From a virus, in the IMG/VR virus record IMGVR_UViG_3300036790_000668, positions 1 to 31,817 of that record: a stretch of 31,817 bases of DNA, one strand, 5' to 3'. The notes beneath the pieces were generated by a model that worked only from the letters and a program-made list of their open reading frames with translations, was not told where the DNA came from and ran no database searches. The position numbers and the translations under genes were made by a program. Position 1 is the stretch's first letter. Each line of letters starts with the position of its first letter. Positions 1 through 31,817 of the stretch are shown here, piece after piece.

Positions 1-1606
1 ACCCCCACAACCCTCCGCGCACCTCGTCGCCGTTTTCGTTGATGAACATTTCCCCGCCACCGAGACCGTATCCGGCACCGAGGACCGCAGGTTTTGAGTT
101 CTGGCGTTCTTCTTCCTTGCCCTTCATATAGTCCGCCCACATCTGGGCATAGGACTTGTTGTAGAGTTGGGTGCCGAACGAAATATACGGGCATCGCGCT
201 TTCGAACAACCGCACGACGAGCACGAAAACGGTCCGTTCAAATTCACGATCAGATATCCGCAATCGTTGCATGTACGGAAAACATCCAGAATTGCGGCAC
301 AGCCCGCCGCCCATCCTAGTTTACGGTTTTCAATAGCGTTCAGATCGGCCACAACTAGCTTTTTCCCCGGCTTGGCTTGAAACAGCGAACGCAGCAGCGT
401 GATCACAACGGTGACCGGGGTTGCTATGTTCTTTTTGTCCGGGACGTTTGTGAATTCCTTCATGATGCCGTCATAGTCCTCGGCCATCACGAGTTCGAGC
501 GCGCGCTTTAACCGCTTCTTTACTGCCTTTTCTCCGCGCGACATATTCTGCACTTGCACGCTGCTATCCGTCTCGTCCGTTTTTCCGCTGGCCCAGCGCC
601 CCGTGCGCGCCGCAGCCATGTATTTGAACTGATAGCGGAGCCGGTCATCGGAAGACAACATCGAGAGAAATTTTGCCAGTTTTTTGTAGGAGGACTTCGC
701 CGCGTCTTTTCTAATCTCCAAAACTTTACGCGCCTCGGGAGTCAATTTCGATTCCGGGTTTTCCAACTCCAGCCCGACGTACTTCGCATTCAGAGAGTTC
801 CAGCTATACCCGCGCGGCTCCAGCCACCCCTTCATTTGCGCAGTCGAGTTCGTATTCTCCAGCTTCGTGAGGTCTGTCAATAGTTTTTGATTCTCGTCGA
901 CGAAGCGTTGAGCGATGCGCAGCGCTTTCTCTGCCATCTGTCGGTTGCCCGGCATGCCAAACTCGTTAATCTTCTGGTCCAGCAGCCAGCCCTTCCACTC
1001 GATTTCAGGAAACGGGATTTCCTGTAGGAAGTACCAAATGTCTCGCATCGCGATCACGTCTTGTCGACCGTACTGTACGTACTCAGCAAATTCGCGCGGA
1101 TGACTCACAGACGTACGGAACAGCGGTGGAGAAATACCGAACAGTGTTTCCTTCCCGCCTTTGTTGACCGGCTTGCAAAACATCTTTTTCAGCTTATCGC
1201 CCTTCGGGTCTTTGAGTTCGGCCATTTTCAAAATCTTGGCAACGTCCTCCAGCTTGCCCGGCAGAGAGATGTGATGCGCCAGCACGATTGGGTCGCGCCA
1301 CTGTTCGAGAGGGACGAACCATTTGTCGTCGAGGTACTTCGGGATCAGCACGTATCGAGTCATGTTGTACTCGAACGCGGAGTTCCAAGCGATTTTCAAA
1401 ACCTTTGGATCGCGGAGTGCCTTGAGGAATTTCTGCGGAGGCGCACCATGCTCTGGCAACCACGTTTCAACGTCTTCGTGGTCGAGAGCCCAGTTGCACA
1501 TCGAAATACCGGCAGAGGGGTCCTTCGCGTAGTTGTCCAACCCGACTTCCTTCAAGTCGGCAAGATTGAACGTCTCGTAATCCATGAACAGATATTGGTA
1601 AGCCAC
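1..1606 (-). CDS. Family A DNA polymerase with 3'-5' exonuclease domain (3' end outside window)
   Basis: Replicative DNA polymerase of the phage family A type; 535 codons are present and the C-terminus (motif C, HDE) lies beyond the left edge. The exonuclease domain shows Exo I (D9, E11 in MDYETFN), Exo II (N75-x-x-F78-E79) and Exo III (Y179 to D183). 'ARTGRW' at about 333-338 precedes the polymerase core. Motif A is DLNAIENR with D421; the O-helix is R501-x3-K505-x7-Y513-G514. A cysteine-rich insertion (C446, C449, C462, C465, C467, C472) lies between motif A and the O-helix and looks like a zinc ribbon. I chose the GTG start at 1606 rather than the ATG at 1585. It has AGGA five bases upstream, and starting at ATG would place the catalytic DxE almost at the N-terminus. 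The gene lies 7 bases behind the nucleoside deoxyribosyltransferase-like gene and ends the visible replication operon. Family assignment is firm; role as main replicase is inferred. Confidence 0.93.
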   Translation of the reverse strand, partial: MAYQYLFMDYETFNLADLKEVGLDNYAKDPSAGISMCNWALDHEDVETWLPEHGAPPQKFLKALRDPKVLKIAWNSAFEYNMTRYVLIPKYLDDKWFVPLEQWRDPIVLAHHISLPGKLEDVAKILKMAELKDPKGDKLKKMFCKPVNKGGKETLFGISPPLFRTSVSHPREFAEYVQYGRQDVIAMRDIWYFLQEIPFPEIEWKGWLLDQKINEFGMPGNRQMAEKALRIAQRFVDENQKLLTDLTKLENTNSTAQMKGWLEPRGYSWNSLNAKYVGLELENPESKLTPEARKVLEIRKDAAKSSYKKLAKFLSMLSSDDRLRYQFKYMAAARTGRWASGKTDETDSSVQVQNMSRGEKAVKKRLKRALELVMAEDYDGIMKEFTNVPDKKNIATPVTVVITLLRSLFQAKPGKKLVVADLNAIENRKLGWAAGCAAILDVFRTCNDCGYLIVNLNGPFSCSSCGCSKARCPYISFGTQLYNKSYAQMWADYMKGKEEERQNSKPAVLGAGYGLGGGEMFINENGDEVRGGLWG

Positions 1607-1613
1607 AACCGTC

Positions 1614-2051
1614 CTATCGAATCGTTCGCTCGAACTGCTCTGCCATTTCCATCAGCAGAGTCTTAGCCGATTCCCAATTTTCGACGTGCGTGACTTGCGG
1701 CAAGTGATGAAAGATGTTTTCCTGCTGCATGCCAATCACGACGGCGGGCATCGGGCGAATCAACTGATTGATTGCCGCTGCCATTCCAAACTCCACATGG
1801 CGTCCGGCGCGAACAATTAGGCCCGTCGGGTCTGTATGAAAAACAATCGCATCCGCAGCCGCAACGTCGAGCACATCCTGTACCGCGTACTCCTGATGCT
1901 GCTCGTGCGTCAAGTCCTGCATTTGCGTTGTGGGTTTGTGCGGCTCATTCACCCAACTACAGGTTACACCAATGCCGAGGGAAATCAGTTCCTGCGCCTC
2001 GGCTTTAATCGTGTCCTTCAGCGAATAAGGGGCCGCGATGTAAACCTTCAT
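1614..2051 (-). CDS. Nucleoside 2-deoxyribosyltransferase-like protein
   Basis: 145 residues resembling the nucleoside 2-deoxyribosyltransferase / DUF4406 superfamily. These enzymes cleave or exchange the N-glycosidic bond of deoxynucleosides or nucleotides. The N-terminus MKVYIAAPYS is the typical first strand and substrate loop. 'DVAAADAIVFHTDP' gives the central acidic strand, and 'GRHVEFGMAAA' at about 103-113 is the family's G-x3-E-x-G motif with the candidate catalytic Glu at 107. The start has a strong AGGAGG Shine-Dalgarno. It lies directly ahead of the DNA polymerase and behind a dNTP diphosphohydrolase-like gene, so a role in trimming or remodelling the deoxynucleotide pool during replication is a reasonable inference. 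Substrate cannot be told from sequence. Confidence 0.75.
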   Translation of the reverse strand: MKVYIAAPYSLKDTIKAEAQELISLGIGVTCSWVNEPHKPTTQMQDLTHEQHQEYAVQDVLDVAAADAIVFHTDPTGLIVRAGRHVEFGMAAAINQLIRPMPAVVIGMQQENIFHHLPQVTHVENWESAKTLLMEMAEQFERTIR

Positions 2052-2123
2052 GGTGATACCTCCTAAAACTGTTCCCCGTGCGGGCCGGATCGATTGACGT
2101 GATCCGCTCTGTCACGGTTGAAG

Positions 2124-2246
2124 CTATTTTTGGCGACGATGGCTTCCGCCAATCGCAGTTTGCGCTGCGTCGCGCAACAACTGCCCGGAAGCATCTATCT
2201 TCAAGTTGATACCGCTGAGCGTGACCAGTCCTTCATGTTGCTTCAT
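2124..2246 (-). CDS. Small hypothetical protein (40 aa)
   Basis: A 40-residue reading frame beginning [12 protein letters not shown]. Its ATG overlaps the stop codon of the preceding diphosphohydrolase-like gene in an ATGA arrangement, with AGGAG eight bases upstream, so it is probably translated by coupling. It has no recognisable domain. The 72 bases between its stop and the next start hold only the next gene's ribosome binding site. Confidence 0.5.
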   Translation of the reverse strand: MKQHEGLVTLSGINLKIDASGQLLRDAAQTAIGGSHRRQK

Positions 2247-2656
2247 GATTTCTTCTCCTGATTGACTGCGATGTTGGGTGGAAGTTCAGGCAACCGCGCG
2301 CCGCGAGCCAACGGAGCCCCCGCAGCTTCGAGTTCCAATTGCAATAGCGCCAGTGCTCGCCACGCCAGCTTTGCGGAGTGTCGAAGGCCGTCGGAATCAA
2401 GGCCCCCGCGCTCCAGAAAATGCCGAATAATCGTGTCGTCCTGATCCATCGATTTCCCGCGCGCCCAGTGCAGCGACTGGCCGGGATTGTGCTGCTGATT
2501 GCCGATAAACGACACCTCTGCGACCGCGATCAGCGCTGCCGGGAAATAATCCAGCACGCCAGACGCGACGGGATACGTCTTTCGTTTTGCAGCGGCTTCC
2601 GCCGGAGTCACACCGTCGCCGGCGGCGGGAAGCAACGTCTTGATTTCGCTATTCAT
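2243..2656 (-). CDS. dATP/dGTP diphosphohydrolase N-terminal-like protein (DUF5664 family)
   Basis: 137 residues matching, from memory, the phage family PF18909 (DUF5664, 'dATP/dGTP diphosphohydrolase, N-terminal'). Hallmarks seen: [18 protein letters not shown], then [31 protein letters not shown] and the C-terminal [14 protein letters not shown]. Conserved His, Glu and Asp residues suggest a helical metal-dependent pocket. Members associated with MazZ-type enzymes hydrolyse dATP/dGTP to the monophosphate in phages that make 2-aminoadenine DNA, but many phages with this domain lack that pathway, and no PurZ gene is in this window. The ATG at 2656 was chosen because it overlaps the recA stop (ATGAATAG) and has a GGGGAGAAG ribosome binding site. 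Codons upstream of it belong to recA in another frame. Confidence 0.8.
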
Positions 2657-3641
2657 TGGTCTTCTCCCCTTGCAGGTACTTGTCCCGCAAATCTTTTTCG
2701 AGTTTGGCCGATATCTCGGGATGCTCCTGCAGAAACACACGGGCTTGCTCCAGTCCCTGTCCGAGTCGTTCGCCCTTGTACGAGTACCAAGTGCCGCTCT
2801 TTTCCAAAATCTTATCGGCCTCGCCCATCATGATCAGATCGTATTCGCGGGAGATTCCCTCGCCGTACATAATTCGCATATCGGCTTCACGAAACGGCGA
2901 TGCAACTTTGTTTTTAACGACCTTCCCCTTCGTGTCCGCGCCGACGGCGATGTCTCCGACTTTAATAGTCTGCTTGCGCCGAATGTCTACGCGGATCGTC
3001 GAATAAAATTTCAGCGCGCGACCGCCCGTCGTGGTTTCAGGACTTCCGAACATAACGCCAATTTTTTCACGAATCTGATTGATAAAAATCAGGCAAGTTT
3101 GCGTGCGATGAACAACCGCCGTCAATTTGCGGAGGCCCTGCGACATTAGGCGCGCCTGCAAACCCATCTGTGGATCACCCATGTCGCCTTCGAGTTCGGC
3201 CTTGGGAACCAGCGCCGCGACGGAGTCCACCACGACCACATCGACTTTGCCGGACGCAATCAGCGCCTCCGCGATTTCGAGCGCCTGCTCTCCGTTGTCC
3301 GGCTGCGAGACAAGCAGGTTGTCCACGTCCACGCCCAGCTTCTTCGCGTAGACCGGATCGAGGGCGTGTTCGGCATCGATAAACGCCGCCGTGCCGCCCA
3401 TCTTCTGCGCGTTCGCGATCACGTGGAGCGTCAGCGTTGTCTTGCCGCCGGACTCCGGTCCGTAGACTTCGATGACGCGACCGCGCGGAAAACCGCCAAC
3501 GCCGAGCGCCCTATCGAGTGCCGGGGAGCCAGTGGGAATGACGCTGACTGGAACAAACTTCTTGCTGCCGAGGGTCATCACTGCGCCCTTGCCGTACGAT
3601 TTCTCGATCCCCGCAAGTGCGTTTTCGAGGTCCTTGTTCAT
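2649..3641 (-). CDS. recA: RecA recombinase (phage-encoded)
   Basis: 330-residue RecA, the ATP-dependent strand-exchange protein that forms filaments on single-stranded DNA. Walker A is GPESGGKTT at 61-69 (bacterial consensus GPESSGKTT). The catalytic glutamate is E91 in DAEHALD, and Walker B is VVVVD ending at D139. The L1 region is around 150-165, and the L2 loop contains [15 protein letters not shown] at about 199-213. The protein is slightly short at the C-terminus, which lacks the strongly acidic tail of Escherichia coli RecA, as many phage RecA proteins do. Its ATG overlaps the stop of the upstream exonuclease gene (ATGA), with AGAGG nearby, so translation is probably coupled. It probably supports recombination-dependent replication and repair together with the neighbouring nuclease genes. 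Confidence 0.97.
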
Positions 3642-4195
3642 TGCATCCTCTCGCGCAAAGCGCGCATGACTTCAAGATTATGGAAGGCACCCATGATCGC
3701 TTGGTGTGGTTTCATCTCCGGGGGAAGGCCGAGCGTCTTCGTGACTGCCTCGTAGCCCAAGCTTTCCAATTTTCCACCAAAGGCGTACCACGCCATGCTG
3801 GGAAGGTCGAGATGGTGGCTATAGCGTCGCTCGATGAAAGGGTTGATCAACCCCGTGCGCCGAAATGCTTCGGAAAGAAACCGGTATTCAAACGTGATGT
3901 TCCATGCACAGAAAATTCCGTCGTAGCACCACGCGGTGAATTCCGCCAGCACGTCGGCCAACTCCCCGGCGTTTCTCCAGCGGTCCGGTGTGTATCCGTT
4001 GACATCCAGCGCCGCCTGCTGCACGGTGTCTGGGTTCTGGATTTTGATTTTGCGCTCGAACGTATGATGAATTTTCAACGCGTCATGATCGACGGATAGC
4101 GCGCCGATCTCGATGGTGTCGTGAATGATTGGATCGATTCCCGTGGTCTCGAAGTCCATCACGATGATGGGCCTCCGATTAAAGTCGTTGCTCAT
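3638..4195 (-). CDS. DnaQ-like (DEDD superfamily) 3'-5' exonuclease, catalytic position altered
   Basis: 185 residues with the RNase H-fold of DEDD exonucleases. Exo I is VMDFETTG with D14 and E16. The second motif is [10 protein letters not shown] with N99 and E103, and another conserved acid is D130 (HHLDL). The last motif should read H-x-A-x-x-D in the DEDDh group; here it is HQAIMG (H164 to G169), so the final metal-binding Asp is Gly, a one-base difference (GGT for GAT). The fold is clear, but activity may be reduced or the frame may use another acid. The start has AGGAG eight bases upstream. The stop overlaps the recA start, placing the two in one operon. Roles consistent with the family are proofreading or processing of DNA ends for RecA; which one is not visible. 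Confidence 0.88.
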
Positions 4196-4213
4196 TCGAC
4201 TCGCTCCTGAATT

Positions 4214-5827
4214 TTATTCCGCGCGCCAAGCCCCTTGGAACATCGTGACCACGGTCCGTTTCCCGTTCGGGTAAATGATGACGTGGCTGTGGGTCCATGA
4301 ACTCGGCCCGTGGTTATAGCCCATCCGAAACTTTGTGCTGGTGCCGACGACGTACAGGCCATCCCAAATTCCGGTGACGTGCGTATGGCCGATGACCGAG
4401 CGCCGACCGATCTTTGACATCGACTCCGACGCACCCTTCGACCCATTCGCTCCCAGATCGCCGTGCTGGCCGCATTCGATTCGCTTGTTACAGAGCAGGA
4501 AAGATTCATCCCAGCCGAGAAACTTCGCAGGAATGGACCAATCGCCGTGTCTGCCGATCAAGTACTCAAGCACGTTCATGTCTTCGTGAGATCGAGCGAA
4601 TCGCAATCGAGCCGCATTGCCGTCGTGATAGATTTCCAAGTTCGATGGATCGTCTTGTCGCGGATCATAGTCGTCGAGGAATCGATCCAACCAACGGTCG
4701 TGATTTGAATTCACAATCACCATCGCAGTTTCCGGACGATTGTATTTCATCAGCACTTTCGTGCTCTCGACCAATTCTGTTTTCACGTTGTTCAGACCGC
4801 GCATCCATGCCTTGAACCGATCCATCGGTTTGCGCTGCCCGTGATGATTCACAGAAACGCCTTCCATCAAGTCGTGGACGATTTGATATTTCGGCTTCAG
4901 CACGTCCAGCATGTTATTTTCAGCGGTCGCGGATAACGCCAGAACCGTTGGATCGATGATCGTTGCGTGGATGTCGCCCCAGACGATAGCCTCCACCCGA
5001 TGCCCGTCCGTCACGACGCCGTTCTCCACTTTCAAAGTCAGGTCGTAGATGGTCCCGGTATCATCCTCGGCGTCCAATTGTCGAACCTTCCACACGCCGT
5101 TGCTGTCGACTTCGACAAGCAAGCCCCCGTACGTGTGATGGAACTCGGCAATCAGTCCGGCGCGCTTCTGAATGTAGTTGCGCTTCGTCACCGTGCCTGT
5201 CGTGTAGTTGAGTTTGGAACCGCTGCCCTGAATCGAGGCGACGGAACGCAGCGCGATTTTCGCGTGCGGAAAAATGGCCGACTGCCGACCGGAATATGTT
5301 TCCAAGCCGGAGAGAGGATCAGGGGAAGTCGGCATGATGTTCTGCTCGCCGCACCACACGAGACCCTTGCCGAGTTGAATGCGCGCATCCGTGATATAGG
5401 ATTCGACGTTGTGGTCGTACCACAATTCGTGCTCGTACGGATTCTTCTTACCGCGCTTGACGGCCAGCGGGCCGAAATTGTTTTGGTTGTATGAGAACGT
5501 GCCGACGATGATCTCTGCGCCGTAGTGCACCGCAAGCGCCTGAATGTTTCGCCAGACAGCCTCGTGTACGTACGTATTGTTTTGAGCCGCCGTGAGAATG
5601 TACCGCTTGATTTTTCCCGACGCAGGCAGAGCCTTGCGAATCGTCTTCAGGCCGTGGCGTGATCCACTCGCAATGGGCTTTTTGCCGAGCCCCATCTTTG
5701 CGATGTGCCTGCGCACAGTGCTCCGCGCGATTCCAAGCAGGCGGGACACGACTGAAATATTTCCTTTGGCTTTTTTGAACGCTTCTGCGAAATTATCTTC
5801 CGTGAGATTCGTCACTTTATAGGCCAC
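4214..5827 (-). CDS. Calcineurin-like metallophosphoesterase with N-terminal HTH, T5 A1-like
   Basis: 537 residues. Residues 12-46 form a Fis-type helix-turn-helix ('NISVVSRLLGIARSTVRRHIAKMGL'-like segment), suggesting DNA binding. The C-terminal half carries the metallophosphoesterase motifs in order: GDIH at 284-287, NSNHD at 373-377, GQHGD at 453-457 and GHTH at 480-483. These provide the usual two-metal ligands. Length and the C-terminal layout recall bacteriophage T5 pre-early protein A1, a DNase linked to host DNA destruction; that link is from memory and is tentative. The start is GTG with GGGAG eight bases upstream. It is the first gene of the replication block after the membrane protein and precedes dnaQ-like and recA, consistent with nuclease work on DNA. 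A nonspecific phosphodiesterase is the alternative. Confidence 0.8.
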   Translation of the reverse strand: MAYKVTNLTEDNFAEAFKKAKGNISVVSRLLGIARSTVRRHIAKMGLGKKPIASGSRHGLKTIRKALPASGKIKRYILTAAQNNTYVHEAVWRNIQALAVHYGAEIIVGTFSYNQNNFGPLAVKRGKKNPYEHELWYDHNVESYITDARIQLGKGLVWCGEQNIMPTSPDPLSGLETYSGRQSAIFPHAKIALRSVASIQGSGSKLNYTTGTVTKRNYIQKRAGLIAEFHHTYGGLLVEVDSNGVWKVRQLDAEDDTGTIYDLTLKVENGVVTDGHRVEAIVWGDIHATIIDPTVLALSATAENNMLDVLKPKYQIVHDLMEGVSVNHHGQRKPMDRFKAWMRGLNNVKTELVESTKVLMKYNRPETAMVIVNSNHDRWLDRFLDDYDPRQDDPSNLEIYHDGNAARLRFARSHEDMNVLEYLIGRHGDWSIPAKFLGWDESFLLCNKRIECGQHGDLGANGSKGASESMSKIGRRSVIGHTHVTGIWDGLYVVGTSTKFRMGYNHGPSSWTHSHVIIYPNGKRTVVTMFQGAWRAE

Positions 5828-5848
5828 GCTTTTTCTCCCAGACAGCAG

Positions 5849-6661
5849 TTACTTTAACAGATAGGCCATGCCAATCGCTGTGAGAACAACGGCCCATATT
5901 CCGCGCTTCCGATCTTTCTTGGATTGCGCATCAACTGCCGTGTTGATTTTTACCGCGCACGCAGAATCGTCCGCTTTGATTGTCGCCACCAAGGTCGTTT
6001 GGTCCGCAGTGATGACTCCACGAGCCGTTACCAGTTCCGTCTTTGCGTCGGTCGTGATTATCTGTTGGGCGGTTAACTGGCCCTGCAGATTCGTAACGTC
6101 GCTTTCCGCTTGTGCGCCCAGATCGAGTTGGGCTACCACGTTACGCGTCATCGGCAAATCCATCGAGACAAAACCATTCACGATGGTGACCTCGCTCGGA
6201 CTCGATTTGCTTTGTGCCACGAGCCGGGCCGCTGCGTCTTGGGCATCGAGCGTTGAGTCCGTCGCGACTTGCTTCGCGGTCTGCGCGTGCTGCTGTTGCA
6301 TTTGCGTGACGAGGCTTTGAATCGTTGCCATCTGCTGTTCGTCGCGAGCCTGATCGGCGGCATGCTCGTTCATTAATTCTGTCAACAGAGCCTGCTGGGT
6401 TGCGGTGTCAACATTCTCGGCTTTCAACTGCGCGGCGGCTACATGCGCGTCGTGGACTTCCTCCAGATGCTCCACGAGCGAAACGGTGCCGATGACTCCG
6501 CCCACCAAGAGCGCAAGAAAAAACAGGATCGCGATGAAATGGAGTTTGAGCCACGCGTAATCATTCTCGACGCGCGTGATGATGCCGGGCGCAGCGACAG
6601 GCTTTGCCGCAGGGATTTCAGTAGTTGCTGGTTTTGCTGGGATTACGGGTGCAGAGGCCAT
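5849..6661 (-). CDS. Membrane-anchored coiled-coil protein, function unknown
   Basis: 270 residues with an Ala/Pro-rich N-terminus (1-26), a strong transmembrane segment at about 41-63, and a long Ala/Gln-rich helical region at roughly 68-245 with coiled-coil character. A second hydrophobic segment at 254-269 sits at the extreme C-terminus after a basic KKDRKR stretch. The layout, with an anchor at each end of a helical rod, would span or tether the inner membrane or periplasm. It is longer than usual i-spanins and has no recognised domain. AGGAG lies five bases before the ATG. A consensus-like sigma70 promoter at 6747-6775 directly precedes it, so it may be expressed from the early host-type promoter together with the replication genes downstream. 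It could act in lysis, superinfection exclusion or membrane anchoring of replication; none is shown. Confidence 0.75.
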   Translation of the reverse strand: MASAPVIPAKPATTEIPAAKPVAAPGIITRVENDYAWLKLHFIAILFFLALLVGGVIGTVSLVEHLEEVHDAHVAAAQLKAENVDTATQQALLTELMNEHAADQARDEQQMATIQSLVTQMQQQHAQTAKQVATDSTLDAQDAAARLVAQSKSSPSEVTIVNGFVSMDLPMTRNVVAQLDLGAQAESDVTNLQGQLTAQQIITTDAKTELVTARGVITADQTTLVATIKADDSACAVKINTAVDAQSKKDRKRGIWAVVLTAIGMAYLLK

Positions 6662-6746
6662 CGAATCTCCTGTGCGTCAAAAGTGACACAGAACGGTGGA
6701 ACGTTTACGCGTGTTGAAACACCGAGTGCGACCACCGTCCAAATGA

Positions 6747-6775
6747 ATAGTACTAAAGTACTGCCGGGCTGTCAA
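6747..6775 (-). promoter_or_regulatory. Sigma70-type promoter with dyad operator
   Basis: On the minus strand TTGACA (6770-6775) is separated by exactly 17 bases from TACTAT (6747-6752), close to the bacterial housekeeping consensus. The dyad AGTACT-AA-AGTACT (6749-6762) overlaps the -10 box, a position where a repressor would block open-complex formation. It would drive the membrane protein gene and probably the replication genes downstream. No regulator gene is visible in the window. Confidence 0.75.
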
Positions 6776-6799
6776 GAAATTATTTGGGGAATTATATGC

Positions 6800-7042
6800 T
6801 TAACTCCCTCTTTTCTGATTCTCGTCTGCACAAAACTTAGCAATTTCAATGAGGCAATCCGGCGTATAAACTGTGGATTCCAGTGGGTCGTAAGTGTATG
6901 ATTTGAAGTCCGCAAACCAGTTAATGTATCCAATTTCATAGCCTTCGTGATGATTATCTACGCGCCATCCGCTCGTCTCGGGCGATTCAAGAATATGGAC
7001 GTGCATCCCCTTAAAAACCACTTCGTGCTTAACAGATTTCAT
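6800..7042 (-). CDS. Hypothetical protein (80 aa)
   Basis: 80 residues beginning MKSVKHEVVFKG, acidic and aromatic-rich (GYINWFADFKSYTY), with no recognised domain and no membrane segment. An AAAGGAG ribosome binding site lies seven bases before the ATG. It ends just upstream of the promoter at 6747-6775 and follows an endonuclease VII gene on the same strand. Function unknown. Confidence 0.65.
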   Translation of the reverse strand: MKSVKHEVVFKGMHVHILESPETSGWRVDNHHEGYEIGYINWFADFKSYTYDPLESTVYTPDCLIEIAKFCADENQKRGS

Positions 7043-7074
7043 GTGTATCTCCTTTCGTTTCTTATGGGAGTTAA

Positions 7075-7542
7075 CTATATAATTCCCATTATTTGCATCG
7101 CCGGAGGATTTTCCAGATATGTCGCCAAGTTGCGCATAATGATCGGGTCGTCCAAGCGCCCCATGCGCCGGTTACATCCTTTGTACCGCCCCGGACACAG
7201 GAGCCCCCGAATGCTTAAGGGCAGCGCAATGTCCTTCAGCGCCGCGCGAGCCGCCTTTTGCGTCTTCCCCCAGCGAGAGAGACGGGCGTTTCGAAAACGA
7301 ATGTACGTATCAGCAATCCATCCATCCGTTAGTTCGTCGCGCACCAACGTGATCGTGAAATGCTCGTGGTCCACATTCATGCTGATTTTGAATTCGTCGG
7401 CGTGTTTTCCGCATCCGCCGCAGCGCCAGCTTTGGGCGTCTCCGATTTTGTTGTAGGTGTCGAGGCTGATTCGATAGGTTTTTCGATACCGCTTGTCTCG
7501 GGCTCGATCCTTGTCATTCACGTTCGTGGGGGCAGTATCCAT
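7075..7542 (-). CDS. Recombination endonuclease VII family nuclease
   Basis: 155 residues of the endonuclease VII (PF02945) His-Me finger family. Counting from the ATG at 7542, the zinc pair C41-x2-C44 (CGGCG) is followed by the catalytic DHEH at 58-61. A second pair follows, 'RGLLCPGRYKGCNRRMGRLDD' with C116 and C123, and then the family's C-terminal 'NLATYL' and 'NPPA'. Family members resolve branched DNA or act as free-standing homing endonucleases. The gene overlaps the end of the next HNH gene by 29 bases, so both are one transcript. A GTG at 7557 is an alternative start; GGGAG sits only three bases before the ATG, so the true start is uncertain. Resolution of replication intermediates or mobility are both possible. 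Confidence 0.85.
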   Translation of the reverse strand: MDTAPTNVNDKDRARDKRYRKTYRISLDTYNKIGDAQSWRCGGCGKHADEFKISMNVDHEHFTITLVRDELTDGWIADTYIRFRNARLSRWGKTQKAARAALKDIALPLSIRGLLCPGRYKGCNRRMGRLDDPIIMRNLATYLENPPAMQIMGII

Positions 7543-7981
7543 AAACTCCCTTCGCACAGTTGCAATTCCAACACTCTAATCGAACGTTCGATGGAAAATT
7601 GTGCTTAACTAGCCAAGAGTACAACGCGCAGCCACCTTGAATCCTTCGTCGCTTATACCCGCCCTTCCCGACGTACAATTTCGTGGTTTCGTCAGGTTGT
7701 TGATGCCCGATAGTCAGGAACTCTTTTCGGGTTTCTCCGCAGCAAGCGTACTTGTTTCCGTAGGCAGCAAGTACTCGGTTTCGCAAGGAAATTCGGAATC
7801 TTTTTTGGGTCGCTTTGTATTGATCATTGTGTCTGCCTGCCCAACTGGCATTTCTTTCGGCATGACACGTTCGACAGTAGAACTGCCTCGCGTCCCACCA
7901 ACTTTTACAGATATTTCTGGCGGGATCGAGGGAGACTCCGCAGTCTTTGCATTTTGGATTCGATATCGTCTTTCGTACCAA
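7514..7981 (-). CDS. HNH endonuclease (phage zinc-binding type)
   Basis: 155 residues. An N-terminal zinc motif (KCKDCG, then CRTCH) is followed by the HNH core 'YGNKYACCGETRKEFLTIGHQQ'. The C-terminal 'LYSWLVKHNFPSNVRLECWNCNCAKGVYGYCPHE' block is typical of phage free-standing HNH proteins. The usual 'DH' of the core reads GH here; the His is kept, so activity is plausible but not certain. I chose TTG at 7981 because AAGGAG stands eight bases upstream and the cysteine pair begins soon after. A second reading frame (7714-8091) overlaps this gene completely on the same strand; the HNH signature makes this frame the more credible one. Confidence 0.82.
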   Translation of the reverse strand: MVRKTISNPKCKDCGVSLDPARNICKSWWDARQFYCRTCHAERNASWAGRHNDQYKATQKRFRISLRNRVLAAYGNKYACCGETRKEFLTIGHQQPDETTKLYVGKGGYKRRRIQGGCALYSWLVKHNFPSNVRLECWNCNCAKGVYGYCPHERE

Positions 7982-8091
7982 GCGGCCCGCTCCTTAAAAT
8001 ACAACTTCATGATGTTGCCCGACCGCCGCGATTCGTACCAGCACAAAACGTCTGCCAGCAGCAAAAGAATCAGCAGGATGTGGTCAAACAT
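7714..8091 (-). CDS. Doubtful overlapping ORF with N-terminal membrane segment
   Basis: 125-codon frame starting MFDHILLILLLLADVLCWY, a short hydrophobic N-terminus followed by a charged, low-complexity tail. From 7714 to 7981 it lies in another frame inside the HNH gene, and the AAGGAG of that gene is inside it. It has no convincing ribosome binding site of its own. Only the first 36 or so codons are free of overlap. It could be a small leader or membrane peptide translated ahead of the HNH gene, or chance. Listed so that the 8000-8091 stretch is accounted for. Confidence 0.3.
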   Translation of the reverse strand: MFDHILLILLLLADVLCWYESRRSGNIMKLYFKERAAWYERRYRIQNAKTAESPSIPPEISVKVGGTRGSSTVERVMPKEMPVGQADTMINTKRPKKDSEFPCETEYLLPTETSTLAAEKPEKSS

Positions 8092-8100
8092 GGCGGGACC

Positions 8101-8129
8101 AAAGTACCAGTCGGGGGTACTAAAGTCAA
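8101..8129 (-). promoter_or_regulatory. Sigma70-like promoter for the HNH/EndoVII genes
   Basis: Minus strand TTGACT (8124-8129), a 17-base spacer and TACTTT (8101-8106). The spacer and -10 box contain a dyad AGTACC-N7-GGTACT (8103-8121). It points into the HNH/EndoVII genes. Position in the divergent gap between minus and plus genes and the correct spacing support it; the -10 box is weaker than at 6747. Confidence 0.6.
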
Positions 8130-8157
8130 GCCTTAAAAATCGGTACTTTCGTACTAT
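8103..8157. promoter_or_regulatory. GTAC dyads in the divergent control region (putative operators)
   Basis: Two dyads, AGTACC-N7-GGTACT at 8103-8121 and GTACTTTCGTAC at 8143-8154, lie about 36 bases apart centre to centre, between the minus-strand HNH gene and the plus-strand gene at 8192. The second overlaps a plus-strand TACTAT (8152-8157) that could be a -10 box for the plus-strand island, although no good -35 is seen. The core of the second dyad also appears at 6749-6762 (GTACTAAAGTAC) and 19151-19162. Confidence 0.5.
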
Positions 8158-8191
8158 GGACGGAATACAGCAAACCCTTTAGACTCTCTAC

Positions 8192-8491
8192 ATGATTAAA
8201 CCGAAGAAGTTACCAACGGTCCTGTCTTTGAAGTTAGCCGCTGCTCCCCGGTGGGGAGTTCGAATCTACGGCGTTGTCCAATCACAATCCCGTGGAACTC
8301 GGCTCAATCATTCGGTGGTCTTCCGTCAAATCGGACGCCGAAAAACTTGGGCGTGCTCCTGCGAGCGTCACGTTTTTCGTGCCGACCGCTGCGACCACAT
8401 TAAGGCGATGCAGGAGGAGTTGAAAATCCGAGCCAAGAGCGCGTCGACGAAATCTTCGATTGCAAAACGGCTCTACAAAGTAGCAGCATAA
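8192..8491 (+). CDS. Small basic protein with SWIM-like zinc motif
   Basis: 99 residues, basic (RRK, KPKK). 'CSCERHVFRADRCDH' fits the SWIM zinc-finger pattern C-x-C-x(n)-C-x-H, which usually mediates DNA or protein binding. No catalytic domain is visible. It is the first gene of the only plus-strand island, divergent from the HNH genes and directly after a region of GTAC dyads. A DNA-binding regulatory role is possible but inferred only from the zinc motif. No clear Shine-Dalgarno precedes the ATG, which lowers certainty about the exact start. Confidence 0.6.
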   Translation: MIKPKKLPTVLSLKLAAAPRWGVRIYGVVQSQSRGTRLNHSVVFRQIGRRKTWACSCERHVFRADRCDHIKAMQEELKIRAKSASTKSSIAKRLYKVAA

Positions 8492-8519
8492 AATCTGACC
8501 GAATCAGGAGACTGAAAAA

Positions 8520-8846
8520 GTGGAAACTAAAACTGTGCATCCCCATTTGCCCACGGTGGCACCCAGTGGCTTTGCTTTCAAGCTGCGCACAATTCCAAAT
8601 GCAGTGGACCCCAAGCATCGCTATTTTCAAGGATCGCTTTCGGGAGGCAAAGGACGGTCGGCCCGGCTCGTTTTCTCAGTCCTCGCGGATCGCGCAAAGA
8701 CGTTCGCGCATCTCGCCCTCGCTGAGTCGTTCGCGACCTTTGTGAACAATAAACACCTTTTTCCCGACGCGCCGAAGTTCGAAATCGTGATCGAGCGGGC
8801 GGGATATAGCAGCGAGTCGCTTCGCCTGACCACGCTCGCTGAATAA
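8520..8846 (+). CDS. Hypothetical protein (108 aa)
   Basis: 108 residues from a GTG start (AGGAG nine bases upstream). The sequence has mixed alpha/beta character and basic patches (GGKGRSARLVFSV, AKTFAHLALAESFATFV). No recognised domain, signal or membrane segment. It lies 28 bases after the SWIM-like gene and 63 bases before the exported-protein gene, so all three probably form one plus-strand transcription unit ending at the terminator at 10029-10060. Confidence 0.6.
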   Translation: METKTVHPHLPTVAPSGFAFKLRTIPNAVDPKHRYFQGSLSGGKGRSARLVFSVLADRAKTFAHLALAESFATFVNNKHLFPDAPKFEIVIERAGYSSESLRLTTLAE

Positions 8847-8909
8847 AAATTCTGAGAGCACGGAGCCCTGCCCCGCCGCGCTACAGATGAAGTCTGTTTG
8901 GAGAACAAT

Positions 8910-10004
8910 ATGAAATCCGCGTTAATCGCGCTGGCCGCACTCGTCTGTCTGTCGATTGCGACCCCGGCACACGCATGGAATTGCAGTGATCCGCTTGCAT
9001 CCCGAGTGGATGTCGGCGGCACGAAACCCGCTGGCGCTTCCGCAGGCGACGGTGATGGTCAGTATTACATCGGCGGCGATGCCGCCAATTCGAGCGATTA
9101 CTATGTCTGCGAGGTTCCGAAGACTCCCACCACGCCGACAGGAGGAAACAGCAATGCGAATTCGTCATCGAGCAGCAACAGTTCGGCAGCATCTAACTCT
9201 GCTTCGACTTCTTCAGCGACTGGTGGTAAAGCAACTTCCAATTCCAGTGCTAATGGAGGCAGCGCGACGGCATCTGGAGGGAACGCGACTGGTGGCAACT
9301 CTAGTTCTGGAGTTACCAATTCTGGAAACTCTTCCGTCAACAACACCAATAACGTTCACGCATCTGGGGGTCAGGGCGGTGCCGGGGGTGTTGCCACAGC
9401 CACCGGAGGAAACCAAAAGCAACAGCAGTCCCAAACCCTCTCGAACGCGGGAAACTCAACGGCGTCGGCGTCGGGTAACGGCGTCGGCAACGGCAACAAC
9501 GCGAACGACACGACAATCAACGAGCAACGCGACGTAGCGAGCGCCTACGCACCGTCGATGACGGCTACCGTTCAGTGCTTCAAGCCTTTCTCGGGCGGTG
9601 GTCAGGGTCTGCTGTTCGGTGCATCGTTCGGTGGCGGGAAGATCGACGACAATTGCGCCCGTCTCGAAGCCTCGCGTCAGGCTCCCAGCATTCTTGCCCG
9701 ATGCAAGGTGTATTTGACGAGCAAGTACGCCAAGGAAGCACACGTCACGATAGACGATTGCTTGCCAAAGCCGGTCGTTGTGATCGCATCGACACCCGTT
9801 GCCGTAGTGGCTCCGGTTCAGCCGAGCATCACGATTAACGTGCCTCCGGCCATCGTCACTGTGATTCCGGCCCCGGTCGTTGCGCCCGCGCCGTCTGTGG
9901 CGGTCGCTGCTGCCGCGATGCATCACAGGACACACGTACCCTGCAATCCGGTGCCGCAAGGCAAGGGAAAATGTGTGGTCGATAACAACAGCATCAAGCA
10001 GTAG
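8910..10004 (+). CDS. Exported Ser/Asn/Gly-rich protein with conserved C-terminal domain
   Basis: 364 residues. A clear signal peptide (MKSALIALAALVCLSIATPAHA, cleavage after AHA) is followed by a low-complexity region at about 75-195 rich in Ser, Asn, Gly, Thr and Ala. A more ordered domain then begins near 'RDVASAYAPSMTATVQCFKPF' and includes 'FGASFGGGKIDDNCARLEASR' and several cysteines that could form disulphides. The C-terminal stretch is rich in Val, Pro and Ala. From memory, similar 'AYAP...FGxSFGGGKIDExC' domains with variable low-complexity N-termini occur in other phages, without known function. The ATG at 8910 has GGAG six bases upstream; the TTG at 8898 would weaken the signal peptide. 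The product should reach the periplasm or surface of the infected cell, or the virion. Confidence 0.8.
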   Translation: MKSALIALAALVCLSIATPAHAWNCSDPLASRVDVGGTKPAGASAGDGDGQYYIGGDAANSSDYYVCEVPKTPTTPTGGNSNANSSSSSNSSAASNSASTSSATGGKATSNSSANGGSATASGGNATGGNSSSGVTNSGNSSVNNTNNVHASGGQGGAGGVATATGGNQKQQQSQTLSNAGNSTASASGNGVGNGNNANDTTINEQRDVASAYAPSMTATVQCFKPFSGGGQGLLFGASFGGGKIDDNCARLEASRQAPSILARCKVYLTSKYAKEAHVTIDDCLPKPVVVIASTPVAVVAPVQPSITINVPPAIVTVIPAPVVAPAPSVAVAAAAMHHRTHVPCNPVPQGKGKCVVDNNSIKQ

Positions 10005-10028
10005 GATTTAATCCAAGTCGTGCCGCGA

Positions 10029-10060
10029 GGGAGCCTCTGCAGTTGGGGCTCCCTTTTTTT
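10029..10060 (+). terminator. Intrinsic terminator of the plus-strand island
   Basis: GGGAGCC (10029-10035) pairs with GGCTCCC (10047-10053) and is followed by seven T residues (10054-10060) on the plus strand. It lies 25 bases after the exported-protein gene and touches the stop codon of the convergent giant gene. The other strand has no T run after the hairpin, so it works mainly for plus-strand transcripts. Confidence 0.9.
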
Positions 10061-13000
10061 ATTTCTTCGCGGGTTTCTTCAGATTTCCGAGGGCCGCAAT
10101 CAAATCCATGGCGTTGTATTTTCCTTTGGATTTTTTCTTGGGCTCGGATGCGAAAAGCGTTGCCTGATCGGGCGCAGATTCGTTATGGCCGAAAGCGAAC
10201 GAGTCGTCATCGGGAGCAAGCGCCTTTATTTTTGTCGGGGAGATTGTTCCGAGGATGCGTCCAGCAGTTTTTCCAAGCTCAGTCTCACTAACTGGTGCTT
10301 GGCTGCCTGCGGGTCCACTTTGACTTGCGCGGGAGCCTGATGTCGCGCGATACGCTTCGCTAAGTCCTGCCGCTCCGCGTCCAATCCCGTGTTTTTCTGC
10401 GAGGCGGTCGAGGACGCCGCCGGGTCTTGTGATTTCTGGGTCATTTGCAATTACCTCCGCGTAGTCCTTACCGATGTTGTTGATGACCTCGGCATTAAGC
10501 GTACCAGCCGCATCCGCCGGAGTCAATCCTTCCTTCAAAAGCGTTTTCAAACCCAGCACGGTGCCCCAAAGTTGTTCTTGGCCTTCTCCACCTTTGAGCC
10601 CGAGCATCTTTGCAGCTTGCCGGAGGTGCGCGGAATCTGCGATGTACTGTGCCGCAGGCCCACCGGTGCTATTGCGGCCAAAGAAATCTCGGATGTGAGA
10701 GTCGATGACGAGTCGATTCAAATTTCCTGCGCCTGCGACGGTTGCACCCATGGACGGCACTTTGCGAGCGCCTTCCGTGGTGCCCATCAGAGGATTTTTT
10801 GCATCTTCCCGGAATACATCACCACCGAATGGGCGCTCACCTTTCATTTCAGGGCTATTCACGAGGTTGAAGATTTTGGTCGTATCCGTGCCTTGGTTCG
10901 TAAGCTTGCCGCGTTTGTTGTACGTATCGGACATCGCGGCATTGCCTTTTTTCCCGTTCCCAGCAGGTTGTGCACCGTTCGACTTCACGATTTTGTCGAT
11001 GCTGGCACGGTCGAGAGGCTTTCCAGCATCCAACCAATCCGCGTATGTGTGCCATGCCAAATTGTTTGCGTCCTCGACGGATTTGTTCGCCGAAAGTGCC
11101 GCATGCCATTGTTTCAAAACTTCCGCATGCGATGGACCGATTGTTTTTGCCGCAGCTGCGCCGTCATCCGCAAGCCCATGGAAAATGTCGATGTACCGTT
11201 TCCACCAGCCGCCCAGCGCCGCGCCAGCTTGCATCGCGTTCGCCGTTTCATTCACCGACGGAATCAGGTTGTGATACTGCGTCATGACGTTGCGCTGCAG
11301 CGTTTTGTTTCCCTGCAGGTAATCGCGTTCATCAGGTTCCAAGCTGTCGTACACGTCCTTCGAAAGGTGCTCGAAATTTTTGATGCCGGAAAGCGGTTCA
11401 TTGCGCAAGTCCTTCATCCGGTCTTCCATCGAATAGTTCGGGAATTCCGAACGCAGGCCGACGCCAGCCGTGGGAATTTCCTCTTGTTTGCCGATGTCGA
11501 ACGCCGCTCGCTGATCGAGCTTCTTTGCGACGCGCGCCGCGCCTTCGCCAATCGCCCCCAAGTTTATCTCATGCCCGCCGGGGAGGTTGGACGTATTGTC
11601 CCAGCCAATGCGAAGCTCAGGATGCTTATCCAGCAAGTCCTGATGCTTGGCTTGAAAATTTTCGAAATCCGCCTGTGTCGGAGAATGATCGAGAGCCTGA
11701 CGAGCCTCTGGAACAATTTCGGTGCCAAGACCTTTGGTATCAGGCTGGCCTGTGCGCGGGTCTAAGCCGCCAGCTGGTTGCGCAGCAGCGGTCTCAGCGG
11801 CGGTTTTCGACCAACCGTTGGACGGCACCGCTCGGTAATGCGTTGCATCCACGGGCCGCAACTTGCCATCATCGACCAGTTTGTCGATAGTGCTGTTGAT
11901 TTCAGCCTGATCGTTGCTGTTCGTGAAGAGCTTGATGTCGTTCGCAGTGAACGGCGTACTCCCGAAGGTCGATGCAATATCCATCGCGCTGTTGGCGATT
12001 CCTTCATCACCTTTTCCCGGTGTCGCGGAATTGAATTCTGGTGCAAGCATCATGGCTTTCTGCTCCGCGTACGGGCGGTCAGGAGCAGCAACATAGCCGG
12101 GTTCGCCTTTGCCGATTATCTCATTGTTCGCGTTGCGCATGTGCGCGCCGTAGTTCACCCATGCATTTTGAGCGCGCGTCTCGCTCGTGAGCGCCGGAAT
12201 CGCTTCCGGGCTGAACATCTGGCGATGTAGTAAATAGGCGTTCTCTTCGCCTGTCGGGCCGAACTGATGACCTTCTGCTGCGTGTCCGAACAGATCGTGA
12301 ATGGCGCGCAGCTTGTCCATGTACTTCAAACCGGTCTGTGGGTCCACTGCGGCCATCGGGTGATCGTTGGGAATGTCGCCACCTTGGAAGAAGTAGAGGT
12401 GATGATTATCCTTCACGTCTTCCATCATTTCGCGGCTATTGGCGTAAGGCTGGCCCTTCTGGGTCCATGGGTCAAACTCCATGCCCATTTTATTTGTGGC
12501 ATAATCCCATTGCTTGTCGATGTCGCTCTTCAACGCATCATATGTCTTTTTCACTTCCGGGCTGTCGGGTTCATGCTTCAGCGTATCGAAGTGATCGGCA
12601 AGACGTTTTGCAAAAGCCTCCGAAACTTTCTTTGGAGCAACGTCAATGTCTCCACGCCCCTGTTCCTTGTTGAAAGAATTCGCGGCCTCGCTTACGGTCA
12701 TTTTTGATTCGGGAGTGCTCACGCCACGCTGGTCGGGGTGTGCTTGAATCTGCCGCAGATAATCTTCGGTATCCCCGGCGCGCGGAAATTCTTTCGACAT
12801 CGTCGCAGTGTCTTTGTTTTCGGCATTCACATCCGTGCGTTCCATCACGACATTGCCGTTGCGGCCTGCTTGCGCGATGGCGCGCTGTAACGCAGGAATC
12901 TGCTCTTCGGTAACACCTTGTTTTGGAATCGAGACGTGCAGGGTATCGCCACCCCGGTCTTTGCTAAACCGCAGGCGCACAGCACCCGAATCATTTAGGA

Positions 13001-14996
13001 AGCCGACCCGGTTATCCGGCGTCCCACTGTATTTCTTGCTGGTGTCGTAGAAGTCGATGGCGGTATCGTGAAACGTGCCAGCGGGCAAATGAATGAACTG
13101 GCCGTCCGGTGCGAGAAATGATGCACCTTTTTTAACTGGAGCGGCGTCCTCACTGGTGCCGAGGGCATCCGCCATTTTTTGAAGCGTGGGATTTTCGTAA
13201 TCGGTGCCGGGCGCTACGGTCGCGGTTGCGGGGAGCTTGTTCGGTACGGCTTTCCCGTTGTTTTCTCGTACAGTTCCTTGCGTGTCTGTTCCTGCTGCGC
13301 TGGGTTCAGTTTTTGAAACGACTGTGCCATTTGTTCCCCGACTTCCTTCAGGTGGTTCTTCATTTCGTGCCTCCCGTACTTGTCGCAAAACATCCTGAAC
13401 CTTTTCAGGACTTGCATGCAGCGAATTGGGGAGTCCTTCCTCCCGAATCGCAGAATTCTGTTTGATTATATCACCGGTCGCTGGATGACTCAAGATGTCG
13501 GTCGCTTTCTGGTAACCGGCTTTGATCATGTCGTTGACTTCATCGGACGTGTATCCCAGCGTTTTGCCGATCTTGTGAAGTGCACCTAGATCACCGGCCA
13601 CGCCTTTATTTTCATCGATGGGCAGTCCATGCAACAAATCTTCTGCGACGCCGCCTGCGAGGTAGGTCGGCACAAATTTCGGCCACGAGTCCTTCAATGC
13701 CTCGTCGCTGAATTCGAGGATGCCGGGTTTTCCCGGTACCGTTTTGACTCCGGGAATTTTTGTCCAATCAAATTTCGTCGCCGCCGCCATACTAGTTCCG
13801 GCACTCTCGGGATGCAAGTGACTCTGAATTTCGGCACCCTCCGTCGGCAAGCCCATCGCATCTGCCACAACCGCATGCGCGTACTCGTGTGAAATCGCCC
13901 CATGTGTCGTGCCGTTATCGGTCAACAGGTCTTGCGGGATTTGTAGCAACCCATTGCCGGTCTTGTTCAACCCTCCCACATATTTTCCGGAATCGCCGTA
14001 CGCCGGGCTCAGATTCACTTTTTGGCCGGGCAGTTCTCCGCGCCGCGCGAGCGCCTGCTCAAATTGCATCGGTGGATGTTCGACTGCCGCTTTTTCAGGA
14101 GGCACTTCGAAATCGACTTGGTATCCCGGTTTGCCGTTCGGGTGGGTAATGTTCTCGACCGGCTGCCCCTTGTCGCGTAATTTTTCCCACACTCGATTCG
14201 CATCCGGCGAGGTATTCGTCGAGTCGCTTGTGATCCGGTTCGCTCCCTTGGTCGGAGCTTCGTCCAGCGCGGATTTGTACAGCGCCTGCCCAATCCCTTG
14301 ACCGCGCATTTCTGGTGTGACTTGTGATCCGTAAATTTGCGCACGTCCGTCGGGATCGACTTTGTAGCCGACCGATCCAACTTTCTTTCCATCCACGTAC
14401 GCGCTGTGGGTACGATCCCAATCAGGCCCCTCGGCCTGAATGTCTACTTTCGGTGCCGCTTTCTCGGTCGTGAGTTTTTTACCACCGGCAGCGCTGAAAT
14501 CAATTCCCTCGGTCGCGGCTTTCGCGGCGGCTTCGGGAGCCGCTTCTTCGCCTCCGGTTACGACCTGTGCGCCGGTACCCGCCAGTGTACCGAGTTCACC
14601 CTTGATGTTTCCGGCCAAGCCCTGTTCATCGGCCTTCACGATATTACCGCCGACCAGTGGGATGCCGCTCTCCAGATATTCTACTGCGCCTTCTGCTTTG
14701 TTTTTCAGGCCGGGCGCGGCGAGACGGGCTTTTGCCGCTTCCTGCGCCTGAGGGTTTGTAATCGCGTCGCGCACGCCTGCGACGGCCTGCGACGCCGTAT
14801 CGAGGGGATGGGTGACCGCATCCTTGGTTTCGGACGCAGCTTCCCCGCCGACAGCTTCAGCGGTCGCGACCGGATGCTCATAGATCGCTTTCGCTGCTGC
14901 CTTGACCTGTTCGGGTTCTACCCCCAAAGAAGTCGCAAGAGAGTGAAGAAATCCCTCGTCTACCGGAGGATTCGGAGTTGTAGCGTCACCGGCCAT
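10059..14996 (-). CDS. Giant multidomain 'polyvalent' protein with GNAT-like and M41-like protease regions
   Basis: 1645 residues, the largest gene here. Visible parts: a helical Ala-rich N-terminus (1-170). A GNAT acetyltransferase-like segment at about 185-300 has the acetyl-CoA loop RGQGIG at 231-236. A zinc protease signature follows with HEYAH at 370-374, then 'LAGGVAEDLLHG' at 446-457 and 'GDL' at 468-470; this order resembles the FtsH/M41 peptidase (HExxH, AGxxAEE, Asp third ligand). A conserved block at about 830-985 contains 'AIHDLFGHAAEGHQFGPTGEENA' and 'SETRAQNAWVNYG', with His/Glu residues that could bind metal. Several smaller globular segments follow to the end. This layout matches phage polyvalent proteins that are packed in the head and injected with the DNA. 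AAGGA precedes the ATG. It follows a smaller probable virion protein. Injection is inferred. Confidence 0.8.
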   Translation of the reverse strand: MAGDATTPNPPVDEGFLHSLATSLGVEPEQVKAAAKAIYEHPVATAEAVGGEAASETKDAVTHPLDTASQAVAGVRDAITNPQAQEAAKARLAAPGLKNKAEGAVEYLESGIPLVGGNIVKADEQGLAGNIKGELGTLAGTGAQVVTGGEEAAPEAAAKAATEGIDFSAAGGKKLTTEKAAPKVDIQAEGPDWDRTHSAYVDGKKVGSVGYKVDPDGRAQIYGSQVTPEMRGQGIGQALYKSALDEAPTKGANRITSDSTNTSPDANRVWEKLRDKGQPVENITHPNGKPGYQVDFEVPPEKAAVEHPPMQFEQALARRGELPGQKVNLSPAYGDSGKYVGGLNKTGNGLLQIPQDLLTDNGTTHGAISHEYAHAVVADAMGLPTEGAEIQSHLHPESAGTSMAAATKFDWTKIPGVKTVPGKPGILEFSDEALKDSWPKFVPTYLAGGVAEDLLHGLPIDENKGVAGDLGALHKIGKTLGYTSDEVNDMIKAGYQKATDILSHPATGDIIKQNSAIREEGLPNSLHASPEKVQDVLRQVREARNEEPPEGSRGTNGTVVSKTEPSAAGTDTQGTVRENNGKAVPNKLPATATVAPGTDYENPTLQKMADALGTSEDAAPVKKGASFLAPDGQFIHLPAGTFHDTAIDFYDTSKKYSGTPDNRVGFLNDSGAVRLRFSKDRGGDTLHVSIPKQGVTEEQIPALQRAIAQAGRNGNVVMERTDVNAENKDTATMSKEFPRAGDTEDYLRQIQAHPDQRGVSTPESKMTVSEAANSFNKEQGRGDIDVAPKKVSEAFAKRLADHFDTLKHEPDSPEVKKTYDALKSDIDKQWDYATNKMGMEFDPWTQKGQPYANSREMMEDVKDNHHLYFFQGGDIPNDHPMAAVDPQTGLKYMDKLRAIHDLFGHAAEGHQFGPTGEENAYLLHRQMFSPEAIPALTSETRAQNAWVNYGAHMRNANNEIIGKGEPGYVAAPDRPYAEQKAMMLAPEFNSATPGKGDEGIANSAMDIASTFGSTPFTANDIKLFTNSNDQAEINSTIDKLVDDGKLRPVDATHYRAVPSNGWSKTAAETAAAQPAGGLDPRTGQPDTKGLGTEIVPEARQALDHSPTQADFENFQAKHQDLLDKHPELRIGWDNTSNLPGGHEINLGAIGEGAARVAKKLDQRAAFDIGKQEEIPTAGVGLRSEFPNYSMEDRMKDLRNEPLSGIKNFEHLSKDVYDSLEPDERDYLQGNKTLQRNVMTQYHNLIPSVNETANAMQAGAALGGWWKRYIDIFHGLADDGAAAAKTIGPSHAEVLKQWHAALSANKSVEDANNLAWHTYADWLDAGKPLDRASIDKIVKSNGAQPAGNGKKGNAAMSDTYNKRGKLTNQGTDTTKIFNLVNSPEMKGERPFGGDVFREDAKNPLMGTTEGARKVPSMGATVAGAGNLNRLVIDSHIRDFFGRNSTGGPAAQYIADSAHLRQAAKMLGLKGGEGQEQLWGTVLGLKTLLKEGLTPADAAGTLNAEVINNIGKDYAEVIANDPEITRPGGVLDRLAEKHGIGRGAAGLSEAYRATSGSRASQSGPAGSQAPVSETELGKTAGRILGTISPTKIKALAPDDDSFAFGHNESAPDQATLFASEPKKKSKGKYNAMDLIAALGNLKKPAKK

Positions 14997-15005
14997 TTTT
15001 GATCC

Positions 15006-15581
15006 TTATGGGTTCAACACATGCAGCGTCGGGTCGATGGCCCGTGCCTGTTCTAAATTCTCAGCCGGAATGTCGTGAACTCCGCCGTCCGAGGCCAAAA
15101 CACGATGATGACCCTCAGGAATCGGGGGGAGATGCTGTAAACCATCCGGGCGCGTCGGCTGGGCCAGCGGAGCGGCCTTCTTCGATGTGGGCTGCGTCTT
15201 TTCCTTACCAGCCGACTTGCCCTCGCCCTGAGCCGTCTCTGCGCTTTTTTCGGCCACGGTAATGAGAGTCTTCGCGACGGTCGGGTACTTTTCGGCCATC
15301 TCCAGCACTTTCGGATCGATGTTCGCAATGCTATTCAGCGCTTTTGCGGCTCGGTCGATGGGTTCCGGTGGCGCGACTGCGCGTTGCTTGGCGCTATACA
15401 ACTGCTGTTTCGTGTCGTCGGGAATCGACAAAGGCGCGAGTTTCGTCGCCAGTTCCGTCGCATTCTTCGTGTTGTGGAAGGTGTCCCACAACTCCGCGCG
15501 CTGGTCATCATTAATCGTTGGTTCTCCCGCGAGAATTGGTTTCGCCGCGTCAATGAATGGAGATTGATTGTCAACAGCCAT
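15006..15581 (-). CDS. Hypothetical probable virion protein (191 aa)
   Basis: 191 residues from the ATG at 15581, chosen for AAGGAG seven bases upstream; codons further upstream overlap the histidine phosphatase gene. Mostly helical, Ala/Lys/Pro-rich, with a disordered central stretch (about 125-150, 'GEGKSAGKEKTQPTSKKAAP'). The C-terminus includes 'HHRVLASDGGVHDIPAENLEQARAIDP', a short beta-type motif like those in phage injected or internal head proteins. It ends 9 bases before the giant gene, whose ribosome binding site overlaps its stop. Co-expression suggests a partner of the giant protein; no family recognised. Confidence 0.65.
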   Translation of the reverse strand: MAVDNQSPFIDAAKPILAGEPTINDDQRAELWDTFHNTKNATELATKLAPLSIPDDTKQQLYSAKQRAVAPPEPIDRAAKALNSIANIDPKVLEMAEKYPTVAKTLITVAEKSAETAQGEGKSAGKEKTQPTSKKAAPLAQPTRPDGLQHLPPIPEGHHRVLASDGGVHDIPAENLEQARAIDPTLHVLNP

Positions 15582-15592
15582 CGCCTTGCTCC

Positions 15593-16225
15593 TTATCCGC
15601 AACTGGATTCCAAACCAGCGTCCTTGTCCATATCGGTCGCGCCAACCAAAATTTGAAAATGGCATTCACCCTTATCGTCGAGATACACGCCGACGATTCC
15701 GCCGGGCGTCACAACGTCGCCTTTTTCGTCCAACCCCATCAGGCCTTTCAACACCGAGTTGTGGCACACGATGACGGTCGGCAACGCTTTGTATGGCGAG
15801 CACAGATACGTGAATGCAACTTTTACGCGCTCGCAGAATTGATCAAAACTTTCTCCGCCCGGAATAGCGATGGCCGGATGATCCCGGTAGTACTGAAATT
15901 CTTCCTTGCGCTCGTCTGTTTTTTCTTTGCCGGTAAAATCACCGATGGCCCACGCGCGCAAGTTTGGGTCAGTCGCGATGTACGGACACTCGCAAGAAAT
16001 TTCGTTGGAGATGATGTCAGCAGTTTGTGCTGCGCGAGGAAGATCAGAACTCACCATGCGCCCGATGCGTTTGTATCCCAGCCATTCTCCGGCGCGTTTT
16101 GCCGATTGCTGTCCTTCATCGCTGAGAACAAATTTCCCCCATCCGTCCCATTTATTATCGATGTTCAGTTCCCCGTGACGGACGATGTACCCAATCAGTT
16201 CGTGGGTCGGATCAGTGGTCAGCAT
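15593..16225 (-). CDS. Histidine phosphatase superfamily (phosphoglycerate mutase-like) protein
   Basis: 210 residues with the branch-1 histidine phosphatase signature: VRHGE with R16 and H17 (phosphorylated His), SSDLPRAAQTA with R64, PGGESF with E125, and VIVCHNSV with H155. The acid usually found in 'LxE' is absent (LRAWAIGDFTG, about 89-99), a pattern I recall from some small-molecule phosphatases of this family. The substrate may be a sugar phosphate, nucleotide or metabolite; it cannot be read from sequence. The ATG overlaps the end of the zinc-ribbon gene, with AAGGAA upstream, so the two are coupled. Such enzymes are uncommon but known in phages. Confidence 0.88.
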   Translation of the reverse strand: MLTTDPTHELIGYIVRHGELNIDNKWDGWGKFVLSDEGQQSAKRAGEWLGYKRIGRMVSSDLPRAAQTADIISNEISCECPYIATDPNLRAWAIGDFTGKEKTDERKEEFQYYRDHPAIAIPGGESFDQFCERVKVAFTYLCSPYKALPTVIVCHNSVLKGLMGLDEKGDVVTPGGIVGVYLDDKGECHFQILVGATDMDKDAGLESSCG

Positions 16226-16379
16226 TTCCTTGCTCCGATTCCTTTTTCAAAAACTCTTGCAACTGCTCGACTCGTGTTTGCCACGAAGACCATCCGCATT
16301 CGCAAACATAGCGCGGGTCGCGATTCAACTTATCGCGCTTTGCCGTACCGTGACACTGCGGACATCGCATCTCGTCCAT
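16212..16379 (-). CDS. Small zinc-ribbon protein (55 aa)
   Basis: 55 residues starting MDEMRCPQCHG. C6-x2-C9 and a second pair CEC (about 31 and 33, in 'YVCECGW') form a minimal zinc ribbon, followed by a helical, Glu/Gln-rich tail. An ATG four codons in is an alternative start. Its last codons overlap the start of the histidine phosphatase gene by 14 bases. It lies 14 bases after the tRNA-Thr gene. Zinc ribbons of this size usually bind nucleic acid or proteins; nothing more specific can be said. Confidence 0.65.
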   Translation of the reverse strand: MDEMRCPQCHGTAKRDKLNRDPRYVCECGWSSWQTRVEQLQEFLKKESEQGNADH

Positions 16380-16393
16380 AACGCCCTACAATG

Positions 16394-16478
16394 TGGAGCA
16401 GGACAGAGGACTCGAACCTCTGTGGGGTTTCCCCGGCAGTTTACAAAACTGCTGCTGTCGCCACTGAGCCAGTCCTGC
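16394..16478 (-). tRNA. tRNA-Thr(UGU) with a long variable arm
   Basis: 85 bases including an encoded CCA. The acceptor GCAGGAC pairs perfectly with GTCCTGC; discriminator U73. The anticodon stem GCAGT/ACTGC closes the loop TTTGTAA, anticodon UGU (Thr codon ACA). The T arm is AGAGG-TTCGAGT-CCTCT. The variable region is 14 bases and can form a GGGG-AAA-CCCC hairpin, a class II feature normally limited to Leu, Ser and bacterial Tyr tRNAs. The D stem has three pairs plus a C13-C22 mismatch. The 5' part overlaps the end of the HNH gene at 16441. Confidence 0.88.
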
Positions 16479-16869
16479 GCGACTCACGCCCATTGCCTCG
16501 ATTCAAACCGCGAAACGTCGGCGCTAGCGCGTGACAATTCGGACACAGAATTTGCAAATTCGATGGCCGACAATTTCTCCAATCCCCGTCGATATGATGA
16601 ACCTCGACTGGGATTTTTCTCGTTATTGAGTTACAACGACTCCATCTGCATTTTTCACAGCGTTCTCCTCGGAGCAAAATTAAAAAGCGTCTAACGGGTG
16701 ATACGACCCCGCCGATTTTACACCCGCTCACCAAACCCATCAGCCATTTGGCGATGTATGTTTGATAGAAATATTCACCTTGACATTCTCGACTACAGTA
16801 AATTTTCTCGTGACGATTTACTTCCTTGCCACAAGCCAAACACTGTCTTCGAGGCAATCTCGGATTCAT
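16441..16869 (-). CDS. HNH homing-type endonuclease
   Basis: 142 residues. The N-terminal zinc motif CLACGKEVN and 'YCSRECQGEYF' (C9, C12, C25, C29) is followed by a second pair 'CEKCRW'. The HNH core is VEVHHIDGDWRNCRPSNLQILCPNCH, with the catalytic HH and the Asn and final CxxCH in place. Such free-standing endonucleases spread by cutting relatives that lack them. The gene sits between tRNA-Met and tRNA-Thr, and its 3' end overlaps the tRNA-Thr 5' half by 38 bases. No strong ribosome binding site precedes the ATG. The roughly 110 bases upstream hold the inverted repeat at 16912-16940 and a TATGAT that could be a -10 box. Confidence 0.88.
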   Translation of the reverse strand: MNPRLPRRQCLACGKEVNRHEKIYCSRECQGEYFYQTYIAKWLMGLVSGCKIGGVVSPVRRFLILLRGERCEKCRWSRCNSITRKIPVEVHHIDGDWRNCRPSNLQILCPNCHALAPTFRGLNRGNGRESRRTGSVATAAVL

Positions 16870-16911
16870 AAAAATTGGCTGGGGTTCAGCGGCACTTTAA
16901 TCCGCTTCCTT

Positions 16912-16940
16912 CGTACGGTACTTGCGCGCTTTCCCGTACG
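16912..16940. repeat. Inverted repeat CGTACGG...CCGTACG upstream of HNH gene
   Basis: Two perfect 7-bp arms (16912-16918 and 16934-16940) flank a 15-base loop in the gap between tRNA-Met and the HNH gene. It contains GTAC cores like the putative operators elsewhere in the window. It could be an operator or a processing hairpin for the tRNA transcript. GTAC and CGTACG are common in this genome, so chance is possible. Confidence 0.35.
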
Positions 16941-16976
16941 CTGTTCTATCATAGCGAACTCAAAACCCCGTCGAAT

Positions 16977-17054
16977 TGGTTGCGGGAGAGGGATTTGAAC
17001 CCTCGATCCGGGTTTATGAGACCCGTGTCTTAGACCAGACTGGACGACCCCGCG
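16977..17054 (-). tRNA. tRNA-Met(CAU) with initiator-like C1-A72 mismatch
   Basis: 78 bases with encoded CCA. The acceptor CGCGGGG faces TCCCGCA: position 1 is an unpaired C1-A72, the hallmark of bacterial initiator tRNA, and the strand starts with the same seven bases as E. coli tRNA-fMet. Anticodon loop CTCATAA. The anticodon stem is CGGGT/ACCCG, giving G29-C41 and G30-C40 but U31-A39 instead of the third G-C pair. The D stem has U11-A24, the elongator arrangement. Identity could be initiator, elongator Met, or Ile after lysidine modification. The 5' end overlaps the end of the HNH gene at 17030. Confidence 0.92.
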
Positions 17055-17380
17055 ATTGTTTCTATCCTGTGACAGTTCGCGCAAAGAATAATGCACTTGT
17101 CAATCTCGCGCTGAATTGCCGCCAAACTGCATCCTCTCCGCACCATTGTCGCGATATTCGCGATTTTGGTTCCGAGGTGATGAAAATCCAAAGCCCTCGG
17201 GTCCTTCATCGGGCATCGTGCACATCCACGCGCCGCTTTGAATCCATTCACGTATGTTTTATTTCGGGGAATTGCTACGCCTTCCCGAAATCGAATCGCC
17301 CGCGCTTTCATCGCAGTTTTGTGCGATTGATAGTGCTTTGCTGCAGATTGCCGCTGCGCGTCTCTGTCCTTGCATGCCAT
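17030..17380 (-). CDS. HNH endonuclease
   Basis: 116 residues. The basic N-terminus leads into 'RGCARCPMKDPRALDFHHLGTK' (zinc pair plus catalytic HH) and, after a helical insert 'MVRRGCSLAAIQREIDKCI', ends with ILCANCHRIE (CxxCH). This is a common compact phage HNH fold. It fills the gap between tRNA-Asn and tRNA-Met, and its last codons run 25 bases into the tRNA-Met 5' half, so the transcript must be read both as mRNA and tRNA precursor. No clear Shine-Dalgarno before the ATG. Probably a selfish homing gene placed in the tRNA cluster. Confidence 0.87.
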   Translation of the reverse strand: MACKDRDAQRQSAAKHYQSHKTAMKARAIRFREGVAIPRNKTYVNGFKAARGCARCPMKDPRALDFHHLGTKIANIATMVRRGCSLAAIQREIDKCIILCANCHRIETIAGSSSLV

Positions 17381-17401
17381 CCAAGGACTATATCACAAAA
17401 G

Positions 17402-17476
17402 TGGCTGGGGAGGAAGGATTCGAACCTCCACCGTAGGCATTAACAGTGCCCCGCCCTACCTTTAGACCACTCCCCA
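17402..17476 (-). tRNA. tRNA-Asn(GUU)
   Basis: 75 bases with encoded CCA. The acceptor TGGGGAG pairs with CTCCCCA; discriminator G73, as expected for Asn. Anticodon stem GGGCA/TGCCT (one G-U pair), loop CTGTTAA, anticodon GUU. T arm GGAGG-TTCGAAT-CCTTC. All arms are complete, so it should be functional. Confidence 0.93.
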
Positions 17477-17557
17477 GTAGATGATGGACGGCGCGGCGAC
17501 CCGGCCCCTGAGCGAGCCTGTTATTGCCACCACGCGCCACCCGTGGGTTTTACTTCT

Positions 17558-17633
17558 TGGTGGAAGATACAGGTCTCGAACCTGTCACCCCCTGCTTGCA
17601 GAGCAGGTGCTCTACCAACTGAGCTAATCCCCC
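17558..17633 (-). tRNA. tRNA-Ala(UGC)
   Basis: 76 bases with encoded CCA. The acceptor GGGGGAT pairs with ATCTTCC and contains the G3-U70 wobble that identifies alanine tRNA; discriminator A73. Anticodon stem CCTGC/GCAGG, loop TCTGCAA, anticodon UGC. T arm ACAGG-TTCGAGA-CCTGT. It follows the Ig-repeat gene by 10 bases. The 81 bases between it and tRNA-Asn contain no further tRNA or gene that I can see. Confidence 0.95.
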
Positions 17634-17643
17634 AACGATTTCT

Positions 17644-18396
17644 TTAGACCAATCGATTCCCCGTGGTGCCTGCCTGCACTTCGGCTTCCGCGATCACCGC
17701 CGCCTGTGTTGTGCTGGGCGGGTTCGGATTTTGCGGAGGCTTTGCGCTCACTGGGTCCGATCCCGGAATCACAGTGAGAGGCCAGCACTGAGGCATCAAA
17801 GGAAACGTCGCGGAGACGTTCGCTTTCACCGTAGCGCTGCCCTTGGGCTGAATGGAGCCGGTCGTCGCCAAGCTGAGCGACTTCGACGCGGAACCACCGT
17901 CCGCATCAGTCACATGAAACGTGATCGAGCCGGACGCCGTCGCCGTCGGTGTGCCGCTGATGACGCCCGTGGAGGCGTTCAGCGAAAGACCCGCCGGAAG
18001 TGCGCCGGACGTAATCGACCACGCGTACGGTGTCGCGCCGCCGGACGCCGCGAGAGTCGCGGAATACGCGGTTCCCACTTTCGCGCTCGGCAGAGACGTT
18101 GTCGTGATCGCCAGCGCGGCATCCACGGTCAGCGTCAGACCGGAACTTGACGCGGTCTGCGGTGTAACCGGAGTCGAGTCCGTGGCTTCAAACGTCAGCG
18201 GTGTGGCCGCGACGGTGCCGGTCGGCGTGCCGTCGACCACTCCCGTGGCCGCATGAAGTGTGAGACCCGTCGGCAAAATGCCCGCCGTGAGGGCCCACGA
18301 AATTGGTGCGATGCCCCCAGTTTCCTGCAGGGTAACGGAATACGGAACGCCAACCTCGGCATCCGGTAATGAAACGGTCGTGACTGTCATTGCCAT
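17644..18396 (-). CDS. Putative surface/virion protein with He_PIG Ig-like repeats
   Basis: 250 residues from the ATG at 18396 (GGGAG eight bases upstream). Two tandem Ig-like He_PIG repeats (PF05345) are visible, at about 4-92 and 95-181. Each has the pattern '...LPxAxVGxxYSxTLxxxGGxxPxxWxxTxGxLPxGLxLxxxTGVxxGTP'. The remaining 60 residues are Pro/Ala-rich and end in NRLV. Ig modules in phage virion proteins usually decorate capsids or tails and bind carbohydrates or cell surfaces. It lies directly after an intrinsic terminator, so it depends on read-through or on a promoter not recognised here. It precedes the tRNA genes. Confidence 0.8.
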   Translation of the reverse strand: MAMTVTTVSLPDAEVGVPYSVTLQETGGIAPISWALTAGILPTGLTLHAATGVVDGTPTGTVAATPLTFEATDSTPVTPQTASSSGLTLTVDAALAITTTSLPSAKVGTAYSATLAASGGATPYAWSITSGALPAGLSLNASTGVISGTPTATASGSITFHVTDADGGSASKSLSLATTGSIQPKGSATVKANVSATFPLMPQCWPLTVIPGSDPVSAKPPQNPNPPSTTQAAVIAEAEVQAGTTGNRLV

Positions 18397-18411
18397 TGTC
18401 TTTTCTCCCTG

Positions 18412-18450
18412 AAACAAAAATGGCCCAAGAGCGAATGCGCCCTCGGGCCA
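18412..18450 (-). terminator. Intrinsic terminator after the structural gene at 18494
   Basis: On the minus strand a 13-bp stem (18438-18450 with 18421-18433, two G-U pairs) closes a 4-base loop and is followed by TTTTTGTTT. It is placed 44 bases after the structural gene and just before the Ig-repeat gene, whose ribosome binding site lies right after the T run. It should separate high-level capsid-region transcription from the tRNA region. Confidence 0.88.
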
Positions 18451-18493
18451 GAAAGTGGGCTATGCGCCCGATGTTTGTTATCGCGCGCCTCGA

Positions 18494-19090
18494 TTATTCG
18501 AGGTCGATGCGGAACTCGCTCAGCGTGACGATGACGCCCGCCTCTGCCCCGCCCAGCGTTGCCGCCATAACGAAGTTGAGGTCCTGTTCACCGGTCAGAC
18601 CGGTAATCGGGGTAATCGCTGCCGCTGCCACGATGGCTGCGCCGTTCACAGTCGCGGTGAACGATCCCTGCAGGTTGCCAGAGGCATCCAACTGGAGTCG
18701 TGCGTCGACCGTGAAAGAATCCGCCGCGTCGGACAAAGCCTTCGCGCCCGTCGAGCCGACTTCGTTGAAGCCGGTGAACGATGTGGGCGTCAAGCCAGCC
18801 GCGACCACCGAAGCGGGAACTTCGAAAAGTTCCAGCAACAGAGTTGTCGTGGTCGGCGTTGCGCCGGACACTTGGCCGGTTGCGGCCACATGCAGAACCT
18901 GACCGGTGCCTGCGTACAGGCCGGTGACGCCAGCCGACAGAGGAATGACCCCGCCGCCGCTGAGAGTCAGAGCGTTGTTGTTCAACTGGAACGAGGTCTG
19001 CGTGGTCCCGATTGCGGAACCGAGCAGAGGTGCCAGAGTCAGTTGCTGGGTACCAGCGATTTGGCGTCGAACTGTAGATGCGTTGGACAC
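18494..19090 (-). CDS. Probable capsid-associated structural protein
   Basis: 198 residues from a GTG start with GGGAG seven bases upstream. Rich in Thr, Ala, Gly and Val, predicted mostly beta (for example 'FQLNNNALTLSGGGVIPLSAG', 'TTTLLLELFEVPAS', 'AGVIVTLSEFRIDLE'). It has no cysteine-based or catalytic motif and no signal peptide. Placement directly downstream of the major capsid gene, and a terminator directly after it, suggest a decoration or head-completion protein. Its start overlaps the remains of an endonuclease gene. No family recognised. Confidence 0.7.
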   Translation of the reverse strand: MSNASTVRRQIAGTQQLTLAPLLGSAIGTTQTSFQLNNNALTLSGGGVIPLSAGVTGLYAGTGQVLHVAATGQVSGATPTTTTLLLELFEVPASVVAAGLTPTSFTGFNEVGSTGAKALSDAADSFTVDARLQLDASGNLQGSFTATVNGAAIVAAAAITPITGLTGEQDLNFVMAATLGGAEAGVIVTLSEFRIDLE

Positions 19091-19258
19091 GGTAGTTCTC
19101 CCTTTTCTTTGTACCCATTCAGGTACGAAATCATGGCCTGCAAAATCTCTGTACTTTCGTACACAAGCCCGAGGACTTGATTGCAATTACTACACAAAAG
19201 CCTCGCTGACTTTTCGTTTTGACTCTTCTGATGGAACGTACCCTTTCGAGTTTCCCAT
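19039..19258 (-). pseudogene. Decayed NUMOD3/endonuclease VII-type homing gene
   Basis: An ATG at 19258 with GGAGG five bases upstream opens 'MGNSKGYVPSEESKRKVSEAFV', which resembles the NUMOD3 DNA-binding motif of homing nucleases, and stops after 22 codons. In another frame the same stretch continues as 'KSARLLCSNCNQVLGLVYES' and 'ILQAMISYLNGYK', the C-terminal half of endonuclease VII (CxxCN, LG, YL). The catalytic core (CxxC, DHxH) that should lie between is missing. An internal deletion plus frameshift best explains this. The remnant still runs into the start of the structural gene, and a good promoter sits in front of it, so the region may now serve as its leader. Confidence 0.7.
19111..19162. 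promoter_or_regulatory. Pair of GTAC dyads in the capsid-gene leader (putative)
   Basis: GTACC-N6-GGTAC at 19111-19126 and GTACTTTCGTAC at 19151-19162 lie 38 bases apart centre to centre. The same two kinds of dyad, at similar spacing, occur in the divergent control region at 8103-8154. They fall in the endonuclease remnant upstream of the structural gene. Because GTAC is frequent here, this may be coincidence. Confidence 0.35.
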
Positions 19259-19275
19259 GACTGCCTCCAGTTTGG

Positions 19276-19305
19276 ATAATACCAAACCGAAGAACAGGAA
19301 GTCAA
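19276..19305 (-). promoter_or_regulatory. Sigma70-like promoter after the capsid gene
   Basis: Minus strand TTGACT (19300-19305), 18-base spacer, TATTAT (19276-19281). The -35 box begins 7 bases after the major capsid stop. The expected start point near 19269 is only about 11 bases before the ATG of the decayed endonuclease gene. It probably belonged to that gene and would now feed the structural gene at 18494. Confidence 0.65.
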
Positions 19306-19311
19306 CACTAA

Positions 19312-20307
19312 TTACACTGCGGACACTTCCCCCCTGACCCGTCTGAATCCTGGGGTATTGTTTGTATTTGGGCGCGCCACAACGCCGAGGAACCAGTCGT
19401 AGCTCACGATTGCTCGTGTCTGCAACATCGGGTTCGACAGATCGATGTCATTGTCGCCGAAGGTCTTGACGTTCACCTTGAAGCTGGGGTTGCGCGGAAC
19501 GCGGTTGCCCAGCAACTCGGAGGCCATCATGGCTTCGCGGCCAACCACGTAAGTGGCGTAGCCGGTCTTGCCGGTTGAAGGATAGTTCGCGTACGTCGGC
19601 ACGGTCTGCGTGCGGATGATGCGAACGCCCGCCCATTCAAGGACGGTGTAGCCGCGCGTCATGTCCTGCTTCAGGACTTCCGCGCCAGCCGGAGTGCGCT
19701 TCAGCGTGTCGACCGCCGACCCTGCGCTGTTGTCCGACATGAAGTCGTACACGACGTAGGGGTGCATTGCCGACGTGTACAGTCCGCCGTCGCGGCCCGG
19801 AACTGCGTTGCCCATCAACTGGGATTCGCACTTCCGAATCGTGTTCGAGAGAATGTACTCGTTGTCGAGCAGGTCGATTCGAGCCGACGCCTGCGCGGTG
19901 GCCGCAGCCTCGAACCCGTTGATCGCGATCAGGTTGCTCGTGAGAGCGCCCCGATACGACAGGTTGCGGCTTGCGTCCATCGTAATGTCCGCGAGGAACA
20001 TTTGCTGGGCGACGTTCGAAATGCCGATCCAGTCGCCGTATTCATCGGCGAATGCATCGCTGAAAACTTGGTTCAACTGGAGCGACGGACCGGGGATGCC
20101 TTCCGACAGGTCGTAGGTCGCGGCAGCGTACGGCGTCTGGCCGTAGAACTGGAGAGTTCGACCCGACCGGCGAGGCAGCGGACGGAAGTCGCACAGTTCC
20201 TCAAGGAACGGTGTGTTGAACTGCCATTCGAGGATCGCCGTACGGTCGTACGCGATCTGCGGGAAAGCAGCGAGAGTGGTGCTCTGTACTCCGGGCGGCA
20301 GAATCAT
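19312..20307 (-). CDS. Major capsid protein, N4 gp56-like (HK97 fold)
   Basis: 331 residues resembling the N4 gp56 family of major capsid proteins. Features consistent with it: an N-terminal helix leading to 'FLEELCDFRPLPRRSGRTLQFYG', the 'LSEGIPG...LQLNQVFSDAFADEYGDWIGISNVAQQMF' segment at about 67-105 (in the family, 'LTEGxTP...YGDWVxLTD'), and a 'YVVGREAMMASELLG' beta/helix near 260. The ribosome binding site AAGGAG lies seven bases before the ATG. A copy of the repeated 16-bp motif lies 17 bases upstream, between scaffold stop and this start. It assembles the icosahedral head on the upstream scaffold-like protein. Confidence 0.88.
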   Translation of the reverse strand: MILPPGVQSTTLAAFPQIAYDRTAILEWQFNTPFLEELCDFRPLPRRSGRTLQFYGQTPYAAATYDLSEGIPGPSLQLNQVFSDAFADEYGDWIGISNVAQQMFLADITMDASRNLSYRGALTSNLIAINGFEAAATAQASARIDLLDNEYILSNTIRKCESQLMGNAVPGRDGGLYTSAMHPYVVYDFMSDNSAGSAVDTLKRTPAGAEVLKQDMTRGYTVLEWAGVRIIRTQTVPTYANYPSTGKTGYATYVVGREAMMASELLGNRVPRNPSFKVNVKTFGDNDIDLSNPMLQTRAIVSYDWFLGVVARPNTNNTPGFRRVRGEVSAV

Positions 20308-20324
20308 GGAATTACTCCTTCACT

Positions 20325-20340
20325 TATGGCGGGCTTAGTC
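20325..20340 (-). promoter_or_regulatory. Repeated 16-bp motif, copy 1 (before major capsid gene)
   Basis: Minus strand GACTAAGCCCGCCATA, identical to the copy at 21515. It lies directly after the scaffold gene stop and 17 bases before the capsid start codon. Possible phage late promoter or leader element; function inferred only from repetition and position. Confidence 0.65.
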
Positions 20341-20346
20341 AGAAAA

Positions 20347-21498
20347 TTACATCTTCCGCGCAGCGAAGGTCTCGGAAAATGCAGCGTTCAAGTCTTTCCC
20401 TGAAGCTGCGGTCTGCTGTTTCCACAGTTCCAAAATCTCTTGTGGAGACGCGTCCTTGGGAATTTGCAGCGCCGGAGCAATCGAACGTTCTGCGCGGCCC
20501 ACGCCGTCGCCAACGCCCGAACTCGCACCGAACATCGAAGACGAAGTTCGTTGTGCAGCCACCACGCGCGCCGCAGCTTCTGCTGCAGCCGCTGCCGCCG
20601 CGCCCGCACCCGCACCACCCGCGCGTTGCGCCGCGATCAATGCCTCCGCAGCCGCTTTGTCCGCAGCCGCTTTAGCTGCAGTAGCCTGCGCGATTGCATC
20701 TGCGCTTGCGTCCACAGTCTCGTCTTTGAAAATCAACTGAGACTGCTTCATGACCTGATACGCTTGCGCGAGAGCCGCGACTTTGTCTTCCGCTTCGGTC
20801 AGACCGAGAGCAGCCAGTTGCAAACCGATCATGTACTTGTTGCGCTCACCGCCCGGCCAATCGCGACCGGAGGGAGAATTCAAAAATTCTGTCGTGGCCT
20901 GTTCCCACGATTTTTCGAATTGATTGCTTTGATTGTGCTCGACGGTGGATTTCAACGCGTCGATAGAAATGCCCTGTTTGCTGAGGTAATCGGCCATTGC
21001 GCCGGTTTCCTCAATGTACTGCGCGGCTGTGATCTCACCGCGTTTGAATTTCAATTCCACGTCAGCGCGACGCGCGACTTCTGCATCTGCCGCTGCTTGC
21101 TGACGAGCCGCATCCGCAACCGGGTCCACGATCTCAACCTGACGAATAGGCTCAGGCTGAACCGCGTACGCAACCTGATACGCGTTGTTGATCACGCGTT
21201 CCAGTTCGAGTTCCGAAGAAGCTTCGAATTCAAAATCGCGCCCGGCGATATTCACGGTGCGTTTGAGACTATCCGCAGTTTGTGCAGCCGCCGCATCCGC
21301 AGCAGCCTGCGCTACTGCAGCTTTGTCCGCCTCGATCTTCTGAGCAGCCGCGTCCACCGTCGCCTGTGCGGCATCGGCCTGCTTCTGCGCTTCGCCGATT
21401 ACCAACTGACGAATCTGTTCGGGATCAGTTGCGGCTTTAATTGCCGCCTGAACTTCGGGGCTGAGGGATTCCAATTTCAAAGTTGCGTCGCTGCTCAT
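20347..21498 (-). CDS. Putative scaffolding protein
   Basis: 383 residues, very rich in Ala, Gln, Glu and Lys and predicted almost wholly helical: an N-terminal coiled region (about 1-75), a short ordered part 'KRTVNIAGRDFEFEASSELELERVINNAYQ' (about 79-108), another coiled stretch, a middle segment with 'RDWPGGERNKYMIGLQLAALGL', and a Gly/Ala-rich hinge (about 293-310). The basic C-terminal end AARKM resembles the capsid-binding tails of scaffolds. Position between portal and major capsid genes is the classical scaffold position. AGGAG lies eight bases before the ATG. No protease motif is visible. Family not recognised by sequence; the call rests on composition and place. Confidence 0.7.
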   Translation of the reverse strand: MSSDATLKLESLSPEVQAAIKAATDPEQIRQLVIGEAQKQADAAQATVDAAAQKIEADKAAVAQAAADAAAAQTADSLKRTVNIAGRDFEFEASSELELERVINNAYQVAYAVQPEPIRQVEIVDPVADAARQQAAADAEVARRADVELKFKRGEITAAQYIEETGAMADYLSKQGISIDALKSTVEHNQSNQFEKSWEQATTEFLNSPSGRDWPGGERNKYMIGLQLAALGLTEAEDKVAALAQAYQVMKQSQLIFKDETVDASADAIAQATAAKAAADKAAAEALIAAQRAGGAGAGAAAAAAAEAAARVVAAQRTSSSMFGASSGVGDGVGRAERSIAPALQIPKDASPQEILELWKQQTAASGKDLNAAFSETFAARKM

Positions 21499-21514
21499 GG
21501 AAGTGTCTCCTATC

Positions 21515-21530
21515 TATGGCGGGCTTAGTC
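21515..21530 (-). promoter_or_regulatory. Repeated 16-bp motif, copy 2 (before scaffold gene)
   Basis: Minus strand GACTAAGCCCGCCATA, identical over 16 bases to the copy before the capsid gene and likewise followed closely by a ribosome binding site (GATAGGAG), 16 bases before the start codon. Confidence 0.65.
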
Positions 21531-21548
21531 AAAAACTGTAACAAGTTT

Positions 21549-21986
21549 TCAAGAGTTCTCTTTTTCGTAGCTACCGGCGGGACGCATGTCCATATCGTCG
21601 AATTTCCGTAAAACTTCTTGGCGCACGTAGTCGCCCTGCTCCAATATTTCTTCGACAGTTTTCGAGGGAAAGTCATTGGCCGTGGCAGAGGCTTCCTCAA
21701 CTCCGGCTCGAATCGCTTCGAGAATTTTGGCAAAAAGCAATTCGTGGTGTTCCTTTGCCGCCTGCATACGGGCCTTCAGCAAAACGATTTGGTTCGGGTC
21801 CCATGCCGGGGAGTCAGCGGCAAGTTCATACGCATTTTTCACAAGGTCTTCTGAGATGCGGATGATGTCGAGAAAACCGGGATGGGCGCGCACGCTGATA
21901 AGCCGGTTCGCGCGCTCCATTGCAGGAGTCGTGGTGGCGGCAAATGGGACCGTCGCCGCTGTCACGGGATTGGGATTGCTGCTCAT
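21549..21986 (-). CDS. Hypothetical head-region protein (145 aa)
   Basis: 145 residues: a Pro/Thr/Ala-rich N-terminus (1-25), then mostly helical ('RISEDLVKNAYELAA', 'NQIVLLKARMQAAKEHHELLFAKILEAIRAGVEEA') and an acidic, charged C-terminus. GGAG lies seven bases before the ATG. It lies between portal and scaffold genes and has similar codon use, so a small head-assembly or head-completion role is likely. No known domain recognised. Confidence 0.65.
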   Translation of the reverse strand: MSSNPNPVTAATVPFAATTTPAMERANRLISVRAHPGFLDIIRISEDLVKNAYELAADSPAWDPNQIVLLKARMQAAKEHHELLFAKILEAIRAGVEEASATANDFPSKTVEEILEQGDYVRQEVLRKFDDMDMRPAGSYEKENS

Positions 21987-22010
21987 GTGATTGCTCCGAC
22001 TGCGAAATTT

Positions 22011-24257
22011 TTACGACCCGAACACCGCCGCATCTTGACGCGCAAACGCACCCTTTGCTGCACGGTCAAGCCCCTGAGCCTGAGGCGTTGAGGCCTCCGC
22101 CTTCGCTTGCTGCTGTTGCTGCTGCAACTGGATGTTGTTAGCCTGATCCGTGGTCTTGCCATGTTCCTTCAGTTCGTGTTTGCCCGTCTCGATCAACATC
22201 CGGTTCTCGGCTTGGTTGTTGTCCACGTCTTTCTTCACTTGACCCTGAGCCTGCACGATGCCCAGCTTGCCCTGAATGGCGGCCTGCTGAGATTGTGCAG
22301 CCAAGCGCGCCTTATCGTCGTCGTTCATCGGCACGACAATCTTTTCCTTGTATGGAACGTTGAACGTGTCGTACAAGGCCGTGAACATCGCGTTATAGTC
22401 CAGCTTCATCGCTTGAACCGCAAGGTTTTCGACGGTGCCCGGCGACTGCAGGAAACTCTGAATGATCCCGATGTACTTGTTCAGAGATTCGCGCGCGGCG
22501 AGCCGAGTACCAGCGGAAATATCGACGCGGTACGTGCCGTTGATCACATCCAGAGGCGTCGCGGTGAAAGCCTGCCCCAATTCCTGCGACAACATCGCCC
22601 GAATCTGTGACGGCTTCAATTTTTGGTTGTTCTCGATGCAGAATTCCAAGAACGGAACGAAAATTTGCTCGGAAATCACGTCGATCAAATCCTGCAGCTT
22701 GACGGACTCGCCGCCAGAGATCGCCTCGACGCCTGCGGGCGTGCGCATGTCTCCCGCCGCGCCCGGATTCGATCCCAGCGTGCCCGGACCTGCGCCGCTG
22801 ATTGATGCGGCCCATGCCTTCATCTGCGCGATGACTTCCAGTGGTTCCTTCGCGTCAATCGCGTTCCGAGTCAGTGCCTCTACCTTGCCCTGAGGGTCGG
22901 CTTTGAAAATCTTGCCGGGAAAAATCCACTGAGCCTGCGCGGAGTTGTTCGAGCCCGCTGGCGCAGTGTAAGTGCCCATCAAATTCAAGTTCATGTCATC
23001 CAAATACGCGTTGATAACACCTTGGCAGACGCGTTGAAAATCGGTGAGCCAAAATGCAATCCCGTATCCGTGCGCGGAGTCCGGCGCGTTGCGGAAACAG
23101 AACCCGAGAAAGGGAACGCGACCGAAATTGTGCGTTTCGTTGAGCAACACGTACTCTTTGTTCAGAATGACGGCATGCCGAAACGGAGTCCAGTAATCGA
23201 AAATCTCAAACTTGCGCCCGAGCGGGTCGTGTTGATTACGATCCGACTGGGCTTCAGGAAATGCTTTTTGCGGCGTCGTCGCCTGTGTGAAAACGGGGTT
23301 CCCGGTGTTCGAGCCGAGCGTTTCCAGTTCATTTGTGCTGGGAATTGCCTGCATCTGCGGCACCATGATCTTCACGAGATTTTCTCGCGAAGGAATCGTC
23401 CAGCCGACCGTGTTTCGAAGCGCGTCGAGATCGTATCCTGACTTGTAGATCAGGCGACCGAACCATTCTGCGCATCGCGGATCGCCTCGGCGCAGATCGG
23501 GAGCGTATCGCGCTCGACGTACAGGCACGTGTTCGATTACGGGAGCGTTATACTCAAGGACGCCGATGGTTTTCGGTGCAATGGCGTCGATGTCGTCATC
23601 CATCGGCTGCGGCACGTTAACCAGTTGCCCGTTCACGACCATAGAAACGTCGCGCGTCTTCTGAACCATCTTCACGATGTCTTTTTTGATGGTCTGCCAG
23701 CCGTAGTGCGCGATTCCAAAACCGTAAAACAGGCCGTCGTACGTAATTTCGCGAAATTCGCTCTTGGCCGACACGCCTTTGTACCCGCAGGTCTTCAATT
23801 CGGCGTTGATGATCGCCTGTTGGGCTACCGCGCAGTCCAAATCCGTGCCGGAAGTGGCATCGACTTTGAAAATTTGATATCCGCCGAACAGCGTTTGGTT
23901 CACGACGCTGTGGATACTGTAAAATTGCTCGGCGACGAGCGGAACTCCAAGGTGAGAGCGAAATTGCTCGCTGCCTTTCCACTTGATCGGATCGACCCAC
24001 GCGCGCAGCATGACTTCGGCGGTGTTCCAGCGCCCGATTAGACCTCGCGTCGCAATAAACGAATCGCTTTCCTCGCGGTTCATGTTCGCTTCTTTCAACA
24101 TCGACGCATTGCTGCGGAGTTGATCGGCAAACGCTACGTCCGTCGCAAGAATTGGGAGTGCAGTTTCTCCGTACGGCACTGCGCCGGGGAGTTCCTGTAC
24201 CTGCATCTGCCCGTGATCTTCGAAATGGGTGGTAGCTTTGATGATGTTGTCGGCCAT
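22011..24257 (-). CDS. Portal protein
   Basis: 748 residues, in the range of portals from short-tailed phages. It lies immediately downstream of the large terminase and upstream of scaffold and capsid genes, the usual portal position. Supporting features: an alpha/beta clip-wing region, 'FWLTDFQRVCQGVINAYLDDMNLNLMGTYTAPAG' at about 407-440, 'AISGAGPGTLGSNPGAAGDMRTPAGVEAISGGES' at about 490-525 (a loop typical of portals), and a C-terminal helical barrel-like, Gln-rich tail (about 650-748). It forms the dodecameric DNA channel at one head vertex and docks the terminase. The leader contains a motif copy and a hairpin. Confidence 0.82.
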   Translation of the reverse strand: MADNIIKATTHFEDHGQMQVQELPGAVPYGETALPILATDVAFADQLRSNASMLKEANMNREESDSFIATRGLIGRWNTAEVMLRAWVDPIKWKGSEQFRSHLGVPLVAEQFYSIHSVVNQTLFGGYQIFKVDATSGTDLDCAVAQQAIINAELKTCGYKGVSAKSEFREITYDGLFYGFGIAHYGWQTIKKDIVKMVQKTRDVSMVVNGQLVNVPQPMDDDIDAIAPKTIGVLEYNAPVIEHVPVRRARYAPDLRRGDPRCAEWFGRLIYKSGYDLDALRNTVGWTIPSRENLVKIMVPQMQAIPSTNELETLGSNTGNPVFTQATTPQKAFPEAQSDRNQHDPLGRKFEIFDYWTPFRHAVILNKEYVLLNETHNFGRVPFLGFCFRNAPDSAHGYGIAFWLTDFQRVCQGVINAYLDDMNLNLMGTYTAPAGSNNSAQAQWIFPGKIFKADPQGKVEALTRNAIDAKEPLEVIAQMKAWAASISGAGPGTLGSNPGAAGDMRTPAGVEAISGGESVKLQDLIDVISEQIFVPFLEFCIENNQKLKPSQIRAMLSQELGQAFTATPLDVINGTYRVDISAGTRLAARESLNKYIGIIQSFLQSPGTVENLAVQAMKLDYNAMFTALYDTFNVPYKEKIVVPMNDDDKARLAAQSQQAAIQGKLGIVQAQGQVKKDVDNNQAENRMLIETGKHELKEHGKTTDQANNIQLQQQQQQAKAEASTPQAQGLDRAAKGAFARQDAAVFGS

Positions 24258-24288
24258 GACCTTACAGTTCCTATCTGAATGCCCGGTT

Positions 24289-24305
24289 AGGGGTTAAACA
24301 CCCCT
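24289..24305 (-). promoter_or_regulatory. Small hairpin in portal gene leader
   Basis: AGGGGT and ACCCCT (6-bp stem) enclose a 5-base loop, in the 76-base gap between terminase and portal genes, just after motif copy 3. There is no T run, so it is not a typical terminator. It may stabilise or process the mRNA; purely inferred. Confidence 0.35.
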
Positions 24306-24310
24306 TCATA

Positions 24311-24326
24311 TAAGGCGTACAAAGTC
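24311..24326 (-). promoter_or_regulatory. Repeated 16-bp motif, copy 3 (before portal gene)
   Basis: Minus strand GACTTTGTACGCCTTA, a weaker match to the motif (two differences from copy 4 at 30305). It lies 53 bases before the portal start codon, farther than the other copies. Confidence 0.5.
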
Positions 24327-24333
24327 TTGTTTC

Positions 24334-26238
24334 TCAGCAAACTATCCCAGTGCCGCATCCGTTGTCGGCATACGAGTCGTCCGGCGGATTTGATTGATTC
24401 AACCGGCGGAGCCAGTTCTGAGCCGACGGCGGCGGAGGCGGAGTTTCGGCCTCATACCCGGTCGGCGCGGAGCAAACCAGCCCCGCGCAGTCCGCGAAGT
24501 CATCGTGACGCCCCAACTTCGGCCACTTCACGAGTTGTTTCACGAGGGTTGCGTATCCTTTCATGCTGGCGTAGAACCAGAGTCGACGCCCCTGCAGCAC
24601 GCCCTTGATGGAACCGATGCGCGTTAGCTTGGCCTTCGGGCTCTGATCCATCTTGATCCACTCGATGGGGAGTTTTTCGAGGTTCTTTTCCTTCGCGCGC
24701 GACGTAATGACGTTGTTGTATGCGTCCCATCCATTGAACCGCTCGTAGTAGAAGATTGCGGGACGGTGTTTCAGCGCCAGCGCGCATGTCATTTCCGCAA
24801 TTTGATCCGAGTCCCAGTTTCCGAACTCGCAATCGTAAATGAAAATCTGACCCTGAAATTTCCGGCACAAATAAATCACGGAGTAGTCACGATCCGGTTG
24901 GCCGACGTACGCCAGATCACCGACGGCGAACGTGTACGCCGATGCATAAGGCGGCAATTGGGTCTCCTGATGAAGTGTTTGCGCGCCGAGCAACGTCTCC
25001 GTGAAGGTCTGAGTGCCTTTCGCAATTGGGTTGTTCTCGTATTGGTTCGAAAAGAATTCCTCGCCGAGTCGGATTTTTTCACCTTCAAGAAATTCAAGCG
25101 TGTGCCCAATCGTTCGGCCATCTCGCGTACGAACTGCCGGGAACAAAACTCCCTTGACGCCATCCGATTCAAACGCCGTGCAAGAGCACGTCGGATGCGC
25201 ACACGGCGGGCGAAGAATGTTGATGTCCTTGTTGTGCCATGATTCGGGATGGCTGCAATGTTTGCAACCCAAAGTCCAGCAATCGCGAATCGAGAACTTC
25301 CAAATCGTTTTTCCGATTTGCTTTTCTTCCTCTTGCGCCATTTCCTGAATGCGCTCATACGTGTCGCCGTAGGAGTAGCGCGTGCCGGTCATCCAAATAA
25401 ATCCGCTGGGCTCCAACAGAGGGCAAATGTCGAGGTAGTCTTGATACACTTTTTCGAGCAGTTTAATGCTTCGATAATTCGTTTCGTTCACGAGGTCGTC
25501 GATGATGATCAAGTCATAGTGAGACCCGGCCTTGACTGACTTTGCCGTTGAAATCGAGAACGTCGGCTCCGCAAAGATGTCTGTCGTGCGCGCAGGCACC
25601 GTGAATTCGTGCGCGTTACCCATCTTCGGGTTCGTGTCTTCCCACTTTTGCGTCTTTTTGTCCAGTACGCTCTTGAGACAAAACTCAGGAAACAAAAGTT
25701 GAAAGCGCTGCGTAGGCTTCTCGAACACGCGTTTGATACGCGCGAGTTGGCGCTTCGCGAGTTGATCGCCGCCAGTCAGAAAGCAAATGCGGATGTTGGG
25801 GTAATTGAGAATCGTCTGTACTGTCTTCACGACGATGGCCGACGTTTTGAACAAACCCCGAGGCCACAGGATCATTCGCTTTTTGAAAACGAGATCAAGG
25901 TCACCAAACGCAGCGTGTTCGCCGGGCTTGTACTCCAAAAATTGTTTGAACAGGAGAGCGTGAGGTGTTTCTTGGAAATCCATTCCAATAACGGGGATGG
26001 GCTCCATCAGCACGCCGTCGTCGCCTTCGGGCTCTATAAAACCGCCCAGTAGCAGCGGGTCCTTCAGACACAGGTAGCGTTCAGCGAACCATTCGTCTTT
26101 TTCTTTCTGGAGCCACGAGCCAAACCACGCAGTCCACCGCTTGGGGAACAGGACGTTCTCTTTGATTGTGTTTTCGAGTTTTTCACGCCACCCCGAGAAA
26201 AGAGGATCGGCGGTTGCGCGATCAATGTACTTTGACAC
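24334..26238 (-). CDS. Terminase large subunit
   Basis: 634 residues; packaging motor ATPase plus nuclease. Walker A is WPRGLFKTS at 125-133 (deviant P-loop, common in terminases). Walker B is LIIIDD at 243-248, and the coupling motif region 'WMTGTR' is at about 282-287. The C-terminal RNase H-like nuclease shows VGDLAY (D441), YYERFNGWD (E499) and HDDFAD (D579/D580). Between the two domains a cysteine/histidine cluster (C320, C325, C328, H330, H335, C346, H348, C351, C353) looks like a zinc-binding insertion. The start is GTG with GGGGAG seven bases upstream. It works with the portal and with the small subunit encoded at 30838. Confidence 0.95.
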   Translation of the reverse strand: MSKYIDRATADPLFSGWREKLENTIKENVLFPKRWTAWFGSWLQKEKDEWFAERYLCLKDPLLLGGFIEPEGDDGVLMEPIPVIGMDFQETPHALLFKQFLEYKPGEHAAFGDLDLVFKKRMILWPRGLFKTSAIVVKTVQTILNYPNIRICFLTGGDQLAKRQLARIKRVFEKPTQRFQLLFPEFCLKSVLDKKTQKWEDTNPKMGNAHEFTVPARTTDIFAEPTFSISTAKSVKAGSHYDLIIIDDLVNETNYRSIKLLEKVYQDYLDICPLLEPSGFIWMTGTRYSYGDTYERIQEMAQEEEKQIGKTIWKFSIRDCWTLGCKHCSHPESWHNKDINILRPPCAHPTCSCTAFESDGVKGVLFPAVRTRDGRTIGHTLEFLEGEKIRLGEEFFSNQYENNPIAKGTQTFTETLLGAQTLHQETQLPPYASAYTFAVGDLAYVGQPDRDYSVIYLCRKFQGQIFIYDCEFGNWDSDQIAEMTCALALKHRPAIFYYERFNGWDAYNNVITSRAKEKNLEKLPIEWIKMDQSPKAKLTRIGSIKGVLQGRRLWFYASMKGYATLVKQLVKWPKLGRHDDFADCAGLVCSAPTGYEAETPPPPPSAQNWLRRLNQSNPPDDSYADNGCGTGIVC

Positions 26239-26252
26239 GGGCTGCTCCCCGA

Positions 26253-27230
26253 TTACTTGGTGATCCTCGTGCGTGTTCCGGTACCGAAGATGATTCCCTT
26301 CGGTGTGATTATATCTGCTCCGAAAATATCAGTCGTCATGACGACTGAACCTCTGCTACCGCCAGACGGCGCAGCCGATGCCGTGAAGTCAACGCCCGTG
26401 ATATCTGCGTTGGCTACGGTCTCATTACGACTAGTAGGAGTGAAAACTTGTCCGGCCAGAGACGGAGTTATCGTGTACGGACCGTCCGCAAGATTTGGAA
26501 TCGTATAGTTACCGGAACCGTCCGCAGTTGTACTACCAGAAGACGTGCCCGTCCACGAAACTGTTGCGAGTGCGACTCCGGCATTTCCTGAAATCGAATG
26601 AGTAGCCGGCGGCGCGGGCAAGAAAGCCATCAATCCGATGTTGGAAACGATGGACGATCCGTATGTGACACTTGCGCTTTGACTTCCCGGTGAGTTGTTA
26701 GCGCTGTTGTTGTCCTCCAAAAAAGCAGAGTTTCCTTGGTTTACTCGAAGCGTATAGCCAGAACCAGCAGCCGTACTCGCTGGAGCTGTCCCGTTGTTTC
26801 CAACGCCGACGAGCAAATCATTTGTACCCGTTGTCGTGATATTGCCGGAAGAAGGTGTTGCGCCAACGACCAAGCGCGCCAGCTGTTCGGCGTCCAGAGG
26901 ACTTGTAAGTGCAACGCCACTATACTCAGCAATGATTACACGGAAAAATGCTGTAGCTGTCGCTGCAATCTGAACAGTATTCGCACCTGCTTTACAATTC
27001 GGAAGATAAAAAGCAACAACATCACTAATTGAACCGTCGTTTACTTGAGGGATGCCGACCGAATAGACGTTTCCGTTATTTGTATCCTGCACAGTAATCG
27101 TACCCGCACCGGACTGTGAAACAACCCATACCACTAAAAGACTGCCCGCAGTGTTATTACTCAGAAATGCCAGTGTGCCGGGTGCGCCGGTAACAGCATT
27201 GTTAGCTTGAACAAATGCAGGATTAGCCAT
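26253..27230 (-). CDS. Surface protein with carboxypeptidase-regulatory-like module
   Basis: 325 residues. The N-terminal 205 residues form a beta-rich domain ('GSLLVVWVVSQSGAGTITVQDTNNGNVY', 'VVAFYLPNCKAGANTVQIAA', 'AEYSGV') of a type often found in secreted bacterial proteins and phage tails. A carboxypeptidase-regulatory-like repeat follows at about 212-283 ('SISGNAGVALATVSWTGT...DGSGNYTIPNLADGPYTITPSLAGQVFTPTSRNETV'). The last 40 residues are Gly/Ser/Thr-rich. Its ATG shares a base with the stop of the preceding gene (TAATG), so translation is coupled. Probably a receptor-binding or decoration component; the module type recalls Acidobacteria, a weak host hint. Confidence 0.72.
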   Translation of the reverse strand: MANPAFVQANNAVTGAPGTLAFLSNNTAGSLLVVWVVSQSGAGTITVQDTNNGNVYSVGIPQVNDGSISDVVAFYLPNCKAGANTVQIAATATAFFRVIIAEYSGVALTSPLDAEQLARLVVGATPSSGNITTTGTNDLLVGVGNNGTAPASTAAGSGYTLRVNQGNSAFLEDNNSANNSPGSQSASVTYGSSIVSNIGLMAFLPAPPATHSISGNAGVALATVSWTGTSSGSTTADGSGNYTIPNLADGPYTITPSLAGQVFTPTSRNETVANADITGVDFTASAAPSGGSRGSVVMTTDIFGADIITPKGIIFGTGTRTRITK

Positions 27231-28621
27231 TATAGTGCCTCAAGTTTCAAATGTAATTCGTAAGCCATTGTCGCCGGGGTGCCGGAAGTGTAGTCGAAAG
27301 CATACGTGATCGCCACGCCCGTCTTTGCAAGGATCATCACGCTGCCCAGAAGTTTTGTCGCGGTTGTGTTTCCCGCGTTCACGATGCCTGTCGCGCCAGT
27401 TTCCTTGGCGAGCTGCGCCACGGTTGTCTGCGCAACGCTGTCCGTCCCGTCCGTGTAGCCGATTGTCAGACCCGTTGTGCCGCCCAGGCTGGAGGACGCC
27501 CCATCCGGCGTCGTCACTTTCGCATAAACCGAAACGCGAAACATGCCTGTCGCGGTCGGCGTATAGAGAGTGGTGGTTGTTATCGCGGCTGTCTGGCCGG
27601 TCAAATCAACGGTTGCATATTCGGCGGGCTGCCCATTTGAAACCGTGGCGATGCCGCCGTAGGAAAGTGTCAGGCCAGTTGTCGCATTCACTTCCCACAT
27701 TCGCTGGCCCGCGTTCGGCAGGCTCAACGGAGCCAGAATCACGATACCCGCCGAAGGCGCGGACGGCGTGACCTGTGATTGAATCGTTACCGCGTCGCCC
27801 GTCTGAAAATTTATCACGGAAAACGGATCGAACAATTCAACGGGAACTTCAATGGCAAACTTGTTGACGCTCCCGGTGAGAATGAAAACGTCATCGCCGT
27901 CAAATCCGAAGGATGCATAGAGATTCTGGGCCGCGCTATCAGCCTGCGTCATAATGAAATTCAGCAAGCTTCGGTCATCGAGCAGGCTGCTTAGCGGAGA
28001 CGTAAGAATCGTAAAACCGGCGCTCGCATTGTTACCTACGTTCGGTGTCGGAATCACATACGCGCCCGAAAGGTTTAACGTTCCTGCCGGACTCGCTGCT
28101 GATCCAGTCCCGCGCGTTCCCGCTAGAAGCCAAAACGAGCCGTCGAATGTAGCCTGATAGGTTTGCGTACCGCCAACGATTTCACCCCCCGTCAGTGGCA
28201 GCCGCGCAAGTGTTCGCAAGGCGATTGCGCCCGTGCCGCTCGCATTGAGCGTGGCCGCGCCCGTATTCGCGTGGCTCGTCGTAAATGTGAAACTTGCGCC
28301 GAAGACGGACTCTACCGCAGGAGATGGATTGACGACGTATGTATTTCCGCCGGAACCGATATCCACGCCGCTCGGCAAGAATACACTCGTCAATCTGCCA
28401 CCCATAGCGGTTTGTACAAACTCAGTTGTAGCGATTTGGAGGGTGTCCGTTCCAAAGGGTTGGGTAGTTGCAGTAATACCGCTGGGTATCGCGGTTGCGC
28501 CAGAGAGAGTGTTATACCCTATAAAGACCGCGATTTGTCCGTTCAATCCGGGTCCGAAATTGATTCCACTAAGGTCGCTGGGACGAATTAAAATTCCGCC
28601 CTGAACTGGTATTCCCGGCAT
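27230..28621 (-). CDS. Putative tail fibre / virion surface protein
   Basis: 463 residues, beta-rich and low in charge. The N-terminal part contains 'ATTQPFGTDTLQIATTEFVQTAMGG' at about 50-74, a motif widely seen in tail-fibre stalks. A pyrophage-type beta segment follows ('FTFTTSHANTGAATLNASGTGAIALRTLARLPLTGGEIVGGTQTYQATFDGSFWLLAG' region, 108-168). The C-terminal half resembles a jelly-roll or carbohydrate-binding fold. GAGG lies seven bases before the ATG. It is coupled to the following surface gene. Host-receptor recognition is the likely job, inferred from the stalk motif. Confidence 0.75.
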   Translation of the reverse strand: MPGIPVQGGILIRPSDLSGINFGPGLNGQIAVFIGYNTLSGATAIPSGITATTQPFGTDTLQIATTEFVQTAMGGRLTSVFLPSGVDIGSGGNTYVVNPSPAVESVFGASFTFTTSHANTGAATLNASGTGAIALRTLARLPLTGGEIVGGTQTYQATFDGSFWLLAGTRGTGSAASPAGTLNLSGAYVIPTPNVGNNASAGFTILTSPLSSLLDDRSLLNFIMTQADSAAQNLYASFGFDGDDVFILTGSVNKFAIEVPVELFDPFSVINFQTGDAVTIQSQVTPSAPSAGIVILAPLSLPNAGQRMWEVNATTGLTLSYGGIATVSNGQPAEYATVDLTGQTAAITTTTLYTPTATGMFRVSVYAKVTTPDGASSSLGGTTGLTIGYTDGTDSVAQTTVAQLAKETGATGIVNAGNTTATKLLGSVMILAKTGVAITYAFDYTSGTPATMAYELHLKLEAL

Positions 28622-28632
28622 ATGTCACCTCG

Positions 28633-29319
28633 TTAGTAAATGAGGCTCACCTGTACGGTATCGGAATCGGATGTTCCGTCGATGAAGATTGCTTCTGGTG
28701 GAATGTTCTCGCTCGCAATTTCGACAGACGGATTGCTCGCACCGAGCGCCGTTACATACCGGGTCGAAGAGACATTCAAATCTCCAACGTAAACCAAATC
28801 GGAACCGCCGTTGGCCGCGCCGATTTCGAGGCGCACCGCCCGGTAATGCTGGAAAGGACTCGGCGCTGTGCTGCCGGTGTCGCTCGCGGAATTCACGTCC
28901 GCGTGTGCAAAGTAGAACCGGAAAGAATTCAAAGCCGGATTGCAGTCGAGCACGCCGATTTTCTTGCCGTTGAAATATGTGGCTGTGGCAAATCCCCACA
29001 GCGTGACTTGCTGCCCGCCTGCACCGCCGCCACTCGCTCCTGCGCCCGCGTGCGCCGCGTTGATGCCTCCGTAGATGTCGAAGGCCGAGCCGGTCGTTTT
29101 GTTTGTCGTGGGATAGCCGTTGGGGCCATTGTAGCCGGTATGCGGAAATACCGCGCCGGGCGCGCCCGAAACGTTGAGCACGATTGTCGCGATTCCGTTT
29201 TTGATTGAAAAGCTGGCCGCTGGAATTACCAGAAACGGCGAATCCGCAGCCGCCAGTACAGCGGGAGTCGGAGTTCCGGTTACAACCGTTGCCGCGCCGA
29301 GAGTCTTTGGAACGCCCAT
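28633..29319 (-). CDS. Hypothetical virion-associated protein (228 aa)
   Basis: 228 residues, beta-rich, Gly/Ala/Ser-rich, including a glycine stretch ('HAGAGASGGGAGGQQ') and a C-terminal half with 'LNSFRFYFAHADVNSASDTG' and 'YRAVRLEIGAANGGSDLVYVGDLNVSS'. The C-terminus 'PPEAIFIDGTSDSDTVQVSLIY' resembles ends of phage decoration proteins. AGGAG lies seven bases before the ATG. It is first in the run of fibre-like genes (then 27230 and 26253), so a structural role is likely. Not recognised as a family. Confidence 0.65.
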   Translation of the reverse strand: MGVPKTLGAATVVTGTPTPAVLAAADSPFLVIPAASFSIKNGIATIVLNVSGAPGAVFPHTGYNGPNGYPTTNKTTGSAFDIYGGINAAHAGAGASGGGAGGQQVTLWGFATATYFNGKKIGVLDCNPALNSFRFYFAHADVNSASDTGSTAPSPFQHYRAVRLEIGAANGGSDLVYVGDLNVSSTRYVTALGASNPSVEIASENIPPEAIFIDGTSDSDTVQVSLIY

Positions 29320-29347
29320 CGAAATTCTCCTGTTCGCCGGTTAAAAA

Positions 29348-29656
29348 TTACGGCTTGATTGTGCTGGCCGAGTCGCGCTTGATCATACCTTCGGACCGAA
29401 TCGGCGCGGCGACACTCACGGACCCGCGAGGCTTCACGGTGCCCGCCGGTTTCGCGGCAGTCATCATCGGGGTCTTTTTCATGGCGTCCTGAGGAATCTT
29501 TGCGCCTTCGTTTTTCTCGGGGCGCACTTTCCCCTGATCGACTTTCTTCATCATGCCGGGGCCGGAAGCCACCAAGCCCTTGATGCCGTTAAATACGGCT
29601 GTCGACTTTGGGCGGGGCGATTTTTCCTTGCCACTGTTTCCCATTGCTTTTATCAT
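29348..29656 (-). CDS. Small basic hypothetical protein (102 aa)
   Basis: 102 residues, rich in Lys, Pro, Ser and Gly and probably largely disordered, with 'KKTPMMTAAKPAGTVKPRGSVSVAAP' in the C-terminal half. AAAGG lies eight bases before the ATG, which lies inside the previous gene (68-base overlap). Basic, flexible composition would suit a DNA-binding or internal head protein; no domain recognised. Confidence 0.55.
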   Translation of the reverse strand: MIKAMGNSGKEKSPRPKSTAVFNGIKGLVASGPGMMKKVDQGKVRPEKNEGAKIPQDAMKKTPMMTAAKPAGTVKPRGSVSVAAPIRSEGMIKRDSASTIKP

Positions 29657-30050
29657 TGTCGTTGCCTTTCTTGCTTGGTCCCGCTTGTGCGAGCGATTTG
29701 ATTCCCGAGGCCATCAGCGCGTGCTTTTTCGCCTTGACTGCTTCGGGTGCTGTCAGAACGTGTTCGCCAGCCTTCAACTGGTACGCGCCGTCCGTCATGA
29801 CCGGCCCGCCTTTGTGCATCTTCGGCAGAGCCTTCACATACGAGTCGACGTTCGACGCTTTGTCGGCCAACTCGCCCTTGATTCCTTTTTCCGGTTCGCC
29901 GGTCGACATCGACGCTTTCGGTGCCGCCGCAGGAGCCGCTGGTTTCGGAGCCGGAGTTCGTGGAGCCATCGCGCTCGGAAATTTTGTATTCGCCTTCGCG
30001 ATCGCGCCCTTCGCGTCTGCTAGTGCCGCGCTGATTGGATCATTCGCCAT
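29589..30050 (-). CDS. Hypothetical virion-type protein (153 aa)
   Basis: 153 residues, with a Pro/Ala-rich linker (about 30-46, 'RTPAPKPAAPAAAPKAS'). The segment 'KMHKGGPVMTDGAYQLKAGEHVLTAPEA' at about 77-104 resembles a motif often found near the ends of tape-measure and other virion proteins ('GGxV...LxxGExVLTP'). The rest is charged and Lys-rich. AAGGGA precedes the ATG and overlaps the end of the gene before it. Function unknown; a minor structural role is the best guess. Confidence 0.6.
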   Translation of the reverse strand: MANDPISAALADAKGAIAKANTKFPSAMAPRTPAPKPAAPAAAPKASMSTGEPEKGIKGELADKASNVDSYVKALPKMHKGGPVMTDGAYQLKAGEHVLTAPEAVKAKKHALMASGIKSLAQAGPSKKGNDNDKSNGKQWQGKIAPPKVDSRI

Positions 30051-30055
30051 CGACG

Positions 30056-30289
30056 TTATCCCTTGTGCGCGTGCAGCGCATTCTGGTAGGCCGCGATTGC
30101 CGCGCCCTTCCCTTTCGCCTTCTCGATCTTGGCGAAATTTCCCGTGGTCTTGGTGCGACCCAACGCGTGAACTGCGGCGCGACCGTGTGCGCCTTTGGGC
30201 GCGTGGCCTTTAGAGGGGGGATTGAGATGCATCTTTCCGGCTCCCGGTTTGTCGAGTCCAGACAGAGCCTTCCCCAAACTATGCGCCAT
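30056..30289 (-). CDS. Small basic hypothetical protein (77 aa)
   Basis: 77 residues from the ATG at 30289, chosen because AGGGAG is six bases upstream; a further ATG at 30316 lies inside the repeated motif. Very basic (Lys, His, Arg) and Gly/Ala-rich: 'LDKPGAGKMHLNPPSKGHAPKGAHGRAAVHALGRTKTTGNFAKIEKAKGKG'-type composition with 'AAIAAYQNALHAHKG' at the end. Nucleic-acid binding is plausible. Preceded by copy 4 of the repeated motif. Confidence 0.6.
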   Translation of the reverse strand: MAHSLGKALSGLDKPGAGKMHLNPPSKGHAPKGAHGRAAVHALGRTKTTGNFAKIEKAKGKGAAIAAYQNALHAHKG

Positions 30290-30304
30290 AAAGCACTCCC
30301 TACC

Positions 30305-30320
30305 TATGGCGGACAAAGTC
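30305..30320 (-). promoter_or_regulatory. Repeated 16-bp motif, copy 4
   Basis: Minus strand GACTTTGTCCGCCATA, immediately after the TAA of the gene at 30321 and 15 bases before the start codon at 30289; the following GGTAGGGAG is the ribosome binding site. Confidence 0.6.
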
Positions 30321-30509
30321 TTATTTTGAGCGTTTCTCGCCCAGCTTGGAAAGTTTCGGAATTCGAGCCCCAGCGGCCCGCGCCTTGCTCAACGCGATGG
30401 CGATCATCTGTTTGCGCTGGCCGGGCGCGGACTTACTGGTGTCGACGGTCGATGGTTTGTTGTGGAATACCTCATGAAAAGCGTTTGCGACTTTAGTGCT
30501 CGTCGTCAT
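30321..30509 (-). CDS. Small DUF6496-like protein (62 aa)
   Basis: 62 residues from the ATG at 30509 (GGGGGAGG four bases upstream; the upstream in-frame codons overlap the previous gene). The C-terminal half 'KSAPGQRKQMIAIALSKARAAGARIPK' resembles the 'KQAIAIALSEARKAGAK' segment of DUF6496-type small proteins, seen in phage and bacterial genomes and of unknown role. Basic throughout. It overlaps the end of the preceding gene by 17 bases, so they are probably coupled. Confidence 0.6.
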   Translation of the reverse strand: MTTSTKVANAFHEVFHNKPSTVDTSKSAPGQRKQMIAIALSKARAAGARIPKLSKLGEKRSK

Positions 30510-30816
30510 GATCCTCCCCCTTGGGGGCATCTTCGGCTTTGGCCGGTTGCCGTACGTACGCGCAACAGCCGTGCTCCAGATCGATCTTGATTGTGGGACG
30601 CTCGTCGATCATAACCAGACGGTGCTGCAACTCAGGGTCACCGACGACTTTGGGGTGAATGCAGTACGGAGAATCATGAGCGACTTTGTGAATGCAATCT
30701 TCACAGTGATACGGCCCCTTTTCTTCGTATCCCGAGCATGGCGTACCCGTCTCGTCATAGATGGAACCGAGACGAGGCTGGCCGAGCATACCGAGACCGG
30801 GCAGATGGATGATCAT
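30493..30816 (-). CDS. Hypothetical cysteine-containing protein (107 aa)
   Basis: 107 residues. 'GTPCSGYEEKGPYHCEDCIHKVAHDSPYCIHPKV' places four cysteines and several histidines in about 30 residues (27-56), a likely metal site; two more cysteines follow in 'HGCCAYVR'. The tail is acidic ('AEDAPKGEDHDDEH'). There is no clear Shine-Dalgarno, but motif copy 5 ends five bases before the ATG. The gene follows the small terminase. Family not recognised. Confidence 0.6.
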   Translation of the reverse strand: MIIHLPGLGMLGQPRLGSIYDETGTPCSGYEEKGPYHCEDCIHKVAHDSPYCIHPKVVGDPELQHRLVMIDERPTIKIDLEHGCCAYVRQPAKAEDAPKGEDHDDEH

Positions 30817-30821
30817 ACACT

Positions 30822-30837
30822 CATGGCGGGAAAAGTC
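30822..30837 (-). promoter_or_regulatory. Repeated 16-bp motif, copy 5
   Basis: Minus strand GACTTTTCCCGCCATG, directly after the TAA of the small terminase gene and five bases before the start codon at 30816. Its GAC..CCGCCAT core matches copies 1, 2 and 4. Confidence 0.5.
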
Positions 30838-31347
30838 TTAAAATGGGCGCGCCGGATAACTCGATTTCGATTCGTCGGCTATTTTTGTGGGCTTCGCGCG
30901 CTTCTGTTTCCGCCGCGCTTTCGCTTCGTCCTGAACGTCTTTGGGAATCGCGTCGAACCGTTGGTTGTTCGGGATGCGCGATCCGTAACCGAAAAGTTCA
31001 GCCTTGATTCGCAGCGCGCCGAGTTGCGACGGCGTGAGATGCCGATTCTTTACGGCGCGATCCAAGTCTCGAAGAAATTCCTCATTCGGCGACTTGTTGA
31101 AATGCATGTTCAGGAGTTCCACGATGCGGATGTTTTGCACGAGCGAATACGACATAACGCGCGCAGTCTCTTTCGACTTGCATTCGTACGCGACTTTTGT
31201 GGCGTAGACCGGGTCATAGTTTCCGTCTTTCTCGCCCCCGGCAATGTATGTCGAGACCCAGAGTTTTTGTTTTCCCGTCAGCCGACCATACTCCGGCGTA
31301 TTCTGGATTTTGATCAGCGAGACGCGCTTGGGTGCCACTGTGATCAT
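30838..31347 (-). CDS. Terminase small subunit
   Basis: 169 residues of the Terminase_2 type (PF03592-like). 'LTGKQKLWVSTYIAGG' at about 23-38 starts the DNA-binding helical domain. 'DPVYATKVAYECKSKETARVMSYSLVQNIRIVELLNMHF' at about 45-83 is the usual helix-turn-helix followed by 'xxNxxVxExI'. The C-terminus is Lys/Arg-rich ('EAKARRKQKRAKPTKIA') and suits contact with DNA or the large subunit. AAGGAA lies before the ATG, seven bases after the groES stop. It recognises the packaging site and loads the large terminase encoded at 24334. Confidence 0.82.
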   Translation of the reverse strand: MITVAPKRVSLIKIQNTPEYGRLTGKQKLWVSTYIAGGEKDGNYDPVYATKVAYECKSKETARVMSYSLVQNIRIVELLNMHFNKSPNEEFLRDLDRAVKNRHLTPSQLGALRIKAELFGYGSRIPNNQRFDAIPKDVQDEAKARRKQKRAKPTKIADESKSSYPARPF

Positions 31348-31351
31348 GAGA

Positions 31352-31645
31352 CTATTCCTTTCCCTCGAAAACCGTGCGAATGTACGCCTCGATGACTCCG
31401 TTTCGCATCAACCGATACTGAACGCCGTTCAACACCGCAGGCTTTCCGGCGTATGGACCGTACGCGATGATGTCTTTCGCCTTCGTCAACTCTTTCGCGA
31501 GTGGACCCACCGCGATGACGGCTCCATACACCATGTCTTTCTCGCGCACGTTGTCCGGCAGTTCGATACCGCCGATTGCAACACCCGCGATTTGATCAAT
31601 CACCAGAACATGATCTCCTGCGGGTTCTATGAACGTTTTAGCCAT
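31352..31645 (-). CDS. groES: GroES co-chaperonin (Cpn10)
   Basis: 97 residues, normal GroES length. The N-terminal strand is 'FIEPAGDHVLVI'. The GroEL-binding mobile loop is at about 18-30 with the key hydrophobic 'IGGIELPD'. It is followed by 'EKDMVYGAVIAVGP' and the C-terminal strand 'YRLMRNGVIEAYI'. I start at the ATG at 31645; upstream codons in frame belong to groEL in another frame. The start overlaps the groEL stop by eight bases, so the order is groEL then groES, the reverse of the bacterial operon, and the two are probably translated as a coupled pair. It caps the chaperonin chamber, presumably for capsid or other virion proteins. Confidence 0.93.
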   Translation of the reverse strand: MAKTFIEPAGDHVLVIDQIAGVAIGGIELPDNVREKDMVYGAVIAVGPLAKELTKAKDIIAYGPYAGKPAVLNGVQYRLMRNGVIEAYIRTVFEGKE

Positions 31646-31817
31646 TGTTTTTCTCCACGGGGATTTCCACAACAATCGCGCCCATCGTGAGGATGCTGCA
31701 TGCGACTGCCGAAGCATTCCGCAGCGATTCGATTACGACTTTCACTGGGTCAATGATGCCGGTTTCCACCAAGTCCTCGAACACGCCGTTGAACGCGTTG
31801 TATCCAAGCGTGGGCGA
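31638..31817 (-). CDS. groEL: GroEL chaperonin, C-terminal end (5' part outside window)
   Basis: The last 59 codons of a chaperonin. 'GYNAFNGVFEDLVETGIIDPVKVVIESLRNASAVACSILTMGAIVVEIP' aligns by eye with the conserved GroEL end (GYNAATGEYxxMxxxGIIDPxKVxRxALQNAASVAxLxLTTExxVxExP). This includes the residues of the equatorial domain that build the ATP pocket (IIDPVKV). The final residues are EKNNG; the Gly-Gly-Met tail of bacterial GroEL is absent. The main part, with ATP-binding motifs, lies beyond the right edge. Confidence 0.92.
   Translation of the reverse strand, partial: SPTLGYNAFNGVFEDLVETGIIDPVKVVIESLRNASAVACSILTMGAIVVEIPVEKNNG

Follow-up and report, generated by a model that had tools for sequence, protein, structure and literature searches.

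Background

Polyvalent proteins, which are described from phages and conjugative elements, are large multidomain proteins that join unrelated, mostly enzymatic domains and are encoded near the virion genes of portal-terminase phages (PMC5512222). GNAT acetyltransferase and zinc metallopeptidase (zincin) domains occur within them, including HEXXXH variants, and a self-processing role has been proposed in general for the zincin domains (PMC5512222). Two other kinds of phage protein are relevant here. The virion RNA polymerases of N4-like phages are giant proteins that are reported to be cysteine-free, and this absence has been tied to injection (PMC3915230, PMC2784036). The SAM lyases, such as gp0.3 of phage T3, destroy SAM, the methyl donor of the cell. 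At their conserved SAM-binding positions they have Glu, Gln (and Gly) (PMC7877911, PMC12255297).

A giant protein encoded beside the head genes

We analyzed a 1645-residue protein (P0001) from a 31.8 kb viral fragment; by "the window" we mean the whole stretch of DNA that was analyzed, 31,817 nucleotides. The gene lies at 10059..14996 on the minus strand, as do all of the domains whose coordinates we give below. It has an ATG start, no stop inside, and an AAGGAT-like ribosome site upstream. The first-pass annotation had quoted several motifs from this reading frame without stating the strand, and we located all of them: RGQGIG (residues 231-236), HEYAH (370-374), AGGVAEDL (447-454), GDL (468-470), HDLFGH (900-905), GEENA (916-920), and SETRAQNAWVNYG (938-950). 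It had also proposed that the protein is polyvalent and combines GNAT and M41-type peptidase domains with a conserved domain without known function, and these domains are indeed present. The order is GNAT (194-273), M41-type (364-545), a domain that we call X (about 590-785), the HDxxGH domain (about 790-1000), and a domain that we call Y (1086-1195).

P0001 resembles the described polyvalent proteins in being large and multidomain, in having both a GNAT and a zinc metallopeptidase, and in lying beside head and packaging genes (PMC5512222). Unrelated and mostly enzymatic domains (GNAT, M41-type, and HDxxGH) are joined within 1645 amino acids, and the terminase, portal, and major head genes are on the same strand. 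The order on the minus strand is terminase large subunit (24334..26238; phrog_38, E = 1e-46), portal or connector (22011..24257; phrog_332 and phrog_1216), scaffold-like protein, major head protein (19312..20307; phrog_1357, E = 5e-16), four tRNAs, HNH-like genes, and the polyvalent gene, so the major head gene is upstream on the same late strand. After the polyvalent gene, still on this strand, come a phrog_1745 "DNA transfer protein" and then RecA/UvsX and DNA polymerase.

Internal or ejected virion proteins are usually encoded at such a place.

We note several features of the neighboring genes. Just upstream of the polyvalent gene is a small cysteine-free gene (15006-15665); the C-terminal DGGVHDIPAENLEQA of its product is similar to the DG..IP motif that is repeated N-terminally in the relative L199. 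A histidine-phosphatase-like gene (15593-16225; phrog_12933, with an RHG-type start) adjoins the polyvalent gene. Between the head and polyvalent genes, at 16394-17633, four tRNA genes (Thr, Met, Asn, and Ala) are mixed with small HNH-like ORFs. The phrog_1745 protein (4214-5827; 537 amino acids, E = 2e-162) has a DNA-binding stretch at its N-terminus and metallophosphoesterase-like features. PADLOC had no match to P0001.

Cysteine depletion

P0001 contains no cysteine at all, although about 21 would be predicted if it were like the window's other genes, and this was absent from the first-pass annotation. To put this in context, we considered 67 non-redundant giant phage ORFs with the HDxxGH domain (from L006-L085 and later viral loci). 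These proteins have just 41 cysteines in 169,130 residues (0.024%), and 53 of the 67 have none. The cysteine content is 0.90% for other ORFs from the same loci, 0.56% for other long ORFs, and 1.31% for solo cellular homologues. The same is seen within the HDxxGH domain alone (0/16,035 residues in phage giants versus 77/6,826 in cellular proteins). Shortened versions of the domain that are expressed early by T7-like phages do contain cysteines.

The giant N4 virion RNA polymerase also lacks cysteine (PMC3915230, PMC2784036), but we found no RNA polymerase domain in P0001. We infer that P0001 is probably ejected, because the giants are purged of cysteine and because the gene is beside the head genes. 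Of the evidence presented here, the cysteine depletion is the strongest that P0001 leaves the virion, and it gives strong indirect support. The earlier proposal of injection with the DNA is therefore supported indirectly, by the position of a late gene next to head genes and by the near-total absence of cysteine.

Another explanation is that P0001 is mainly a structural protein of the virion or an ejection conduit, and that its enzyme-like domains are relics or act only during assembly. The late-region position fits this, and loss of cysteine would suit any protein that is unfolded or that leaves the virion. However, HExxH and its distal Asp, as well as 10 invariant positions of the HDxxGH domain, are kept across very diverged relatives (see below), and we consider a mainly structural role to be quite unlikely.

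A peptidase domain related to FtsH but without AAA+

The first-pass annotation had noticed HEYAH, AGGVAEDL, and GDL in the order of the M41 peptidases. Plain BLAST and HMMER comparisons of this part of P0001 to phages, PDB, and Pfam had no match, and the PF01434 profile did not match P0001 (G000) or its phage relatives, so the kinship to M41 is visible only by alignment-based comparison. We aligned 13 diverged copies of the domain from the collected relatives (two phage proteins carry it twice). HExxH is kept in nearly all copies (one has HDIAH), and the distal Asp is kept in all of them. When compared to FtsH M41 sequences with hhalign, the probability was 92-95%, with P = 5e-7, 3e-8, and 7.5e-8 (13 rows), which bears out the motif order that had been noticed (P from 3e-8 to 7e-8). 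Unrelated families used as controls gave P = 0.02-0.7. SprT-like zincins gave P = 5e-4 over 15 columns; this is an HExxH-only match and is expected because that motif is shared.

The structural model points to the same family. We made an AlphaFold2 model for residues 325-1205. Across the M41-type region, pLDDT is mostly 83-95, and it is weaker (55-69) around 394-404 and 454-474. FtsH structures took ranks 1-7 in Foldseek. With VIA-align, the top 20 PDB entries are all from the FtsH family (Z = 10.8-13.9 over 129-166 residues; the best is 3kds, Z = 13.9), followed by 5iqj at Z = 7.7 and then by unrelated folds below Z = 5. The model thus keeps the protease fold that the first-pass annotation had expected. 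The 5iqj_A entry is a solved Vibrio cholerae protein whose function is not known; it may be another AAA-less relative of M41.

By profile comparison and fold, residues 364-545 (13362..13907) are an FtsH/M41-related zinc peptidase domain without AAA+, and peptidase activity is predicted. HEYAH (13875..13889) aligns with the HExxH of FtsH and contains the predicted zinc ligands H370 and H374 and the predicted general base E371. The predicted third zinc ligand is D469 (13590..13592), which is conserved in the 13-row alignment and pairs with the FtsH Asp (the "ND" position). P0001 shares with FtsH the HExxH, GGxAEx, and distal Asp in the same order as well as the fold; unlike FtsH, it has no AAA+ ATPase (no AAA family was found in P0001 by Pfam scan) and is missed by PF01434. 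Because AAA+ is absent, we call the domain M41-related and do not call the protein an FtsH. According to PMC5512222, the metallopeptidase clades described in polyvalent proteins show no specific relationship to any established zincin clade, whereas the domain in P0001 is related to M41/FtsH and has Asp as its third ligand.

Among the relatives, L139 has two M41-type domains in one chain (ORF residues 828-1046 and 1144-1363). The phage protein L198 also has two, and one of these has HDIAH in place of HExxH.

The GNAT domain and possible host targets

Residues 194-273 (14178..14417) match PF00583 with 44.6 bits, versus a cut-off of 20.7 (E = 2e-11), so the GNAT-like signature in the first-pass annotation holds up. 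PF13508 and PF14542 also exceed their Pfam cut-offs in this region. Matches to GNATs in PDB are weak. With an above-cut-off profile and the RGxGxG acetyl-CoA loop of the superfamily (RGQGIG, 231-236), this is a GNAT acetyltransferase domain, beyond chance; acetyl transfer is predicted.

The relative with the nearest architecture, L141/L205, has the N-terminus of P0001 and everything from residue ~367 to 1201 in common with it, but no GNAT was detected in it. This suggests that the GNAT of P0001 is an exchangeable mosaic insert.

The first-pass annotation had suggested that the injected protein acetylates and cleaves host targets. An effector of this kind, in which the GNAT acetylates and the M41-type domain degrades specific host proteins, is consistent with the catalytic signatures that both domains retain, and the conserved zinc site speaks against a purely structural role. 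However, P0001 has no AAA+ unfoldase to feed the M41 site, so processive degradation like that of FtsH is unlikely. Also, the precedent for zincins in polyvalent proteins is self-processing (PMC5512222), no substrate for the GNAT can be inferred, and the GNAT was not detected in the closest relative. We consider action on specific host proteins to be unlikely, and we favor self-processing by the M41-type domain.

HDxxGH is a large family in phages

The first-pass annotation had placed a domain at about residues 830-985 and described it as conserved in other giant phage proteins. The domain exists (phrog_3170 family, E = 8e-24) and is found in many relatives, but it is larger, from about 790 to 1000 (11997..12629). 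In 133 sequences, 10 positions are invariant: Q829, R897, H900, H905, F912, G916, H924, A935, E939, and Q943. H900 and H905 belong to HDLFGH (12282..12299), and the invariant acidic residue E939 (12180..12182) is a candidate third metal ligand.

When viral contigs were searched with the whole of P0001, nothing was found, while an alignment of the domain gave hundreds of loci: at least 581 candidates in viral contigs, along with 52 candidate loci in cellular genomes (one per species). HDxxGH is a large family without a name and without a Pfam model, and we could not match it to any of the named LPDs of PMC5512222. The 433-amino-acid mycobacteriophage protein of Bixzunavirus (phrog_3170; Astraea gp103) has the same domain and a similar neighborhood of virion genes, but it is nearly solo, whereas in P0001 HDxxGH is one domain of a 1645-residue protein.

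A viral structure search with HDxxGH gave large phage proteins and also less similar proteins of 160-200 amino acids from T7-like phages. The large family and these small proteins match each other by profile comparison (P = 9.6e-9). The shortened versions are early genes (LKA1 ORF7, phi15 gp2, and gene 1 of Haage), and in T3 the SAM lyase gene occupies the corresponding part of the genome.

Immediately before HDxxGH is domain X (residues ~590-785, 12642..13229), which is common to L006, L087, L205, L206, and L207 according to phmmer. In the AlphaFold2 model it weakly resembles gelsolin, but with Z below 5 this is not significant, and we rejected it.

Chromosomal neighbors of HDxxGH

Chromosomal copies of HDxxGH are mostly solo proteins of ~220-300 amino acids. 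We checked eight non-actinobacterial loci (from Aureispira, Aquimarina, Chryseobacterium, two Ruegeria, Pelagibius, and two BD1-7). In all eight, HDxxGH adjoins a SAHase-like gene, with an NAD domain of the S-adenosylhomocysteine-hydrolase type, and in seven of the eight, DUF3293 is beside it or fused to it. The conserved operon of SAHase-like, solo HDxxGH, and usually DUF3293 genes (L088, L089, L090, L093, L094, L095, L096, and L103) was found in Bacteroidota and Proteobacteria. This link between the three families is an association, not an activity.

The actinobacterial solo copies have other neighbors. In the two loci from Micromonosporaceae that we read, the HDxxGH gene is flanked on one side by a gene for a type I-like N6-methylase and on the other by one for a Ser/Thr kinase. 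In these loci (L126 5286-9471 and L119 5289-9687), the kinase and the methylase match profiles for MADS and other defence systems.

The SAHase-like and DUF3293/SAM-lyase-like neighbors tie the 790-1000 domain more closely to the chemistry of metabolites than to any acetylation or proteolysis of proteins of the host.

DUF3293 and domain Y

DUF3293 (PF11697) seems to be distantly homologous to the phage SAM lyase. Its alignment matches the T3 SAM lyase with a probability of 94% and P = 1.4e-7 (hhalign), versus P = 0.2-0.8 for controls, and the SAM lyase model PF23780 matches the DUF3293 region of L087. Most members of DUF3293 carry the Glu and Gln (and Gly) of the conserved SAM-binding positions. 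Comparing DUF3293 to PDB by sequence gave nothing relevant, and a search of the open-access literature for DUF3293 brought up no publication.

In the phage proteins L009, L087, and L002, DUF3293 is fused directly downstream of HDxxGH. (DUF3293 is at 8574-8936 of L009, at 8556-8918 of L087, and at 202-660 of L188.) In P0001, HDxxGH is followed by domain Y (residues 1086-1195, 11412..11741), which we identified from hhalign and the secondary structure of the AlphaFold2 model. Neither PF23780 nor PF11697 matches in the window record. The predicted beta-alpha-beta-beta-alpha-beta order of Y fits the PII-like topology, and its G, E, and Q are ordered as in DUF3293. Compared to DUF3293 by hhalign, Y gives P = 4e-5 to 3e-4, or P = 0.003 with its closest relatives alone; direct comparison of its profile to the SAM lyase finds no match (P = 0.65). 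Among the matches listed by VIA for the 325-1205 model, which the M41-type domain filled, there is no row for domain Y, and for that reason we do not read this as a sign of a new fold. Y resembles T3 gp0.3 and DUF3293 in its predicted topology and in the G, E, and Q positions, but it is only distantly like DUF3293 and does not match the SAM lyase directly, whereas DUF3293 itself appears to be a relative of SAM lyase. From these profiles and the predicted topology, it is possible but unproven that Y is a SAM-lyase-like domain.

Of 106 HDxxGH proteins from phages, just 19 have a detected DUF3293 or Y, which makes the pairing recurrent but not general. None of the 19 has both, but with an expectation below one this has no significance.

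Candidate chemistries for HDxxGH

For HDxxGH, the candidates are a zincin-like enzyme, a non-haem iron enzyme, or a new fold. The AlphaFold2 model of the domain is confident (pLDDT 94), yet comparing it to PDB with Foldseek and VIA gave no significant fold match. We also saw a MATCAP match on L105 (E = 0.067), but it covers the wrong part and we judged it to be due to chance.

HDxxGH could be a divergent zincin with an HDxxH or HDxxxH metal helix. It would then be another peptidase, or a metallohydrolase, and have nothing to do with SAM. In the small T7-like branch the motif is HDxGH, with spacing like that of HExxH, and this branch weakly matches the M78/IrrE profile (P = 8e-4, probability 25%); Foldseek gave weak matches to IrrE, SprT, and PPEP-1; and some polyvalent proteins have HEXXXH variants (PMC5512222). 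Against this, the large HDxxGH family does not match M78 or SprT profiles (P = 0.55 and 0.12), and a peptidase leaves the operon with SAHase-like and DUF3293 genes unexplained. We see a divergent zincin as possible but not probable.

The motif HDxFGH with a downstream Glu also recalls the aromatic amino acid hydroxylases, which are non-haem-iron enzymes (Hx4H...E). The top match for the domain in PDB with Foldseek is phenylalanine hydroxylase (2v28, E = 0.94), and there is a weak profile match (P = 0.0019). But the probability of that match is just 14%, the Glu ligand is not paired in the alignment, no structural alignment reaches Z = 2, and there is no VIA row for these enzymes. Both the profile and the fold comparison are too weak to support a specific relationship to the hydroxylases, and a non-haem-iron enzyme of this kind is very doubtful.

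We also tentatively propose that HDxxGH is a new and widespread superfamily of metalloenzymes and that, together with SAM-lyase-like DUF3293/PII proteins, it forms a counter-defence module that attacks SAM or adenosyl metabolites. This module would occur in three forms: packaged in advance and injected, within cysteine-free polyvalent proteins; as an early gene of T7-like phages; and, in chromosomes, as a metabolic operon that includes a SAHase-like enzyme. As a whole this proposal is speculative, and we would not expect all of it to hold.

Proposed role of P0001

We propose that P0001 is an injected polyvalent counter-defence protein with a self-processing M41-type domain, a SAM-related module, and an exchangeable GNAT, and we give this an even chance of being correct. 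P0001 would be carried in the phage head and enter the host along with the DNA. The M41-type domain would chiefly cut its own polyprotein into working units, either before or after ejection. HDxxGH and the DUF3293/SAM-lyase-like partner that adjoins it in many relatives (here the divergent domain Y) may have SAM or another adenosyl metabolite related to it as their substrate. As infection begins, this could blunt SAM-dependent restriction, methylation, or nucleotide signalling. The GNAT would be an additional, exchangeable effector that performs some further modification.

The polyvalent class, and the GNAT and zincin domains within it, were already known. As far as our tools show, what is new is the relationship to FtsH/M41, the extent of the HDxxGH family and its cellular operons, its branch of T7-like early genes, the kinship between DUF3293 and the SAM lyases, and the measured purge of cysteine.

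If our interpretation is right, then a very common but unnamed domain of giant phage proteins would have a concrete function, DUF3293 would be tied to the SAM lyases, and the arsenal of injected proteins would gain an FtsH-type peptidase that lacks AAA+. The absence of cysteine may then serve as an easy criterion for screening whole genomes for ejected phage proteins.
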